DNA of 64,000 nt from Thermoproteota archaeon (GTDB lineage Archaea > Thermoproteota > Methanomethylicia > Culexarchaeales > B10-G16). The notes under the pieces were generated by a model, which was not told where the DNA came from, did not search any database, and worked only from the letters and a program-made list of their open reading frames with translations. Below, piece after piece: positions 1-64,000 of this stretch. The translations under genes were made by a program, and so were the position numbers. The stretch lies in assembly GCA_003649185.1 (NCBI GenBank), contig QMRB01000001.1, forward strand, positions 1-64,000. Reading direction: 5' to 3'. Positions within the stretch are counted from its first letter, which is position 1, and each line of letters opens with the position of its first letter.

Positions 1-26
1 ATTACATTTTGAAGATATAATAGTAA

Positions 27-785
27 TTATTGTTTATCTCTAAGAGATTTTGAAGCTTCCATTTCAATGTTGCCGATTAACTTGGAGATTGCCGTTTCTC
101 TGCTCTTCCACTGCATTATTCGATTTTCTTCAACTTCAATTTTCACCTCGTTCACTAAGTCATATATAAATGGAATATGCTTCCAATCTAAATACCATTT
201 CTCCGGCTTCTCACCTTTACAGGTTAAAACTATGTTTCTTCCAATGTTTACTGCATCCAGTATTGATGATCTTTTCGCTAGAACATCTCCTTTCTCATGA
301 TAGTATGCTAGAGCCCAGGGAGGAATATTTATTCCCATACTGTTAAGTATGGAGTATAGATTTGCAATTACTTGGATTGTGCCACTGTCATTTCCACAGG
401 CAATTATCCCTGCAACTTTTCCCTCTAATGGGCATTGTTCACCCATTGTAGCCATATTTTCGAAGACTGTTAATCGATCTATGAAGATTTTCATTTGAGA
501 AGATGGAGAATACCAGTAGACTGGTGTTGCCATTATGAAGCCGTCAGCCATTAAAATTTTATCGTAGAGAAATTTCATGTCGTCATCGAGCACACAGGGA
601 TATCTGCAGGCCTCTTGAATATCGCTTAAACAGCCTATGCAGGGTTTAAGCATATAGTCGTATAGATGTATAATTTCGGTTTCCGCTTCAAATCTTTCAG
701 CAGCTTTCAACGCTACGGAGAGAAGTTTAAATGTGTTTCCATATTTTCTAGGTGAACCGTTAAATCCTAATATGCGAACAACCAT
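27..785 (-). CDS. NADPH-dependent FMN reductase / iron-sulfur flavoprotein family
   Basis: Flavodoxin-fold redox protein of about 253 residues, probably cytosolic. The N-terminal GSPRKYGNT segment (residues 10-18) is the phosphate loop that holds FMN in this family. Four cysteines at about residues 49, 52, 60 and 64 form a cluster like the one that binds a 4Fe-4S centre in archaeal Isf proteins, and TPVYWYSPSSQMK (about 87-99) is the usual FMN-side loop. I chose the ATG at 785 because a strong GGAAGGTGA lies 5 nt upstream; the in-frame GTG 9 nt earlier overlaps that site. The electron partner cannot be told from sequence. The family is clear, the Fe-S cluster likely, and the physiological role unknown. 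Confidence 0.85.
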   Translation of the reverse strand: MVVRILGFNGSPRKYGNTFKLLSVALKAAERFEAETEIIHLYDYMLKPCIGCLSDIQEACRYPCVLDDDMKFLYDKILMADGFIMATPVYWYSPSSQMKIFIDRLTVFENMATMGEQCPLEGKVAGIIACGNDSGTIQVIANLYSILNSMGINIPPWALAYYHEKGDVLAKRSSILDAVNIGRNIVLTCKGEKPEKWYLDWKHIPFIYDLVNEVKIEVEENRIMQWKSRETAISKLIGNIEMEASKSLRDKQ

Positions 786-955
786 AAAATTCACCTTCCA
801 ATTATAGTTTAGGAGAACGCCCGTAAAATTCGAATTGAACTTACATTAATAAAAAATAAAATGTTTAATTAAATTTTCGATTATCCGATAATTCAACTGA
901 AAGTTAGCCTTAAATTTTAATTGACTATTAGATTAAGGATATTAGGAGTGTATGG

Positions 956-2146
956 ATGGAGATGGATAGACTGCTAATTTTAAGCTGGATAATCTATGCA
1001 TCCTTCTATTTATGTAGAGTGAATTTTTCAATCGCCATGCCGCATATTGGATTGGAATTGAAGATTGGAGAATTGGAGCTCGGCTTTATGGCTTCAGGAT
1101 TTTTCGCAACCTATTCGATTGGACAGTTGATCAATGGATATTTGAATGTTAAATATGATGTTAAAAGAATGCTTGTGATAGGAGTTTTAGGTTCAAGTAT
1201 AAGTACATTGATTCTGGGATTCAGCTACAACTATAATTTAGATTTAATTTTATGGGTTTTAAACGGATATTTTCAGTCGATCGGTTGGCCCTCCACCGTT
1301 AAATTGATCTCGATCAATGCTGACATGGAAAAACTTGGAAGACGGTTCGGACTGTTCAATACAAGCTGGACTCTCGGCCATGCAATCTCATGGCTTGCCA
1401 CAGGAATCATTATATATAGTTTTGGATGGAGGATGGGCTTCATCTTCAATGGTTTCGCCTTTCTTACAATAGCTCTCGCAGCCGTCACGCTCATTCCTCA
1501 GAGAAACATTGACTATCATTCTGGAGGAGAAAAATATGGGAAGATTAAAGTAATGAAAGATTTGGAGAATTTAAAAATCAAATTCCTAATTTTATTGTCA
1601 ATAATTTTTCTTTTATCGGATGGTGTAAGATACGGACTTATAACTTATCTTCCCTCCTACATTTATATGCTTGAAAATTCAACTTTAAATGCAACTTATA
1701 CATCTATAGTTCTTCCATTGGCTGGAAGTATTGGAATGCCCATTATAGGATGGTTTTCAGATAAAGTTAAATATAAAATTGCCCCCCTAATTGTTTTAAC
1801 AGTTTTTACAGCTTTAATGCTTGCAGAGTTTCCGAAAATCTATGTTTGGAATAAAATTTATGGAATTGTCATTCTCATTTTAATCAGCATTCTACTTTAC
1901 GGATTGCAGTCTCAAGTAACATCGGCCATTCCTGTTGAGATTTCAGGTGTAAAATATTCTTCATTTTCAGCGGGCATGATAAATGCTGTGGGATCTCTGG
2001 GAGCATTCATCTTCAATCTTTCCGGAGGAGCTATAATAGACTATTTGGGATATTTATGGCTTTTTAGCCTTTGGAGTTTAACTCAAATTTTACAGGCTGT
2101 AATACTACTTTATGCACATACAAAATATAAAAATGAAACTATTTGA
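956..2146 (+). CDS. MFS transporter, organophosphate/hexose-phosphate antiporter-like
   Basis: Integral membrane protein of 396 residues with about 12 hydrophobic segments, a normal length for the major facilitator superfamily. The N-terminal YASFYLCRVNFSIAMPHI stretch resembles the first helix of the GlpT/UhpT organophosphate:phosphate antiporter branch, and GWFSDKVKYK near residue 265 is the second-half MFS loop. The substrate is not determinable; a phosphorylated sugar or glycerol phosphate is a family-based guess. The start at 956 is supported by GGAGTG about 10 nt upstream; the ATG at 952 is out of frame and closes at once. The 3' end overlaps the convergent nitrilase-family gene by 8 nt. 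Confidence 0.8.
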   Translation: MEMDRLLILSWIIYASFYLCRVNFSIAMPHIGLELKIGELELGFMASGFFATYSIGQLINGYLNVKYDVKRMLVIGVLGSSISTLILGFSYNYNLDLILWVLNGYFQSIGWPSTVKLISINADMEKLGRRFGLFNTSWTLGHAISWLATGIIIYSFGWRMGFIFNGFAFLTIALAAVTLIPQRNIDYHSGGEKYGKIKVMKDLENLKIKFLILLSIIFLLSDGVRYGLITYLPSYIYMLENSTLNATYTSIVLPLAGSIGMPIIGWFSDKVKYKIAPLIVLTVFTALMLAEFPKIYVWNKIYGIVILILISILLYGLQSQVTSAIPVEISGVKYSSFSAGMINAVGSLGAFIFNLSGGAIIDYLGYLWLFSLWSLTQILQAVILLYAHTKYKNETI

Positions 2147-2951
2147 CCAGGTTATAGTATAGTTCAGGTCTTCTCTGCTCCAATTGAGGTAGCAGTCTCC
2201 TCACATTTAAAACCCTCTGCAATGATAAATCTGCATATATTATGTGATCTTCCATTTCACCTGCATCGGCAACTATTACGCCGAAAGGATCGATTATTAC
2301 ACTTCTACCGCAAAAGCAGGGTTGAGTCTGATTTGCCATGACAACGTATAATCCGTTTTCAATGGCTCTTGCTCGAAGCATAGTTAAAAGATGAACCTCC
2401 TTTAAAATGCCGCTGAACCATGCTGAGGAGACGCATAAAAGATTGCAGCCTTCAACAGCCAGGGTTCGAGCATTCTCTGGGAAGCGAACATCATAGCATA
2501 TTAACATGCCTATATTGAAATCGCCGATTTTAACGGGTTTAGATAAACTTTCACCCGGAATTATTATGGAAGATTCCTTAATGTTGAAAGCGTCGAAGAG
2601 ATGTGTCTTCCTATAGACGGATAGGATGCAACCTCTATTTGAAATGAGAATGGAAGTGTCATAAATTCTTCGCTCATCCATTTCGCTACGCTCATTAATG
2701 CTCACTATAACATTTATATTGTAGCTTTTCGCAGCATCTCTAACTGCATTTACGAAGGGGCCGTTTATAGGTTCCGATAAATTTTCTAGGAGATCTTTCC
2801 TAAGCGGATAGAACATGGAATATTCTGGGAAGACTATTAGATCTGCTTCTTTTTCAGAAGCTTCCTCAATTTTGGAAAGTATTCTCCTTAAATTGGAATC
2901 CTTATTTGATGTTGCATTCATCTGGACGGAGGCAACCTTCAAGTTTTGCAC
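2139..2951 (-). CDS. Carbon-nitrogen hydrolase (nitrilase superfamily)
   Basis: Cytosolic amidase-type enzyme of 270 residues, the typical length for one CN-hydrolase domain. The catalytic triad is visible: Glu43 in FPEYSMF, Lys115 in YRKTHLFD and Cys152 in LICYDVRFPE. The family hydrolyses small amides or omega-amides; the Nit2-like omega-amidase branch is a reasonable guess, but the substrate cannot be assigned. The start is uncertain: GTG at 2951, or TTG 9 nt later, which would have the GGTG as a weak ribosome site. The 3' end overlaps the MFS gene tail to tail. Confidence 0.85.
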   Translation of the reverse strand: MQNLKVASVQMNATSNKDSNLRRILSKIEEASEKEADLIVFPEYSMFYPLRKDLLENLSEPINGPFVNAVRDAAKSYNINVIVSINERSEMDERRIYDTSILISNRGCILSVYRKTHLFDAFNIKESSIIIPGESLSKPVKIGDFNIGMLICYDVRFPENARTLAVEGCNLLCVSSAWFSGILKEVHLLTMLRARAIENGLYVVMANQTQPCFCGRSVIIDPFGVIVADAGEMEDHIIYADLSLQRVLNVRRLLPQLEQRRPELYYNLVK

Positions 2952-3013
2952 CGAAAAGTAATGGAATTTAGCGATTATATTTGTTTAGATAAAATGCAAT
3001 GTATCAGCTTTTC

Positions 3014-3559
3014 CTATTCTATTTTTATCTCGAAGCCTTCATCTTCTCTGCTTTTCTTCTTCTCCAATTTAACCTCTAAGACACCATTCTTATAGTTTGC
3101 TTTAGCAGATTCCACTTTAACCTTTGCTGGCAGTTTAACTTCTTTATAATATTTTCTGTCTCCAGATTCTGCTTGGATGATCAATTTGTCATCTGAAATC
3201 TTCAATTTAATATCCTCTTTATTTACACCTGGAATCTCAGCTATAACGGAAATTGTTTTTCCATCTTCAAATACATCTACAAGAGGCTCCCTCTCCTCCC
3301 CTATGCTGGGTTTTCCTGAAACTCTTCTGACATTGCCGAATTCTCTTATTATTGGCCTTCCATCTGGACCTATGGTCATCGAAAATCCATATATGAATGG
3401 TCCTTTAACCTCTCCTTTCCCTAAAAGTTCTTCAGGATTTAAATTCATGAACATTCTGAATATTCTGTTCAACTCTCTTTCCAAATCTTCAAACTCCTCT
3501 GGAAGATTGCTGAATATGTCATCAAATATGTCTCTTCTCCGCCTTCTCCACCATGACAA
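3014..3559 (-). CDS. Small heat-shock protein, Hsp20/alpha-crystallin family
   Basis: ATP-independent holdase chaperone of 181 residues. A charged N-terminal arm starting WWRRRRRDIFDDIF and a glutamate-rich helical stretch lead into a C-terminal alpha-crystallin domain (about residues 90-181) with the strand motifs PLVDVFEDGKTISVIAEIPGV and YKNGVLEVKLEKK. The family forms oligomers that hold unfolded proteins. I placed the start at TTG 3559 because GGAGGTGA sits 5 nt upstream; a longer start at 3574 would put that site inside the gene. The upstream 60 nt contain AT-rich TTAAATTTAAATTTA, a likely TATA region. Confidence 0.9.
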   Translation of the reverse strand: MSWWRRRRRDIFDDIFSNLPEEFEDLERELNRIFRMFMNLNPEELLGKGEVKGPFIYGFSMTIGPDGRPIIREFGNVRRVSGKPSIGEEREPLVDVFEDGKTISVIAEIPGVNKEDIKLKISDDKLIIQAESGDRKYYKEVKLPAKVKVESAKANYKNGVLEVKLEKKKSREDEGFEIKIE

Positions 3560-3652
3560 TTTATTCACCTCCAAAAGAAGTAAAATTCAATTGCATGGAA
3601 TAAATTTGAAAGCATAAATTTAAATTTAACCTTTAATTGAAAAGGAGAAAAG

Positions 3653-4135
3653 TTAGCTTTTCAAAGCTTTTATGATCTCTCTGCAGAAGTATGGAAGATC
3701 TTTTGAAATTCTGGAGGAGATTAAATTGCCATCTCTAACAACTGGTTCATCCAAATATATTGCTCCAGCATTTATCACATCATCTTTAATTGCAGATACA
3801 CATGTTATTCCCCTACCTTTCAATACACCTGCAGAGATTAATGCTTGAGGAGCGTGGCAGAGGGATGCCACGATCTTTCCACCATTAAACATTTCCCTAA
3901 CAAAATCTAGAACTTCTCAATATCTTCTAAGCCTATCAGGAAGCCATCCGCCTAGAATTATGAAATAGTTGAAATCTTCCGGCTTGGCTTCTGAGATTAA
4001 CAGGTCGACTTTTACGGTTAATCCATGTTTGCCAGTTATGGGATCCCTCCTCCAATAACCTTAAATAGGGATGGAATAATTCTAGATCTTCAAATTCTCT
4101 TTAACAAGTATCGCTACTCTCCTAGCATTTCTCAT
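3653..4135 (-). pseudogene. Broken DJ-1/PfpI family gene
   Basis: Remnant of a DJ-1/PfpI-type glutamine-amidotransferase-like protein. The intact C-terminal half (3653-3892) holds the nucleophile-elbow motif ASLCHAPQ and the family signature IKDDVINAGA. Upstream the frame is disrupted at least three times. After MRNARRVAILVKE one base is missing before FEDLELFHPYLRLLEEG. A short in-frame segment (roughly six codons) is lost before DPITGKHGLTVKVD. A TGA stop at 3917-3919 then replaces the usual residue in RLRRY-x-EVLDFVREM. Because the damage combines deletion, frameshift and nonsense, I read it as a true pseudogene rather than a sequencing error. Nothing in the breaks folds as an intron. Confidence 0.8.
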
Positions 4136-4198
4136 CACATATTAATATCTTACATGGAGTTGGAATAAAGTTTTATAAAGATTTTCCATTTCAAACTG

Positions 4199-6016
4199 TT
4201 AAGCAGAATTTTCATCGGTTACTATTGCTTCAGCCTCTTTTCCTATCTGTGAAATGTAAAGTTGATAGTATAATCCTTTCTTTGCCATGAGTTCTTCATG
4301 GGTACCTATCTCTCTGATCTCGCCGTTCTCAAGCACTATTATTCTATCCCAGTCTCTTGCAAGTGTAAGTCTATGCGCTATAATTATTGCCGTCCTATTC
4401 TCTAAAAGCTTTTTAACAGCGTTTTTAATCATTTTTTCAGTCATTGGATCCACTGCGCTTATAGCTTCATCCAATATTAGGATAGGTGGATCTCTGAGCA
4501 TTGCTCTTGCAAATGAAATTAACTGTTTTTCACCAGTGGAGAGCAGTCTTCCAGCTTCTCCTGCATCGGTTTGATAGCCATTGGGCATTCTCATAATGAA
4601 ATCGTGGATTCCAAGTTTCTTGCATACCTCGACGACCTCTTCATCCGTGGCGTTAGGCCTTCCAATTCTAATATTATCCATAACCGTTCCTGGAAATAGA
4701 AATGTATCTTGAGGTACAAAACCAATCTGTCTTCTAAGAGAAATTTGCTTAACCCTTCTAATATCATGTCCATCTATCAGTATTCTTCCCCCTGTAACAT
4801 CGTAAAATCTGCAGAGCAAATAGACCATGGTCGTTTTTCCAGCACCTGTTGGACCTACAATTGCAATCTTCTCTCCTGGAGAAATCTCTAAATTAATATT
4901 CTTCAGAACTTCGATTCCAGGAATATAGTGGAAGGAGACATTATCATAAACTATGTGGCCTTTAACTCTAGGCAGTTCCACAGCATCCACATTATCTTTC
5001 ACAGCGATCTCCGAGTCGATTACTCTGAAAATTCTTTCAGCAGCAGCGAAGGCCGATTGAATTGAACTGTACATGTTCACCAATTGAAGTATTGGACCTG
5101 TAAATCTTCCAACATATGCTATGAAAGCGACAAGTGTTCCAACTTCTATGCCGCCTATACTGCTCAGGTAGCCTCCATACCAGAGAACACCTACCAGTGC
5201 AGCTGTGGATATTAAATTTATTATCGGCCAGAAAAGGGCGCTGAGCTTTCCAGCCTCAATGTTTGCTTGAAAAGTTTCTCTTGAAGATTCCCTGAACATT
5301 CTATTCGCCTGTTCTTCTCTTCCAAATGCTTGAATAACTCTTATCCCTGCAACACTCTCCTGAACTCTAGTCGTCACCTCAGCTATCTTTTCCCTAGTCT
5401 TTCTATAGGCCCTTCTAAATCTCGAACTGAAGAGATAGGAGACGAGAAACATGGCTGGAATTATAAGTAGAACGGCTAATGTTAATGGAATGTTGAGGAG
5501 GAACATGGCTATAACTACGCCTATAAGGGAGAATATGCTTCCTATTACGCTGAAAACTCCTGAAACCATAACTTCTCTCAAAGTGCTCGTATCATTTATA
5601 GTTATCGAGATAAGTTCTCCTGCACGTTTATCAGCATAATATTTGAATGATTGATTTAAAAGTTTGCTGAAAACTTCATTTCTAATATCATATATGAATT
5701 TCTGTCCGAGAAACTGTAATGAATATGATTGGATTACGGAGGAAATCCAACCTAAAACTGCAACTCCAATATAGAGTAAACTCATAATGAGAAGTCCGCT
5801 TAAATCTCCCTTGAGAATATAGTTATCTATGGTTTTTCCAAGAATATAGGGCATGGCAAGATTGGCTAGAGATCCTAGAACAATGCATATTATAACAGCT
5901 GCAAGGGCGGATTTGTAGGGTAAAAAGTATTTGACAAGCCTTTTGGTTAGGATGATTGCAGGTGTCTCTGCACGTTCCTCCTTCATACCCATACTGCGTC
6001 TAAAGTGAAATCCCAT
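4199..6016 (-). CDS. Heterodimeric ABC exporter subunit with canonical Walker B glutamate
   Basis: Half-transporter of 605 residues: six membrane helices (about 35-330), then a nucleotide-binding domain with Walker A GPTGAGKT (388-395), Q-loop Q436, signature LSTGE (492-496), Walker B LILDE ending in the catalytic Glu517, and switch His548. The signature motif is degenerate (LSTGE instead of LSGGQ) while Walker B is intact. This is exactly complementary to the neighbour at 6000-7862, so the two should pair as one exporter with one active and one degenerate ATP site. The start has AGGAGGTGA 6 nt upstream and lies inside the end of the upstream gene (17-nt overlap), implying translational coupling. 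Substrate unknown; lipid or drug export is typical. Confidence 0.92.
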   Translation of the reverse strand: MGFHFRRSMGMKEERAETPAIILTKRLVKYFLPYKSALAAVIICIVLGSLANLAMPYILGKTIDNYILKGDLSGLLIMSLLYIGVAVLGWISSVIQSYSLQFLGQKFIYDIRNEVFSKLLNQSFKYYADKRAGELISITINDTSTLREVMVSGVFSVIGSIFSLIGVVIAMFLLNIPLTLAVLLIIPAMFLVSYLFSSRFRRAYRKTREKIAEVTTRVQESVAGIRVIQAFGREEQANRMFRESSRETFQANIEAGKLSALFWPIINLISTAALVGVLWYGGYLSSIGGIEVGTLVAFIAYVGRFTGPILQLVNMYSSIQSAFAAAERIFRVIDSEIAVKDNVDAVELPRVKGHIVYDNVSFHYIPGIEVLKNINLEISPGEKIAIVGPTGAGKTTMVYLLCRFYDVTGGRILIDGHDIRRVKQISLRRQIGFVPQDTFLFPGTVMDNIRIGRPNATDEEVVEVCKKLGIHDFIMRMPNGYQTDAGEAGRLLSTGEKQLISFARAMLRDPPILILDEAISAVDPMTEKMIKNAVKKLLENRTAIIIAHRLTLARDWDRIIVLENGEIREIGTHEELMAKKGLYYQLYISQIGKEAEAIVTDENSA

Positions 6017-7862
6017 TGCTATTCACCTCCTCGCCTGTAGCTTCAACCTTTACGGCTTCCTTACCTGTAAGGATTGCCTTCTGCTTCTTATAGAGCTCCA
6101 CATATATACTATAGTATAATCCTCTCTTCTTGACGAGTTCTTCATGGGTACCTATCTCTTTAATCACACCTTTATCTAACACAATTATTTTATCTGCCAG
6201 TAAAATTAATGGAAGCCTCTGAGTCACTATGAACGTTGTACGTCCCTTCATCAATTTCTTTAAATCTTCAACCAGTTCTCTCTCGGTTTCAGCGTCGAGA
6301 TTCGAGGTTGGATCATCTAGAATTAGAATTTTTGCATCGGCAACTAGGGCTCTTGCAATCGTCAACCTCTGCTTCTGTCCTCCTGAAAGGGTTATACCTC
6401 TCTCTCCGATGATAGTGTCATAACCTTTTGGAAGTGAAACTATGAAGTCATGGATCTTCGCTATTTTAGCGGCTTTAATTATATCGCTCATAGATGCCTT
6501 TGGATTTGCAAGTTTAATGTTATCTTTAAATGATCCTGCAAATATGAATGGTTCTTGAGAGACTATTGCTATCTGCCTTCTAAGAGACTTCAATTTTACA
6601 TCTCTAATATCATATCCATCTATGAGAATTTTTCCTTCAGTTACATCGTAAAATCTCGGAATCAATCTTATTAAAGTGCTTTTTCCTGAACCTGTCGGAC
6701 CAAGTATAGCTATCTTCTCACCAGGCTTAACAGTTAAATTAATATTTTTCAATACGAATTTTCCTGGAATATAGCCGAATGAAACATTTTTGAATACTAC
6801 TTCACCTTTAATTGGAGGCAGTTCAACTGCGTTAGGCTTCTCCTCAACTTCCGGAACCCTGTTGATTATTTCGAAGAGACGCCTTGCAGATGTCATGGAT
6901 CTCTGAAAGCTTGCGATGAAGAATCCTATGCTTCTTACAGGCCACATCAACATTAGAAAGTACGAGTTGAAGGCTGCAAGTGAGCCGACTGTGAATTCCC
7001 CGTTAATTATCGCTACTCCGCCAAAATATAGGATTGCACTCATAGCGAATGCTAAAACTAGGAAGCCGCTCTGCCCATATGTAACTCTTAACTTTGCAGC
7101 TTTCAAAGAGAGTTTAAGGAAGGTTTCATTCTCCCTCTTAAACTTCTCTATCTGATAATTCTCAATGTTTAAAGCTTTAACCGTTCTGAAACCTGTCAAA
7201 CTGTTATCTGCAACCGAAGTTAAAACTCCAACTTGATATCTTATCTTCGAGTATAATGGAAATATGATACGGCTATATTTAATATTTAATAGCATTATTA
7301 TGGGAATGAATATTGCAGCTATAAGTGTAAGCTTAGGGCTCATACTATACATGTTTATGAAGGCTAAAATTATTAGGAAGACTGTTTGAAGGATTCGGGC
7401 TAATTGATAGGCTAGGAAACGTGTTAAACGATCAGTATCATTGGTAACTCTTGCAACGAGCTGTCCAATGGGCATTTTATCGAAGAATGCAAATGACTGT
7501 CTTTGAATTGCACTGAAAACGACATTTCTTAAGTCGAGAACAACACTTTGAGAGAACAAGACGCTTAAATATCTTTGAAAATAGCTTGTAATCGAATTTA
7601 AACATGAAACTAAGAAGATTAGTAGGGAGTAGAAGGTTACAGCTTCAAATGATCCTTTAATGATTCCTGCATCTATAACCATTCTGGTAAAATTGGGGGT
7701 TAACACGGAGAATTGTGAACCTATAAACATGAATATGACGGATAGTAGGAAGTATTTCCACTTCCTCATAATATATGGGATTAAATGTTTGAATGTTTGG
7801 AGGGAGGACTCTCCCTTACTCTGCGTTTCCATTTTGGTCCTTTCGTCGCCTATCCTCTTCAT
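6000..7862 (-). CDS. Heterodimeric ABC exporter subunit with degenerate ATP site
   Basis: Partner half-transporter of 620 residues with six membrane helices (about 35-330) and a C-terminal ATPase domain. Walker A is GPTGSGKS (388-395) and the signature LSGGQ (492-496) is canonical. Walker B reads LILDD, so the catalytic glutamate is Asp517, and the switch histidine is replaced by Gln548 (IVTQRL). In TM287/TM288-type exporters this combination marks the subunit whose Walker motifs build the non-hydrolytic site. The gene is first in the operon, with GGAAGGGTGA 7 nt before the ATG, and it overlaps the downstream subunit. Function as a multidrug-resistance-like exporter is inferred. Confidence 0.92.
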   Translation of the reverse strand: MKRIGDERTKMETQSKGESSLQTFKHLIPYIMRKWKYFLLSVIFMFIGSQFSVLTPNFTRMVIDAGIIKGSFEAVTFYSLLIFLVSCLNSITSYFQRYLSVLFSQSVVLDLRNVVFSAIQRQSFAFFDKMPIGQLVARVTNDTDRLTRFLAYQLARILQTVFLIILAFINMYSMSPKLTLIAAIFIPIIMLLNIKYSRIIFPLYSKIRYQVGVLTSVADNSLTGFRTVKALNIENYQIEKFKRENETFLKLSLKAAKLRVTYGQSGFLVLAFAMSAILYFGGVAIINGEFTVGSLAAFNSYFLMLMWPVRSIGFFIASFQRSMTSARRLFEIINRVPEVEEKPNAVELPPIKGEVVFKNVSFGYIPGKFVLKNINLTVKPGEKIAILGPTGSGKSTLIRLIPRFYDVTEGKILIDGYDIRDVKLKSLRRQIAIVSQEPFIFAGSFKDNIKLANPKASMSDIIKAAKIAKIHDFIVSLPKGYDTIIGERGITLSGGQKQRLTIARALVADAKILILDDPTSNLDAETERELVEDLKKLMKGRTTFIVTQRLPLILLADKIIVLDKGVIKEIGTHEELVKKRGLYYSIYVELYKKQKAILTGKEAVKVEATGEEVNSNGISL

Positions 7863-7927
7863 TAAAGCTTCACCCTTCCAGATTATATCACCTATACAAA
7901 TTGTTTATATAAATATTTCGTATATAT

Positions 7928-9045
7928 TTAAGTAAAAACTTTAATATGTTTATATGCTATTGCACATGAACCTTCAGATGAAACCATACATGGCCCCACA
8001 GGATTGGCGGGATTACAGATCTTGCCGAATAGGGGGCATTCTTCAGGCATTATCAATCCTCTGAGAACGTCTCCACATCTACATCCAGGAGGCATATCAT
8101 ATTTCTCCTCAACAGCTACATTGAAAGTTTTAAGGGCATCAAACCTTTCAAATTCATCTTTAAGCTCCAAACCCGACGAGGAGACACGTCCAATACCCCT
8201 CCAATATGCATCTGAAATTTTGAAGACTTCTCTCATAATTTTTTTAGCCTTCACATTTCCCTCAAACTTAACAGCCCTTCCATATTCATTTTCAACTTCA
8301 AATCTTCCTTCATTGATCATATCTATTAGCATAGCTACACCTAAAAGTACATCTATGGGTTCAAATCCCACTATAACCATTGGAACCTTATTTTTAACGG
8401 CTATAGGAATATATGGTTCTACACCTATAATGGTTGAGACGTGGCCTGGACATATAAAGCCATCTATTTTAATTTCACCTAGCTTTAGAAGATAATCCAT
8501 TATGGGCGGTATAAGTAGATGGGCTGAAATTATATGGAAATTTTTGGGAGGATTTTTAAGAAGTATGGAGGCTGTGGATGGAGCTGTGGTCTCGAAGCCT
8601 ATTGCCAAATGAACCACTTCTCTACTGGGATTTCTCTCAGCAATTTTAATTGAATCATAGATGCTGTAGACGACTCGTACATCACCTCCCATGGATTTAA
8701 CATCCATTAAAGAATAATTTACACCTTTAACTCTGAACATGTCTCCAAAAGTTGTTACAATAGCTTTTCCTTTCAATGCCATTTGGACTGCTACTTCAAT
8801 CTTTACAGGTGAAGCTACACATACTGGGCATCCTGGACCTGCCCTCAAATCCACATTTGGAATAAGCGACCTTATACCGTAATGTGTAATTGTATATTCA
8901 TGTTTCGGCCAGCCAGCTATTCTGGCTGTGTGCCGCATACATGCATGATTAAATATTTCCGCCCATCACATCTTCCATTAATATATTTAGTTAACTTTTC
9001 AGCTAGACTTCTATCCCGATATTTTAAAAGGAGTTTTTCAATCAA
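7928..9045 (-). CDS. hypD: [NiFe]-hydrogenase maturation protein HypD, interrupted by a 26-nt intron
   Basis: HypD is the Fe-S scaffold that, with HypC, assembles the Fe(CN)2CO group of [NiFe] hydrogenase. Exon 1 is 9045-8930 and exon 2 is 8903-7928; joined they give 363 residues, normal for HypD. Key motifs after joining are VCGTHEYTITHYGIR (Cys37, His40), GPGCPVC (Cys64, Cys67), GFETTAPSTA, PGHVSTIIG, GFEPIDVL, and the C-terminal cysteine region RCGDVLRG...CPLFG...SSEGSC. Unspliced, exon 1 runs into TAG (8919-8917) just after VCGTQPE, so only a 42-residue peptide would form. I chose TTG 9045 because GAGGTG lies 6 nt upstream. It follows metG by 22 nt, in an apparent mtd-metG-hypD operon. 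No hydrogenase or other hyp genes are in view. Confidence 0.9.
8904..8929 (-). other. Minimal archaeal BHB intron within hypD
   Basis: Read on the minus strand, this region folds into a canonical bulge-helix-bulge. The outer helix is TATG (8939-8936) with CATG (8902-8899). A 3-nt bulge AAA (8905-8903) lies on the 3' side. The 4-bp central helix is CGGC (8935-8932) with GCCG (8909-8906). A 3-nt bulge ACA (8931-8929) lies on the 5' side. The 7-bp inner helix is CAGCCAG with CTGGCTG, closed by loop AATAG. The archaeal endonuclease cuts after the second base of each bulge; doing so removes exactly 26 nt and joins GGC-AC to A-CAT-GAA, restoring Gly-Thr-His-Glu in frame. That both structure and protein agree argues strongly for a real intron. 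Splicing itself is not observed here. Confidence 0.85.
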
Positions 9046-9067
9046 ATAGGACACCTCGAAAATTTAT

Positions 9068-10777
9068 TTATTTAGCCAGTTTAGGTCTCTTAAGTTTGCT
9101 TCTCACCTCTGAGAGCTGCTTCTCTACAGTTTCAACGAAGTTTATAGGTAGCTTTTTGAATATGGGTTTAGGTTTACGTATTTTATGTCCCGGTTTAAGA
9201 TTGAAGGATGCTGCTTCAAACCATTTTGCACTGTGAACGGAGCCTTCTAATCCTAGCAGTCTCCAAACCTCTTCGGAAGCATCCGGCATGAATGGTTCCA
9301 TTAATATGGATAAGGCTTTAACGGCGTTTGCAGTTAACCATAAAGTTGTGGATGAATCTTCAAGGTTTGATTTAATTCTCCTCCACGGCTCCTTCAAATT
9401 TAAATATTGATTACATTTAGAGGAAAATTCGAGTAGGGCTTCAGCTGCAAGCCTCAACCTCATTTTCTCAATTTGAAGCCCTATCCTTTTCGGAGCTGAT
9501 TCAACGGTCTTTTTAAACTCTTCATCTTCCACATTTAACTTGGAGGGAGATGGAACTTCGCCGCCGAAGTATCTGTAAATGAAGCTTAAAGTTCTGTGAA
9601 TGAAATTTCCAATGTTATCGTTCAATTCAGAGTTAACTATTCTATAGAAATCTTTCCATGTGAAGTTTAAATCTCTCACCTCTGGACGCAATAATATTAG
9701 GGCGAAACGCCAATAATCGGGGGGACATATCTCCAATGCCTCGTCGGCCCAAACCCCTATACCCCTACTCTTGCTGAAGGCTTGACCCTCAAACATTAGA
9801 AATTCTATGCTTGAAATCTGCCATGGGAGAACATAGTGTTCCCCTGAAGCCATAAGCATTGCTGGAAGGATAATTGCATGGAAGGGAATATTATCTTTCC
9901 CTATGAAGAAGACGGTTTTACAATCCTTATTCAGCCAATAATCCTTCCATCTCTCAGCTTCCCCTCTAGAAGTGAAATATTCAAGGGTTGCTGACAGATA
10001 TCCGAGAAGCGCTTCAAACCAGACGTATATGGTCTTTCCGTTGGCTCCTGGAAATGGAGCTGGAATTCCCCATGCATTATCTCTCGTTATAGCTCTAGGC
10101 TTTAAACCCTCCCTAAACCATGCATTACAATAATTTTTGACGCTTGGAGGAAAGTGTTCATGATTCATGACGAAGTTATGCAGTTTCTCTGAAAGTTTAG
10201 TAAGATCGAAGAACCAGTGTCTGGTAACTTTAACTGTGGGTTTTGAACCGCAGAAGACGCATTTAGGATTTATGAGATCCAATGGATCTAAAAGTCTTCC
10301 ACAATTATCGCATTGGTCACCTCTAGCCTTCTCGTAGCCACAATATGGGCAGGTTCCCTCAATAAACCTGTCAGGTAGAAATATTTCGCATTTGGTGCAG
10401 AATGGAAGGGAAACATTCTCATCATATATGTATCCGTTCTCATAAATTTTCATGAAAAATTCCTGTACGAAACGTATATGTATGGGATTTTCAGTTCTAG
10501 TGTAATTGTCATAGCTTATTTTAAACTTTTCAAATAGAAGTGAAACGTAACTGTGAAGTTCATCTGTAAGCTTCTTCGGCTCTATTCCCAGCTTTCTAGC
10601 TTCAACTTCTATTGGAGTTCCATGCTCATCTGAACCGCTTACAAAAACAACATCTTCCCCTTTTAAACGGAGATATCTTGCAACCACGTCGGGGGAGATG
10701 ACGCATGCTATAAGCGTTCCAAGATGGGGGAAAGCATTAACATATGGCCATGCTGCACATATAACCCATTTACCCAA
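9068..10777 (-). CDS. metG: Methionyl-tRNA synthetase (catalytic and anticodon-binding)
   Basis: Charges tRNA-Met with methionine. The protein is 569 residues and contains a class I Rossmann fold with the HIGH-like PHLGT motif near residue 15. A four-knuckle zinc insertion carries several CxxC pairs (CTKCEIF, CPYCG, CDNCG, CVFCG), the catalytic lid has FSKSRG in place of KMSKS, and an alpha-helical anticodon domain follows. It lacks the C-terminal EMAP-type tRNA-binding domain found in some archaeal enzymes. I set the start at TTG 10777 because GGAGGTGA lies 4 nt upstream and the protein then begins at the conserved GKWVICAAWPYV; an open frame continues upstream to 10942 but overlaps mtd and is not conserved sequence. 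Confidence 0.95.
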   Translation of the reverse strand: MGKWVICAAWPYVNAFPHLGTLIACVISPDVVARYLRLKGEDVVFVSGSDEHGTPIEVEARKLGIEPKKLTDELHSYVSLLFEKFKISYDNYTRTENPIHIRFVQEFFMKIYENGYIYDENVSLPFCTKCEIFLPDRFIEGTCPYCGYEKARGDQCDNCGRLLDPLDLINPKCVFCGSKPTVKVTRHWFFDLTKLSEKLHNFVMNHEHFPPSVKNYCNAWFREGLKPRAITRDNAWGIPAPFPGANGKTIYVWFEALLGYLSATLEYFTSRGEAERWKDYWLNKDCKTVFFIGKDNIPFHAIILPAMLMASGEHYVLPWQISSIEFLMFEGQAFSKSRGIGVWADEALEICPPDYWRFALILLRPEVRDLNFTWKDFYRIVNSELNDNIGNFIHRTLSFIYRYFGGEVPSPSKLNVEDEEFKKTVESAPKRIGLQIEKMRLRLAAEALLEFSSKCNQYLNLKEPWRRIKSNLEDSSTTLWLTANAVKALSILMEPFMPDASEEVWRLLGLEGSVHSAKWFEAASFNLKPGHKIRKPKPIFKKLPINFVETVEKQLSEVRSKLKRPKLAK

Positions 10778-10832
10778 AGATTCACCTCCAAAATGCAGGT
10801 CAAATATTAAATAAAAAGATTTGGGTTTAAAT

Positions 10833-11678
10833 TTATCTGTGCGCTTTCTCCATGAATTTAACCTTATATCGTTTCTCTCCACTCTTAACATGTGGAGTTC
10901 TATATACCGTGTCATTTGACTTTTCAATTTCCCTGGCCTCATCAGCCAGTTTTGCCGCTATTCTGAGCAATTCATGTGCAGCTGCCACCATCGGCATATA
11001 TGCCTCCCTATCTTTCAGCACATAGCATCCTGTAGTGGAAAGTCTTGCAACTCTTCTAGCAGCTTCATAGCTTGCAATGGCCTTCGCCTTAGCATATGGA
11101 TTGCTGAAGCCTCCATAATTTTCAACAACGAAATATGCGTCTGCAATTATCTGTGGAAGCTTGACTTCTCCACCAGATTTAATCGCCGAAATTACCTTGT
11201 CGATTTCAGCTATAAGCATTCTAATAACGCCTGTTACAGCTAACACTTTTAGAATGTCGCTGTTAAACAGAACCATTTCAGTTGCATCTAAAAAGTCTCT
11301 TCTAGCACCTATCATTGGATCCGCCTGGATAATAATATATCCGAAGCCGTTCTCCTTCAAATCCTTCTCAGCCTTCTTTGCAGGTTCATCGGATATCACT
11401 ATGATTGGAATGTTTGGAAGCTTATCCTTTAAATGCATTCTACCCTTTCTCGGACCCTCTAACGCCGCGTTTGGAGTAACATTTACTATGAGTTGGGGAT
11501 TAAATTTTACAGCGGCATCTGCAACATCAATGCAATTCTCAGCATCCATCTTTCCACCAGTGGAGAAAACTCTTACCAATATATCCTCCCTGTTAGCTCT
11601 CTCATCCAACGCTATCTCAATTAGAGGAGATGAACCTATACAGCCGAATTTGACGACTGCTATGCGCAGTTGATTCAT
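10833..11678 (-). CDS. mtd: F420-dependent methylene-tetrahydromethanopterin dehydrogenase
   Basis: Interconverts methenyl- and methylene-tetrahydromethanopterin using coenzyme F420, a central step of methanopterin-based one-carbon metabolism (methanogenesis or archaeal Wood-Ljungdahl). The protein is 281 residues, the family length, and matches throughout: the N-terminal AVVKFGCIGSSPLIE, the VNVTPNAALEGP segment, ADPMIGARRDFLDATEM, and the C-terminal helical region with AAHELLRIAAKLADEAREIEK. No other protein family has this combination. GAGGG precedes the ATG by 6 nt. It starts the apparent mtd-metG-hypD transcript and faces away from the folate genes fhs-folD across an 83-nt spacer. Confidence 0.93.
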   Translation of the reverse strand: MNQLRIAVVKFGCIGSSPLIEIALDERANREDILVRVFSTGGKMDAENCIDVADAAVKFNPQLIVNVTPNAALEGPRKGRMHLKDKLPNIPIIVISDEPAKKAEKDLKENGFGYIIIQADPMIGARRDFLDATEMVLFNSDILKVLAVTGVIRMLIAEIDKVISAIKSGGEVKLPQIIADAYFVVENYGGFSNPYAKAKAIASYEAARRVARLSTTGCYVLKDREAYMPMVAAAHELLRIAAKLADEAREIEKSNDTVYRTPHVKSGEKRYKVKFMEKAHR

Positions 11679-11709
11679 AAATATCCCTCATTACATAAAA
11701 GCTTACTAA

Positions 11710-11722
11710 AGTTTATAAGTAT
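11710..11722 (+). promoter_or_regulatory. TATA box for fhs-folD operon
   Basis: AGTTTATAAGTAT matches the archaeal TATA-box consensus. A start about 25 nt downstream would fall near 11741, leaving a leader of about 20 nt that contains GAGGTGG just before the fhs ATG. The element lies in the 83-nt gap between the divergent mtd and fhs genes. Confidence 0.6.
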
Positions 11723-11761
11723 AATCGGTAGACTAGTGTATAGCCATTCTGAGGTGGAAAA

Positions 11762-13426
11762 ATGTCCTCGCTTGAAATTGCGAAAAAAGCAAAGTTAAAG
11801 CCAATAGTGGAGATAGCTAGAAAAATAGGTTTAACTGAAGATGACATTGAACTTTACGGTAAATATAAAGCGAAAGTAAAATTGGAAGTATATGAGAAAA
11901 ATAGGGATAAACCGGATGGCAAGTTAATTGTGGTTACAGCGGTTACTCCAACCAAGGCGGGTGAAGGAAAAACTACGGTTGCCATAGGTTTAGGTGAAGC
12001 TTTAGGAAGATTAAACCTCAAAAACATAGTGGTTCTGAGACAGCCCTCACTCGGCCCAGTATTCGGCATAAAGGGTGGAGCCACTGGAGGGGGATATGCA
12101 CAGGTACTTCCAATGGAAGATATAAATATACATTTTACAGGTGATCTTCACGCAGTTACAGTGGCCCATGATCTTTTAAACGCCGTTCTCGACAATCACA
12201 TTTATAGAGGATATGAACCGAAAATCGACATACACAACATATATATTAAGAGAGTATTAGACATGGAGGATAGACCGCTAAGACATATAGTTATAGGTTT
12301 AGGCGGCAGAACTGGTGGAATACCGCGAGAAACAGGATTCGAGATAACTACAGCCTGTGAAACTGCAGCAATCCATGCATTAGCGACAAGCCTTAAAGAT
12401 CTTAAGGAGCGGCTCGGCAACATCACAGTTGCCCTATCCACAGATAGGAAGCCTGTAAAGGCGAAGGATCTAAAATGTGTGGGAGCAATGACTGTTGTAA
12501 TGAAAGATTCGATAAAACCGAACCTCGTTCAAACATTGGAGGGAACACCTGCATTCGTTCACGGAGGCCCATTCGCAAATGTGGGACATGGATGTCCAAG
12601 CCTAATGGCCATAAAAATTGCTCTTAAATTAGCGGATTATGTGGTGGTGGAACCCGGCTTCGGAGCAGATCTTGGATTTGAAAAGTTCTGTGACATTGCA
12701 TGTAGAGCCGGAAACATTAAACCGGATGTAGCTGTGATAGTTGCATCGATAAAAGCTTTAAGATCGCATGGAGGAGCAAAGGAACATGACAATCCAAATT
12801 TGGAAGCCGTTAAGAAAGGTATTGAAAACTTGGAGAAGCAGATAGAAAATGTTGAAAAGTTCGGGGTTCCAGCAGTAGTGGCAATAAACAAATTCCAGAA
12901 TGATGCAGATGAAGAGATAAAGTTTGTGAAGGAATGGTGCGAAAAGAAAGGTGTTCCAGTAGCAGTGGTGGAAGTATTCCAGAAGGGAGGGGAGGGAGGA
13001 ATAGAACTTGCAAGAAAAGTTTTAGAAGTTTTAGAGACGAAGAAAGCCGACTTTAAATTCCTATATGATTTGAAGCTTCCAGTGGAGGAGAAGATAAAAA
13101 TTATAGCGAAAGAAATGTATGGAGCAGATGACGTAATATTTACGGATGAGGCGAAAAGGGATATTAGAAGGATAAAGAGAATGAAGGTTGCAGATCTACC
13201 GATAAATATGGCTAAGACTCCGCTCTCATTGACTGATGATCCTAAAAAGGTGGGTAGACCAAGAGGATTTAAAATAACCATAACAAATGTTAAACCCTTC
13301 ACAGGTGCAGGATTCCTAGTTGCATACTGTGGAGAAATAAACACGCTTCCAGCATTACCCTCGAAACCTGCCGTATGGAATATAGATTTAGATGTTGAGA
13401 CTGGTGAAGTGATAGGGTTAAGGTGA
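11762..13426 (+). CDS. fhs: Formate-tetrahydrofolate ligase
   Basis: ATP-dependent synthesis of 10-formyl-tetrahydrofolate from formate. The 554-residue protein carries the family P-loop TPTKAGEGKTT (62-72), the RQPSLGPVFGIKGGA motif, the PMEDINIHFTGD segment and the C-terminal GFLVAYCGEINTLPALP. Length matches bacterial enzymes. GAGGTGG precedes the ATG and a TATA box lies 40-50 nt upstream. It is first of a tight three-gene run with folD (4-nt gap) and a small unknown gene. In archaea Fhs is patchy and often thought to be acquired from bacteria; here it lies opposite the methanopterin enzyme gene mtd. Assignment is very secure, carrier in vivo less so. Confidence 0.96.
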   Translation: MSSLEIAKKAKLKPIVEIARKIGLTEDDIELYGKYKAKVKLEVYEKNRDKPDGKLIVVTAVTPTKAGEGKTTVAIGLGEALGRLNLKNIVVLRQPSLGPVFGIKGGATGGGYAQVLPMEDINIHFTGDLHAVTVAHDLLNAVLDNHIYRGYEPKIDIHNIYIKRVLDMEDRPLRHIVIGLGGRTGGIPRETGFEITTACETAAIHALATSLKDLKERLGNITVALSTDRKPVKAKDLKCVGAMTVVMKDSIKPNLVQTLEGTPAFVHGGPFANVGHGCPSLMAIKIALKLADYVVVEPGFGADLGFEKFCDIACRAGNIKPDVAVIVASIKALRSHGGAKEHDNPNLEAVKKGIENLEKQIENVEKFGVPAVVAINKFQNDADEEIKFVKEWCEKKGVPVAVVEVFQKGGEGGIELARKVLEVLETKKADFKFLYDLKLPVEEKIKIIAKEMYGADDVIFTDEAKRDIRRIKRMKVADLPINMAKTPLSLTDDPKKVGRPRGFKITITNVKPFTGAGFLVAYCGEINTLPALPSKPAVWNIDLDVETGEVIGLR

Positions 13427-13430
13427 AAAG

Positions 13431-14279
13431 ATGACGATAATACTTGATGGAAAAGCATTATCGAAAAAGATTTTTAAAGAATTGAAGAGAGAAGTTGAAG
13501 AGTTGAAGGGGAAGGGGATAGTTCCCAAAATCTCCCTTATCCTCGTAGGCGAAGATCCAGCTTCATCATCATATGTGAATATGAAGGCGAAGAGAGCGAA
13601 AAGGCTTGGAATGGACTCAGAGATCCATAAACTTCCTGAAAATATAAGTGAAAGGGATCTTGCAAAGTTCATAGAAAAATTGAATGAAGATGCCAATGTA
13701 CATGGAATAGTGGTTCAAATGCCCCTCCCCAAACATATATGTGAGAGAAGAATCTCCGACACTGTTGATCCAAGAAAGGATATTGATGGATTACACTCCG
13801 AGAATCTTGGAAGATTACTTGCAAATGAGAAGTGTTTAGTTTCACCTGCAGCTGAGGGAATAATGACCCTTTTCAAAGAATATAGCATTAAAGTTGAAGG
13901 GAAGCATGCAGTAATTTTAGGTGCAACAGAATTGACGGGAAAGCCTTTGGCAGCGCTACTTTTAAATGGCGGGGCAGCTGTAACCATATGCCACTCCACA
14001 ATAGAAGATTTTAAAAGATACACTTTAGATGCGGATATAGTGGTTGCCGATATTGCAAAGCCGAAGGCTATTAGAGGAGATATGGTTAAGGAGGGGGTGG
14101 TAGTGGTGGACTGCGGATTCAACTATGTTGAAGGTAAACTGATTGGAGATGTAAACTTCGATGAAGTTTCATCTAAAGCATATGCAATAACACCTGTGCC
14201 TGGCGGAGTTGGACCAATGATAATAGCAATACTTATGAGAAACCTTGTTAAAGCAGTGAAGCTATACCATTTGAAGTGA
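13431..14279 (+). CDS. folD: Bifunctional methylene-THF dehydrogenase/methenyl-THF cyclohydrolase
   Basis: Interconverts 5,10-methylene-, methenyl- and 10-formyl-tetrahydrofolate, normally with NADP. The 282-residue protein shows the substrate lysine region SYVNMKAKRAKRLG (about 45-58), VQMPLPKH, DIDGLHSENLGRL, the NADP loop ILGATELTGKPLA, and the C-terminal signature PVPGGVGPMIIAILMRN. The usual Arg-Ser NADP phosphate contact after the glycine loop appears as GATELTGKP, where many FolD proteins have GRSxxVGKP, so cofactor preference may differ. It starts 4 nt after fhs with AAGGTGAAAAG as ribosome site, so the two are surely co-translated and act in sequence. Confidence 0.95.
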   Translation: MTIILDGKALSKKIFKELKREVEELKGKGIVPKISLILVGEDPASSSYVNMKAKRAKRLGMDSEIHKLPENISERDLAKFIEKLNEDANVHGIVVQMPLPKHICERRISDTVDPRKDIDGLHSENLGRLLANEKCLVSPAAEGIMTLFKEYSIKVEGKHAVILGATELTGKPLAALLLNGGAAVTICHSTIEDFKRYTLDADIVVADIAKPKAIRGDMVKEGVVVVDCGFNYVEGKLIGDVNFDEVSSKAYAITPVPGGVGPMIIAILMRNLVKAVKLYHLK

Positions 14280-14280
14280 A

Positions 14281-14634
14281 ATGCCGATAAAGTTGAAGGA
14301 TGCTGTGAAAGATTTTCTAAAAGAGCATGGTATAACCGTAAATGACATATTGGATTTGATGGATGAGAATAAGATCGAAATCGCGGAGGCCTTTAAAAAG
14401 AGAACATGGCTCAAAGAGAGGGAGATAAAAAGTCTAGTTGAAAGATACTCTGCAAGAAAACTTAACCTTCTACTTTTTATAATTCAAACATTTTATCTGG
14501 CCAATCCAAGTGGATTATATAAGGGGTTTATGCTTGAACCGAGATTTGGAGACATCGTTTTAAACGGCAAGGTTACTAGGGAAGGAGTGGTGAAAATTTT
14601 GAAGGAGATTGAGGGTAGGATAATTTGGAGATGA
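14281..14634 (+). CDS. Unknown protein in the fhs-folD operon
   Basis: A 117-residue, mostly helical, charged protein starting 1 nt after the folD stop, so it is almost certainly translated with it. No signal peptide or membrane segment. A hydrophobic stretch KLNLLLFIIQTFYL lies near residue 60-73, and the end is rich in IVLNGKV-type strand residues. I do not recognise the family. The tight spacing suggests a role linked to formate or folate metabolism, but this is inference from position alone. The ATG directly abuts the upstream gene and uses its terminal bases as ribosome site. Confidence 0.75.
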   Translation: MPIKLKDAVKDFLKEHGITVNDILDLMDENKIEIAEAFKKRTWLKEREIKSLVERYSARKLNLLLFIIQTFYLANPSGLYKGFMLEPRFGDIVLNGKVTREGVVKILKEIEGRIIWR

Positions 14635-14766
14635 AAATAGTTCAGAGTTCAGCTTCACCTCCATTTTAACAGGAACTGTTTAATTGAAAATTCAAGTTTT
14701 AGAAAGCGTGATAAATGAAAAATTTTCAAGGGAAATCTTAAATTAAATGAAAATATAAATTAAACC

Positions 14767-16077
14767 ATGAATGTAAACACTGAAGCAAAGCGCATACTTG
14801 AAAAAGTCAGATACATCAAACCCATAATAGTGGATATTGAGGGAATTCCAAGGGGACTTATTATTAGAAAGAAGAATTCCATCGAAAAGTTAATGGAAGG
14901 CGTATGCTTCGACGGATCCTCCATAAAAGGCCATGCGAGAATCGAGAACAGCGATCTAGTGGCAAAAATAGATTTAAACACATTGAAGATTGCAAGCTGG
15001 GAATGTAACGAAATGGCAATAGCTCTATGCGAAGTGGAAGATGTAAATGGAAAACCATACTTGGAGAATCCGAGAATGAAGCTTAAAGAATATGTTAAAC
15101 ATCTTGCAGAGAAGGGGATAAATGTTAAAGTTGGAGTGGAATTGGAATATTTTCTCTTAAAAAAGGAGAATGGAAGAATATTTTTAAATGATAATGGAGA
15201 ATACTTCGACCTAATAGACAGCACCTGGGAGTTTCAAAGAAAACTTATAGAAACATTAGAGGACATAGGAATTAAAATTAATAAATGTCATCATGAGGTG
15301 GCTAAAGGCCAATATGAAATCTCAATTAAAGCAGCTGATCCCTTAACTCTGGCAGACAACATTACAGTTGCAAAGATTATCATTAAAACTTTGGCTAGAA
15401 AGCATGGTTTAACAGCTACTTTCATGCCTAAACCATTCCCAAATATGAATGGAAGCGGAATGCATATTCATTTAAGCATATATAGGAATGGAGTAAACCT
15501 ATTCTATATGGATGAAAATGAAATCTCAAAGATAGGTTTACATGCAATTGGAGGAATATTGAAACATGCTAAGGGAAATTCTCTAATAGTCTCCCCTACC
15601 GTAAACTCATATAAGAGGCTTGCTTCAGGCTATGAAGCTCCAACAAAGATCTGCTGGGGGTATAGTAATAGATCTGCGATGATAAGGATTCCTAGACCCA
15701 TTAGAAATGAAACCTGCAGAATAGAGTATCGACATCCAGATCCATCGGCAAACCCATATTTAGCCATCTTAACTATTATTGAAACAATGCTCAATGGAGT
15801 TGAAGAAAAATTAAAGCCGGGAGAACCATGCCAGCAAAACGCATATAGAATTAATGGAAAATATGAGACATTGCCGGGAAGCTTAGAGGAAGCTTTAAAA
15901 GAATTCAGTAAAGATGAAACTGTGAAGAAGATTCTAGGAGAGGAAACCTGTCTAAAAATTATGGAGCTTAAGAAGAAGGAGTGGAATGAATATCAAGAAT
16001 ACTTGGAGAGGAACAGTGAAATTGAGGAACAAAACATAACAAAATGGGAATTGGAGAAATACTTGGAGAAGATTTAG
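14767..16077 (+). CDS. glnA: Glutamine synthetase type I
   Basis: ATP-dependent assimilation of ammonia into glutamine. The 436-residue protein has the beta-grasp N-terminus with CFDGSSIKGHARIENSDL, the metal-site motif GVELEYFLL, the ATP/glutamate segment NGSGMHIHLSIY, the AGYEAPTKICWGYSNRSAM loop and the EYRHPDPSANPYLA region. The C-terminus lacks the adenylylation tyrosine motif of enterobacterial GSI-beta, consistent with the GSI-alpha class. An Lrp-type regulator begins immediately after the TAG stop, so control by that protein is plausible. No clear Shine-Dalgarno precedes the ATG; the upstream 130 nt is very AT-rich. Confidence 0.95.
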   Translation: MNVNTEAKRILEKVRYIKPIIVDIEGIPRGLIIRKKNSIEKLMEGVCFDGSSIKGHARIENSDLVAKIDLNTLKIASWECNEMAIALCEVEDVNGKPYLENPRMKLKEYVKHLAEKGINVKVGVELEYFLLKKENGRIFLNDNGEYFDLIDSTWEFQRKLIETLEDIGIKINKCHHEVAKGQYEISIKAADPLTLADNITVAKIIIKTLARKHGLTATFMPKPFPNMNGSGMHIHLSIYRNGVNLFYMDENEISKIGLHAIGGILKHAKGNSLIVSPTVNSYKRLASGYEAPTKICWGYSNRSAMIRIPRPIRNETCRIEYRHPDPSANPYLAILTIIETMLNGVEEKLKPGEPCQQNAYRINGKYETLPGSLEEALKEFSKDETVKKILGEETCLKIMELKKKEWNEYQEYLERNSEIEEQNITKWELEKYLEKI

Positions 16078-16521
16078 ATGAGAGTAGAGCTGAATGATGT
16101 TGAGAAGAAAATATTAGAAGAGTTGAGGAGAAACTCGAAACAAACATATAAGGAGCTTTCCAGAAAGCTTGGATTAGCCATAGGAACTATACATAATAAA
16201 ATTAAGAAGTTGGAGAGGAAGGGGGTAATATTAAATTACACAGTGAACATCGACTATTCGAAGGCTGGATACGATTTGACAGGTATAATTATGATAAAGG
16301 TGGAGGGACCGTTCATAATTGAAGTGGAGAAGAAGCTCGCCGAATTCGAAGAAATTATGAGTGTATATGATATTACGGGGGAATTTGACATAGCGGTTAT
16401 AGCGAAGTTCAAAGATAGAGAACATTTAAACAGGGTGATTAAAAAGATATTGTCGATGCCGCATATAGAGAGAACCAATACAAGCATCGTTTTAAGCATT
16501 GTTAAGGAAAATTTTATTTGA
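16078..16521 (+). CDS. Lrp/AsnC family transcriptional regulator
   Basis: DNA-binding regulator of 147 residues with an N-terminal winged helix (ILEELRRNSKQTYKELSRKLG, then AIGTIHNKIKKLERKGVI) and a C-terminal RAM ligand domain starting near residue 65 (GIIMIKVEG, then VYDITGEFDIAVIAKF). Proteins of this family bind amino acids and control nitrogen or amino acid genes. The ATG directly abuts the stop of glnA, so the pair is one transcript and glutamine or glutamate sensing is a reasonable inference. The effector cannot be read from sequence. Confidence 0.9.
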   Translation: MRVELNDVEKKILEELRRNSKQTYKELSRKLGLAIGTIHNKIKKLERKGVILNYTVNIDYSKAGYDLTGIIMIKVEGPFIIEVEKKLAEFEEIMSVYDITGEFDIAVIAKFKDREHLNRVIKKILSMPHIERTNTSIVLSIVKENFI

Positions 16522-16604
16522 GAATTTAAAGGCTGTTAAACCATTTTAAGGTAAAGAATATAAACTAAAATAGAGTAAATATTAGTTAAAAGGTGGCTGT
16601 ATAA

Positions 16605-17819
16605 ATGGTTAAACCTGCAATAGAGGGCGGAAAACCTGTAAGAGAGAAAGGGATAGAGGCATTTCCAAAGTTCACTGAGGAAGAGATGAACGAAATATTA
16701 GAAGTTTTGAGAAGCGGCAGACTGACAATGTCCGTTGGAACCAAGATAAGAGAGTTTGAAGAAGCATTCGCAAAGTTCAATAAAGTTAAAAATGCTGTAG
16801 CCGTCTCCAATGGAACAGCAGCTCTCCATACAGCTCTAAAGGCAGCTGGAATCGGGCCTGGAGACGAAGTGATAACTACACCGTTCACTTTTGTTGCAAC
16901 AGCCTCCACAATTCTACATCAAAATGCAATACCCATATTTGCAGATATAGATAGAGAAACATTCAATATTGATCCTGAAAGTATCAGGGAGAGAATAAAT
17001 GAGAGAACGAAAGCAGTTATAGCTGTACATTTATGTGGACATCCAGCTGAAATGGATGAGATAAGAAAACTCTGCGACGAGAAGAATTTAATTCTAATAG
17101 AGGATTGCGCACAGGCTATAGGGGCAAAGTATAGGGGAAGAAATGTGGGAACCATTGGAGAAATAAATGCCTTCAGCTTCTATATAAGCAAAAACATAAC
17201 CACTGGAGAGGGAGGAATGATCACAACGGATGATGATGAATTGGCGGAGAAGGCTAGACTGATAAGAAATCATGGAGAATCATCAAAATATCACTATACA
17301 ACTTTGGGATATAATTATAGGATGACGGAGCTTCAAGCAGCAATCGGATTGATACAGCTGAGAAGAATAGAAGAATTAAATGAGAGGAGAAGGGAGATAG
17401 CGGAGATTTATAATGACATGTTTGAAGATGTAGAGTTGATAACGACACCTACAGCGAAACCATATGTTAAACATGTATGGCACATCTATAACATTTTAAT
17501 AGATGTGGAAAAGCTGAGAAAGCCAAGAGACAGAATAGTTGAAGCGATAAAAAAGGAGAATGTATGGGTTACAGTTGCATATCCAAACGTATTATATTTA
17601 GAACCCTTATTCAAGCATGGATTAGGCCATGGTAAAGGATGCCCATGGAACTGTCCATTCTACAAGGGAAGAGTAGAGTATAGAAGGGGATTATGTCCAA
17701 ATGCAGAGTGGATTAGCAGAAGAGTTATAACGCTTCCAACTCATCCTTCACTTAGAGATGACGATGCCATCGACATAGCAACAGCAGTTAAGAAAATAGT
17801 GAACTATTATAGAAAGTAG
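16605..17819 (+). CDS. DegT/DnrJ/EryC1/StrS family PLP aminotransferase
   Basis: Pyridoxal-phosphate enzyme of 404 residues, usually transferring an amino group to a keto-sugar in surface polysaccharide or cofactor synthesis. Catalytic Lys196 lies in SFYISKNITTGEGGM, Asp167 in LIEDCAQAIGA, and the cofactor loop SNGTAALHTALKAAG spans 68-82. The GCPWNCPFY segment near residue 345 is seen in part of this family and probably covers the sugar site. No glycosyltransferase or sugar-nucleotide genes are adjacent, so the product is unknown. AAAGGTGG about 10 nt before the ATG is the ribosome site. Confidence 0.9.
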   Translation: MVKPAIEGGKPVREKGIEAFPKFTEEEMNEILEVLRSGRLTMSVGTKIREFEEAFAKFNKVKNAVAVSNGTAALHTALKAAGIGPGDEVITTPFTFVATASTILHQNAIPIFADIDRETFNIDPESIRERINERTKAVIAVHLCGHPAEMDEIRKLCDEKNLILIEDCAQAIGAKYRGRNVGTIGEINAFSFYISKNITTGEGGMITTDDDELAEKARLIRNHGESSKYHYTTLGYNYRMTELQAAIGLIQLRRIEELNERRREIAEIYNDMFEDVELITTPTAKPYVKHVWHIYNILIDVEKLRKPRDRIVEAIKKENVWVTVAYPNVLYLEPLFKHGLGHGKGCPWNCPFYKGRVEYRRGLCPNAEWISRRVITLPTHPSLRDDDAIDIATAVKKIVNYYRK

Positions 17820-17832
17820 AATCTAAATTCAC

Positions 17833-18900
17833 ATGATGAAGATAGATAGAGTAGATATAATTGTCAAGACAAGGCTTGGAATGGAAAGAATAGCTGCAAA
17901 TAGAATAAAAGAGATTCTGGAGGATGCGGAGGTAAACCCTAGACCCAACGGACTGCTCGGACTGATAATTGTGAAAACTGAAAATAAATTTGAAGCAGCT
18001 GAAAAGATAAGGGAGAAGATTCTTGAAGCCGACAGGATAATACTGGTTGATGCACAGACGAAAGCAGAGATCAAAAATATAATAGAAGAAACAGTTAAAA
18101 TAGCTGAAAAAAGAATTGGAAGGAAGGAAAGCTTCGCTGTAAGAACTGTCAGAAGAGGTAGACACAACTTTACAAGTGTAGATGTAAATGTAGCTTTAGG
18201 TGAGGCTGTAAGGAGAAGGATAGGGGCGAGAGTTGACTTGACAAATCCAGACAAGATAATAAGAGTGGAGATTATAGGTGAAACTGCATTGATCGCCATA
18301 ATTCCGGGTGGAGAGGAGAGGAAGAAGCTGACCCCTGAAAAGAAGGAGCTTTCAAGATATATGGGGAGAATAGCTATCGTACAGATACCTTATCTTGGAA
18401 GTCCTCAAACCGCCAGAATCATGGGGGTAAGAATAGGAAGAGAAGTGCAGACATTTGAGGTTAAAGAACTTGTAATATCGCCGGTAGGCTTAGTAGATGG
18501 AGGAGAACTTAAAAACTTTATTGAAGGAGTATTTGAAGGTATAGATTCAAGATATAAAATACAGGTGAAAAGTTATGGTAGAAAAGTTCGGAGAGTACCA
18601 GTCTACATTCAAGATTTACATCAGCTGGTTAGAGATAGATATGGAAGAGAACCGATAATAATTTTTGAACCTGAAGGTGAACCGATACATAGAATTAAGG
18701 GGAAAATTGTTGGAAAAATTCTAGAAGCTAGAAGAGTGAACTATTTGCTTGGATCAAGGGAAGGAGTACCTTTAGGACTGTATAGATTTGCAGATCTAGT
18801 GGTAGATTTATGTCCAGGAATAACCATATCCACCGATTATGCAGCGGCATCTGCCCTTATAGCTACAGCCACCATATTAGAGGAGAAACTGGCAACATGA
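17833..18900 (+). CDS. THUMP-domain RNA-binding protein, SPOUT-like (COG1818)
   Basis: A 355-residue cytosolic protein with an N-terminal THUMP domain (roughly 60-160: FAVRTVRRGRHNFTSVDVNVALGEAVRRR is typical) and a C-terminal part resembling the knotted SPOUT methyltransferase fold, with IFEPEGEPIH and the late FADLVVDLCPG segment. Archaeal homologues are predicted tRNA or rRNA modification enzymes whose target is not established as far as I know. It follows the DegT gene by 13 nt, but no functional link is evident. The family call is good; the reaction is inferred. Confidence 0.75.
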   Translation: MMKIDRVDIIVKTRLGMERIAANRIKEILEDAEVNPRPNGLLGLIIVKTENKFEAAEKIREKILEADRIILVDAQTKAEIKNIIEETVKIAEKRIGRKESFAVRTVRRGRHNFTSVDVNVALGEAVRRRIGARVDLTNPDKIIRVEIIGETALIAIIPGGEERKKLTPEKKELSRYMGRIAIVQIPYLGSPQTARIMGVRIGREVQTFEVKELVISPVGLVDGGELKNFIEGVFEGIDSRYKIQVKSYGRKVRRVPVYIQDLHQLVRDRYGREPIIIFEPEGEPIHRIKGKIVGKILEARRVNYLLGSREGVPLGLYRFADLVVDLCPGITISTDYAAASALIATATILEEKLAT

Positions 18901-19019
18901 AATCACATCATCAAGTCTAAACGAATTTGAAACAAAAAATCTAGATAGATATATCAAAAATATTTGAAGTAGAAGGAAATTAACACTAAAACATTTGTAT
19001 ATGCCGATGTTAAATTAGC

Positions 19020-20915
19020 ATGAGAAAAATGGCATGGAGGATAAGGGCGCCGCTGAAGTGGTGTATAAACTGCAACATACCACTTCTAACTCCAAAATGT
19101 GAAGGATGCGGTGAAATTGGAAGAAAGATCAAGGCATCTCCACCTTTAGATTTAAGGCCTGCATTCGAAAAAGATTTGGAGAGAATTTGGAAAGCTATAA
19201 CAGAAGAATTTGGAGATTGGAAGCTGACATATAAACTAGTACCGAAAGATAAAGTGACACTTCTAAACAAAGTGACACATGTAGATCAGGCAGATGAAGT
19301 AATATTGGATGGATGGAGAATAGGGCAGATATATTATGATCTCCGAGAGTGGAAGTGGAGATTTAAACCATTAGCTGAGGGATGCTCAAGACTGATAGAG
19401 ATGAGAAGAGGATATTGGGCTATAATTGGAAAAAGCAGAGTTAAACTTTGGGAGAAAATTCCATTAACAGAGATCGTAAAGGGAGATCTTCCAGAAGAAG
19501 ATGGAAGATTCATTGCAATAGGAAATGTAGAGGAGAGATCTATAGGGATAGGAGTATATGAAAATGAAATGATAAAGATTATAAAGACATGGAAACCGCA
19601 GAGAACTCATATAATTAGGAGAAGATCCTCCATAGAAGAAGCGGTGAATGGAAATTTAGAAGAATTGGAGAGAATGGAGAAGAGAGGAAAAACATTCATC
19701 CAAAAATTGAAGAGTAAAATTGGAAAACCGATGGTAATATCGTATTCAGGTGGGAAAGATAGTTTGGCAACACTTCTCTTAACCCTTGAAGCCCAATCCA
19801 CAGAAACCATACTCTTCAACAATACTGGTTTAGAAATGCCTGAAACCATCAAGAATGTGGAGAACGTTAAGGAAAAATATGGGTTAAATTTGATAATTGC
19901 AGATGCTGATGAAAATTTTTGGCAATCATTTGAAATCTTCGGGCCTCCTGCAAGAGACTATAGATGGTGCTGTAAAACGTGCAAATTAATACCTATATCG
20001 AGAACTGTCAGAGAGAAGTTTCCTGAAGGCTCGATAAATCTGGTAGGACAAAGAAAATATGAATCCATAGCTAGATCGAGATCGCCTGCAGTTTGGAGTA
20101 ATAAGTGGATACCGAACACTATAAGTGCAAGTCCAATTATGGATTGGTCTGCACTTCACGTATGGTTATATTTAACTTGGAGAAAAGCGCCAGTAAACCC
20201 ATTATATTATGCGGGTTTCGATAGAATTGGATGCTGGCTCTGCCCATCCTGTGAGCTGGCTGAATTCAAACTTGTCGAAGAACTGCATCCTCAACTATGG
20301 GAGAAATGGATGGGAAAACTTAAACGATGGGCTGAGAGGAGAGGATATAGTGAAGGATGGGTGAAGTATGGATTTTGGAGATGGATAAAGATTCCAGGAG
20401 ATCAATTAAAACTTGCAAGAAAGATGGGTGTGGAGATTAAGTTGAAAATGAAGGAAATAAACAGAATTCCAACAAGGATACTTAAAGTTAAAGGTTACAG
20501 TCCATGTAAAGATGAATATGCTCTAGAAGCCATAATTAATTCAAGGATAAAGCTGGAAAAGGTTAAGTCAATATTGAACATTCTTGGAGAAGTCAACTTC
20601 TCAGAGGAACTTCAAACAATCATATTGAATTGTGAAAAGGCAAAGGTGAACATTAACAGTCAAGGAAGAATAACCATTCTAGCTGAAAATGAAAAAATAG
20701 GAGAGAAAGTATTGAAGGAGACTGTGAAAACCATATTGAGAGGAATGTACTGTGTTAAATGTGGATCATGTCTAAATGTATGTCCAACAGATGCGATAAA
20801 ATTAAAAGAAGATGGAATAGCCATCATAGAGGAAAAATGTGTTAAATGTGGAAGATGCCAAGAAACATGTCCAATAACTGAATATGCTGCAAAAATATTG
20901 ATGAAACAGCTGTGA
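19020..20915 (+). CDS. PAPS-reductase-like PP-loop protein with zinc ribbon and ferredoxin domain
   Basis: Multidomain protein of 631 residues. An N-terminal zinc ribbon has Cys15, Cys18, Cys27 and Cys30. A middle RNA-binding-like (possibly PUA-type) region covers about 75-190. The PP-loop ATP-pyrophosphatase domain begins at SYSGGKDS (241-248) and carries GPPARDYRWCCKTCK and a later CWLCPSC pair. The last 55 residues form a two-cluster ferredoxin with CVKCGSCLNVCP and CVKCGRCQETCP. It is related to archaeal COG0175 proteins with this architecture; PP-loop plus Fe-S plus possible RNA binding suggests sulfur transfer or tRNA thiolation rather than classical sulfate reduction, but that is inference. 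It overlaps the next gene's upstream region and likely shares its transcript. Confidence 0.85.
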   Translation: MRKMAWRIRAPLKWCINCNIPLLTPKCEGCGEIGRKIKASPPLDLRPAFEKDLERIWKAITEEFGDWKLTYKLVPKDKVTLLNKVTHVDQADEVILDGWRIGQIYYDLREWKWRFKPLAEGCSRLIEMRRGYWAIIGKSRVKLWEKIPLTEIVKGDLPEEDGRFIAIGNVEERSIGIGVYENEMIKIIKTWKPQRTHIIRRRSSIEEAVNGNLEELERMEKRGKTFIQKLKSKIGKPMVISYSGGKDSLATLLLTLEAQSTETILFNNTGLEMPETIKNVENVKEKYGLNLIIADADENFWQSFEIFGPPARDYRWCCKTCKLIPISRTVREKFPEGSINLVGQRKYESIARSRSPAVWSNKWIPNTISASPIMDWSALHVWLYLTWRKAPVNPLYYAGFDRIGCWLCPSCELAEFKLVEELHPQLWEKWMGKLKRWAERRGYSEGWVKYGFWRWIKIPGDQLKLARKMGVEIKLKMKEINRIPTRILKVKGYSPCKDEYALEAIINSRIKLEKVKSILNILGEVNFSEELQTIILNCEKAKVNINSQGRITILAENEKIGEKVLKETVKTILRGMYCVKCGSCLNVCPTDAIKLKEDGIAIIEEKCVKCGRCQETCPITEYAAKILMKQL

Positions 20916-20929
20916 GGAGGTGGACAATT

Positions 20930-21661
20930 TTGAAAATGAAGATTGAAAGGATAAAATGTTTAGCTATAGATGTGGATGGAACGATAACTGATGAGAAAAA
21001 CAATCTAGATTTGAAAGCTGTGGAGATGATAAGAAAACTGAAGGAGAAGAAAAAGTTAAAGATTATATTGGCATCTGGAAATGCCTATCCAGTTTTAATG
21101 GGCATTGCAAGGTATATTGGAGGAATAGACTTAGTTATAGCTGAGAATGGAGGAATAATTGGATGGGAAAATAAGTATATTATTCTAGGAGAGAGAACTA
21201 TAGGGGAGAGAGCTAGAAAAATAATAAATGAAAACTTCAGCGAAATCGTAAAGGAGAGCTGGCAGAATGAATATAGAAAGATAGACTTTGCATATAAGAT
21301 TAAAAGGGGAAGCTGGATGGAAGCATATGAAAAGATAAAAGGGTTAATGGAGAAAAAGCTTCCTGAAGCGAAAGTGGTTTTCAGCGGCGTAGCAATCCAT
21401 GTAAGGGATAGAAAAGTGAATAAAGGTGAAGCTTTAAAGAAGGCTGCTGAAATATTGAAATTCCATTTGGAGGAGATAATGGCTATAGGGGACAGCGATG
21501 TAGATGTGGAGATGCTTGAGGTTGCAGGGATTGGAGTGGCTGTTGCAAATGCTTCTGAAAAGGCTTTAAGGGTTGCAGATATTGTTACGTGGGGGATGAG
21601 GGGGAAGGGATTCACGGAAATTGCGGAGACTATTCTAAATGAAGTCAACTTAACCTTTTAA
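20930..21661 (+). CDS. Archaeal phosphoglycolate phosphatase (HAD family)
   Basis: HAD-superfamily phosphatase of 243 residues. The nucleophile motif AIDVDGTITDE is near residue 13, motif II is LASGNAYP, and the late motifs KGEALKKAA and IGDSDVDVEML complete the active site. The cap and length match the archaeal TA0175-type phosphoglycolate phosphatase, which dephosphorylates 2-phosphoglycolate. Starts GTG 20912, TTG 20930 and ATG 20936 are all in frame; I prefer TTG 20930 because GGAGGTG lies 7 nt upstream. The 3' end overlaps the convergent gene at 21645 by 17 nt. Confidence 0.85.
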   Translation: MKMKIERIKCLAIDVDGTITDEKNNLDLKAVEMIRKLKEKKKLKIILASGNAYPVLMGIARYIGGIDLVIAENGGIIGWENKYIILGERTIGERARKIINENFSEIVKESWQNEYRKIDFAYKIKRGSWMEAYEKIKGLMEKKLPEAKVVFSGVAIHVRDRKVNKGEALKKAAEILKFHLEEIMAIGDSDVDVEMLEVAGIGVAVANASEKALRVADIVTWGMRGKGFTEIAETILNEVNLTF

Positions 21662-22019
21662 TTTCATTCAATATGGAGAATACATTCCCATCATAGAATA
21701 TGGTTTTTAAATGGATAGGATCGAAAGTTAATTTATCCTTGAAGCTCTTCGGTGCTAAAACCACCGAGCTGTAGCCTTTCAAATCCATAGCCTTTATCGA
21801 AGCCGCTGCGAAAGAAAGATTTACATCGCGATTTAAAGGTATAAAATCTATTGCAAGTTTAACTTTTCCCCTTACAGCTATTATATCCAATTTGTGGAGA
21901 ACTCCGCTCTCTCCTCTAACCTCAACATTCCTATAAACTTTGAAGCCATTCTCCTTTAAAAAAGCGGCTAAATGCTCCTTCAAAAATCTCACATCCATAT
22001 ATTTTTTGTTACATAACAT
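21645..22019 (-). CDS. Small unknown protein, possible nuclease-like fold
   Basis: A 124-residue protein with no membrane segment. The order FLKENGFKVYRNVEVRG, then HKLDIIAVRGKVKLAIDF, then SSVVLAPK recalls the core of PD-(D/E)XK restriction-endonuclease-like proteins, with Asp in LDII as the first acidic residue. The second motif reads AIDF rather than ExK, so the active site looks incomplete and the similarity may only be of fold. Function unknown. An upstream ATG lies 18 nt before another in-frame ATG (MDVRFLKEH), so the start is uncertain. Confidence 0.65.
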   Translation of the reverse strand: MLCNKKYMDVRFLKEHLAAFLKENGFKVYRNVEVRGESGVLHKLDIIAVRGKVKLAIDFIPLNRDVNLSFAAASIKAMDLKGYSSVVLAPKSFKDKLTFDPIHLKTIFYDGNVFSILNEIKRLS

Positions 22020-22150
22020 AAAAGGTCGGTTAAAATTTTAGTAAAAAGCATATTAATATTTCTTAAAATTTTTACAAAAATATGATGGTGAAAATTTGTA
22101 AAAAGAGAAAATCATCGTTAAATTGAGAAAACCCTCATAATTGAAGCAAG

Positions 22151-22160
22151 TATATTTATA
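22151..22160 (+). promoter_or_regulatory. TATA box upstream of the 22211 gene
   Basis: TATATTTATA lies 50-60 nt before the ATG at 22211, the spacing expected for a transcript start near 22180 and a short leader. The surrounding intergenic stretch 22020-22210 shows no other structure and no small gene. Confidence 0.5.
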
Positions 22161-22210
22161 ACTCATATAACCGTTAAATAATATTGAAGATCATTTGAGA
22201 TGTGGTTTAA

Positions 22211-22768
22211 ATGAGCATATTTAGAAGATTTCTTAGAAGAGAGAGAAAGGTGAATCCAAAGGAGATGATTAAAAACTTCGAGATTGGAAGGCAAATGCTT
22301 ATGAATAAGACTAGGGAAACCTGCGAGAAGCTTAGAAAGAAAGGCTATAGAGTTTTAGAGATCACACCGCTACTCGTCTCTGTGGGAAAAGCTGAGAAGG
22401 ATACGCCTTTCGGCATAATGCTACTTGTAAATGATGAAATGTTCAAAAAGTTTCACACATATCTCGATATGGGAACCTATGCGAATAACCAGTTAAATCT
22501 GTTCAGCGTCGGCGAATATTCATTTCTCCTTGTAACGGCGAGGGATGATGAAAGAAAAGTTGCAATATGCTATCCATCGGCTTTTAGAAAGAAGCATGTA
22601 AAGAAGATTCAAAGCGGAGACAAAGTATACTTCTATATAATTAATGGACAGACGAATAAGTTCACTTTAATATACTTTCCAAATGTTAAATGGGAGGATA
22701 AAACGAAAGAGATAAAGGGTGAAATTAAACAGAGTAGAGATAAACCTCCATCAACACTTTACAGGTAG
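22211..22768 (+). CDS. Conserved-looking hypothetical protein
   Basis: A 185-residue soluble protein with a basic N-terminus (FRRFLRRERKVNPKEM) followed by a mixed alpha/beta region and a charged tail. No signal peptide, cysteine motif or known domain is recognised. Codon use matches neighbours and the gene has its own TATA box, so it is very probably expressed. A 65-residue membrane protein gene starts 7 nt downstream, suggesting the two are co-transcribed. Function unknown. Confidence 0.7.
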   Translation: MSIFRRFLRRERKVNPKEMIKNFEIGRQMLMNKTRETCEKLRKKGYRVLEITPLLVSVGKAEKDTPFGIMLLVNDEMFKKFHTYLDMGTYANNQLNLFSVGEYSFLLVTARDDERKVAICYPSAFRKKHVKKIQSGDKVYFYIINGQTNKFTLIYFPNVKWEDKTKEIKGEIKQSRDKPPSTLYR

Positions 22769-22775
22769 TGGGATT

Positions 22776-22973
22776 ATGGGTGGAGATCTATATGAATTAG
22801 CGGTTCCTTTAATAGCCACTATGATCTTTCTAACAGCACCTCTCCTCTGGTTTATACAGAAAGTATACGGGTTAAGCCAAATATCAACATTTACAATTGG
22901 ATTGATAATGATTTCAATCGGAATCCTTGTGATCTGCATTTTAAGTGGAAAATTGAAAATCCATTTAAAATGA
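22776..22973 (+). CDS. Small two-helix membrane protein
   Basis: A 65-residue protein starting MGGDLYELAVPLIA with two hydrophobic segments (about 7-30 and 38-57) joined by a short loop containing YGLSQIS. The ATG at 22776 is preferred because the longer open frame from 22719 lies inside the upstream gene; AGGTAGTGGG lies just before the ATG. It ends 8 nt before the convergent GTPase gene. No family recognised; role unknown. Confidence 0.55.
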   Translation: MGGDLYELAVPLIATMIFLTAPLLWFIQKVYGLSQISTFTIGLIMISIGILVICILSGKLKIHLK

Positions 22974-22981
22974 AGGGGTAA

Positions 22982-24142
22982 TCATTTAGTTCTAATCTCC
23001 ACTATATCTCCATCAGATAAAACGTGATCCGCACCAACCCTCTGACCGTTAAATCTAACTGAGACTCCCCAAACTTTAGCATATTTGAATTCTCGATATA
23101 ATCTGCTATGAATCATTCTTGCCACATCTATAACTCTAGTTCCCTTCGGAACTATCAGAGGTTTTTCAGCAATCTCTCCTCCAACCTCCTTGGTGAAGAC
23201 CCGTATAACATCCAGTAAATCAAATATTTCTTTCTTCACATATTTAACATATTTCTCATAATATATACAGCTGAATGGAAGAACTTTAATTATGCCGTTT
23301 AAAGTTTCCTTCAATTTCTTAAACTTTTCACCGGATCCTCTTAAATCGCACTTATTGGCGATGATTATGCTCGGCTTGTAGGTTAGATTTAAAGCTACAT
23401 AGTTTTCAACATCCTCCAATTTTACATCTCCCCAAATCCTTACAACCGCATTGTTGAATCCATAATCCCTAATTAAATCGACGATGTCATTTAGGCTGCA
23501 GTTTAGAAATCTGCCGCTACAGAAAACTTGAATTCCTCCACTTGATCTTCTTTCAATTTCAACTCTAACTTTAGGCTTTCTCAATGTTATGTTAACTCTT
23601 CTCAAGCTTTCAATGATAAATTTCAATTGGGAATTCCAATCTCTTGAAAGATCGATTAGCAGTATCAATGCATCAGCATTTCGGCAGAGGGATAGAACGC
23701 TTAACAGCCATGGTGCACCTGGAAAGATTGATGGCGCCTCAACCAACTGTATTTGAGCACCCTTATAGTTCATCATTCCTGGAATGGGTATTCGCGTAGT
23801 GCATGGTGAATGTCCAATTTCCGGTTTAGCATTAGTTAAAATGGATAGAAAGGAGCTTTTTCCGCTCATCGTGTCGCCTACTATTACGATTTGACCTGCA
23901 CCCTCCTTCTTTACAGCGAAACCTTTACCTGAAGATTTAGCCTTCCTCCTCCTTTTCTCTTCAAACTCCAATCTTAACTTGGAAAGGGTTCTCCTCAACT
24001 GTCTTCTAAGTTTTTCAGTTCCTTTATGCTCTGGAATTGCAGATATTAATGCCTGCAATCTTTCTATTCTCTCCTCTAGAGAAGATGCCTCTTGATATTC
24101 TCTCATCAAAACTTTTGCTTTTGGAGGAAGATTTGTAGGCAT
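22982..24142 (-). CDS. OBG/DRG-like GTPase with C-terminal TGS domain
   Basis: GTP-binding protein of about 386 residues, likely ribosome- or RNA-associated. A helical, basic N-terminus (KLRRQLRRTLSKLRLEFEEKRRRK) precedes the G domain: G1 GDTMSGKSS, G2 region PCTTRIPIPGMM, G3 replaced by LVEAPSIF (DRG proteins have DxPG), and G4 ANKCDL. The last 65 residues form a TGS domain (VPKGTRVIDVARMIHSRLY, ending GDIVEIRTK). The unusual G3 (EAPS) departs from DxxG and suggests an atypical hydrolysis mechanism. The ATG at 24142 is taken because the longer frame opens with a TTG lacking a ribosome site. Confidence 0.85.
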   Translation of the reverse strand: MPTNLPPKAKVLMREYQEASSLEERIERLQALISAIPEHKGTEKLRRQLRRTLSKLRLEFEEKRRRKAKSSGKGFAVKKEGAGQIVIVGDTMSGKSSFLSILTNAKPEIGHSPCTTRIPIPGMMNYKGAQIQLVEAPSIFPGAPWLLSVLSLCRNADALILLIDLSRDWNSQLKFIIESLRRVNITLRKPKVRVEIERRSSGGIQVFCSGRFLNCSLNDIVDLIRDYGFNNAVVRIWGDVKLEDVENYVALNLTYKPSIIIANKCDLRGSGEKFKKLKETLNGIIKVLPFSCIYYEKYVKYVKKEIFDLLDVIRVFTKEVGGEIAEKPLIVPKGTRVIDVARMIHSRLYREFKYAKVWGVSVRFNGQRVGADHVLSDGDIVEIRTK

Positions 24143-24220
24143 GTTAACAACCCAGTTTAAAGGGAGGCTGCTCAAAATAGAATTGTGAGAAGTGAAGTTT
24201 AAATATTGCTGGAATGCCGG

Positions 24221-25210
24221 TTAATTTTTAACGGTAAGCTTGGGGAAGGGATCATCTTTAAATATGGCTATTGACGGTTCGTCAAATCCCTCCGCCATTA
24301 CAGCTCTACTCATACCGTTAGTGTTGAATGCAAATCCCCAACCACCATATTTATCCACTGCAATTACACCTGCATTTCCCATTCCAAATCTCCGAGTAAT
24401 ATGATCTATAGCGATTTCACAGGCTTTTTGGGCTGAAATTTTAAATCTCATGAGATCACAGCAGAAGCGGGATAAAGTTAATCTGGCTATTAATTCACCT
24501 ATGCCAGTTGCGGATACAGCTCCAGCCTCATTGTCCGCATAAAATCCGCATCCGACTAGGGGAACGTCTCCAATTCTTCCGGGAAACTTCAGCCAGTATC
24601 CACCTGTGGAAACTGCTGATGCAACGTTTCCATCTGAATCTATAGCTACAGCTCCCACTGTACTATATGTTTTGAATAGGTCTGGACGTTTCTTAATGAA
24701 GTTTCTCAACTTCTCCATTCTTCTTCTTTCACCGCTCATCCACAATGCATATATTTTGTCATATCTCTCCAACTTTTCCTGGGTGATCAGATTTTCAGCC
24801 TTCTCGACGTTAAATAGGTTTCCAAGAATCTCTGCTCCACCATCCACTATGAATATGTGATCTGTCTCATCCATAACCTTTCTAGCTATTGAAATTGGAT
24901 TCTTAAAGTTTTTAACTAGGCCTACAGCTCCAACAGAGAGAGTTCGGCCATCCATGATTCCTGCATCCATTTCCACAGATTTATTCAAAGTTAGAACTGA
25001 CCCTAAACCTGCATTGAAAACTCCGGAATTCTCCATATATTTTACTGCAGATTCAACTGCATCTAAGGCAGATTTAGATTGGAGAACTTTAAAGCCGTTT
25101 AAAACGGCATTTTTAAGATAAGTTCTTCTAAGCTTTAAAAATTTTTCATCAACATTTCTATAGCTTCCAGCACCTCCATGAATTAGAATTACAGGGGTGA
25201 TCTTTTTCAT
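24221..25210 (-). CDS. Isoaspartyl peptidase / plant-type L-asparaginase
   Basis: Ntn-hydrolase of 329 residues made as a precursor that cleaves itself. The N-terminal HGGAGSYR motif, the alpha-subunit signature GVFNAGLGSVLTLN, and the cleavage site STVGAVAID with Thr as the new nucleophile (near residue 184) are all present, followed by STGGYWLKFPGRIGDVPL and ATGIGE of the substrate site. The enzyme removes isoaspartyl residues or hydrolyses asparagine. Its ATG overlaps the stop of the upstream zinc protein gene as TAATG, so the two are co-translated. Confidence 0.93.
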   Translation of the reverse strand: MKKITPVILIHGGAGSYRNVDEKFLKLRRTYLKNAVLNGFKVLQSKSALDAVESAVKYMENSGVFNAGLGSVLTLNKSVEMDAGIMDGRTLSVGAVGLVKNFKNPISIARKVMDETDHIFIVDGGAEILGNLFNVEKAENLITQEKLERYDKIYALWMSGERRRMEKLRNFIKKRPDLFKTYSTVGAVAIDSDGNVASAVSTGGYWLKFPGRIGDVPLVGCGFYADNEAGAVSATGIGELIARLTLSRFCCDLMRFKISAQKACEIAIDHITRRFGMGNAGVIAVDKYGGWGFAFNTNGMSRAVMAEGFDEPSIAIFKDDPFPKLTVKN

Positions 25211-25515
25211 TATTCTGCAGTCTCCCCCATACTTTTCAAATATTCTTCTAGAGAGGAAGAGTTAATTTCACGCATCTTCTTTAAACCTATAACTCCAAGC
25301 CCCAAATATTTGAAGAGATATTCTAATTTACATTTAAAGCAGAGCATGGTTACATAGACTTCTTCATTTGGCTTCATGAAATTCTCAACATGAACCTTGT
25401 AGAATTCAAGTGGACCTTTACATTTAACGCATCGAGGCATCTTCATATCTTCAAGCAGGTCTAGTAATTTACTATATCTCACTTTTACCACCACGAAGAA
25501 AACTTGAGATGCCAT
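25210..25515 (-). CDS. Small zinc-binding protein upstream of isoaspartyl peptidase
   Basis: A 101-residue protein with one four-cysteine site: CVKC and CFKC about 30 residues apart, each with basic neighbours, forming a zinc ribbon-like knuckle. The end is helical and charged. No family recognised. A TATA-like TTTAAATTG lies at 25535-25543, about 24 nt before the ATG at 25515, so this looks like a leaderless transcript; a TTG at 25536 would lie over the TATA region. Overlap with the next gene points to an operon. Function unknown. Confidence 0.65.
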   Translation of the reverse strand: MASQVFFVVVKVRYSKLLDLLEDMKMPRCVKCKGPLEFYKVHVENFMKPNEEVYVTMLCFKCKLEYLFKYLGLGVIGLKKMREINSSSLEEYLKSMGETAE

Positions 25516-25587
25516 AAAATGTTCAGCCAAATTCAATTTAAACGTTGCTACTCTAAAGGGGAATATAATTAGAAGTGTAAAGTTTAA

Positions 25588-25599
25588 TTTATATAATTA
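25588..25599 (+). promoter_or_regulatory. TATA box upstream of the 25634 gene
   Basis: TTTATATAATTA sits about 40 nt before the TTG start at 25634. A transcript start near 25618 would leave a short leader carrying GGTGAG 6 nt before the start codon. Confidence 0.5.
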
Positions 25600-25633
25600 A
25601 GTGGAATAGATAGAGAGAATTGGTGAGTAACCG

Positions 25634-26017
25634 TTGGGATTGGAGGCTTCAACGATAATCATAGAGATCGCGAAGAACGATATATCGAGAAGAATGGAGA
25701 TTATAAGTCAGCTTCACAGGAACCAGATAATCTATGAACTAGATGATATGGGAAATATTCTCATAGATGGATTTGGATTGGAGAAGAGAAGGGAGAAGGC
25801 TGAGAAAGACTTCTTCATAAAATATGAATTGAAGGATGGAAATGTAGTTAAATGGGTATATGTGAAGATGGAGGAGCCTGACATATACTATAGAATTAAA
25901 GCATTATACTGTGTTTCGAGAAGAGCATATATAGATGCTTTGAAGAAGAGGATGCTTCCGCCGAGCTACATAAATCTAGCCAAGTCAACTTTAAGATGCG
26001 AAGTCGTCAAGGGCTAA
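25634..26017 (+). CDS. Hypothetical protein, 127 residues
   Basis: Soluble, charged protein with helices at the N-terminus (IAKNDISRRMEIISQLHRNQIIYELDD) and a strand-rich middle (FIKYELKDGNVVKWVYVKM). The TTG at 25634 is supported by GGTGAG at 25622-25627 and by the upstream TATA box. The 3' end overlaps the convergent HerA-like gene by 11 nt. I do not recognise the family and infer no function. Confidence 0.65.
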   Translation: MGLEASTIIIEIAKNDISRRMEIISQLHRNQIIYELDDMGNILIDGFGLEKRREKAEKDFFIKYELKDGNVVKWVYVKMEEPDIYYRIKALYCVSRRAYIDALKKRMLPPSYINLAKSTLRCEVVKG

Positions 26018-28979
26018 GGCAAAGTTTACAGCCTCTCTTAATTCTGAAAAACTTTTTAACAGTTATGAGACAAGAGGGGCAGACGAGGGTTCCGCAGTTT
26101 GGACATTGAACAGCATGAGCTTTACAGATGGTTCTTCCACATGCTGGACAAGTGTAAGCGTCATTTTTACATATGGTTTTACCGCATATGGAACAGATAT
26201 ATTTCTCTTCATGTGAACAGAATGTTTTACCGCAAATATCGCATTTCCAACTGTCTTCCAAACAGACTTTGCTGCCGCAGATACTGCACTCTCTTATACA
26301 GTTGGGGCAAACATCCCTTCCACATATATCGCATTTAGTTAGAGATAACTTGCAGACTTCTTCTCCACATATAGGACATTTCTTCAAATGCTCCTTATAA
26401 TGCTTTTCACAGTATGGTAATCCACATTCCTCACAGATTTGAATATGGCTTGGACAGTATGTAATGTTTAGGCCGCAGTTAACACAGTGTTTTTCACAGT
26501 TGGAGCAAAGCTTAGCTCCGCAGATTGAGCATTCTGAAAACTTTTCCTCGCTGCAGAAGGTTCCTCCACATATGTCGCATCGCCAGGAATGCTCTTCACA
26601 GACTGTTCTACCACACTTCTCACATTTAATGGAATGCTCTTCACAGATTGGAGCCAAACATATGGCGCATAGATTTAGTTCATCCAGTTTTTTAAATGCT
26701 CTTCCACATTGGATACAGGTTCCGAAGACGCCTTGCCCATTGAAGCCGTTCCATTTAACACTAAGTATTCTATTTACAGTTCCATTGGAAATTTTTAGTT
26801 GAGCATTGAAAAATGGAATCCAGATGAGTTTAAAGGAGTCTACATGGATGTTGCTTCTGCCGATTTTGATGAGAACCGTTTTAACTTCAGGGTTTCCCTG
26901 ATTCTTAGAGGAGGCTTCAATCTCTTTAAGCTTTAAGTCCCTTTCCTCCTTAAGCTTTGAGACTACTTTTTGTTCTCTTCTAATTTTAATCGTCAATTCT
27001 TCTATATGTTTATTGAGCCTTGCAAGCTTCAGCTCTCTACTTCTAATTTTACTTGAAATTTTAAGATATTTCTCCTCTCTTTTACATGTTTTAATTTGAT
27101 TTTGAAGAATTTTTAATTCTCGAATTAATTTTTTAACGACATCTCCAGTTATGGATAACTGGTCTTTTAGCAGCCTCAATTTCGACTCATGCTTCTCAAT
27201 CTCGCCTGAATATTTCTCACTGATCTTTTCAGCATTCTCTTTTAGAAGCTTCTCTTCAAGCATATTTATTCTTGAAATAAAAGAGTCATATGATTCTCCG
27301 GGCTTAGAATAGATCTTAAATTTAGGAGAGTAGTAAACTTTGAATTTAAATGTCAAAGTGAGAAAGGATATGAAGTCTTCTAATAGCTTTCTGAAACCGC
27401 TTAGACTTGAAAGCGGTTCAGCTATCTTTGAGAAGAACAATTTTTCATGGGATTCAGGTTCACTCGATAAATCTTCAGTCTCAAACTCTTTAACATTGAA
27501 AGCTGATTTGGAGAGCCAATCTAAATCTTTCATTCCATTTAGCACTGGAATGAGACATGTATATTTTGAGGATAATTCTATTTGTGGTCGACTTCTCCTA
27601 CCTATAATTGTTGCATGGATTGATAGTGCAGGATAATAGTGGAGAGATCCATCTTCCAATTCAAAGCTGTAATTCCATCTTTTTCTAAGCTTTTCAAGGA
27701 TGGTTTCACCGTTAAATTTAACCTTCAAGAAGAATTGATCTATTATCGGTGCAATTTTAGGCTTTTCAACCTCAACTTTTTCAGAACTTCTTCTAAGTAG
27801 AAGCTTAGCTTTCTCCCTGGCGGACTCTAATTCGTCTTTAGAAATATATTTTAAAGGATTGAAGCCGGCTCCGCCATGCATAGTCTCCCTATATCTAACT
27901 CTCACAATTATTGGAATTCGCTCTATAACTTCACCTGTAACTATAGCTTCCCCTACATTGAGCCAGCTTATATCCCTTTCCCACCCTCTACTTAACCCTC
28001 CACCTTCAACTGCTATTCTAACATCATTTGGATCTGTCAATCTGTGAATTATCCACGTACCGCTTAGACTTCTAATAGTTGTATCTAAAAGTTGAGGTCT
28101 CTGTGTAACTACTATTAGGTTTGCTCCAAACTTTCTTCCCTCCTGGGAGAACTTTTTAAGTATGGGAAGAGAGTTGACTCTATCTCTTCCAGCAAATCTA
28201 TGGGCTTCATCCACTATTAGATAGAAGGGTATGATTTGCCGCCTTATCGCAGCATCCAATAATTTTTCAGCCACCTCTCTAACTATGGTTACTTGGCGTT
28301 TTTCATCTAGACCTCTCAAATTTATTATTATGCATTTACCTGCCAAAACTAGATCTTCAGCTGGAAAGGATTTTAATTCTGAAATGTCTATGTCTGCAGT
28401 TGGATTGAACCTTAAATCTCCAAACTCTATGATAAAATCTGTATAGCTTCTAGGGGTTGTTCCAAACTCCTCTGATCCAGACTCGGCTGGAACTTTTAGA
28501 CTTGAATACTCGCCATGTACATCTATAACGATTATGGGTATACCTTTCTTTAGAAACTCTTCAATTAAAACTCCAACAGTATATGATTTGCCGGAGCCAG
28601 GTTTACCTACAACGAATATTCTTGTAATCCTTTTAATTGGAAGATAAATTTTATAATTATATCCCTTCAGCAATCCAAGATAGATGGAGGTAGATTCATC
28701 TGAAGTTAAGCCGAGAATTCTTCTAACATTTCTCTCACTTCCAAGAAAGACTTTATCTCCAGATTTGAATGGTGTGGGTGGAGGTTGACCTAAAACTTCA
28801 CATTCTGCAAGTAAGTCTTCACCACTCCTCTTGAGATTTTTAACCATCAATACATACCAGAAACCATCATGAAACAGTTCTACAAACTCGTTTAAACCTA
28901 CTTTGCCTAGAACTTTCATGGTGAAACCGTAGACGGTTGGATCGCCTATAACTACGCCTATTGCTCTTCCATCAGCCAT
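26007..28979 (-). CDS. HerA/FtsK-type ATPase fused to coiled coil and about 14 zinc modules
   Basis: A 990-residue protein. Residues 1-90 resemble a HAS-barrel. Residues 115-400 are a HerA-like hexameric ATPase with Walker A GKPGSGKS (125-132), VIDVHGEYSSL, Walker B LIVDEAH (254-260) and TQRP sensor. Residues 410-580 are of unknown fold, 580-690 are predicted coiled coil, and 753-990 are a cysteine-rich string of about 14 CxxCG units at a spacing of roughly 15-17 residues, several followed by C-x2-H. HerA proteins are bidirectional DNA translocases that pair with NurA; no nurA, mre11 or rad50 is nearby. The start at ATG 28979 has GGAGAG 7 nt upstream. The role of the zinc string (protein, RNA or ubiquitin-like binding) is open. 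Confidence 0.85.
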   Translation of the reverse strand: MADGRAIGVVIGDPTVYGFTMKVLGKVGLNEFVELFHDGFWYVLMVKNLKRSGEDLLAECEVLGQPPPTPFKSGDKVFLGSERNVRRILGLTSDESTSIYLGLLKGYNYKIYLPIKRITRIFVVGKPGSGKSYTVGVLIEEFLKKGIPIIVIDVHGEYSSLKVPAESGSEEFGTTPRSYTDFIIEFGDLRFNPTADIDISELKSFPAEDLVLAGKCIIINLRGLDEKRQVTIVREVAEKLLDAAIRRQIIPFYLIVDEAHRFAGRDRVNSLPILKKFSQEGRKFGANLIVVTQRPQLLDTTIRSLSGTWIIHRLTDPNDVRIAVEGGGLSRGWERDISWLNVGEAIVTGEVIERIPIIVRVRYRETMHGGAGFNPLKYISKDELESAREKAKLLLRRSSEKVEVEKPKIAPIIDQFFLKVKFNGETILEKLRKRWNYSFELEDGSLHYYPALSIHATIIGRRSRPQIELSSKYTCLIPVLNGMKDLDWLSKSAFNVKEFETEDLSSEPESHEKLFFSKIAEPLSSLSGFRKLLEDFISFLTLTFKFKVYYSPKFKIYSKPGESYDSFISRINMLEEKLLKENAEKISEKYSGEIEKHESKLRLLKDQLSITGDVVKKLIRELKILQNQIKTCKREEKYLKISSKIRSRELKLARLNKHIEELTIKIRREQKVVSKLKEERDLKLKEIEASSKNQGNPEVKTVLIKIGRSNIHVDSFKLIWIPFFNAQLKISNGTVNRILSVKWNGFNGQGVFGTCIQCGRAFKKLDELNLCAICLAPICEEHSIKCEKCGRTVCEEHSWRCDICGGTFCSEEKFSECSICGAKLCSNCEKHCVNCGLNITYCPSHIQICEECGLPYCEKHYKEHLKKCPICGEEVCKLSLTKCDICGRDVCPNCIRECSICGSKVCLEDSWKCDICGKTFCSHEEKYICSICGKTICKNDAYTCPACGRTICKAHAVQCPNCGTLVCPSCLITVKKFFRIKRGCKLCLSP

Positions 28980-29059
28980 GAAGCCACTCTCCAAGTAAAT
29001 TATAATAGTGAGAGGAGATAAATTAAAGTAGCCTAATTAACGATGAAAAGGGTTTGAAG

Positions 29060-29416
29060 ATGAAGAGGAAACATGGAGTAAAATATTTGGGGAGAAATAT
29101 AAAGTTTAGGAAGAAGTATATTAAATTGATACTTTCAGGCGAAAAAACCACAACTATTAGGAAGGGTATCATAAAAGCTAGAGAAAGGGAAGTTACTGTC
29201 TGCTCAAATGGGAAACCCATATGCAGAGCGGAGATTTTGAATTTACAGTATAAGAGATTGAAGGATTTAACCGATGAAGATGCTGAAAGAGACGGTTTCA
29301 GAGATCTATTAGAGCTGCTCCAAGAATTAGAAAATATTTATGGAGATATAGATCCCTTCGACTGGTTTACAATTATAAAGTTTAGAGTTAAAAATGGAGA
29401 GGAAGAAAGCAGATGA
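29060..29416 (+). CDS. ASCH-domain protein
   Basis: A 118-residue protein of the ASCH fold, related to PUA domains and thought to bind RNA. The hallmark is the region YIKLILSGEKTTTIRKG, where Gly-Glu-Lys-Thr-Thr-Thr-Ile-Arg is the family motif, followed by AEILNLQYKRLKDLTDEDA. ATG 29060 is preferred over TTG 29054. It starts 80 nt from the divergent HerA-like gene and may share a promoter region. The target RNA or ligand is unknown. Confidence 0.8.
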   Translation: MKRKHGVKYLGRNIKFRKKYIKLILSGEKTTTIRKGIIKAREREVTVCSNGKPICRAEILNLQYKRLKDLTDEDAERDGFRDLLELLQELENIYGDIDPFDWFTIIKFRVKNGEEESR

Positions 29417-29437
29417 ATCCATATTGAGGAGTGTGAA

Positions 29438-30181
29438 ATGAGAAATATTGGGAGAAGCATAATTTACAGACCTATAACGTTAAATTATCTCTTCTTATTG
29501 TTCTTCACGACGCTTACACTTATATTGATATTGACATATGCCGTTCCAATAATGGTTAAGGGTTTGATGATGCCGCCTACACTTGCAATCATGATCTTCT
29601 ATCTATCCCTACTTGGAAGCTACATAAATTTCCCCATCAAATATGTTGAAACCATTAAGCCTGAAATTGAATATAGGGAGATCAGAATATTCGGGGTTCG
29701 ATGGATGCTTCCCGAATTCACATGGAATGTTAAAAGAATGATTATAGCTGTAAATCTTGGAGGAGCTATAATTCCCACAGCTATATCCATCTATCTCCTC
29801 ATTTTTAATATTCCCATGTTTGAAGCTCATCCACTGGCAACCTATATGAAGATTATTATTTCAATGGTGATTATCACAGTAATAGTGAATAGACAAGCAC
29901 GAATAGTTCCCGGATTAGGTATAGCTATACCGGGATATCTTCCACCAATTTTGACCGCTATAGTTGCATTGATTCTTTCCCAGATTCCGCCTAAAAGCAA
30001 TCCAACCTTTATAGCCTATATAAGTGGAACTATTGGAACACTTTTAGGGGCAGATATATTGAATCTCCATAAAATAGGAAAAATGAATGCAAGGATGGTG
30101 AGTATAGGTGGAGCAGGAACCTTTGATGGAATATATATTTCTGGACTTATGGCAACTGCATTGATCTTGGCAGCCACATAA
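29438..30181 (+). CDS. DUF1614 integral membrane protein
   Basis: A 247-residue membrane protein with about seven hydrophobic segments. The C-terminal half has the DUF1614 hallmarks PGLGIAIPGYLPPILTAI, GTIGTLLGADILNL and SIGGAGTFDGIYISGL, which look like a conserved intramembrane site. The family is widespread in archaea and of unknown function. It follows the ASCH gene by 21 nt with GAGGAGTG as ribosome site, so the two probably share a transcript. Confidence 0.85.
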   Translation: MRNIGRSIIYRPITLNYLFLLFFTTLTLILILTYAVPIMVKGLMMPPTLAIMIFYLSLLGSYINFPIKYVETIKPEIEYREIRIFGVRWMLPEFTWNVKRMIIAVNLGGAIIPTAISIYLLIFNIPMFEAHPLATYMKIIISMVIITVIVNRQARIVPGLGIAIPGYLPPILTAIVALILSQIPPKSNPTFIAYISGTIGTLLGADILNLHKIGKMNARMVSIGGAGTFDGIYISGLMATALILAAT

Positions 30182-30220
30182 AATTTAAAATGTCCATAAA
30201 GCTATTATGATTGATGAATC

Positions 30221-31225
30221 ATGCCAAGTCTATTAGATCCAATATTTCTTCGAAACTTAAAGATAAGAAATAGAATAGTTATGCCTCCGATGGCAACTGA
30301 ACTTTCCACTAGAGATGGAGAGGTAACGGAGAAGCTTATTCAACACTACGTGAAGAGAAGCAGAGATGTTGGATTAGTGATAATTGAGCATTCATATGTG
30401 TCTGGAAATGGAAAATTGAGTGATCATCAGCTTGGAATATACTGTGACAGACTTATAGAAGGATTATCTAGACTTTCAAAGAAGATAAAGGAGAATGGAG
30501 CAGCAGTTATAATTCAAATAAACCATGCAGGAGGAAAGGCTTCAAGTAGGATTATAGGGGAAACTCCTATCGCTCCATCACCCATCAAAATACCTGGAGG
30601 AACTGAAAATCCAAGGGAAATGAACTTTAAAGATTTAATGGAAGTGAAGGATGCATTTAGAGAGGCTGCTAGAAGAGCTGTGGAAGCAGGTTTTGATGGA
30701 GTTGAAATTCATGGGGCACATGGCTTCCTATTGAACCAGTTCACCTCACCCATAACCAATAGGAGAATAGATGCATATGGCGGAAATCCGGCGAAGAGGA
30801 TGAAATTTCCATTGGAGATCGTTGAAGAGGTGAGAAGAATGCTGGGCGAAGATAAAATATTACTTTACAGAATTGGAGCTGTGGATTTATTGCCCGGAGG
30901 ATTAACCGTTGAGGAAAGCATGAAATTTGCTTTGAAACTTGAAGAGTATGGGGTGGACGTAATAGATGTGTCTGGAGGTCTATGTGGATCTAGACCTCCA
31001 AGCCTAACTGGACAGGGATATTTCATTCCAATAGCGGAGAAGATTAAAAATGTAGTGGGAATACCTGTGATAGGTGTCGGAGGCATCAAAGACCCCTTAT
31101 ATGCAGATGAAATTGTAAGGAGTGGAAGAGTTGATCTGGTTGCTGTTGGAAGAGCAATGCTCAACAATCCTGATTGGGCTTCAAAAGCTATTGAAACTTT
31201 GAGGAAGATTGAAGCTGACAGCTAA
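30221..31225 (+). CDS. Old yellow enzyme family NADH:flavin oxidoreductase
   Basis: FMN TIM-barrel oxidoreductase of 334 residues. It has the N-terminal LRNRIVMPPM type motif (LKIRNRIVMPPMATE), QINHAGGKAS, the catalytic HGAHGFLLNQFTSP, and GGIKDPLYADEIV and GRAMLNNPDW for phosphate binding. It consists of the barrel alone, like YqjM-class enzymes, without the Fe-S and pyridine nucleotide domains of 2,4-dienoyl-CoA reductase. It reduces activated C=C bonds; the natural substrate is unknown. It ends 5 nt before the convergent IscU-like gene. Confidence 0.92.
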   Translation: MPSLLDPIFLRNLKIRNRIVMPPMATELSTRDGEVTEKLIQHYVKRSRDVGLVIIEHSYVSGNGKLSDHQLGIYCDRLIEGLSRLSKKIKENGAAVIIQINHAGGKASSRIIGETPIAPSPIKIPGGTENPREMNFKDLMEVKDAFREAARRAVEAGFDGVEIHGAHGFLLNQFTSPITNRRIDAYGGNPAKRMKFPLEIVEEVRRMLGEDKILLYRIGAVDLLPGGLTVEESMKFALKLEEYGVDVIDVSGGLCGSRPPSLTGQGYFIPIAEKIKNVVGIPVIGVGGIKDPLYADEIVRSGRVDLVAVGRAMLNNPDWASKAIETLRKIEADS

Positions 31226-31230
31226 GAAAT

Positions 31231-31731
31231 TTAAACTTTTCCAGAATCATTCTTTCTATAGAGCAGTTCCATCAGCTTTTCCTCTTCAAGGGCATGTTTC
31301 TCTTCATGCGTCAATTCTTCGGGAAGCCATTTAGGCAGATTTTTATCTTTAAAGTAGGCTCTAATAGCCCTTCTCAAAGCTCCGACAGCCAGAACTCCAC
31401 AGTGATATTTAACTGATGGTAATCCACCTAAAGCTTCAGTAATCTCCTTCCAAGAAATATTCCAAGCATCCCTTAAACGTTTACCTTTAATCATCTCGGT
31501 CATTATGCTTGCAGCTGCAATGTTAGCAGCACATCCATAACTTTCGAAGGAGGCTTTCTCAACAATATTCTTTCCCTCATCAATCTTCAAATAGATTGCT
31601 ATCATATCTCCGCAGGCTAAACTTCCCGCCACAGCTGAAGCATTTGCATCCTCCATTCTACCCAGATTTTTAGGATTCTTAAAAAGCTCTAACACTTTAC
31701 GGGGATATGGCAGCGGAATTCTACTGGACAT
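31231..31731 (-). CDS. IscU/NifU-type Fe-S cluster scaffold
   Basis: Scaffold on which Fe-S clusters are built with sulfur from the adjacent cysteine desulfurase. Of 166 residues, the first 130 form the IscU fold with its three cysteines in place: SLACGDMIAIYL, SYGCAANIAAASIMTEM and KYHCGVLAVGALRRAI, plus the conserved Asp after the first Cys. A charged C-terminal tail follows. It begins 11 nt after the nifS-like gene, so both are made together. Confidence 0.92.
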   Translation of the reverse strand: MSSRIPLPYPRKVLELFKNPKNLGRMEDANASAVAGSLACGDMIAIYLKIDEGKNIVEKASFESYGCAANIAAASIMTEMIKGKRLRDAWNISWKEITEALGGLPSVKYHCGVLAVGALRRAIRAYFKDKNLPKWLPEELTHEEKHALEEEKLMELLYRKNDSGKV

Positions 31732-31742
31732 TTAGATCACCA

Positions 31743-32963
31743 TTATGGTTTCAACGGACTAATGGATCGAAGTCTATTTATAGCTTGCGGAAGCTGGGAG
31801 AGAACATAATTTACATCTTCAATGGAATGCATTGGAGCAACTTTCATTAAGATGCTTCCATGAGCTGCCTCATACTTTCGACCTATAGCTATTAGAACAT
31901 GGCTGGGCTGAAGTATTCTACTTGTACATGCACTTCCACTTGAAACATATATTCCTCTCAAACTTAACTCCACGGTGATCGCCTCCCCCTCACAGTAAAG
32001 GAAACTTATATTTACATTGTCGGGGGCACGTTTCTCTCCTTTAGGACCGTTCAAAAAGACATGGTCTACATTTTCAAATATGCCGTCGATAAGCCTATCT
32101 CTAAAAGTCTTCAATTTACTGTGAAACTTATCGAAATTATTGTACATTATCTCCACTGCTTTACCGAAACCTGCTATTGCGGGAATATTCTCCACTCCGG
32201 GCCAAAGTCTCTGAGTGCTCAGCTGGCCGAAGAGTATCGGTTCCACTTTAACTCCCTCACGAATATAAAGTGCTGCTGCACCTTTAGGTCCATAAACTTT
32301 ATGGCTGCTGAAAGTTGCCAGATCAACTCCTAAATCTGAAAGGTTAAATTTAAGCTTTCCAAGAGCATCGGATGCATCGCTGTGAAAGAGGATTTGTTCA
32401 TCCTTATCCTTAACTATCTCGACGATTCCCTTGACATCTTGAATTGTGCCGATCTCATGGTTGACCAGTCCCACACTTACCAGCAGAGTGTCAGAGTCGA
32501 TTAGAGAGGAAAAAGCGTCGAGATCTAGGAAACCTTCCCCATCTACAGGTATCTTAACCACTTTGAAGCCGAAATTTCTGAGACTTTCAGCTGGATAGAT
32601 AACGCTTAAATGTTCAATCGAAGAGACCAGAATCTTTCTTCTCCCCTTATAGGCTTTTGCCAATCCAAGAATAGCCACATTGTTAGCTTCAGTTCCACTG
32701 TGAAGATAATGAATTTCGTCGGGTTTGCAGCCGATAAAACTGGAGAGAAGCTTGGAAACTTTGATTAGAGCTTCATATGCCTCCCAACCTACTTTATGAG
32801 TGATGGATGGATGGCCATAGCCCAGTTCCAAATAATATTTTACCATTTCGTCGAGGGCTTCTGGAAAGATTAAACCGGAATTTTCAGAGTCAAGGTACAC
32901 CTCTCTCCGAGGTTTACCATGCTCCTCCAATAAATCTTCAGTGCCTTTATCAAGCATATCCAT
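31743..32963 (-). CDS. Cysteine desulfurase, NifS/IscS class
   Basis: PLP enzyme of 406 residues that removes sulfur from cysteine for Fe-S clusters and thio-modifications. HSGTEANNVAILGLAKA (cofactor loop), the NHEIGTIQD histidine, the PLP lysine in SSHKVYGPKG and the catalytic SSGSACTS cysteine loop are present. The N-terminal entry motif reads YLDSENSG instead of the usual YLDNNATT. GAGGTG sits 6 nt before the ATG. It is followed by the IscU scaffold and faces away from a SufS-type paralogue across a 151-nt spacer. Confidence 0.92.
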   Translation of the reverse strand: MDMLDKGTEDLLEEHGKPRREVYLDSENSGLIFPEALDEMVKYYLELGYGHPSITHKVGWEAYEALIKVSKLLSSFIGCKPDEIHYLHSGTEANNVAILGLAKAYKGRRKILVSSIEHLSVIYPAESLRNFGFKVVKIPVDGEGFLDLDAFSSLIDSDTLLVSVGLVNHEIGTIQDVKGIVEIVKDKDEQILFHSDASDALGKLKFNLSDLGVDLATFSSHKVYGPKGAAALYIREGVKVEPILFGQLSTQRLWPGVENIPAIAGFGKAVEIMYNNFDKFHSKLKTFRDRLIDGIFENVDHVFLNGPKGEKRAPDNVNISFLYCEGEAITVELSLRGIYVSSGSACTSRILQPSHVLIAIGRKYEAAHGSILMKVAPMHSIEDVNYVLSQLPQAINRLRSISPLKP

Positions 32964-33114
32964 AAATTACACCTCAACAATTAGCAGTAATTTAAAATTT
33001 AATCCAATGAGGATAAACAATACGGGAATAAAATGTTTTCCATTTCCAAATCGAAATGGAAATAAAAGATTTAATATTGTTAAAATGGAATTCAAATTTG
33101 AGGAGAAAGTTGAA

Positions 33115-34353
33115 ATGTTAGATCCAATGGAGATAAGGAGAGATTTTCCAATTTTAAAGAAGACTATAAACGGCCATAAACTAATATATTTTGATAATGC
33201 AGCAACCACTCAGAAACCTCTATCAGTTATAAGGGTTATAGCCAAATTCTACATGGAAGAGTATGCCAATGTTCATCGAGGAGTTCATACGTTAAGCCAG
33301 ATAGCCTCAGAAAGATATGAAGAGGCAAGAGAGGAAGTTGCAAGATTCATAAATGCAGAAAGGGAGGAGATAATATTCTTGAGAAATGCTAGTGAAGCAT
33401 TAAACATGATAGCATATACTTGGGGGTTAAGGGAATTGAAACCTGAAGATGAGATTTTAACGACGCTGATGGAGCATCATAGCAATATAACTCCATGGAT
33501 AAATCTGTCTGAAATTTTGAAATTCAAAATAAAATATGTTGGCTTAACGGAGAACGGAACGTTGAATTTAAAAGAATTGGAGGAGAAGATGACGGATAAA
33601 ACGAGAATAGTAACGTTAACTCACATGTCAAATGTTATAGGAACGATAAATCCTGTGAAGGAGATAGCTAAGATTGCACATGAAAATAATGCATTGATAA
33701 TTGTGGATGGAGCTCAATCAGTTCCACATATGCCGATAGATGTTAAGAAAATGGATTGCGACTTCTTAGCTTTCAGTGGACATAAAATGTTGGGGCCGAC
33801 GGGAATAGGAGTATTATATGTGAAGAAGGATGTTTTAGAAGAAATGAAACCCACCATCAGCGGTGGAGGAACAATAAAAAATGTAAGATGGATGGAGAGT
33901 GAAGAAACCTGTAAAATAGATTGGGCGAAGATACCTGAAAGATTTGAAGCTGGAACACCAAACATAGCTGGAGCAATAGGATTGGCGGAGGCAATAAGAT
34001 ATCTTAGGAAAATAGGAATGGAAAATGTTAGAAAATATGAGGAAGAACTGTTAAAGTATACATTTAAAGAGATGGATCAACTGGATAAAATAAAAATTTA
34101 TGGGCCGAGAGATCCGGAGATTAGAGGGGGAATAGTCTCATTTAACATTGGAAAACTGAATCCACATCAAACGGCGCTAATATTAGACCAGTATGGAATA
34201 GCTGTTAGAAGCGGCGTTCACTGTGCAGAACCGTTACATCAAAAGATTGGAGCTGAAAATGGAAGTGTAAGGGCAAGCTACTATATATATAATACTAAGG
34301 ATGAAATAGAAAGGATGATTCAAATTCTTAAAAAAATAGAGGAGATTGCATGA
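33115..34353 (+). CDS. Cysteine desulfurase, SufS class
   Basis: PLP enzyme of 412 residues. The N-terminus DFPILKKTINGHKLIYFDNAATTQKP, the lysine motif FSGHKMLGPTGIGVLYV and the cysteine loop RSGVHCAEPLHQ identify the SufS/CsdA class, which normally hands sulfur to SufE/SufU or directly to SufBCD. The ATG at 33115 is chosen because GAGGAGA lies 8 nt upstream; the open frame runs further up, but that part is not conserved. No sufBCD genes are in view. It overlaps the next small gene by 4 nt (ATGA), so that unknown protein may be its partner. Confidence 0.92.
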   Translation: MLDPMEIRRDFPILKKTINGHKLIYFDNAATTQKPLSVIRVIAKFYMEEYANVHRGVHTLSQIASERYEEAREEVARFINAEREEIIFLRNASEALNMIAYTWGLRELKPEDEILTTLMEHHSNITPWINLSEILKFKIKYVGLTENGTLNLKELEEKMTDKTRIVTLTHMSNVIGTINPVKEIAKIAHENNALIIVDGAQSVPHMPIDVKKMDCDFLAFSGHKMLGPTGIGVLYVKKDVLEEMKPTISGGGTIKNVRWMESEETCKIDWAKIPERFEAGTPNIAGAIGLAEAIRYLRKIGMENVRKYEEELLKYTFKEMDQLDKIKIYGPRDPEIRGGIVSFNIGKLNPHQTALILDQYGIAVRSGVHCAEPLHQKIGAENGSVRASYYIYNTKDEIERMIQILKKIEEIA

Positions 34354-34625
34354 ATATCAGTGAATATGTTAAACGTATAATTAGGGGATGTGGTAAAGAA
34401 GCAGACTATATAATAATTTTGAAAATAAACAGGTTGGATGAATGTCTTAAAAGAATTATTGGGAAAATGGTTGAGAAGGAAAATCTAGGCGGCTTCTACA
34501 TTAAAGGAAAAATAGAAAATGTCGAGGTGAACGTATTTAAAAATGGAAGATTACTTGTTAGAGGTATAAGTGGAGAAGGGGAATTGGAAAGATTTCTGTT
34601 AAAGATTTTTCAAGACAAAGAGTGA
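34350..34625 (+). CDS. Small unknown protein coupled to SufS
   Basis: A 91-residue soluble protein whose ATG overlaps the sufS-like stop codon, so translation is coupled. A single cysteine (IIRGCGKEADYI) lies near residue 14 and another at residue 29. The end has strand-like VEVNVFKNGRLLVRGISGEGELERFL, reminiscent of small sulfur-transfer or ThiF-tail modules. I cannot name a family. Position suggests a sulfur acceptor or adaptor, by inference only. Confidence 0.65.
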   Translation: MNISEYVKRIIRGCGKEADYIIILKINRLDECLKRIIGKMVEKENLGGFYIKGKIENVEVNVFKNGRLLVRGISGEGELERFLLKIFQDKE

Positions 34626-34677
34626 GCAGAGTTAAATTATTTTGTTAATGAAAATATATCTTCATTAGGGGGTATAA

Positions 34678-35367
34678 ATGGAGAAAGTTGAGAAAATCAT
34701 AGGGACACTGCTAAACAGATATAGGGAGAAATATCCACATAATCCGGAAGGAGTATTAAGATTCCATATGGAAAAGATGGTTAAAAACGGGTTAAGCTAT
34801 ATTGAATCATTGATAAGACTCTCATATAAGAATGGAATGGAAATCGAAGAAGTAGAAGAATTTAGGAAGAGGGGGTTAAGCTTCGATAATGCAGTTAAAG
34901 AAGCAGCTGTACAGATGAGAGATTTAGAGGAGAACGTTAGGGAAATCTTCCTATCAAAACCGAGAACCAGTATTGATGTTGAGAGAATGAAACTTGAAAA
35001 AATGATGAATAAATTTTTAAAAGTAACTAAAAGTTTTCTAATTGTAACAACACCAACCATACCAAATTATAGGATAGTTAGAGTGATAGGGCCGGTTTCA
35101 GGTTTAACTATAAGAAGCCGGGGATTTGGAGGGCAGATAGAAGCATCGCTGGAAGCATTGTTTGGAGGAGAGCTAACTTCACTGACATATGAATTTGAAA
35201 AAGCAAGATTGGAGGCGTTGATGAGGCTTATTGAAAACGCTAAGAAGATGGGTGCCAATGCCGTTGTGGGAGTGGATTTTGAGACAAGTGATATTCGAGC
35301 AGGAATGGCGATAGCTTTCTCAGTATATGGTACAGCGGTGATTGTTGAAAGAGTGAAGGCTGACTAA
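34678..35367 (+). CDS. YbjQ/DUF74 family protein with helical N-terminus
   Basis: A 229-residue protein. The C-terminal 110 residues are a YbjQ/DUF74 domain: IVTTPTIPNYRIVRVIGPVSG, IEASLEALFGGELTSLTYEFEKAR, and AKKMGANAVVGVDFETSDIRA. That family forms pentamers of unknown function and is sometimes called heavy-metal binding. The first 110 residues are mostly charged helix and are not part of the core family, so this is an extended version. GGGGGT precedes the ATG by 4 nt. No obvious tie to the sulfur genes. Confidence 0.85.
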   Translation: MEKVEKIIGTLLNRYREKYPHNPEGVLRFHMEKMVKNGLSYIESLIRLSYKNGMEIEEVEEFRKRGLSFDNAVKEAAVQMRDLEENVREIFLSKPRTSIDVERMKLEKMMNKFLKVTKSFLIVTTPTIPNYRIVRVIGPVSGLTIRSRGFGGQIEASLEALFGGELTSLTYEFEKARLEALMRLIENAKKMGANAVVGVDFETSDIRAGMAIAFSVYGTAVIVERVKAD

Positions 35368-35455
35368 ACATTATGGATGAGGATGAGTTGACCAACACCA
35401 ATTTGAAATTACATGGATAAATATGCAAATAAAGTTCATGTTAAGAGGGTGAAGG

Positions 35456-35770
35456 CTATTTAAAATATTGAATTATTATCTTCATAGCTCTATTAAAATC
35501 TTTAAGAAAATTCAATCCCTTCTCTGTAAGTTTAATTCCAAGGGAACCCCACTCTATTAAATCTAAATATGATAATTCCAGTAGACGTTCCTTCAACCGT
35601 TTAGATGACAGATTTGACCTATACATTACATGGGTGAATTTAGCCCATCCATTGCCTCCTCTACCACTACAATCCAATATTGCATTTAAAATATCTACAT
35701 ATACTATTAATCTGTCCCTTCTGCCGAGAAATAATTTCTCTCTAATGAAATCCGTTTTCTCTCTATGCAT
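35456..35770 (-). CDS. Winged-helix transcription regulator, archaeal
   Basis: A 104-residue one-domain DNA-binding protein. The pattern RLIVYVDILNAILD, then FTHVMYRSNLSSKRLKERLLELSYLDLIEW, then GIKLTEKGLNFLKDF matches the small archaeal wHTH family related to ArnR/COG3432 regulators. It lies next to the ruined secretion-type gene at 35875-37010, as if it once regulated a nearby surface-structure locus. Targets unknown. The call of a DNA-binding domain is firm, the biological role not. Confidence 0.75.
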   Translation of the reverse strand: MHREKTDFIREKLFLGRRDRLIVYVDILNAILDCSGRGGNGWAKFTHVMYRSNLSSKRLKERLLELSYLDLIEWGSLGIKLTEKGLNFLKDFNRAMKIIIQYFK

Positions 35771-35874
35771 GTTATGCAGCCTCCGTTGAGCATGATTTCA
35801 CAATATAAATTGTTAAAGGAATTAATAATGATGATTTTTGGAAAAAATTGAAAAATATATGAATATGATTTCGG

Positions 35875-37010
35875 TCAAATTGGAGCCTCCAACTGGAACA
35901 TTGAGAACACGTTTCCTATTAGGAGATTTCCCACGATCCATGTGACGCCGCTTATCAATAGCAAGATGGAATTGTAGAATAAGAAGACCCATTTAAAGCT
36001 TCCTTTAACTTCAACAATTGCCAGAGAATTTAAAGTTAAAATAAGAAAGACCAGTAGGGCATTTCCAAGTTGAATGAGATTCAAGGGTACAGTGTTGAAT
36101 GGAAAGTATGGGAGTGGCTGAAGAATATTCGTGAAGAATTTCATCAAGCCTGAAATGGTGACAAGCAGAAAAATGGTTATGAGCTGAAGAATTATAACGG
36201 TCATTTCAACCCCTTTAGCTGCTGAAAGCCTCCTCTTCCTAAACTCTAGGAAACGGATCACTACATTGAAGAGGGGTTTACAGGCTTTTAACGGTGGACT
36301 TCCACTTCTAAAAATATCTGAGAGTATACGGTTAAAGGTGAATATTAAATTTGAAGTGGATTCAATCCCCATTAGGAGAAGAGATCTTTCATAGATTATG
36401 CCGAGCAGAATCCATTTTAAAGTGTTTCTAGCCAATCTGTCCAGAGGACCCAGCTGAACATGTGTTGAATACTCCAGAGCAGACTTCATATTTAAAGTTG
36501 AAGATAAATTCTCTCCCAGAGACTTTAGAAAAGTGGGATAATATTCATCTAGGGTGAGAACGGATCTTTCAATTATATATGCAAGTAGACCTGGAATGAG
36601 AAGAACCGATCCTACAATCAAAAATACATAGAAGAAATCTTTTAGAAGAATGTAGATTAGGCAGCCTACCACACCGACACGGTATTATGGAGGGATCCGC
36701 CATGAAGATAGTCAGCACAGTTACAGTTAAGACTATGAAGACTGAGACACTTTTGAAAAGTGCTGAAGACTCCTCCAACAACTCTAAGAGACTCTAAGGA
36801 GCGAGTATAATATTCATAATATTCTTCTAAAATTGTAGACGCCTCCAACTCTAAGAAATCTCTTGGAACAGTTGTGGAGAAAGCTTCCATCATTCTTATT
36901 AGAATATTTTTAATGGCGGTTTAACGGTCTTTGCAACTTGGGATAAGGCTTTACTTATACCATACCCTATATCGATAGCTAAACCTCTAGTCGTCAAGAC
37001 TAGTGGAAAA
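35875..37010 (-). pseudogene. Decayed type II/IV secretion membrane protein (T2SF/TadC/FlaJ-like)
   Basis: The surviving frame 35875-36672 encodes about 265 residues with five or more membrane helices and a second T2SF domain (KSLGENLSSTLNMKSALEY, GLMKFFTNILQ). Upstream homologous pieces continue in other frames: GLAIDIGYGISKALSQVAK at about 36920-37000, MMEAFSTTVPRDFLELEAST at 36893 downward, and FKSVSVFIVLTVTVLTIF near 36750. At least three frame changes separate them, one at a run of five A near 36910 where a sixth A would restore frame. The start is missing. Homologues form the membrane platform of archaeal pili or archaella. It looks dead, though single-base errors in the assembly cannot be excluded. 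Confidence 0.7.
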
Positions 37011-37199
37011 ATGGATCTAATAGAATTGATGAAAAATAAGTTGTCTCAAAAGTATGGTGAAAAATTGCATGACATATTAACAGTCAGGGATGAAGAAAAT
37101 ATTTGGAAAATATTTGTTAAGGGGGAAAACCTGCTTTCAAAGAGTTTAAGTTTGCTGGATGAGTTTAGAGGAATAATGGAGGTTAAAGTTGGATATTGA
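37011..37199 (+). CDS. Small unknown protein, 62 residues
   Basis: Open frame for a charged, soluble protein starting MDLIELMKNKLSQKYGEKLH with a strand-like middle (NIWKIFVKGENLLSK). It lies at the edge of the broken secretion gene on the other strand. The preceding bases GTGGAAAA give only a weak ribosome site. It could be real or a chance frame; I see no family. Confidence 0.4.
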   Translation: MDLIELMKNKLSQKYGEKLHDILTVRDEENIWKIFVKGENLLSKSLSLLDEFRGIMEVKVGY

Positions 37200-37267
37200 A
37201 GAACCATTCATATACCTTGGTTTAATTTTCAAGCAAATATTGAGGTTATCGGTGATCAGGCATTTAT

Positions 37268-37467
37268 ATGTCCTTGGAGATTTTGGAGGATTATGAGGGG
37301 AAGATTGAGCAGAGCAGATTGGTGGAGATAAGTGGTTTTTCACCTTCAAAGGTTTCGAGGATTATCGACAATTTAGAGAAGATGGGATCGTTGAGTGTAG
37401 GAGGGAGGGGAAGGCTAAAGTTATCTCACTGACTCGACAATACTTGTTGGCAGATGAAAGATTATAA
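37268..37467 (+). pseudogene. Broken winged-helix (MarR-like) gene
   Basis: From the ATG at 37268 the frame reads a recognisable helix-turn-helix: EILEDYEGKIEQSRLVEISG, then FSPSKVSRIIDNLEKMG. It then leaves frame and stops at 37432. Adding one G to the GGG at about 37384-37386 would continue as IVECRREGKAKVISLTRQYLL to TAA at 37465-37467, the expected wing of such a domain. Upstream there is no longer coding segment, so the gene may also be truncated. A short HTH protein broken by one lost base is the simplest reading. Confidence 0.6.
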
Positions 37468-37692
37468 TGGTTCTATAAGCTTTACCTTGGCCTCCCTTAT
37501 CTCCGGTAATGATTCAGCCGCCTTCTTCACATTTATAACCAAATATTTTGCCAGTGGACATATAAATGATGGAACTGTTAAGGTCATCGTTATTTCAGCT
37601 TCATCTCCTTCAACCTTAACATTCTTTATCAATCCCATGTCAACCACGTTAACTCCAACTTCAGGATCAATTACCTTCCTCAACTTTTCCAT
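37462..37692 (-). CDS. DUF59/MIP18 (PaaD/SufT-like) Fe-S assembly protein
   Basis: A 76-residue domain with the family core KVIDPEVGVNVVDMGLIKNVKVEG and the conserved cysteine in VPSFICPLAKYLV. The family helps mature Fe-S proteins, consistent with Fe-S genes 3-6 kb away, though they are not adjacent. Upstream, MPNEIEKK at 37720 downward with its own AGGGTGA would join this frame if a run of six A held seven, so the true N-terminus may be longer or the gene slightly damaged. The C-terminus is also short for the family. Confidence 0.75.
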   Translation of the reverse strand: MEKLRKVIDPEVGVNVVDMGLIKNVKVEGDEAEITMTLTVPSFICPLAKYLVINVKKAAESLPEIREAKVKLIEPL

Positions 37693-37774
37693 AATTTTTT
37701 CTCAATTTCATTTGGCATCGAATCACCCTTAGTAAGTGGTTAGGGAATACTGCTAAATAAATTATGTTGAAACG

Positions 37775-40642
37775 CTACCAGAACATTCTTCTCAAAACTT
37801 TTCTCTCAAGCTCACTTATCTTCTCATAGAATGCGTCGGATTCCCGTCCATATCTCTCCAATATGGATTCTACATCTCTTGCCTTCAACCTTCTCCCTGC
37901 AAGTGCAATTGCAGCTAGTTTACCATATTTCTCGATCAGTTCAGCCTGTTTTAACGCTTCCTTCATTATTGAAGATTCTTCAGCTGTAAGTTTCAAACCC
38001 TTCTTCTCAGCGATCTTTTTGACAGTTCTTTCATCCTCATTTAAAGCTGCAAGTCTCCTCGACCCGCATTTGGGGCATCTAGGTTTACCTGGAAGGTCAA
38101 TGATTCTTATAGGTTTCCACCAGTCAAAGCAGTCGGTGCACAGGAATATGCGAACTTCATTTAGCAGTCTTGCTTTAGTCGCTTCAACCAGTATTCTTCG
38201 AAGCCGTTCAGGTGGAATTATCTCCGTCTTCATAGATAACTTTTCCATCCCTATCCTTGAGAGAGGGGATAGTTCCACTGATTCTAAAGCCTCAATTTTT
38301 ATTTCATTGGAGGATATTTTGTCGGCGAAATCTTTTATAGCATTAATATCCACATCTGTAGATAAATATTCTTTTAAAGCTTCCTCGAAGATCACGGTGC
38401 CTTTAAACATGTCGATTAAACGTCTAATACTCATGCTTGTCGTATCTGCCCATTTCGCCAATGCACCAAACCTTCTTGCAACATGAATTAATCTTCTCTT
38501 AAAGAGACCTGACCTCTCTGCAAGTTTAACTATCATTGAATCTAAATCTAAATTTGAAAGTTTCCTCAAAATTTCCACTACATCTTCAATTTTAACTGTT
38601 CTAGATGCATGGATAACTACTCTGTATGGGTCTTGCTGTACACCTACTGAGTGTCCTAGGATTTCTGCCAATAAATCGGCCAGGATTCTTGCAAGCGCCC
38701 TGTTGGCTAATGTGCCTAAATGGGTGTGTATTATGAGGAATTCCTCCCATTTCTCTACGAGCACTCTCTTATCAGTGGGTACGGGGATTCCTAATCTTAC
38801 ATGTTCCTCTACTTCTTTCAAAGCTTTCCTAAAGGTTTCTTCATCTGCAGGATATTTATCTGATAATTCACGTATAATTTCTTTGAGAGTTTTATTTTGA
38901 GCAAGCTTCAATTCCACATAGCCTCTGAGCTTCCCCACCTCTCTTGCCACTTCTAAAGGTACTGGAATTTCCTCTCCCACCCAGCTTGGTATTGCACCTG
39001 TAGGGTCTTCCACAGAGCTAACGTAAATTTTATCTCCTATAACTTCTCTAATTTTCCATACGCTTCCTCTGAAGATGAATTTTCTACCTGGATCTCCATA
39101 TTCAGCTACGAATACTTCGTCTAAAACGCCGAGTGGAACATTGTCTTCAGAATTTATTACAAGATAGTTTTTGACGTCAGGTATCATGGATAATTTGTCG
39201 AAGAAGTATTCGTAAAGTGCTCTTCTATTCCGCGGGGAAAGTACAACTTTATCTTCGAAAGAGGCCCAGAGAAATCTTGGATAACGGGTATGCATGTAAG
39301 TTAAAACTTTAATCAAGTCTTTTTCATTTAAACTTCCATATGGATATGCTCTGCTGTAAAGCTCTAAAATCTCGTTAAAATACCATCGCTTTCTAAGCAT
39401 GAGAAGGGCAGCTATTTGATGGCATAATACGTCGTATGGTTTTTCGGGGATTTTAAGAGGCTCTAACTCTTCATTTAAGGCTTTTCTACATATGACTAGA
39501 GCTTCAAGCGTATCATCTGGATCTGAAGTTATTATGACACCTTTAGCCATCAAGCCGATTCTATGGCCTGCTCTTCCAACTCTCTGTATAAGTCTTGTAA
39601 CCTGTCTGGGAGACATGTATTGAATTACTAAGTCTATATGTCCAACATCGATTCCAAGTTCAAGAGACGAGGTACATACAAGTCCCTTTAAATCTCCATC
39701 TTTCAATCCCCTTTCAGCAGCTATTCTCGACGGTTTAGAAAGGGAGCCGTGATGAATGCTTATGGGGAAATTTATATCCCAAACTTTAAATCTTGAAGAT
39801 AAAACTTCCGCTATCGCCCTGGTATTTACGAAGAGAAGTACGGATCGATATTTTTCCATCAAATGTCTTATCAGTCTAAGCCTGCTTGCAACTTCCGGAT
39901 GCGTATATAATTTTGCCGCCAGTTCATAATCGGCTGGTTCTGGAGATGGATAGATAACCTTTAATTTCATAGTTCTTGCAACTGGAACTCTAACTATTTT
40001 AACTGGTCTTCCAATTCCGACTAGAAATCTTCCAATAGCTTCAGGTGTACCGATAGTCGCCGATAAACCTATAATTTGGAAGTCTCTGCTAACAATGTAT
40101 CGGAGACGTTCCAAAGCCAATGTTAACTGTGATCCTCTCTTATCTTCGGCAAGCTCATGCACTTCATCGATGATCACCCATCTAAGCTGCAATAAATGTC
40201 TTCGGAGAACTCTTCCTGAAAGAATTGCCTGTAAAGTTTCAGGAGTAGTTATTAATAGATCTGGCGGACTTCTAGCCTGTGAAGCTCTCTCGGATTGCGC
40301 AGTATCCCCATGCCTCACTGCAACTTTAATATCCAGTTCATTTCCCCACCACTCGAATCTTTCAAGCATATCTCTATTTAAAGCTCTTAAAGGTGTAATG
40401 TAAAGTATCTTTATTCCCGGATTTCTAGCAGATTCAATGAACATGCTGAATACAGGTAGCAGGGCAGCTTCAGTTTTACCTGACGCTGTAGGTGCTATTA
40501 GAAGAACATTTTCACCTTTAAGAATTAATGGTATGCTACTATTCTGAGGTTCTGTGGGTTTATGGAATCCTCTCTTAACCAAAGCCCTCCGAATAGGTTT
40601 GGATAATAGTTTGAATGCTCCCTCTAAACCATACTCATCCAA
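37775..40642 (-). CDS. lhr: Lhr-type ATP-dependent DNA helicase
   Basis: Superfamily 2 helicase of 955 residues for DNA repair or recombination. Motifs in order: Q-motif region HKPTEPQNSSIPLI, Walker A APTASGKT, TTPETLQAIL, DEVH box VIIDEVHELAEDKRG, SATIG (motif III), and HHGSLSK, SSLELGIDVG and QRVGRAGHR of domain 2. It then has the Lhr winged-helix and beta-barrel core. Near the C-terminus a zinc site CTDCFDWW...CPKCG (around residue 850) and a helical tail are present. Length and order match archaeal Lhr core proteins. Confidence 0.94.
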   Translation of the reverse strand: MDEYGLEGAFKLLSKPIRRALVKRGFHKPTEPQNSSIPLILKGENVLLIAPTASGKTEAALLPVFSMFIESARNPGIKILYITPLRALNRDMLERFEWWGNELDIKVAVRHGDTAQSERASQARSPPDLLITTPETLQAILSGRVLRRHLLQLRWVIIDEVHELAEDKRGSQLTLALERLRYIVSRDFQIIGLSATIGTPEAIGRFLVGIGRPVKIVRVPVARTMKLKVIYPSPEPADYELAAKLYTHPEVASRLRLIRHLMEKYRSVLLFVNTRAIAEVLSSRFKVWDINFPISIHHGSLSKPSRIAAERGLKDGDLKGLVCTSSLELGIDVGHIDLVIQYMSPRQVTRLIQRVGRAGHRIGLMAKGVIITSDPDDTLEALVICRKALNEELEPLKIPEKPYDVLCHQIAALLMLRKRWYFNEILELYSRAYPYGSLNEKDLIKVLTYMHTRYPRFLWASFEDKVVLSPRNRRALYEYFFDKLSMIPDVKNYLVINSEDNVPLGVLDEVFVAEYGDPGRKFIFRGSVWKIREVIGDKIYVSSVEDPTGAIPSWVGEEIPVPLEVAREVGKLRGYVELKLAQNKTLKEIIRELSDKYPADEETFRKALKEVEEHVRLGIPVPTDKRVLVEKWEEFLIIHTHLGTLANRALARILADLLAEILGHSVGVQQDPYRVVIHASRTVKIEDVVEILRKLSNLDLDSMIVKLAERSGLFKRRLIHVARRFGALAKWADTTSMSIRRLIDMFKGTVIFEEALKEYLSTDVDINAIKDFADKISSNEIKIEALESVELSPLSRIGMEKLSMKTEIIPPERLRRILVEATKARLLNEVRIFLCTDCFDWWKPIRIIDLPGKPRCPKCGSRRLAALNEDERTVKKIAEKKGLKLTAEESSIMKEALKQAELIEKYGKLAAIALAGRRLKARDVESILERYGRESDAFYEKISELERKVLRRMFW

Positions 40643-40713
40643 ACTTGAACCTCGCGAAGATTAAATAACAGGAATTATGGATGAAACAATTTAATTGTAA
40701 AGATTAACTTGAA

Positions 40714-40878
40714 TTATGATTTATTCTTCTTAATGAACAACGTGTATCCGCAGAAGCCGCAGGCATATCTATCTCCATGAAAAGCCATAACCCTTTTACA
40801 TCTTGGACAAAGCTTTCTCTTTAAGATTATCTTGCCAGTGGAGTAGTCGTATTCATATAATTGATGCCTCCTAACCAT
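40714..40878 (-). CDS. rps27ae: 30S ribosomal protein S27ae
   Basis: A 54-residue zinc-ribbon ribosomal protein, archaeal and eukaryotic S31/S27ae type without ubiquitin. The sequence begins MVRRHQLYEYDYSTGKIILK and has the four ligands CPRC and CGFC, the latter in YACGFCGYTLF. The start has AAGGTG 8 nt upstream. In many archaea it lies beside rps24e and the Kae1 gene; here it stands alone between lhr and a hydrolase gene. It is easily missed because of its size. Confidence 0.9.
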   Translation of the reverse strand: MVRRHQLYEYDYSTGKIILKRKLCPRCKRVMAFHGDRYACGFCGYTLFIKKNKS

Positions 40879-40988
40879 TATTCACACACCTTCATAGCTT
40901 AACCAGTTTAAACTTAAAAAGTTTACGTGAAATCGGCGCTACATTAAATAATTAAGTTAGAGAAACCTAATTATAGTTGGGAAAAACG

Positions 40989-41666
40989 ATGCAAGCACAC
41001 ATAGTGATTAAAAGGAAGGGAAATGTTGAGCTTTGCGGTGTGATAAGCTACGGTATAAGCTCAAATGTATATATTTTAAGGGATGGAAAATCGGCTTTAA
41101 TGGTTGATTCAGGTTACGGTCCACCCTACTCGAATATGCTTGAATCGCTGAAAAAATTAAATATCAAAGTGGATGAAATAGAGAAGATACTTTTAACCCA
41201 TAGGCATAGAGATCATATAAACGCTGTGAAACAGATATTTGAAGAAAACAGAGATATTAAAATATATGTTCATAGAGGCGATGCAGAGGTTGTTCAAAAA
41301 AAATTGAAATTGGATAGGGATAAGCTGATAAAAATATCGAATGGAGGCAAAATTGAACTGAAAAATATAACTGTTAAGGCGATATATACGCCCGGCCATA
41401 CGGTGGGCAGTTTAAGCTACATATGGGAAGATGTTCTTTTCAGCGGTGACCTAGTGTTCGCCAATGGAATGTATGGTAGAACCGATCTTCCGACAGGTAA
41501 CATTACAAGACTCGTTGAAAGTTTGGAGAAAATAAATAAAATGAATTTCAGAGAGCTTCTCCCAGGACATGGAGAAATAATTTTGAGAGATGCAAAGATG
41601 CATGTGAAGGCTGCTTTAAGAAATGCAAGATTAAAGGTTAAAAGAAAGCAGATAGAAGTGAACTGA
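40989..41666 (+). CDS. Metallo-beta-lactamase-fold hydrolase
   Basis: A 225-residue MBL-fold protein with the di-zinc motif HRHRDHIN (normally HxHxDH), the third histidine in TPGHTVGSLSYIW, Asp in LFSGDLVF, and a final LLPGHGEII. The short glyoxalase II-like layout suggests a small-molecule thioesterase or similar hydrolase; the substrate is not identifiable. ATG 40989 is taken, with an in-frame TTG 12 nt earlier as the alternative. Confidence 0.87.
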   Translation: MQAHIVIKRKGNVELCGVISYGISSNVYILRDGKSALMVDSGYGPPYSNMLESLKKLNIKVDEIEKILLTHRHRDHINAVKQIFEENRDIKIYVHRGDAEVVQKKLKLDRDKLIKISNGGKIELKNITVKAIYTPGHTVGSLSYIWEDVLFSGDLVFANGMYGRTDLPTGNITRLVESLEKINKMNFRELLPGHGEIILRDAKMHVKAALRNARLKVKRKQIEVN

Positions 41667-41726
41667 AAATTCTTTTAAGAATCTTTAAAAGCATTTATCC
41701 ATATTTTAAATTGAAGGTGTAGAGGA

Positions 41727-42791
41727 ATGGAGATTAAGGAAATTCTTTTAAACCTCATAAAAACTCCGAGTGTTTCAGGATTCGAAGAGAACACCGCTAA
41801 GAAAATTATGAAAATATATGGTGAACTTGGATTGGAAGTTGAAGTTGATGTTATGGGAAACGTCATTGGAAAGAGAATTGGAAGAGATGAACCTAAAATA
41901 ATGTTTGCAGCCCACATGGATCAAATAGGATTAATAATATCATATATTGATAAAAATGGATATCTATATTTTAAGCCGAGAGGCTTTGATAGGAGAATAC
42001 TCTATGGAATGAAAGTCATGGTTCATGGAAGCAGAGGAAGTATTATTGGAGTTATAGGGGCGAAGCCTGCACATCTAGTTAAGCCTGAAGAAAGGGATAA
42101 AGCTGTTAAGGTTGAAGAGATGGCTATTGACATTGGAGCTGAAAGTAAAGATGAAGTTCTCGAGATGGGAATTAATCTCGGAGCTATTGCAACACCGATA
42201 TTGGAGGCATATTTACTGGGGAAAGGGGATAAAATGATGGGTGTGGGACTTGACGATAAGGCTGGAGTTGCATCGATAATAAGAGCCATCGACCTGCTAA
42301 AAGGAGAGGAATTATCTTCCACAGTATATGCGGTTGCAACCACCCAGGAAGAGGTTGGACTTAGAGGAGCTGTTACAGCCACATATAATATACATCCACA
42401 TATAGGTATAGCTATAGATGTCACCCATGCATCCTCGTATAATGTGTCTGAAAAGAGGGTTTCTGGAATAAGGATAGGAGGCGGACCTGCAATAGGTGTT
42501 GGACCAAACTTCCATCCGAAATTAACGGAGCTGATAATGGATATCTGTAAAAGCGAAAATATACCATACCAAGTGGAACCCATTTTGGGAGCCAGTGGAA
42601 CAGATGCATGGGCGATACAGGTGAGTAGGGGAGGAGTTGCAACAGCATTAATTTCAATACCGCTCAGATATATGCACTCACCAGGAGAGGTAATTTCAAT
42701 AGTAGATGTGGAGAATATAGGTAAACTTCTCGCGGAGATAGTTAGAAGATTTAACGAAGTAGAATGGAGGAAAATATTAAGAAGAATTTGA
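41727..42791 (+). CDS. M42 family metallo-aminopeptidase
   Basis: Cytosolic di-zinc aminopeptidase of 354 residues, often a dodecameric TET complex. Metal and catalytic motifs: AHMDQIG, GVGLDDKAGVAS, TTQEEVGLRGA (catalytic Glu-Glu), IAIDVTHAS, and the late MHSPGEVISI histidine. Length fits the TET/FrvX group. It removes N-terminal residues from peptides released by the proteasome. AAGGTGTAGAGG lies just before the ATG. Confidence 0.92.
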   Translation: MEIKEILLNLIKTPSVSGFEENTAKKIMKIYGELGLEVEVDVMGNVIGKRIGRDEPKIMFAAHMDQIGLIISYIDKNGYLYFKPRGFDRRILYGMKVMVHGSRGSIIGVIGAKPAHLVKPEERDKAVKVEEMAIDIGAESKDEVLEMGINLGAIATPILEAYLLGKGDKMMGVGLDDKAGVASIIRAIDLLKGEELSSTVYAVATTQEEVGLRGAVTATYNIHPHIGIAIDVTHASSYNVSEKRVSGIRIGGGPAIGVGPNFHPKLTELIMDICKSENIPYQVEPILGASGTDAWAIQVSRGGVATALISIPLRYMHSPGEVISIVDVENIGKLLAEIVRRFNEVEWRKILRRI

Positions 42792-42807
42792 GAGATGAGT
42801 GATCTAA

Positions 42808-45609
42808 ATGAAAAAGCATTATGCCATAATTTTTTTAGCAATATTCATATTGATTTTAATGAACTTTTCAAGTGTTCAGGCAGCCTCATCGAAGAGAAAG
42901 TTCAATGTAAAAGTGAACCTAAAGGAAGAGAATGGAGAATTCATATCTAACGCCATTATAATAATATTGGAGAAGACTGAGGGAAGATATGTCACATATG
43001 ATAAAGTTAGAGTTGAGAATGGAAGTATAACTTTGCAGATGGCTGAAGGAGAATATAGAATATATGCCGAGGCGGATTTGAACAGTACACCTGGATATGA
43101 CTATGCTATAAGTTATATAGATATAGAAGTTGAAAGCGATGAAACAGTAAATATAACTTTGATTAAGGGAGCAACCATACAAATATTGGGTGAAGCGTTA
43201 AATCCGGAGGCTGAAGAACCAGCTAAATACATAGGCTATACTGTGGAGAATGTTAGCAAGATAGGGGAGACGAGAATTCTAAACAGGTTTGGATCAGGCT
43301 TGGAGCATGCAGCACCTCTTGAATTAACAGAGAACATAATAATTATACCGGCAAACATGAAGTTGAATATTACATGTAGAGCACAGTACCTTGTGGGAAG
43401 AGAGGTAAAAGAGGAAGAATATAAACTAATGGGAATAAAGCTTCAAGCTGGAGAATTAGTGAAAATAAGATTACAGGAGATAACTCTTAGAAAAAGTATA
43501 CAGGATATGTGGTCGAAGTTGAATAGTACGATTATGAAATTGGAGGCTGCTGAAAGAGATGGATTCTACCTGGCAATATACAAGCCTAAAATGAGCATGG
43601 TGCATGAGTTGATTTGTAAGGCTGAAGAAGAGTTGAATGCAAAAAGCTATGATGCATGTTACGCTGATCTAAAGGAGGCTGCGATGATCATAAATCATGT
43701 AAATCGAGAAATAACCCAACTGTATTTAGATGCTGCAAGCTCCACGCTTTCCATAACAATATTTCTAGCTGTTACGGCAGCAATGATCGCAGGCTTCCTC
43801 TTCGAGAAGGGAAGGGATAAAACTTTAACGGCAATAGCAATTTACATTCCATTAATATACATATTCCAGAATTTATATCCGGGATTTAGAGCAGTTAACT
43901 ATGAGAATTTCATCACATGGTCGACGATATCAATAATATTTGTGATAATCCTGTTTATGATACCTCAAATGTTCAGGGAGACTCCTGGAAGACTTCCATT
44001 ATGGAGTGCTATAGCAGCGATCTTCTCAATAGCCAAGAGAAATTTGAGGAGGAGGAAGCTGAGAACCACTCTAACATTGATATCAATACTTATAATTACA
44101 GGGGGATTTGTGGCTTTAACCTCTGTTTCAAGTGAAGAAGGATTAACGATAAAAACATATCCGAACAATTCGGGGATCATCGGCTTAACTATTAGAAGAA
44201 TACTTCCCCAAGGAAGTAAACAGCCATTTATAGCACTTCCCAACAATATTATCGAAAAATATCATATAGAAGAAAAGTCTGAATGGTATTCATTTAAAAT
44301 GGAGAGCATTCCAAGACTCTCACCCATCGATATGGCGTTAAACCCGTTGAAAGCTGAAAACAAGATTCAGATTTTCGGAGCATTCGCCCTATCAAATAGT
44401 GGAGATCCATTGATGGTTAAGATTAACGAGAAGATAATTGAAGGAAAAATGCCTGAAAAAAGTGGAGAAATAGCGGTTACTGAGGCCATGGCGAATGCAT
44501 TGAACATCCATGTTGGAGGAAGAATACTTCTAATTAAAAGTGGAAGAACCTTTAAAATTACAGGAATACTTTCTAACAGTATACTTGCAGTAGTTGACTA
44601 TGATGGCAGAGCATTGACACCTGAAAAGATGATAATAGCTGGAGAGGAGGAGCCTACTATTGAAATAGTGGACTGCAATCCTGAGGAGGTTGTGTTCATT
44701 TCATGGGAGGATGCTGAAAAATTCTCGCTTCTCCCATCTAGACTTTACGTTAGGATTACGGATTCAGCGGAGGGAGCTGCATTATCTAAGAGAATAGCCT
44801 TAACAGGAGACTATATAGTTACATTGTTCCTTCCCGGGAAGACTGTGGAATACCAATATAGAACATATGTGGAGGTAAGAGGAATTGGAGCCATGTTGAC
44901 GCTTGCCATATCCATGTCAAATATAGGGATCGTTATGCTCTCATCGGTTTACGAGAGAAGAAGGGAGGTGGCAGTTCTCTCATCTCTTGGTTTAAATCCA
45001 AGTCACATAACCTTCCTATTCGCATCGGAAGCTCTTATAATCGGTTTAATAGCTGGAGGATTGGGATATCTGCTTGGACTATCATTTTATAGAATAGCGA
45101 AAATATTCAATATGCTTGTCGAAGTATATCCGAAGGTTTCAGCATTCTGGACTATGGCTACAATAGCCATATCGGCGTTGACAGCTGTTATAGGAGCTAT
45201 ACCTGCATTGAAATCTTCAGTCATAGTTACACCGTCAAAACTTATGAAATGGAAAGCAGATGTGAAGCCTAAGAGCCCTGAAGAGCCGTGGCAATTTCTA
45301 ATACCGATAAGATTTTCCGTGGAGGAGGTTGACGATCTAGTCAACTATGTGTTAAATAGTTTGAGAAGGGAGATGGGAGTGGAGAGAATAGAGTTGAAGG
45401 AGAAGTGGAGCATTAGATTTAGATATATGGTTGGAAGGGGAAGTATGGGGGCTTCTGGATCTGTAAACCTTTTAACCATATACTTGGAGAATGGGGAGCC
45501 TAGAATAAGGTTGACGGTGAGAAGTTTCGGTGAACAGCCTGAGAAGCATGCATATGAAACTGCAAAGCTCATTAGAAGTATAATTTTAAGATGGAGAAGT
45601 GCAAGATGA
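42808..45609 (+). CDS. Large FtsX/MacB-like permease without adjacent ATPase
   Basis: A 933-residue membrane protein. A signal-type N-terminus (IIFLAIFILILMNF, AA) leads to an extracellular region (about 30-300) with a carboxypeptidase-regulatory-like fold at the start and helices after it. Three helices follow (about 310-390), then a MacB-like periplasmic domain (about 430-690) and FtsX helices (about 690-820), with a C-terminal soluble domain of about 110 residues. MacB-type permeases work with an ATP-binding subunit, but none is next to this gene. Cargo or role unknown. Confidence 0.75.
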   Translation: MKKHYAIIFLAIFILILMNFSSVQAASSKRKFNVKVNLKEENGEFISNAIIIILEKTEGRYVTYDKVRVENGSITLQMAEGEYRIYAEADLNSTPGYDYAISYIDIEVESDETVNITLIKGATIQILGEALNPEAEEPAKYIGYTVENVSKIGETRILNRFGSGLEHAAPLELTENIIIIPANMKLNITCRAQYLVGREVKEEEYKLMGIKLQAGELVKIRLQEITLRKSIQDMWSKLNSTIMKLEAAERDGFYLAIYKPKMSMVHELICKAEEELNAKSYDACYADLKEAAMIINHVNREITQLYLDAASSTLSITIFLAVTAAMIAGFLFEKGRDKTLTAIAIYIPLIYIFQNLYPGFRAVNYENFITWSTISIIFVIILFMIPQMFRETPGRLPLWSAIAAIFSIAKRNLRRRKLRTTLTLISILIITGGFVALTSVSSEEGLTIKTYPNNSGIIGLTIRRILPQGSKQPFIALPNNIIEKYHIEEKSEWYSFKMESIPRLSPIDMALNPLKAENKIQIFGAFALSNSGDPLMVKINEKIIEGKMPEKSGEIAVTEAMANALNIHVGGRILLIKSGRTFKITGILSNSILAVVDYDGRALTPEKMIIAGEEEPTIEIVDCNPEEVVFISWEDAEKFSLLPSRLYVRITDSAEGAALSKRIALTGDYIVTLFLPGKTVEYQYRTYVEVRGIGAMLTLAISMSNIGIVMLSSVYERRREVAVLSSLGLNPSHITFLFASEALIIGLIAGGLGYLLGLSFYRIAKIFNMLVEVYPKVSAFWTMATIAISALTAVIGAIPALKSSVIVTPSKLMKWKADVKPKSPEEPWQFLIPIRFSVEEVDDLVNYVLNSLRREMGVERIELKEKWSIRFRYMVGRGSMGASGSVNLLTIYLENGEPRIRLTVRSFGEQPEKHAYETAKLIRSIILRWRSAR

Positions 45610-46287
45610 TTCTAAAAGTTCTTCGACTATTTTAACCCCTGCACTTGCACCAAGCCTATCAGCTCCAGCATCTAAAAGTTTTAACGCCTGCTCTAAACTT
45701 CTAATTCCCCCTGCAGCTTTAATTTTCAGTTTTTCACCTACAATTCTCCGTATCAGCTTTACATCGTGAACTGTGGCTCCAGCAGGGCCGAAACCCGTCG
45801 AAGTCTTCACGAAGTCGGCTCCAGCATTCATGACAAGTCTACAGGCAATATCTTTCTCTTCATCCGTTAAATAACATGTTTCAATTATCACCTTAACGAT
45901 TATCTTCGATGAAAAGTTTTTAGCTGCCTTTACAACCGCCTTTATGTCATCTTCCACGAAGCCATATTCTCCAGATTTGAAGGCGCCTATATTCATAACC
46001 ATGTCTATTTCTCTTGCACCCATAGTCAATGCTTTATAAGCCTCTAAAACCTTTACATCTGTTAATTGGAAGCCGAGGGGAAATCCTACAACTGTTCCAA
46101 CTTTCACTTCACTGTTCTTCAAAGCTTCAACCGCAGTTTTAACATATGATGGAGATACAATTACACATCCAAAACCATATTTTACAGAATCTCTGCACAG
46201 TGAGATTACATCACTCCTCTTGGCTGTGGGTTTTAGAAGAGTTAAATCTATAATTCTGGCAAGTTCATCCGCCCTCAAAGCCACCAC
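45586..46287 (-). CDS. deoC: Deoxyribose-phosphate aldolase
   Basis: Class I aldolase of 233 residues converting deoxyribose 5-phosphate to glyceraldehyde 3-phosphate and acetaldehyde. Motifs: IDLTLLKPTA near the start, MVMNIGAFKSGEY, KVIIETCYLTDEEK, the Schiff-base lysine in FVKTSTGFGPAGAT, and KAAGGIRSLEQALKLLDAGADRLGAS. The start is ambiguous: GTG 46287 or TTG 46278 with GGTGG upstream. Its 3' end overlaps the convergent FtsX-type gene by 24 nt. Confidence 0.93.
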   Translation of the reverse strand: MVALRADELARIIDLTLLKPTAKRSDVISLCRDSVKYGFGCVIVSPSYVKTAVEALKNSEVKVGTVVGFPLGFQLTDVKVLEAYKALTMGAREIDMVMNIGAFKSGEYGFVEDDIKAVVKAAKNFSSKIIVKVIIETCYLTDEEKDIACRLVMNAGADFVKTSTGFGPAGATVHDVKLIRRIVGEKLKIKAAGGIRSLEQALKLLDAGADRLGASAGVKIVEELLESSCTSPS

Positions 46288-46339
46288 AAATAATAAAGGA
46301 TAAAAGCTTAAAGATAAATTTGATTCTAAGTGACGTGGA

Positions 46340-46849
46340 ATGGGCAGTGAGGGGAAGAAAAAATTAAGAGAAGTTTTAAGCTACATCATTCTAATCATAG
46401 TGGCTTTTGCAGCTACAGAGGCTATTCAAATCGCTGCGAGAAGCATCCTAAACGTGGATACACCTTTCGTCGTTGTAGCCTCTGGAAGCATGAAGCCTAC
46501 ATTGAACGTTGGAGACCTGCTGATAATTGGAGGGATAAATTCATCGAATCTAAAAGTTGGAGACATAATAATATTTAGACCGCCAAAACCATATTGGAAT
46601 GGCGTTCCATGGGTTCATAGAATAATAATTATTCAACATAAAGATGGCAATGTCATTATAAAGACTAAGGGTGATGCTAACACTTATCCCGACCCCTTCT
46701 GGCTTACAGGTGAAAATGTTATTGGAAAAGTTATAGGCAGAATACCTTATATTGGAATGTTAAGTTTAGCTTTGAAAAATTGGACTATTCCAACGGTGAT
46801 AATTATAATAATTTTGGCAATTATAATTTTCATGTCTATGAGAGAATGA
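46340..46849 (+). CDS. Signal peptidase I (archaeal/ER type)
   Basis: Membrane protease of 169 residues that removes signal peptides. One N-terminal helix (about 13-30) is followed by catalytic Ser in VASGSMKPTLNVGD, histidine in PWVHRIII instead of the bacterial lysine, aspartates in KGDANTYPDPFWL, and a C-terminal helix (about 145-165). The Ser-His-Asp set is characteristic of the archaeal/SPC21 type. It is divergent from deoC with only a 52-nt spacer. Confidence 0.93.
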   Translation: MGSEGKKKLREVLSYIILIIVAFAATEAIQIAARSILNVDTPFVVVASGSMKPTLNVGDLLIIGGINSSNLKVGDIIIFRPPKPYWNGVPWVHRIIIIQHKDGNVIIKTKGDANTYPDPFWLTGENVIGKVIGRIPYIGMLSLALKNWTIPTVIIIIILAIIIFMSMRE

Positions 46850-46856
46850 GAAACAC

Positions 46857-46870
46857 TATATTAATATAAA
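46857..46870 (+). promoter_or_regulatory. TATA-like promoter of the tbp gene
   Basis: AT-rich CTATATTAATATAA, about 40 nt before the TBP start, is a candidate TATA box giving a start near 46888 and a short leader with GGAGGT at 46892-46897. A second AT block (TATTTAAATAG, 46876-46886) sits downstream and could be an autoregulatory TBP site or an alternative TATA box. Confidence 0.4.
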
Positions 46871-46903
46871 AAGGCTATTTAAATAGTATTTGGAGGTAAA
46901 TAG

Positions 46904-47464
46904 ATGGGCAACCCCTCTGTAAGAATTGAAAATGTAGTTGCATCCGTAGTTCTAGATCAATATATCGATTTGGAAGCTATAACAAGAAATATTCCCACAG
47001 TAGATTATAATCCAGACCAGTTTCCAGGATTAGTATTCAGATTGAACAGACCTAAAACTGCAACATTGATCTTCAGTTCAGGGAAAATGGTATGTACCGG
47101 AGCTAAATCCGAGAAAGATGTCAAAAGAGCCATAAAAAAGATCATTTCAACACTTAAAAGCAAGGGAATTGTAGTTGTAGGTAAACCTAAAATAACAATT
47201 CAGAATATCGTGGCATCTGCAAATCTGAAGGCAGGGGTAAACCTCGAGAAAGCAGCTATGCTCCTGGAAAACGTCATGTATGAACCTGAACAGTTTCCAG
47301 GTCTAATTTACAGGATGAATGAACCGAAAGTTGTCTTACTTCTCTTCAGTTCAGGGAAAATGGTATGTACTGGAGCTAAGAGAGAAGAAGAAGTATATGT
47401 GGCGGTCAAAAAGATAAATGAAAAGCTGAGAGAAATGGGACTGTTATATGAGGAGGGAGATTAA
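46904..47464 (+). CDS. tbp: TATA-box-binding protein
   Basis: General transcription factor of 186 residues built of two imperfect repeats (about 1-90 and 91-180). Each has IENVVAS or IQNIVAS, the P-x-QFPGL motif and the [12 protein letters not shown] strand. It bends promoter DNA and recruits TFB and RNA polymerase. The acidic tail is short (YEEGD). GGAGGT precedes the ATG by 6 nt. Its stop shares the four bases TTAA with the convergent pyrE stop. Confidence 0.97.
47071..47106 (+). repeat. Intragenic repeat in tbp, copy 1
   Basis: This 36-nt segment, beginning CTTCAGTTCAGGGAAAATGG, encodes the [11 protein letters not shown] strand of the first TBP half. It differs by only one base (C/T at 47098) from the matching segment 47344-47379 in the second half, much closer than the two halves are elsewhere. 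Confidence 0.8.
47344..47379 (+). repeat. Intragenic repeat in tbp, copy 2
   Basis: Second copy of the 36-nt segment at 47071, 35 of 36 bases identical, in the same position of the second TBP repeat. Near-identical synonymous codons suggest past exchange between the two halves or strong codon constraint. Confidence 0.8.
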
Positions 47465-48093
47465 AGCTCCACTCCAATTATTTTATTATAACATTCCTTG
47501 GAAATTAAACCCTCATTGAATAATAGTTTAGCTGCAGATGAAATTTTAACCAAACTGTATAATTGAATTCCTCTAGACTTTAAATTCTCCTCAGCTCCCT
47601 GCTCCCGATCTACAAGTACAACTCCTCCAACCACCACTCCACCATGATTTATGACTGATTCAGCCGTCAACAGTAGACTGATACCGGTGGTTGCCACATC
47701 ATCTACAAGGATTACCCGCTCACCCTTCAATAGAACACCCTCCACAAGTTTTCCTCTACCATGTAAACGTTCAGAACGTTTTCTAACATAGATGAGCGGT
47801 TTCTTCAGCTTATATGCTATAAGTGTAGCGAAAGGTATACCTGCAGTGGGGACGCCAGCAATCTTATCGAAACTTCCAATCTCATTTGAGATCATCTGAG
47901 CATATGCATCACATATTTTGTCGAAGTCCAATGGATATGACGGTATCACTCTGAGATCTATGTAGTATGGGCTTTTCATTCCAGAGGTTAAGGTGAATTC
48001 ACCTATCAGTATAGCTTTTCTACGGTAGAGGATTCTGACAACCTCTTCCGCAAGAAGCTTCTTCTTAACTTTCCAGTCCAATAAAACCCGCAT
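47461..48093 (-). CDS. pyrE: Orotate phosphoribosyltransferase
   Basis: Pyrimidine synthesis enzyme joining orotate to PRPP. The 210-residue protein has the type I PRTase fold with [18 protein letters not shown], the [16 protein letters not shown] loop, [13 protein letters not shown], and the PRPP motif [13 protein letters not shown]. Length is normal for the archaeal enzyme. No other pyr genes are adjacent. It converges on tbp with overlapping stop codons. Confidence 0.93.
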
Positions 48094-48135
48094 ATATACC
48101 AGAGAAAAATGATTTTTAAATTTTTCCTGAAACCT

Positions 48136-49209
48136 TTAGATAAGCGATGGGAAGAAGGTGACGAAGGTTAAAGCTATAATTGTGGGAAGTGCAATTAATC
48201 CGAAAATCTTTCTACTCATACTTAGAGGGGAGACATCGTCGAGGGGTCCGGGATGTCTGCGATAGGAGAGCATTGCCAAAGCCAATATAGCCATGAAGAA
48301 GAAGCCGGTTATGAAGAGGATGAATATGGCAATATACGAGATCAACTTATGTTTTTTCTCACCGAATATTGCTCTGGAAACATGTCCGCCGTCAAGTTGA
48401 GCTATAGGCATAATGTTGAGAAAGGTGAGAAGGAAACCTATCCAACCTGCAAAGGCCACTGGATGTAAAAGTAGAATACTGTTGGGAGGCATGGGTTTGA
48501 AGATTGAAACGATAAAATCGAATATGATAGGTGTTGGAAGATAGCTGCCTATTGGAATGGAGTATGGTGGAAGAACATATGACAATTTCACTCCCAGTAT
48601 GGTGACGAAGATTGAGGCGAAGAATCCGAATATTGGACCGCTCAACCCCACATCGAATAGCTGATCTCTATTGACTACAGGAGATTCTTGAATTATAACG
48701 GCCCCCATTGTTCCACCTATCTGCGGTGGACCTGGAATAAAATAGGGTAGAGTAGATTCAACGCCATGATAGATGCAGAGAACTTTGTGGCCGAGCTCGT
48801 GGAGACCGGCAACCATCATAAAGCAGAAAACGTATAGAAAAACGTTCAGCCAGATATTTCTATGCGGATCCACAAGATCTAGAGCTGGACTTGAAAGCTG
48901 AAGCCATCCACTATAAATGATCGTTAGAAGCGTTGCAATGAAGAGAATCCAGAAGATGAGCGGATTTCTCTTCCGCTTAGAAGGATATCGCACCACTTTA
49001 AGAACAATTTCACCTTTAACCCTTCTTAGAACAGGTAGATAATTATACTTGCGAAGCTCCCAATACAATTTTAAGAAGGACTTCTTTGTCTCCGCATCTG
49101 GATCCAATATGAAAGTTGGAATATTAAATTGGATGAAGGAATCTTTTAGGGGGAAATATCTGCTGACCAAATTTTCCAGCCACAGGAAATCTGCGACAGG
49201 CTCTGACAT
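48136..49209 (-). CDS. Site-2 protease family (M50) membrane metalloprotease
   Basis: A 357-residue membrane protein. A soluble N-terminal region (to about residue 85) is followed by roughly six membrane helices carrying the zinc motif HELGHK and the second-site LDGGHVSRAIFG. Such proteases cut transmembrane anti-sigma or regulatory proteins. The substrate is unknown. The ATG at 49209 is chosen over the TTG at 49218. Confidence 0.9.
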   Translation of the reverse strand: MSEPVADFLWLENLVSRYFPLKDSFIQFNIPTFILDPDAETKKSFLKLYWELRKYNYLPVLRRVKGEIVLKVVRYPSKRKRNPLIFWILFIATLLTIIYSGWLQLSSPALDLVDPHRNIWLNVFLYVFCFMMVAGLHELGHKVLCIYHGVESTLPYFIPGPPQIGGTMGAVIIQESPVVNRDQLFDVGLSGPIFGFFASIFVTILGVKLSYVLPPYSIPIGSYLPTPIIFDFIVSIFKPMPPNSILLLHPVAFAGWIGFLLTFLNIMPIAQLDGGHVSRAIFGEKKHKLISYIAIFILFITGFFFMAILALAMLSYRRHPGPLDDVSPLSMSRKIFGLIALPTIIALTFVTFFPSLI

Positions 49210-49278
49210 AGAATCCAACTCTATTTACAATTTAAAAGCAAAGCTAAAAATATTTCTCCAATAATATTGTAAAAAGTG

Positions 49279-49767
49279 ATGGTAATGCTTAAGAAAAGGG
49301 GAGAATTCAAGGTAAGAGAGTTTAGGACCACCGATTTGGAGAGAGTTATCTGGATCAACGAGACATGTCTTCCAGAGAATTATACGCCATCCTTCTATCT
49401 TCAACATCACTTCGAACATCCAAAAGCCTTTCTGGTTGCTGAAGTAAATGGAGAAGTAGTTGGATATGTAATGTGTAGAATAGAGCTTGGACTTTCAAAT
49501 ATAAAGTTTGGACTTGCAAGGAAAGGCCACATAATTTCCATTGCAGTTTTACCTGAATATAGAAGGAGGGGTATAGGTGAAACTTTGATGAGGAAGGCTA
49601 TGGAAGCCATGCGGAAATATGGTGCAACTGAATATTATTTAGAAGTGAGAGTAAGCAACATCCCTGCAATAAATCTATATAGAAAGCTGAATTATAAAAT
49701 AGTTAAGAGAATTCCAGGATACTATTTAGATGGTGAAGATGCCTATGTGATGGCTAGACCAAGCTGA
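49279..49767 (+). CDS. RimI/Ard1-type N-acetyltransferase
   Basis: GNAT enzyme of 162 residues. The acetyl-CoA loop ISIAVLPEYRRRGIGETLM and the C-terminal YLEVRVSNIPAINLYRKLNYKIVKRIPGYYLDGEDAYVM match archaeal Ard1-type enzymes that acetylate protein N-termini. ATG 49279 or 49285 could be the start. It lies divergent to the site-2 protease gene and convergent to pcp. Confidence 0.9.
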   Translation: MVMLKKRGEFKVREFRTTDLERVIWINETCLPENYTPSFYLQHHFEHPKAFLVAEVNGEVVGYVMCRIELGLSNIKFGLARKGHIISIAVLPEYRRRGIGETLMRKAMEAMRKYGATEYYLEVRVSNIPAINLYRKLNYKIVKRIPGYYLDGEDAYVMARPS

Positions 49768-49783
49768 ATTAAATTTAAAATAT

Positions 49784-50407
49784 TTAGAGATTCTCCAGAG
49801 AAGTTTTAACGATAATTTTGACCGCTTCAACCAGCATGGTGAATGGTAGACTTGGAGGAGGAAAACGAACCGTTTTTCCTGCAACCTGCCTTGACGTGTA
49901 GGGTAGATGGATAAATCCAGCCTTCACATTCCATCCATTTATATGGATGAAATGCAGAGTTCTATACATGACATAATTGCAGAGAAATGTGCCTGCACTG
50001 TTGGATATGGCTGATGGAATTCCTGTATTGCGTAAAGCTTCCACAATTCTTCTAATGGGAAGAGTGGAGAAGTAGGCTGCAGGACCATTTGGAACTATAG
50101 GTTCATCAATCGCTCTGTATCCATCGTTGTCTGGGCCGCCGTCCATTATATTTATGGCAACCCTTTCAACTCTAATATGGGCTGTCCTAGGAGCTAAGCC
50201 AAGATTCAATATTACTGATGGATTAGAATCTGAAATGTTGCTCTCCAAAATTTCTCCAACCCTTTTGAAGGATACTGGAAGTTTAACTCCTAAAATTTTA
50301 TGGCCATTCAAAATTTCACCGTTCATCTTCTCAGCTATTTCACCTGAAGGATTATAGTCTTCTCCACCGTAGGGTTCGAAACCAGTGATTAAAATGTTCA
50401 TAGACAT
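49784..50407 (-). CDS. pcp: Pyroglutamyl-peptidase I
   Basis: Cysteine peptidase of 207 residues removing N-terminal pyroglutamate. The start ILITGFEPYGGEDYNPS, the glutamate region RVERVAINIMD, and the catalytic cysteine in GTFLCNYVMYRTLH with the final histidine in FIHLPY are all family hallmarks. Length is typical. The gene has short intergenic spaces on both sides. Confidence 0.94.
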   Translation of the reverse strand: MSMNILITGFEPYGGEDYNPSGEIAEKMNGEILNGHKILGVKLPVSFKRVGEILESNISDSNPSVILNLGLAPRTAHIRVERVAINIMDGGPDNDGYRAIDEPIVPNGPAAYFSTLPIRRIVEALRNTGIPSAISNSAGTFLCNYVMYRTLHFIHINGWNVKAGFIHLPYTSRQVAGKTVRFPPPSLPFTMLVEAVKIIVKTSLENL

Positions 50408-50467
50408 CGTAAAATACTTTTAATAGTTAAAAGTAATAAAGTTTGGCATTATGGATGGTGTCAATCT

Positions 50468-51046
50468 ATGATAACTAGGAAGATAACTTATTTTGAAAGA
50501 TGTGGAAGGAGAAATACCGAGGAAACTTTGAGACTGGCTAAGGAAAGGGCAGATGAACTTGGAGTAAGGGATGTTGTTGTAGCTTCCACAACCGGTGAAA
50601 CCGGTGTGAAAGCATGTGAAATCTTTAAGGGATTTAACGTTGTGGTGGTTACCCATTCAGTGGGATTTAGAAGTCCAGGCATAAATGAATTTGAAGAGGA
50701 GAATAGGAGAAGAATATTAGAGATGGGTGGAAGAATATTTACAGGAACACATGCTTTAAGCGCAGTGGAGCGAAGCGTTAGAAGACAGTTATCAACGTGG
50801 CTTCCACTGGAACTTATGGCGAACACTCTTAGAATATTTGGAGAGGGAATTAAAGTGGCTGTGGAGATAGCGGTGATGGCTGCAGATGCAGGGCTCATAC
50901 CGATAGACGGAGAAGTTATAGCAATCGGGGGAACTGGAAGAGGAGCCGATACCGCAGTGGTTTTGAAGCCGGCTCACAGCACAAACTTCTTCGATCTTGA
51001 GATAAGGGAGATTATATGTAAGCCCAGAAGGATAATTAGAAGTTGA
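50468..51046 (+). CDS. Pyruvate kinase alpha/beta-domain-like protein (COG1751)
   Basis: A 192-residue soluble protein resembling the C-terminal regulatory domain of pyruvate kinase standing alone. Segments: TLRLAKERADELGVRDVVVASTTGETG, VVVVTHSVGF, TGTHALSAVERS and VIAIGGTGRGADTAVVLKP. The family is common in archaea and its function is unknown; nucleotide or phosphate-ester binding is plausible by fold. It is divergent from pcp with a short spacer. Confidence 0.8.
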   Translation: MITRKITYFERCGRRNTEETLRLAKERADELGVRDVVVASTTGETGVKACEIFKGFNVVVVTHSVGFRSPGINEFEEENRRRILEMGGRIFTGTHALSAVERSVRRQLSTWLPLELMANTLRIFGEGIKVAVEIAVMAADAGLIPIDGEVIAIGGTGRGADTAVVLKPAHSTNFFDLEIREIICKPRRIIRS

Positions 51047-51105
51047 ACATCCATCAATAAACTTGCGAAGAATTTTAAGAAGTGATTTAAAATGTAGATT
51101 TGATT

Positions 51106-52851
51106 CTAGTTTGATTCTTCTTTCTCCTCCTTCGATGGAGGTAAAACTTTCAGCAATTTATCTTCATACTCAACCTTTCCAGTCTTCCTCCTCGAATATA
51201 TGAGTACTATGATTACCAGTATGATTGGACCTGTGAAGCCTACATGTGGAATGGGGAATGCACCCTTCATAAGAAATGGATAGATGAATATGAAGCCGAA
51301 AAATATGTTGACGAACTGTGGAATGGTAGCCATCAAATATCTGCCGTAATATGAGAAGAGAAAAGACCAGCTTGCCGCTATTAAAACAAGTGTTAAGTAT
51401 AGGAGGGTTCCACCCATTATAAAACCATATCGCTCAATTATCTGGGGAACTGAGAGGGAAAATCTATCTATAATTGTAAAGAGGGGGAGAAACAGGAAGG
51501 AGGTTAAGAGAAGCCAATACAGAAGTCTAATTAGCATTTGGAATTCTGCCTTAACATACGTTAGATAAATGATTGCCAGTATTAGAATTACTGGAAGGAG
51601 GAGGTTTCCGCGAATAAGTTGGATTTGAGTTGCATATGATTCATCTTCGCCGTGTCCACTTAAACCATAGATTTCGAAGCCGCTTGGAAGAATGGAGAAT
51701 AAGAGAATTTTGTCTCCGGACATTATCCATGGAAAGCCTGCTAAGGCAGGTCTAAAATAGGTTAACCCATTACAGTTCAACTTGTAGAAGGAAATGTTAA
51801 TCAGTGGAAGGGAAAGGCTGTAGATTAAAGGTGATGGAGCCGATTGCTCCGAGCTTTTTCTAAACTTTGAGTTTAAAAAGTTGACCATTATATTTATGAA
51901 TTTTCCTTCTAAAGATGAACCGCTATTTGGAAGTATATAGAGATATTTTTCGCTGGAAACTATATGGCTGAAAGTTTTATTATAGGATTCTAAGGGGAAA
52001 TATTCATCATTCGTTGAAGATATTAGCAGTATGGGTTTCTCGATTAAATGTGCATAAATGAGGGGATCGAAGTTTGAGTAGATGTTTCGAAGAATTCTGC
52101 TGTTTAAACCTATATTCCATGGAATAAGAGAATTTATCAGTCCACCTGATGAGAGAGCCATGATGAAATCTCCACTTGAGAAAACAGTTACAATGAGTTT
52201 AACATCATCATCTAATGCTCCAACAATGTAGGCTATGAAACCTCCAACATCATATCCACATATACCGATTCTTTCAGGATCGATGAAACTTAAATTTTCC
52301 GTGAGGAGAAAGCTTCCTCTCACAGCCATTGAAGCATAGAAAAGAAAGTTATCCTCAACGTTATCTTCTGTAAATAATGTTTCAATGGAGGTGCAATTTG
52401 AAGTTTTACCATAACCTGGCAGATCGATGAGAAGCACTGCATATCCGTTATTTGCAATATTTAGAGCTACATCCAATAAAATGTCGCTCCAACCTTTAAT
52501 TCCATGTAAAATTAGAAGCAATGGAAGATTCCTATTATTCTTAGGGTAAACTAGGTAGCCATGCACTTTAAATTTTAAATTGCTTTTAAAGTTTACCCAA
52601 TAATTTAATTCGACAAACCAGAACTCCCTCCCAGAATAATATGCAGTCTCATTTGAAACCAGTTGAAAGCCGGTTAAAGAGACATGGCAAATACTATACC
52701 AATCTTTGAAGTTTAGGATAGAGGAGTTTAAAGCTTCATCATTCAACTCCATCATCTTCATAGGTGACGGTGAAAAAATTGACCATAAGCTGAATAACCC
52801 TGAAATTATAATTAAAATTGATAGTGTTGCAGTTGTAAGTCTACCTGCCAT
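51106..52851 (-). CDS. Alpha/beta-hydrolase domain fused to a multi-pass membrane domain
   Basis: A 581-residue protein. One N-terminal helix (7-26) leads to an extracellular alpha/beta-hydrolase (about 60-345) with oxyanion motif ILHGIKG (114-120) and nucleophile elbow GICGYDVGG (196-204). The residue at the nucleophile position is Asp201, not Ser. About six membrane helices follow (roughly 405-560), then a charged tail. Asp elbows occur in epoxide hydrolases and haloalkane dehalogenases, but here the rest looks like prolyl-peptidase or acyl-hydrolase relatives, so it may be inactive or use a different chemistry. Substrate unknown. Confidence 0.7.
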   Translation of the reverse strand: MAGRLTTATLSILIIISGLFSLWSIFSPSPMKMMELNDEALNSSILNFKDWYSICHVSLTGFQLVSNETAYYSGREFWFVELNYWVNFKSNLKFKVHGYLVYPKNNRNLPLLLILHGIKGWSDILLDVALNIANNGYAVLLIDLPGYGKTSNCTSIETLFTEDNVEDNFLFYASMAVRGSFLLTENLSFIDPERIGICGYDVGGFIAYIVGALDDDVKLIVTVFSSGDFIMALSSGGLINSLIPWNIGLNSRILRNIYSNFDPLIYAHLIEKPILLISSTNDEYFPLESYNKTFSHIVSSEKYLYILPNSGSSLEGKFINIMVNFLNSKFRKSSEQSAPSPLIYSLSLPLINISFYKLNCNGLTYFRPALAGFPWIMSGDKILLFSILPSGFEIYGLSGHGEDESYATQIQLIRGNLLLPVILILAIIYLTYVKAEFQMLIRLLYWLLLTSFLFLPLFTIIDRFSLSVPQIIERYGFIMGGTLLYLTLVLIAASWSFLFSYYGRYLMATIPQFVNIFFGFIFIYPFLMKGAFPIPHVGFTGPIILVIIVLIYSRRKTGKVEYEDKLLKVLPPSKEEKEESN

Positions 52852-52914
52852 TTCAACCTAAAATACCTATTCTAGAACTATTAATAAAGGTTTATGAAAC
52901 ATTATATTTTAAAT

Positions 52915-54147
52915 TTAGGGATTCGATTTTAAAGTTTCCTCCAATCGCAACCTCCAAACTCTATATTCACGTATAGTTGAAAGTGAGAGAGCCATTAGCA
53001 GATTGCTGAAAAGGAGAACGTTTATGACGATGCTTAAGATAACGTTGAAGTATGGTAGACCATACTGGAAGGCCATTACCCCGATAACTGCCGATGTCAA
53101 TCCCCGTCCAAAAGCGGAAGCTATAACTTTAGATTCCCCGCCGAAACCTATCTTAAACGTTAAGATTGAAATTATTAGGAAGCGCATTAGAAAGAGTATT
53201 CCCGTAACCATTAAACCGAAAGCCAACTCTACTATAGCATTAAAGGAATATGTGAGGCCTAGAAGAACGAAGAAGAAGGATCTAATAAGAAAAAGTATCT
53301 CCGAATTGAATCTTTTAATCAACTCTTCTATTGGAAGTATATCGGAGAAAGTTATTTTAATGTTGAAGAAGGAGGTTATCTTCTCACCGTTACTTAAAGT
53401 TAAACCGAAAATCCAGGAGGCTAGTGCACCGCTTCCACCTATAATTTCAGTAAGAGAATAGACGAAGACTAGGAAAGCTAGAGTTAACATGTAAAGGTAA
53501 TCTTCCCTCTTAAGCAAGTTGACTATTATAAGCCATACAATCCCCAATATGAATCCTGCAATAATTCCTGATGAAAATTTAGAGCTTAACAATATGGCTA
53601 GACTGCCTAAAGGCACATTGAAGTTATAGTAGTCTATTGCAGATAAGGCGACAATTACCGATAGAATATTGGTTAAGGTGAGTTCAAATGAGAGGAAGAG
53701 AGTGTTCTCCTCCTTTACTGGAAGCCTTCTAATGAGCACCATAAGTGGAACTGAACCGCTACATGATATTGCCGATGCAATGATGACGGAGAGAACCCAT
53801 CTAATATGTATAAGATATTTGAAAAAGAAGGATACAAAGATCAAGTTGAAGATGAAGAGGATTAAAATTACGAATAGAGATTTTTGGCCATCCTTTAAAA
53901 TTTTATCTATATTCATTCTTAAACCACTATCGAATAGTAGAAGGGCAAGTGAGAATGGAGCCACATATGGAAGAATGGAGTAGACGGAGCTTGCATCCAC
54001 CAAATGGAGATATGGACCTATAAGAAAGCCGAGGAGAAGAAGGAAAACTATGTCAGGTATATTTGTCCTTCTGAAAAGCAGAAAGCCGAAGAAGCCTAAA
54101 AGCATAATTAGAATAGCAGTGTAAAAGGTGAATAGAAATGCTTCCAT
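52915..54147 (-). CDS. CPA-family cation/proton antiporter
   Basis: A 410-residue membrane protein with 11-13 helices of the NhaP/KefB type. The pattern FGFLLFRRTNIPDIVFLLLLGFLIGPY at the start and DSGLRMNIDKILKDG match the family; the ASAISCSGSVPLMVLI stretch sits where CPA1 proteins carry the ion-binding aspartates, and here that spot has Ser-Cys-Ser instead of the common ND/TD pair. It likely moves Na+ or K+ against protons. GGGTAGGG lies right before the ATG. Confidence 0.8.
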   Translation of the reverse strand: MEAFLFTFYTAILIMLLGFFGFLLFRRTNIPDIVFLLLLGFLIGPYLHLVDASSVYSILPYVAPFSLALLLFDSGLRMNIDKILKDGQKSLFVILILFIFNLIFVSFFFKYLIHIRWVLSVIIASAISCSGSVPLMVLIRRLPVKEENTLFLSFELTLTNILSVIVALSAIDYYNFNVPLGSLAILLSSKFSSGIIAGFILGIVWLIIVNLLKREDYLYMLTLAFLVFVYSLTEIIGGSGALASWIFGLTLSNGEKITSFFNIKITFSDILPIEELIKRFNSEILFLIRSFFFVLLGLTYSFNAIVELAFGLMVTGILFLMRFLIISILTFKIGFGGESKVIASAFGRGLTSAVIGVMAFQYGLPYFNVILSIVINVLLFSNLLMALSLSTIREYRVWRLRLEETLKSNP

Positions 54148-54215
54148 CCCTACCCATCCATTCTAATTGACAAGATAAAGTATTGAGTCTAGAATATTTA
54201 TATGTTAAATGGCTT

Positions 54216-54611
54216 TTAACGGGCTGTGATAAAGGATCTATCTGCAAAATGCTTCTCCACTTTCTTCGGCTTCAATTTTTCAACGATATAGTCGAAGGCG
54301 ATGCTCGGATCGCTATGCATGCCACAAGTATAAACGTCAACTGTGGCATATTGATATTCCGTCCATGTGTGGATTGCTATATGGCTCTCTACAACTAGAA
54401 CTATAACTGAAACTCCTCCTTTTTCTCCTCCAAACTTCCATGATTTTACATCCCATACTGTCATATTGGCTTTCTCTGCAGCCTCCACCGTTATTTTTCT
54501 AAGCATGGTTTCATCTGCCAATGCAGCTTCATCACAGTAATATAAATTTCCATAGACATGTCTACCGAAGATTCCGCGTGTAGGATTCTTCATTTCCGCT
54601 TTTAGAAGCAT
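54216..54611 (-). CDS. S-adenosylmethionine decarboxylase family (SpeH/ArgDC type)
   Basis: Pyruvoyl enzyme of 131 residues for polyamine synthesis. The precursor cuts itself between Glu75 and Ser76 in VVESHIAIHTW, and the serine becomes the pyruvoyl group; Cys96 in VDVYTCGMHS and His81 complete the site. In some Crenarchaeota a close paralogue works as arginine decarboxylase, and only one copy is in this window, so either activity is possible. A TATA-like TATTTAAAT lies at 54621-54629. The start may be the second ATG (54593), given the TATA distance. Confidence 0.85.
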   Translation of the reverse strand: MLLKAEMKNPTRGIFGRHVYGNLYYCDEAALADETMLRKITVEAAEKANMTVWDVKSWKFGGEKGGVSVIVLVVESHIAIHTWTEYQYATVDVYTCGMHSDPSIAFDYIVEKLKPKKVEKHFADRSFITAR

Positions 54612-54655
54612 ATGCAGGTATATTTAAATCTTGCTGAAAGATGAAAACTATTACT

Positions 54656-54973
54656 TCATTTTAGAAGCCACTTTAAAGGGATATCTTGCCATCCATCACC
54701 CGGCTTTCTCCTCCTAATTGTAATTGGAAGAATTCCCTTTTCAAGTTCAAGTCTAGCTATCTCCAACGGATCCTTAACATTTTCAGGTAAGGCTATTAAG
54801 ATTGGGGCGCCCATGGAGATTTGGAGAGCTCTAGCCCCTATAATTCTCGCCCGTTCATATCTGGTTAATTTTGGAGGGCCAACTATGATACGGCTATTCT
54901 TCTCTCCATTCACCATCGAATTGTCGGCGGGAAAATTTATGTCAACATCAACCGGAGGATCAGCTTCTATCAA
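54656..54973 (-). CDS. rpoK: DNA-directed RNA polymerase subunit K (Rpb6 homologue)
   Basis: Small core subunit of archaeal RNA polymerase. The C-terminal 70 residues carry the family core [20 protein letters not shown], then ILIALPE, then [21 protein letters not shown]. The first 30 residues are an acidic, flexible arm as in eukaryotic Rpb6. The TTG at 54973 is supported by AGGTGA 7 nt upstream; an internal ATG (MVNGEK) at residue 20 is the alternative. Total 105 residues with the long start. Confidence 0.93.
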
Positions 54974-55132
54974 TTCAACCTCACCTTCTAAATGAAATGA
55001 AACATGGAAACACTAATTTGAAGTACATCATCACACCTCTTTTCCTCTTCAATAAGGCTAAAGAAAAAACTTGTTTTAAATATATATTATTTATGTTTAT
55101 ATTTCATGTGGTGTTGAAGGGTGGAGAGAAAA

Positions 55133-55327
55133 ATGGAAGATGTAAAGGTTGCAGCGGCAATACTTACAGTTACATCTATAGTTCTAATACTTCTTAGAAT
55201 GCTTTCCAAACCGATATTCAACTTGAACTTTGAAGTTCTCCTAATACATTCTGCAACCATTTCATCCATCATAACCTATATTTATCTAAGGCGAAGATTG
55301 AAGAGGAAAAAATGGCAGACAAACTGA
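55133..55327 (+). CDS. Small membrane protein, 64 residues
   Basis: Two hydrophobic segments (about 5-24 and 33-52) with a basic C-terminal tail (RRRLKRKKWQTN), suggesting a two-helix inner-membrane protein. The ATG is preceded by GGTGGAGAG at 5 nt. The long AT block TTTTAAATATATATT about 50 nt upstream is a probable promoter. The adjacent intergenic stretch 54974-55120 holds no other gene. Family unknown. Confidence 0.6.
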   Translation: MEDVKVAAAILTVTSIVLILLRMLSKPIFNLNFEVLLIHSATISSIITYIYLRRRLKRKKWQTN

Positions 55328-55402
55328 AACAAATATATTCAAATTTCATTTAATCAATTTAATGGAGCATTAGAAAATCGAAGTGATTGGAGGAGGATTT
55401 AG

Positions 55403-55645
55403 ATGAATCTACTGTTCATCGGCTTCCTCTTAATCGTAGCAGGCTTCATAGTCATATTTCTTGGATTTTTAATCGGATTTTTGAAGGGGGAAGGTAAAAG
55501 TGAAGGGGGAGGAATAATTCTGATAGGCCCCTTCCCGATAGTTTGGGGGTCGAATTCCAGAATTGCTACTATAATGTTAATCGCCACATTAATCATCATG
55601 ATAACCATATTAATATTTATGATGGGAGGTTTCATTGAATGGTGA
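55403..55645 (+). CDS. DUF131 (TIGR00304) family membrane protein
   Basis: An 80-residue protein with two membrane helices (about 5-26 and 55-75) joined by a loop containing EGGGIILIGPFPIVWGSN, the hallmark Gly-Pro-Phe/Pro segment of DUF131. The family is archaeal and unstudied. The 3' end overlaps the next gene, which carries the same domain behind a zinc module, so the pair is a tandem duplication with domain gain. Spacing and overlap imply one transcript. GGAGGA lies 7 nt before the ATG. Confidence 0.8.
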   Translation: MNLLFIGFLLIVAGFIVIFLGFLIGFLKGEGKSEGGGIILIGPFPIVWGSNSRIATIMLIATLIIMITILIFMMGGFIEW

Positions 55646-56082
55646 AATGCGAAATATGCCATATAAACGATGCAAAATATGTCTGTTCAGACTGTGGAAG
55701 AAAGGTTTGTGAAAACTGTTTCGATCCATACTCATGGCTATGTATTCAATGCCTCGAAAAAAGAAAACCTACAAAGCTCTTAACTACGTATGGTGAGGAG
55801 AGAAAAATGAACAGTACATATCCAATTATAATGAAAAGCACCATAATCGGATTTATAATGATCTTTATTGGAACCATTATTATAATGTTCTCATCGCTTC
55901 TCATGGGAGGAAAATTTTCAACCGGAATTATAATATTTCCCTTCATCCCACTGCCTTTGATCATTGGAACTGGACCAAACTCGGAAATTCTAATTGTAAT
56001 GGGACTTTTAATGGTGATTTCAATAATACTTATAATGATTATTTATTGGAGAATGGGAAGAACTGATTCACTTAACATATAA
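55639..56082 (+). CDS. Zinc-binding module fused to DUF131 membrane domain
   Basis: A 147-residue protein. The first 45 residues hold CEICHIND, CSDCGRKVCENC and CIQC, a B-box-like double zinc module. The remainder (about 65-140) has two helices and the DUF131-type loop IIIFPFIPLPLIIGTGPNSE. The start overlaps the upstream DUF131 gene by 7 nt. The zinc module is similar in style to the CxxC modules of the HerA-like protein at 26-29 kb. The 3' end overlaps the convergent methyltransferase gene by 15 nt. Confidence 0.8.
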   Translation: MVKCEICHINDAKYVCSDCGRKVCENCFDPYSWLCIQCLEKRKPTKLLTTYGEERKMNSTYPIIMKSTIIGFIMIFIGTIIIMFSSLLMGGKFSTGIIIFPFIPLPLIIGTGPNSEILIVMGLLMVISIILIMIIYWRMGRTDSLNI

Positions 56083-56532
56083 GTATATTTTATGGGTTGT
56101 CCAGATATCTGGAACGACGTCTACTCTGACAGGGTTCCAGCCGGGAACCTCAAAGTCATGGGACACTATTCTAACGCCATTCTTCAATTCACGCTCCAAT
56201 TTAGGTTTTAAACGCTCATTGACGCTTGTCAGCAGATACATGGTGACGACGTCAGCTTCACTTATATCAACATCGAAAAAGTTTCCCTCGATAATTCTCA
56301 CCTTTCCATTTAAACCATACTTGTTGATTTTAATTTTAATTTGCTCCACTAGGTTGTGCCGAATCTCCACGCCGACAGCTCTAGCTCCAAACTCTCTGGC
56401 AGCAATGAAGAGTATTCTTCCATCACCGGCACCTAAATCGTAGACGATTTCGCCGGGTTTAACTTGAGCCAACTTTAACATTCGTCTAACAACCATCTCC
56501 GGAGAAGAGACGAATGGTACATCGTAGAACAT
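56068..56532 (-). CDS. Class I SAM-dependent methyltransferase
   Basis: A 154-residue Rossmann-type methyltransferase. Motif I is VYDLGAGDGRILFIAAREFGA, acidic motif II is AVGVEIR, and motif IV is EADVVTMYLLTS. The short form resembles archaeal protein lysine methyltransferases such as the aKMT group (which methylates many proteins), but the target cannot be certain. The start has GGTGGG 2-3 nt upstream of the ATG. Confidence 0.85.
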   Translation of the reverse strand: MFYDVPFVSSPEMVVRRMLKLAQVKPGEIVYDLGAGDGRILFIAAREFGARAVGVEIRHNLVEQIKIKINKYGLNGKVRIIEGNFFDVDISEADVVTMYLLTSVNERLKPKLERELKNGVRIVSHDFEVPGWNPVRVDVVPDIWTTHKIYLYVK

Positions 56533-56622
56533 TGCCCACCAAGAAGAAATTCGAAATATAAGATTTATCTTTTCCGTTAGACAACTTTAAATCACATATT
56601 AAGCATTAAAATATTTGAGATT

Positions 56623-57066
56623 ATGGGTTTCAAGAAACTTGAAAAGAGACTTGAAAGAATAGAATACTTATTGGAATATCTTTCAAGGGAAATCGAGACT
56701 ATAAAAGGCATACTTGGACTGGCAGGGGAAGGGATACTTGCACCTATAGAGGGAAGTATAAGAACACAGCGGGTTATAACGGAAAGCTATAGGAGAATTC
56801 TATCCCTCGAGAAAATTATTCGTGAAGGAAGAATAAAGGATAAAATTTCAAGGGAGATTTTGAGAATACTCGTATATATTGGACCTATGAACATCTCCCA
56901 GATAACTAGGGAGCTTAAAAAAAGGAGGGGAAGAGCGTCTAGAAGAATTGTTTCCGAGAAGCTTAGAAAGCTTAAAGGTATAGGTATTATAGAGTTGGAG
57001 GAGAGGGGAAGAGAGAAAGTATATAGATATGTGTTGGACAGGAAATGTTCAGAAAAAGACAAATAG
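56623..57066 (+). CDS. Coiled coil plus winged-helix protein
   Basis: A 147-residue protein: an N-terminal heptad region (MGFKKLEKRLERIEYLLEY) for dimerisation, a linker, and a C-terminal winged helix (about 80-145) with ILRILVYIGPMNISQITREL, a basic recognition region KKRRGRASRRIV, and a wing REKVYRYVL. Likely a DNA-binding regulator. No target is evident. The gene is 41 nt ahead of a small helical protein, possibly in one unit. Confidence 0.65.
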   Translation: MGFKKLEKRLERIEYLLEYLSREIETIKGILGLAGEGILAPIEGSIRTQRVITESYRRILSLEKIIREGRIKDKISREILRILVYIGPMNISQITRELKKRRGRASRRIVSEKLRKLKGIGIIELEERGREKVYRYVLDRKCSEKDK

Positions 57067-57106
57067 ATTATTCAATGTGAACAATTAAGTATGAAATGGT
57101 GGAAAA

Positions 57107-57466
57107 ATGGGAGAAAAATTTGAAGATGTAGAGGAGCTTAAAGCAGTGTTCTCAGCTATAGGAGAATTCATCGACAAAATACCTAAACTGATAAATGAAA
57201 TCTTCTCAGCACTATACGATCCTGAGATGGGTAGAAAGATCGGTGAAAACATTGCAAGCTATTATAAGGCTTTAAAGGATAGTGGAATTCCAGAAGAAAT
57301 GGTGGTTAAATTAACCGAGAAATATGCTGTGCAGATTTCAACATTCATGGATCAGCTGAAAGAGATAATAAGGGGAATTGGAATGAGAAAGGGATTTGAA
57401 AAAGAAGAAGTGAAGAAGGAGCTGAGAAGAGCCTTTGAAAAAGAGAAGGAACAGCGGGAGACATGA
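57107..57466 (+). CDS. Small helical unknown protein
   Basis: A 119-residue, mostly helical acidic protein beginning MGEKFEDVEELKAVFSAIGE. No cysteine, signal or membrane segment. The helix IASYYKALKDSGIPEEMVVKL followed by a basic tail suggests a binding role. I do not recognise the family. GGTGG lies 5 nt before the ATG, and the next gene starts 1 nt after its stop. Confidence 0.6.
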   Translation: MGEKFEDVEELKAVFSAIGEFIDKIPKLINEIFSALYDPEMGRKIGENIASYYKALKDSGIPEEMVVKLTEKYAVQISTFMDQLKEIIRGIGMRKGFEKEEVKKELRRAFEKEKEQRET

Positions 57467-57467
57467 T

Positions 57468-57734
57468 TTGCCTTCAAAGATAGAAACATTCATATTTTTT
57501 TCAAAAATATTATTAAAATTTTTAAAATTTCAATTTTACCTAACAATTATAAAGATAAAAGTAAAGTTGAAGAAGAGAAAGTTTAGAAGAGTATTGATTA
57601 AAACTTTAGGTGAAAAGGGAATTCCACGAAGAACTGCAAGAAATATAGGTGGGAAAGTAGCTGACAAAATAAGTTTTGAAGAGATTTTGAGTATACGCAG
57701 ATTTCTCGGAATGCTTAGAAGAGAACTCCATTAA
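57468..57734 (+). CDS. Small basic unknown protein
   Basis: An 88-residue protein starting at TTG 57468, chosen because GGGAG lies 7 nt upstream and the start follows the preceding stop by 1 nt. The first half is hydrophobic then basic (KIKVKLKKRKFRRVLIKTLGEKG), the second has IPRRTARNIGGKVADKISFEEI, a short helical pattern. It may bind nucleic acid or the membrane; this is speculation. Family unknown. Confidence 0.5.
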   Translation: MPSKIETFIFFSKILLKFLKFQFYLTIIKIKVKLKKRKFRRVLIKTLGEKGIPRRTARNIGGKVADKISFEEILSIRRFLGMLRRELH

Positions 57735-57788
57735 AACTGAATATAGAAAAGTTTGTTAGGAAGTATGTATATTACAGGTTGAGGAGAA

Positions 57789-58190
57789 ATGTATAGGGTA
57801 AATCCGAACATTCTAAAAAATATTGAGGCTTGGATTGAAGGACAGAAAAGATTTCTAGAATATAGTAGGAAAAGCGAGGAGATTTTGAAGAATGCAGATA
57901 GACTGTCACTTATGATAGCTGCTAGAACCGCCTGCAGCCAGATCATAAAGACCATAAAGGGATTCGATGCATGGCTTCAAAACCCACTGGTGATAGGTTT
58001 AATGCCTCATAAAATGTTAAAGGAAGTGCAGGAGAGGCTGTGGAGGATAATGTATGAGCTTACATTATTCGACATAGAACATACTGGCAAATATAAGGAG
58101 CATTTGAAGAAGGTGATAGAGGAAGGAAAGGTTCTGCCTCCACTTCCCACCGAGGAGAAGGAGGAGAGAACTCTAACATATACGAGATAG
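57789..58190 (+). CDS. DUF2153-like archaeal protein
   Basis: A 133-residue soluble helical protein. The region MIAARTACSQIIKTIKGFDAWLQNP and MPHKMLKEVQERLWRIMYEL resembles the archaeal DUF2153 family of unknown function. A charged C-terminal tail (PLPTEEKEERTL) follows. GGTTGAGGAG lies just before the ATG. It ends 3 nt before the convergent DUF488 remnant. Confidence 0.65.
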   Translation: MYRVNPNILKNIEAWIEGQKRFLEYSRKSEEILKNADRLSLMIAARTACSQIIKTIKGFDAWLQNPLVIGLMPHKMLKEVQERLWRIMYELTLFDIEHTGKYKEHLKKVIEEGKVLPPLPTEEKEERTLTYTR

Positions 58191-58193
58191 AAG

Positions 58194-58590
58194 CTACAGT
58201 ATATGGATAACTTTGAAGCCTAGAAGGTTAAGAATCATAGCAATATATTTTCTATGGCAATATTTTGGATCTTTCTCCAAGCATAAAAGGCATATTGGAG
58301 CATAAATTAAGTTGTCAATCAGTTTGAAAACACCCTTCCAAAAAGGATAAGTGGACATGTATTTTAAGTATCCGCCGCTTCTAAATCCACCCAGGAGATC
58401 TCCAAGCCACATATATGATATGCCGTTCAATTTAAGCGAATATGACAATGATTCCCAGCTGAATCAGGATTCTTAGAATGTGGGAAACGACGCACATCAA
58501 TAACTAAAATTATCCTATAATCCTTCAATTTTCAATTAAATTTTGAAGGGATAGATTCGAATAGCTTAAAGTATAAATAAAGGCTTCCAT
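58194..58590 (-). pseudogene. Frameshifted DUF488 gene
   Basis: The intact C-terminal part (58194-58448) has the DUF488 core WLGDLLGGFRSGGY and LCLEKDPKYCHR. Upstream, two earlier pieces continue in other frames: EAFIYTLSYSNLSLQNLIEN from ATG 58590, then KDYRIILVIDVRRFPHSKNPD. In each junction one T is missing (AATTG for AATTTG; GATTC for GATTTC). Restoring both gives one full protein of about 133 residues. It starts 2 nt after the arcadin-like gene, so the two were an operon. Two separate T losses in one small gene favour decay, but sequencing error at T runs must be excluded. Confidence 0.7.
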
Positions 58591-58592
58591 AT

Positions 58593-58940
58593 TCACTTGG
58601 ATTTAGAGCTTTTATCAATTTTAATCTTCGAACTGGAGATTACAATGGTTATTGTTTCTCCAACTTCCGGTTTCGGGTCGAGAGCTTCCCATTCATCTTC
58701 ACTCAGCCAAACTGTAAGCCTTGGAAGCGAAACGGAACTTGGAGGCTGTACAGGCATCATCCTCAACACCTGCTTCACTATTGGGAGAACTTCCCTAGCC
58801 ATCTCGGAGTCTCCACTGGAATAGAAGACTGGTGGTGGAAGATCATGCTCCTCCACAAGCTCAATTTTAATTCTCCTCACACCTTGCGGAAAATTTACTA
58901 TCGACTTACTTGAAACCGTCGCTGTAAATTTAACCTCCAA
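58593..58940 (-). CDS. Probable arcadin-1 (crenactin-associated protein)
   Basis: A 115-residue protein from TTG 58940 with GGGGTG 5 nt upstream. The order VRRIKIELVEEHDLPPPVFY, then EVLPIVKQVLRMMP, then PRLTVWLSEDEWEALDPKPEVGE matches my memory of arcadin-1, encoded beside crenactin in archaea with an actin-type cytoskeleton. No crenactin gene or other arcadin is in this window. This match is from memory and not tested. It precedes the DUF488 remnant. Confidence 0.5.
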   Translation of the reverse strand: MEVKFTATVSSKSIVNFPQGVRRIKIELVEEHDLPPPVFYSSGDSEMAREVLPIVKQVLRMMPVQPPSSVSLPRLTVWLSEDEWEALDPKPEVGETITIVISSSKIKIDKSSKSK

Positions 58941-59051
58941 AATAACACCCCAATCAAATAAAGATAAATCAAATATATGAATGTAATCCATTGAACGAAA
59001 AATTTATCTTAAAATAGTTCGAAAACAACGGGAAGTAATAAGAGATGGTGA

Positions 59052-61310
<2,259 letters not shown>

Positions 61311-61313
61311 ATT

Positions 61314-62687
61314 TCAATATGTGCTTAACAGCTCCTCTTCCGGTGGAGGAGGCTTTATAATTCCAGCCTTCACCAATGCATCCAGCGATTTTCTCGCATC
61401 ACTTATAATTTTGACAGCTCTCTCCCAAAGCTCCTGTCTGCTTGGTTTAATCCTTGCAACACCCTGCTCAATAGATTTTAATGCGCAGGCAACAGCCTCC
61501 TTCGGATAAACTTCCCAGTCGTCCATTGTTGGAATAATATAATCTTCACTTAAACCCTTCTCCTCTGCATGTTTTGCCAGAGCATTCGCTGCAGCCACAC
61601 ACATCTCATCAGTTACTGTTTTAGCCCTAACATCCAATACTCCTCTGAATATTGCGGGGAAGCCTAGGGAATTATTCACCTGGTTTGGAAAATCTGATCT
61701 ACCTGTACCAATAATTCTGGCTCCAGCTTCCTTAGCCTCCCACGGCCATATCTCTGGAACCGGATTTGCCATTGCAAATACTATTGCATCATCAGCCATC
61801 TTTGAAATCCATTCTTTCTTGATTATTCCTGGACCGGGTCTAGATGCAGCTATACATACATCTGCATTTTCAAGGGCTTCTGGAATACCTCCCATCTTGC
61901 CTTCAGCATTACTCTTTGCAGCCCACTTCCACTTCCACGGATTCTTCTCCTTCTCCAAAATATCCTTTCTACCTGCATGTAAAATGCCTTTACTGTCAAC
62001 GAAAACTATGTTTCCGGGTTTTGCACCTGCAAGCTCCAATACATCTGCACATTTAATATTTGCTGCTCCTGCCCCGATAAGCGTTATTTTAACTTCACTC
62101 AGCTTCTTACCTACAAGTTTCAACGCGTTTAGAACACCTGCCAAAACCACCGTGGCCGTTCCCTGCTGATCATCATGCCAAACTGGAATGTTAAGCTCTT
62201 CTCTAGCCTTCTCTAATATGTAGAAGCATTTGGGTTTAGCTATATCTTCCAAGTTTATTCCGCCGAAGGTTGGCTCTATAAGTTTAAGAAACTTTATAAT
62301 TTCATCAGGATCCTTAGTTTTAATGCAGAGTGGAAAGGCATCTACACCGCCCAGATACTTGAAGAGTAAAGCCTTACCTTCCATTACGGGCATTCCGGCT
62401 TCTGGACCTATATCTCCTAAACCTAGAACTCTAGTGCAGTCGCTCACCACTGCAACATAATTCCATCTACTAGTATATTCGAATGATAGGAGATCAGGAT
62501 TCTCCTTCACCTTTCTACAGACAGCTGCAACTCCAGGAGTATACCAAATGGAGAAGTCGGCTAAAGATCTAACTGGACATCTTGGAATAACCTGCACTTT
62601 TCCCAAATAGAATTTATGCATTGGCGGAGCCATCTTAGAGGGTTTTTCAGCTTTCTTTAAAAGCTCATCTACAGTCATCTTCTTCAT
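61314..62687 (-). CDS. Malic enzyme, NAD(P)-dependent
   Basis: Oxidative decarboxylation of malate to pyruvate. The 457-residue protein includes the signature YTPGVAAVCRKVKENP, the metal region SDCTRVLGLGDIG, VWHDDQQGTATVVLAG (the catalytic Asp pair), the nucleotide loop LIGAGAANIKCADVL and ANPVPEIWPWEAKEAGA. Length is that of archaeal malic enzymes without the phosphotransacetylase tail. The ATG at 62687 has AAGGTG 5 nt upstream. It can supply NADPH and pyruvate, linking to the NfnAB-like pair across the convergent junction. Confidence 0.94.
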   Translation of the reverse strand: MKKMTVDELLKKAEKPSKMAPPMHKFYLGKVQVIPRCPVRSLADFSIWYTPGVAAVCRKVKENPDLLSFEYTSRWNYVAVVSDCTRVLGLGDIGPEAGMPVMEGKALLFKYLGGVDAFPLCIKTKDPDEIIKFLKLIEPTFGGINLEDIAKPKCFYILEKAREELNIPVWHDDQQGTATVVLAGVLNALKLVGKKLSEVKITLIGAGAANIKCADVLELAGAKPGNIVFVDSKGILHAGRKDILEKEKNPWKWKWAAKSNAEGKMGGIPEALENADVCIAASRPGPGIIKKEWISKMADDAIVFAMANPVPEIWPWEAKEAGARIIGTGRSDFPNQVNNSLGFPAIFRGVLDVRAKTVTDEMCVAAANALAKHAEEKGLSEDYIIPTMDDWEVYPKEAVACALKSIEQGVARIKPSRQELWERAVKIISDARKSLDALVKAGIIKPPPPEEELLSTY

Positions 62688-62804
62688 ATAAACACCTTCA
62701 GAATATATCTCCATTATAGAAGTTTAAACTTTTCCCATAAAAGAGAAAGTATATTAGCATAGTGGAATTTAAGTAGACATCAATTAAGCCATGGGGAATG
62801 CGGA

Positions 62805-63626
62805 TTGAAGATAGGGGCTATGAATAATCCATATAGGAAGATCATAGATGAAATAGAATTTATAGGTAGAAATGGATTTGACTATATAGATTTAACTGTT
62901 GAGAAACCTGAAGCACACCCCGAAAAGATAGAGGAAAATATTAGAGAGATTCTTGAAAAGATCGGAGAATACGGCTTAGAGATAATAGGTCATACACCAT
63001 GGTACTTGGAGCTTGGACATCCATATGAAAATGTTAGAAGAGCATTTCTAAAAGAAGCCATAAAGATAATTGGAATATTGGGAAAAATGAATGTGAAGAA
63101 AACTACGATACATCCCATTCCAACAGCATTCGGAATATATAAAAGGAAAACTTATAGAGAGAAGACCATTAAATGGATGATTGAATCGCTGAAGAGAATT
63201 GTGGAATGTGCAGAAAGATATGGAATGATAATAGTTATAGAGAATATTGATGGAGGAAAAAATTTAACATTAAAGGAGTATGGAGAGATCGTTGAAGAGA
63301 CGGGATGCTTCTTCAACTTGGATATTGGACATGCAAATCTAAATGTAAAGGAGAATGCAGCCTCAAAATTTATAGAATACTTCGGAAAGAGGGGATTGTT
63401 AAAGCATGTTCACATATCGGATAATTTTGGAGGAAGCATGAGGGGAGGATGGGATCTCCACCTACCTTTAGGTGCAGGGCGAATAGACTTCAAGGGGATA
63501 GTGGAAGAGTTGAAGAAGGTGGGATATGATGAAACGATAACCGTAGAGGTCTTCTCAAAGGATAGGGAATACCTGCTTATAAGCAGGAATAAATTGAGAA
63601 AAATTTGGAAAGAGATAAAAATTTAA
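62805..63626 (+). CDS. TIM-barrel sugar isomerase/epimerase-like protein
   Basis: A 273-residue TIM barrel of the xylose isomerase/AP endonuclease IV type. Metal-site motifs: HTPWYLELGHP, TTIHPIP, IENIDGG, FNLDIGHANL, HVHISDNFGG and LPLGAGRIDFKG, and VEVFSKDREYL at the end. The order of Glu, Asp and His ligands suits an isomerase or epimerase. Substrate unknown. The TTG start at 62805 follows GGGG by about 10 nt; an ATG 15 nt later would cut the first strand. Confidence 0.8.
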   Translation: MKIGAMNNPYRKIIDEIEFIGRNGFDYIDLTVEKPEAHPEKIEENIREILEKIGEYGLEIIGHTPWYLELGHPYENVRRAFLKEAIKIIGILGKMNVKKTTIHPIPTAFGIYKRKTYREKTIKWMIESLKRIVECAERYGMIIVIENIDGGKNLTLKEYGEIVEETGCFFNLDIGHANLNVKENAASKFIEYFGKRGLLKHVHISDNFGGSMRGGWDLHLPLGAGRIDFKGIVEELKKVGYDETITVEVFSKDREYLLISRNKLRKIWKEIKI

Positions 63627-63665
63627 GATTAACCGGTAAAGGAGAAATATCTTGTAGAGGTGTGG

Positions 63666-64000
63666 ATGATGGAGGAAGATGAAGAGTTGAAAAGAATACT
63701 TGAAAAAATGGCGAGAAGAATCTATCAGAAGAAAGTTCAAAGTAGAGGTGGAAGAGTTGAGGAGAAAAGATTAGAAATAGCATTGAACATGCTAAACTTC
63801 GATGAAACAATAAATAGGAATCCCATAGTTATCGTGGATTTCTGGGCTGAATGGTGCATGCCATGCAAAATTTATGAGAGAACGTTTAGAAAGGTTGCTG
63901 AAAAATTCGGTGGAAAAGCCGTCTTTGCAAGGGTTAATGTAGATGAGAATCCTATGATTGCAGGCAGATACAACATATATGGCATACCCACCACGATAAT
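63666..64000 (+). CDS. Thioredoxin with N-terminal extension (partial, runs off the window)
   Basis: About 110 residues are visible before the window ends. Residues 1-45 form a charged helical extension (MMEEDEELKRILEKMARRIY), then the thioredoxin fold starts with IVIVDFWAEWCMPCKIYER, the redox-active pair Cys-Met-Pro-Cys. The segment ARVNVDENPMIAGRYNIYGIPTTI has the cis-proline loop expected near the end. The extension is not part of ordinary thioredoxins. GAGGTG stands 3-6 nt before the two adjacent ATG codons. Confidence 0.9.
   Translation, partial: MMEEDEELKRILEKMARRIYQKKVQSRGGRVEEKRLEIALNMLNFDETINRNPIVIVDFWAEWCMPCKIYERTFRKVAEKFGGKAVFARVNVDENPMIAGRYNIYGIPTTI

Follow-up and report, generated by a model that had tools for sequence, protein, structure and literature searches.

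How does the hypD gene of this Thermoproteota archaeon encode its product when an insert interrupts the reading frame within the active-site motif? In the window, by which we mean the whole 64-kb stretch of DNA that was analysed, hypD lies on the minus strand, and 26 nt (8904-8929) split the Thr codon of the invariant CGTHE motif; in mRNA order the region reads ...CAUGUAUGCGGCAC / ACAGCCAGAAUAGCUGGCUGGCCGAA / ACAUGAAUAUAC..., with slashes at the two junctions. A sequence-only reading had proposed that the insert is a BHB-type pre-mRNA intron removed by the tRNA-splicing machinery, an explanation in which we have high confidence. Upon re-reading, the sequence, the 26-nt insert and the frame shift with its TAG stop were exactly as that reading had described them. 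The features, all on the minus strand, are given in mRNA order.

9045-9043, minus strand: putative TTG start of hypD, with GAGGTG upstream, placed from this purine-rich site and the length of HypD
8930-9045, minus strand: hypD exon 1, ending ...GTATGCGGCAC, two bases into the Thr codon
8936-8939, minus strand: candidate outer helix, exon 1 strand UAUG, pairing with 8899-8902; weakly supported
8932-8935, minus strand: central helix, exon strand CGGC (Cys-Gly codons), pairing with 8906-8909; four of four pairs in 18 of 19 genomes, covarying
8929-8931, minus strand: 5' bulge AC^A, predicted cut between 8930 and 8929; AC^A or AC^T in 19 of 19 homologues
8904-8929, minus strand: putative intron of 26 nt, ACAGCCAGAATAGCTGGCTGGCCGAA, phase 2, with a TAG stop in the unspliced exon 1 frame
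8910-8928, minus strand: intron hairpin CAGCCAG-AATAG-CTGGCTG, 7 bp with a 5-nt loop, from the predicted fold and pairing across 19 genomes
8906-8909, minus strand: central helix, intron strand GCCG, pairing with CGGC at 8932-8935
8903-8905, minus strand: 3' bulge AA^A, predicted cut between 8904 and 8903; first base A in 19 of 19 homologues
7928-8903, minus strand: hypD exon 2, ACATGAATATAC..., including the stop codon; matches Pfam HypD from position 29 without splicing
8899-8902, minus strand: candidate outer helix, exon 2 strand CAUG (His-Glu codons); weakly supported

If each 3-nt bulge is cut after its second base, exactly these 26 nt are lost, VCG-T-HE is restored and a 363-residue HypD with VCGTHEYTITHYGIR results, as had been claimed; the stretch of spliced protein that spans the junction is CGTHEYTITHYGIR. 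The spliced protein matched the Pfam HypD profile at 8e-138 over profile positions 3-350 (query letters without residue 2), and the match of the unspliced gene started only at profile position 29. A single hypD was found in the source genome (76% complete), with no sign of the second intact copy that the sequence-only reading had considered. Near hypD, positions 10833-11678 of the window encode a methylene-tetrahydromethanopterin dehydrogenase (PF01993), beside which ORF reading places a putative formate-tetrahydrofolate ligase and FolD, so that C1-carrier genes adjoin hypD.

On the mRNA strand, the site reads UAUG-CGGC-AC^A-CAGCCAG-AAUAG-CUGGCUG-GCCG-AA^A-CAUG (^ marks a cut). The local RNA fold was better than all of 200 shuffles (z = -3.9), and the 5' bulge, the central helix and the hairpin were all present in the predicted fold. 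The motif by itself was nevertheless rejected as evidence, since loose BHBs are common by chance: with G-U pairs allowed, 18 occurred on both strands of the 64-kb window, and Markov shuffles contained 6-14 per strand, i.e., about ten per 64 kb. A narrower scan, for BHBs with a GC-rich core whose removal fuses two broken frames, returned hypD as the sole match and thus no other intron in the window; applied to another 396 kb of the source genome, it returned five candidates, of which two read as junctions of neighbouring genes and none was convincing. The only Rfam match over 7900-9200 was a weak, sub-threshold snoRNA hit, and no other RNA family explains the element. Because the motif is insignificant alone, comparison across genomes decides.

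When 101 related genomes were searched with the profile, hypD genes of the family containing the Nezhaarchaeota proved to match only from position 28-29 or to carry a stop, and reading of the DNA revealed introns of 20-25 nt at the same nucleotide in six of six members of this family. A pattern scan of 84,980 species then yielded Baldrarchaeum yapensis (Asgard) and Bathyarchaeota PFL18, and further searches added one Bathyarchaeia and nine Asgard genomes. The search for the same insertion site that the sequence-only reading had suggested thus produced at least 18 other genomes (6 Nezhaarchaeota, 2 Bathyarchaeia and 10 Asgard, Baldrarchaeum included), and this genome is not alone in having the intron. 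This census is a lower bound, since the pattern missed introns shorter than about 20 nt and genes with ATA before the Cys codon. Among 398 sampled genomes of the same phylum, the pattern scan found no intron outside this class except one match judged to be due to chance. Also judged chance were a Micromonosporaceae match (L052) with no HypD context and pattern matches in G092, G596, G609 and G733, whose sequences have long gaps and no GC-rich paired core. In a separate case (L039, G078:C1:605082-606035), the HMM matches hypD in three pieces, a TAA stands in frame, and the gene looks decayed or otherwise interrupted.

The 19 introns differ in sequence and are 16, 17, 20-26, 28, 33 or 37 nt long, so that 26 nt is not, as had been thought, nearly as small as the structure allows; cbf5 introns, too, go down to 16 nt. 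Their lengths cover all three classes modulo 3, and those that keep the frame (G014, G398 and G399) all contain stop codons. Splicing after base 2 of each bulge gives an intact HypD frame in every one of the 19 genomes, most of which are metagenome-assembled and which are phylogenetically non-independent. Relatives in the same order have an empty site and an intact motif. A sequencing or assembly error, or a decayed pseudogene, would mean that the 26 nt simply break the gene and that no full HypD is made; the draft state of the genome, its 76% completeness and the single gene copy would allow this. However, the rest of hypD is intact, the site lies 8.9 kb inside a 70-kb contig, and 18 other genomes are interrupted at the same site by different inserts with the same pairing, which in practice refutes this explanation and leaves it with a negligible probability.

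The comparison indicates that the central helix and the intron hairpin are maintained by compensatory changes. With the register held fixed, the 19 genomes form 198 of 209 pairs, whereas shifting the partner by 1-2 nt leaves 79-86. At the fourth central position, 18 of the 19 are paired versus 9.3 in shuffles, and the first three hairpin pairs form in 52 of 57 cases versus 24.3, both with shuffles that ignore relatedness; the one exception in the central helix is G398, with a G-A mismatch. This fourth pair tracks the Gly codon: exons with GGC or GGT face an intron GCCG, and exons with GGG face CCCG. Codon choice is constrained in the same region, since the Cys codon is TGC in 19 of 19 intron-bearing genes versus 47 of 106 intronless ones, and the Gly codon GGA, used by 46 of the 106 intronless genes, occurs in none of the 19.

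The outer helix behaved differently. Three of its four pairs are fixed by codons, and the variable pair formed in 14 genomes versus 13.2 in shuffles, with no covariation. The fold containing UAUG/CAUG has a predicted energy of -17.9 kcal/mol versus a minimum of -22.1 kcal/mol, in which CAUGU pairs with ACAUG instead, and such alternative outer pairing is more stable in most of the 19 intron sequences, that of the window included; the size of the 3' bulge depends on which outer helix forms. Thus, of the strict hBHBh' form that had been assigned to this element, the central helix and hairpin stand on covariation and fold, but the outer helix neither covaries nor belongs to the minimum-energy fold, which makes the strict label no more than possible. 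In these models the relaxed HBh' form fits equally well. Since the most stable predicted fold lacks the strict outer helix in most genomes, splicing may involve a relaxed substrate, which would require an endonuclease of broad specificity.

A short hairpin and stop codons soon after the 5' junction are also what programmed translational bypassing would present, in which ribosomes hop the hairpin without RNA splicing, as in phage T4 gene 60. Yet the codons for take-off and landing do not match: ribosomes would leave from ACA or ACT, whereas the triplet before CAY is AAA, ACT, ATC, AGT, ACA, AGA, AAC, ATA, AGG or ATT. Covariation of the exon Gly codon with the intron, together with two 3-nt bulges placed exactly at the junctions, as EndA requires, further argues against hopping, which we consider extremely improbable. 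The ORF list does contain a 336-aa ORF (7928-8938) whose ATG could serve as an internal start, giving, with no splicing at all, a HypD that lacks the CGTHE cysteine. This cysteine binds iron in HypD (C41 in E. coli and C38 in Thermococcus; PMC9900092), so HypD made from a start beyond the intron would be expected to be inactive. Moreover, in each of the 19 genomes exon 1 keeps an open frame and its conserved HVCG or HICG, and a truncated gene would preserve neither exon 1 nor a paired intron; internal initiation is therefore hardly credible. We conclude that the conserved BHB-type intron in hypD is real and very probably spliced.

In archaeal splicing, EndA cleaves behind the second base of each BHB bulge before a ligase joins the exons. 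EndA was found in 14 of 14 genomes searched, 11 of them intron bearing, and the source genome encodes two EndA paralogues, one with the catalytic Tyr, His and Lys. RtcB is encoded in the source genome and in 16 of the 18 other intron-bearing genomes; it was not found in G020 (67% complete) and G472. ARAGORN predicted tRNA introns of 14-58 nt in stretches of the source genome, in genes for Ser, Tyr, Leu (two), Phe and Pro (L215, L218, L221, L225 and L232), as predictions not individually checked. These findings, along with the same-site introns in 18 genomes and the compensatory changes, lend strong support to the sequence-only reading of an archaeal BHB intron. In the proposed mechanism, folding of the hypD transcript would bring CGGC, from the Cys-Gly codons, into pairing with GCCG at the 3' end of the intron, next to the short intron hairpin; the tRNA-splicing endonuclease, for which two paralogous subunits are encoded, would cleave each 3-nt bulge behind its second base, and RtcB would ligate the exons into an mRNA encoding VCGTHE. 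We infer that cleavage and ligation take place in vivo and that the intron has no function besides being removed.

On a tree of 125 HypD proteins, the intron state changes at least five times by parsimony, or three times if only strongly supported branches are used. In the Thermoproteota set, a single clade of all nine intron-bearing genes was rejected (p-AU 0.00013), because the HypD of the source genome is sister to those of three intronless members of its own order. The same placement (100/99 support, 71% identity) led us to reject contamination, since a gene that groups with those of the same order fits its genome. On this tree the intron occurs patchily, having been gained or lost three times or more, a distribution that fits loss or repeated gain alike.

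The nearest known counterparts are the cbf5 introns of the Crenarchaeota (Desulfurococcales and Sulfolobales), which are 16-44 nt long and form BHB-like RNA cut between bulge positions 2 and 3 (PMC2738675), the cut predicted for hypD as well. Both kinds of intron occupy one conserved site, show patchy loss and encode no protein. They differ in gene and site, as the hypD intron is not at the conserved cbf5 site and, unlike that in cbf5, splits an active-site motif; in host, with hypD introns in Nezhaarchaeota, Bathyarchaeia, Asgard and the lineage of the window itself; and in evidence, as cbf5 splicing was shown by cDNA, whereas that of hypD is predicted from sequence. Archaeal pre-tRNA BHB introns share the arrangement, with h-H-bulge-h' on the 5' strand and h'-H-bulge-h on the 3' strand, and presumably the enzymes, but in hypD the context is an mRNA and the exon side of the central helix codes for protein. 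In Haloferax volcanii, the HVO_1309 mRNA is cleaved by EndA at BHB sites (PMC7714728); that intron lies in the 5' UTR, whereas the one in hypD interrupts the reading frame. As of 2020, cbf5, in Crenarchaeota, was named as the one interrupted archaeal protein gene (PMC7714728). No hypD intron was found in the literature searched, mostly open papers, and predicted introns in other genes are mentioned elsewhere; with this coverage and those mentions, priority for the hypD intron is likely, not certain, and hypD is likely a new host gene, in new lineages, for a known kind of intron.

A second conserved site, at the active site of a hydrogenase-maturation enzyme and present in Asgard and other uncultured lineages, would make mRNA splicing by the tRNA machinery broader than thought. 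Gene callers truncate or miss genes with such introns, and there is now a real data set for asking how archaeal mRNA introns arose, how they were lost and what role they may have.

In five Asgard genomes of the hypD-intron clade, rtcB is lengthened by 30 bases between LPD and AHQGYG(FP) and has a stop in frame, and thus carries a putative intron of its own.

L205 (G559), L206 (G478), L207 (G476), L208 (G477), L209 (G475): putative 30-nt BHB-type introns in rtcB

The insert shows a hairpin, a 5' bulge of 3 nt and a CCCG/CGGG central helix, whose fourth pair is G-A in two genomes; the 3' side is an 8-nt internal loop, which points to a relaxed form. Pairing between the two flanking exons covers 10-11 of 11 bp and includes a compensatory change, from CTG/CAG to TTG/CAA, that is synonymous. 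The RtcB search found no second intact rtcB in G559 or G475-G478, and the ligase thought to seal the exons thus seems to be split itself, a case that makes auto-splicing control directly testable. In a broader scenario, which we regard as doubtful, the Cys-Gly-Thr codons of hypD may be a recurrent BHB insertion site, with repeated gains in two archaeal kingdoms or retention from a deep ancestor followed by many losses; splicing may tie hydrogenase maturation to the tRNA-splicing enzymes, and in the Asgard clade with intron-split rtcB the ligase may process its own mRNA as a possible feedback switch. A different oddity was observed at L211 (G849:C2:90500-94200), where pieces 1-56 and 49-426 of the RtcB profile are separated by ~1.45 kb within one 1032-aa frame, an intein-like arrangement.

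Follow-up and report, generated by a model that had tools for sequence, protein, structure and literature searches.

The gene at positions 26007..28994 (minus strand) of the window, the whole 64,000-nucleotide stretch of DNA analysed here, encodes a protein that we read as a DNA translocase steered to its target by an arm with a zinc array, at a probability of roughly 45%. The single open frame specifies 995 amino acids from a TTG codon. An in-frame ATG (Met6) at 28979 is the likelier start, judged by its better agreement with the N-termini of relatives. The preliminary description of the gene, 26007-28979, stops short of the end of the frame, but coincides with this ATG. A monomer structure model (mean pLDDT 87) and profile matches gave the domain order: an N-terminal beta-barrel (13-84) is followed by a RecA-like ATPase (about 87-385), a beta-domain (410-560), a coiled-coil hairpin, a second beta part (705-749) and a zinc region. 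The composition proposed earlier, a HerA-type ATPase with a coiled coil and about 14 tandem zinc modules, is thus confirmed by the profiles, the model and the count of zinc knuckles.

HerA, a DNA translocase of archaea, has NurA as its partner. The window protein resembles it in its RecA-like core with Walker motifs, its overall fold and possibly a HAS-barrel-like N-terminus. The match of the N-terminal beta-barrel (residues 12-95; 28710..28961, minus strand) to the HAS-barrel profile PF09378 is weak (15 bits vs a cut-off of 25.2); the model shows beta strands in this region and matches the fold of HerA over its full length. The ATPase core of the HerA/FtsK type (residues 96-385; 27840..28709, minus strand) matches Pfam DUF87/HerA (PF01935) above the cut-off, with an E-value of 6.5e-16, and the closest solved structure is that of Sulfolobus HerA (4d2i), both by sequence (E 1.4e-21) and by fold (Foldseek E 3.6e-24). 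No variation was found in 34 sequences at G130, G133, G135, K136 and S137 of Walker A (GKPGSGKS, residues 130-137; 28584..28607, minus strand) or at D262, E263, A264 and H265 of Walker B (residues 258-265, ending in DEAH; 28200..28223, minus strand).

In HerA, the ATPase core is interrupted by a helix-bundle domain that forms a putative entrance (PMC9960219). This insert is missing from the window protein, which in the alignment with 4d2i has 40 residues (166-206) vs 108 in Sulfolobus HerA (184-292), and no helix bundle was detected by DSSP in its model. The NCBIfam equivalogs for HerA gave 85.7 and 82 bits, about one tenth of their cut-offs of 800 and 970. A further difference is the 600-residue C-terminal beta/coiled-coil/zinc arm, which belongs to the window protein. 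The nearest ATPase cores are those of Asgard proteins of about 490-610 residues (L067-L122), which are 38-51% identical over about residues 12-413, and the window core groups with this Asgard ATPase in the ATPase tree. In contrast to the window protein, the Asgard ATPase ends with a short coiled coil and has neither the beta-domain nor zinc. Its hosts are Loki-, Hermod-, Odin-, Hel- and Baldrarchaeota.

The coiled coil of the arm, already proposed in the preliminary description, is real: in the model, two antiparallel helices (569-636 and 640-697) form a hairpin (residues 569-697; 26904..27290, minus strand). It is flanked on both sides by a beta-domain (about 410-560 and 700-750) that had gone unmentioned. 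The first part of this domain covers residues 408-568 (27291..27773, minus strand) and the second part, with the signature LIWIP...WNGFNGxG, residues 698-756 (26727..26903, minus strand). A Foldseek search of the PDB with the arm returned coiled-coil and chance matches only. Matches of low TM-score to giant-virus and phage proteins, obtained against viral models, were not used.

The remainder of the protein is the zinc array (residues 757-995; 26010..26726, minus strand), delimited as 28 knuckles in 14 modules and closed by a C-terminal cap (CxxC...KKFFRIKRGCKLC). These 239 residues contain 46 cysteines vs four in residues 1-756, and 18 CxxC motifs vs a mean of 8.6 (sd 2.4) after shuffling of the residue order. 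When CxxC, CxxH, CxxE and CxxD are all counted, there are 27-28 knuckles: 27 in the window protein and up to 28 in its relatives. CxxC knuckles alternate with CxxH/C/E knuckles at a spacing of about 7-8 residues, which therefore gives 14 four-ligand modules of about 15 residues. The earlier count of about 14 modules was right. The spacing permits ligand pairing within a module or in a cross-brace. If the protein is a hexamer and fully loaded, it would hold 84 zinc sites (6 x 14). The tail is modelled with a pLDDT of 90.9, and Trp, Gly and His residues between the ligands are conserved, as is the C-terminal cap. This conservation, together with the strict module spacing, argues for a folded rod rather than a metal sponge. 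A second zinc protein had been noted at 55639 as a DUF131 membrane protein with a related module; a B-box-like zinc segment and membrane helices are present there, but no Pfam match to DUF131 was obtained.

Of the 398 genomes of the phylum, 34 carry the family at full length, with one gene per genome (split where contigs break). They comprise 29 genomes of the class of the window's organism and five of two more distant families; by lineage, these are Methanomethylicia including Culexarchaeales, and two Bathyarchaeota lineages. Members occur in Culexarchaeum, Culexmicrobium, Methanosuratincola, other Methanomethylicota and Nezhaarchaeota WYZ-LMO8, and in the Bathyarchaeota B24, QZM_A2_bin_24 and QZM_A2_bin_28. 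These relatives were recovered by an alignment-based scan of genome contigs, whereas a scan with the single protein gave none. Relatives that are 37-54% identical keep nearly all knuckle cysteines and, since they were found with the whole protein, this indicates that the array is under selection. Identity to the Culexarchaeum protein falls from 69% in the ATPase and 54% in the zinc array to 40% in the first beta part and 27% in the coiled coil; the two ends are thus constrained, and the spacer drifts. Most of the family has the same number of modules. The array is shortened in one Nezhaarchaeota genus (20 knuckles in L062), which shows that loss of modules is possible. In the relatives searched, the window-family protein alone gave strong matches to the array. 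The architecture was not found in Pfam, NCBIfam or the literature searched, which was mostly non-subscription, and a prior description is possible.

Around the window family, no neighbour gene conserved across orders was found. The neighbour families (10, 15, 17, 76, 82, 83 and others) are specific to single orders and often lie on the opposite strand, and a conserved operon partner was rejected for this reason.

When archaeal proteins were searched with the arm (residues 408-995), it was recovered on other enzymes. ATPases of the HerA_C type of about 800 residues, present in Thermoproteota including the class of the window's organism (L236-L239, L246-L248), have the same beta/coiled-coil/beta domain, with hhalign E-values of 4e-20 and 2.6e-6 for the first and second beta parts. 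They differ in their ATPase, which is of another subfamily (HerA_C/DUF87 type) and forms the N-terminus with no HAS barrel before it, and in lacking the zinc array. Furthermore, HerA_C-type ATPases of 880-1030 residues with both coiled coil and zinc array occur in Asgard archaea and Thermoproteota (L216-L226, L228-L235, L240, L242, L243, L245, L250, L252). They share the succession of motor, coiled coil and array with the window protein, and several have a similar C-terminal cap, but they form a separate ATPase lineage and carry 3-12 CxxC motifs vs 18. Both beta parts are also shared by the Asgard proteins among them, with hhalign E-values of 2.5e-9 for the first and 1.4e-8 for the second. In the zinc-bearing Thermoproteota proteins (within L240-L252), these parts are not significantly like those of the window protein, and the link is made by array and coiled coil. 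In total, 33 of 196 Asgard genomes gave a match, one being linked to an SNF2 helicase as described below and the rest being HerA_C-type ATPases.

The array is also associated with enzymes other than HerA-like ATPases. In four Thermoproteota proteins of differing layouts (L241, L244, L249/L253, L251), an Mrr_cat restriction-endonuclease domain scoring above the Pfam cut-off is fused to a zinc array; here a nuclease replaces the motor and the long coiled coil is absent. In three haloarchaeal plasmids (the Haloferax copy being broken) and one Asgard genome (L227), the gene directly upstream of a zinc-array gene encodes an SNF2 helicase, and the Asgard and haloarchaeal SNF2 proteins are homologous (32-35%). 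The SNF2-linked proteins resemble the window protein in having an N-domain, coiled coil, beta part and array (the long forms have 16 to 43 CxxC), but their motor is encoded by the separate SNF2 gene. All three haloarchaeal loci have an Mrr or restriction-endonuclease gene nearby. Two more haloarchaeal relatives have one or two knuckles only. Apart from the haloarchaeal arrays, searches of plasmids and phages returned distant ATPase matches only.

In profile comparisons, the beta parts of the Mrr-linked and SNF2-linked proteins were not significantly similar to those of the window protein. Homology of these types thus rests on the zinc array and the layout, and we do not claim it over the full length. 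The arrays, including those of the Mrr_cat proteins, scored 47-101 bits against the window profile, compared to a maximum of 24-43 bits in shuffles with every Cys and His fixed, in all cases tested. The likeness therefore exceeds cysteine spacing. In the ATPase tree, the two zinc-bearing HerA-like lineages are separate (AU p 0.024 vs a single clade), a result of moderate weight because of long branches. As two separate ATPase lineages bear it, the arm gives the impression of a mobile module acquired by DNA motors.

The partners of the arm are DNA pumps, SNF2-type motors and DNA endonucleases. Most simply, the arm would hold the substrate that they share, DNA or a DNA-bound complex, for the attached enzyme. 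We propose that the window protein may be a stand-alone translocase of the HerA/FtsK superfamily, whose core would form a ring, probably hexameric, and move on double-stranded DNA by ATP hydrolysis. Each subunit would project a beta/coiled-coil arm tipped by a rod of 14 zinc modules, and the six arms could bind DNA or a DNA-bound complex, thereby choosing, loading or anchoring the substrate. The arm begins after the ATPase, at the C-terminal end of the latter, which would plausibly place it near the face that carries the helix bundle in HerA, in keeping with a putative role as loader or selector. A nuclease or processing partner, if it exists, would act in trans and be encoded elsewhere. Against this reading, the family has no adjacent partner gene that is conserved across orders, the sister ATPase of Asgard archaea has no zinc array at all, and the beta parts of the Mrr- and SNF2-linked proteins are not significantly like those of the window protein. 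In addition, among the weak profile matches of the array are FYVE, B-box and RING-like fingers, and the majority of these bind proteins or lipids.

The last point leads to the main rival, which we consider unlikely, though it is the best placed of the alternatives: the motor would be a DNA translocase, but the array would serve as a protein-docking scaffold, similar to B-box, FYVE or RING-like fingers, without touching DNA. The modules weakly resemble FYVE and B-box, and multivalency would suit so many similar modules. However, the FYVE, zinc-ribbon and B-box profiles all scored far below the Pfam gathering cut-offs for the window protein, and the tail matched no PDB fold at E <= 0.001. The likeness to B-box or treble-clef arrays suggested previously is therefore retained only as a weak profile resemblance. 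Five Asgard genomes have a small GTPase gene near a HerA_C-type zinc-array gene in divergent orientation, which would favour protein docking, but the GTPase gene is on the opposite strand and this arrangement is seen only among fairly close relatives. Moreover, the recurrence of the arm on DNA motors and Mrr nucleases points to DNA rather than general protein contacts.

A role in restriction or defence against invaders appears clearly less probable. Here the array would recognise invader complexes or foreign DNA, which the motor would then feed to a nuclease, as in HerA-nuclease defence. The Mrr fusions and the neighbourhoods combining SNF2, array and Mrr are in line with this, and the core matches the PADLOC models HerA (1.2e-28) and mad8 (5.9e-24; residues 116-376). 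In addition, capture of invader DNA has been proposed for HerA/FtsK motors in defence (PMC12839542). Mad8 of the MADS systems shares the compact HerA-like core, but its model lacks the arm, and no defence operon context was found around the window gene, the neighbours of the family being mostly housekeeping genes that differ between orders. Nor was a nuclease gene found adjacent to the window gene. The family is single-copy and present in most genomes of the class with conserved length and module number, and the array lacks the diversification usual for defence sensors.

It is improbable that the protein is simply a diverged HerA taking part in end resection alongside NurA and Mre11-Rad50, with the tail as decoration. 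The HerA fold and the presence of NurA in all 19 genomes tested favour this idea, but NurA was adjacent to the window-family gene in none of the 19. Its three copies in the window's own genome each lie beside another DUF87 ATPase (contigs C4, C70 and C94). NurA was therefore rejected as the partner. The earlier statement that nurA is not near the gene is borne out by these pairs on other contigs, which also support its suggestion of a machine distinct from the HerA-NurA pair. Given these separate pairs, the missing helix bundle and the low equivalog scores, the window protein is not a canonical HerA. Finally, an array serving as metallothionein-like metal store or sensor that merely regulates the ATPase would agree with the very high cysteine content, but is highly improbable given the fixed module number in most of the family.

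HerA-like motors are usually distinguished by their nuclease partner, whereas the motor described here bears a long zinc rod of its own. The arm is probably a shared and previously undescribed device that steers DNA motors and DNA-cutting enzymes to their target. We tentatively suggest, with slightly less conviction than for the window protein itself, that archaea share an interchangeable targeting arm, built of a beta-domain, a coiled coil and an expandable rod of zinc modules, carried by at least two lineages of HerA-like pumps and by Mrr-type nucleases and supplied in trans to SNF2 motors, and that in Methanomethylicia it has become part of a conserved chromosomal motor. The ATPase core is common to Asgard archaea and Methanomethylicia, and its job is therefore probably ancient; the arm seems to have been added afterwards. 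As the same kind of rod occurs on nucleases and other motors, what one arm binds would inform several uncharacterised archaeal families.

Convergent with the gene of the HerA-like zinc-array ATPase (26007-28994, minus strand), and overlapping it by 11 bases, we found an ORF of 127 amino acids (25634-26017, plus strand). It is kept at the same position in Culexarchaeum and Culexmicrobium and had no match in Pfam. Elsewhere in the window, the 147 amino acid protein encoded at 55639-56082 (plus strand) had been described preliminarily as a zinc module fused to a DUF131 membrane protein. It does combine a B-box-like zinc segment with membrane helices, residues 4-29 giving an ANCHR-like B-box match (6e-5) under the cut-off, but no DUF131 match was obtained.

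In the genome from which the window comes, a further HerA-like ATPase of compact form carries a long coiled coil (locus L006, contig G000:C80); a PDDEXK_1 nuclease match was found on that contig, about 0.6 kb upstream of it. The N-terminal region of a DUF87 ATPase of this genome (L007, G000:C34) is long and rich in serine. A 92 amino acid protein of the same genome (L042:1384-1662) carries a few CxxC knuckles resembling those of the array.

In five Asgard genomes (loci L217, L218, L221, L222 and L223), the gene of a HerA_C-type zinc-array ATPase has two divergently oriented genes nearby, one for a conserved small GTPase and the other of no assigned function.

Tandem zinc arrays were also found joined to Mrr_cat restriction-endonuclease domains in Thermoproteota genomes (L241:6104-7720, L244:5789-7384, L249:6298-7824, L253:2869-4395 and L251:5166-6431); a curated family was sought for these arrays and not found. 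In Asgard locus L227 (4253-10846), genes for an SNF2 helicase, a 1169 amino acid zinc-array protein and a 411 amino acid coiled-coil protein are consecutive on one strand. Haloarchaeal plasmid cassettes (L173:3590-9626, L174, L175:169-4697 and L177:3212-6125) encode an SNF2 helicase and, after it, a protein that combines a coiled coil with zinc knuckles, from a single one up to dozens; array length differs enormously among related proteins. The L174 copy is interrupted by stops, and a restriction-endonuclease gene is close to most of these cassettes.
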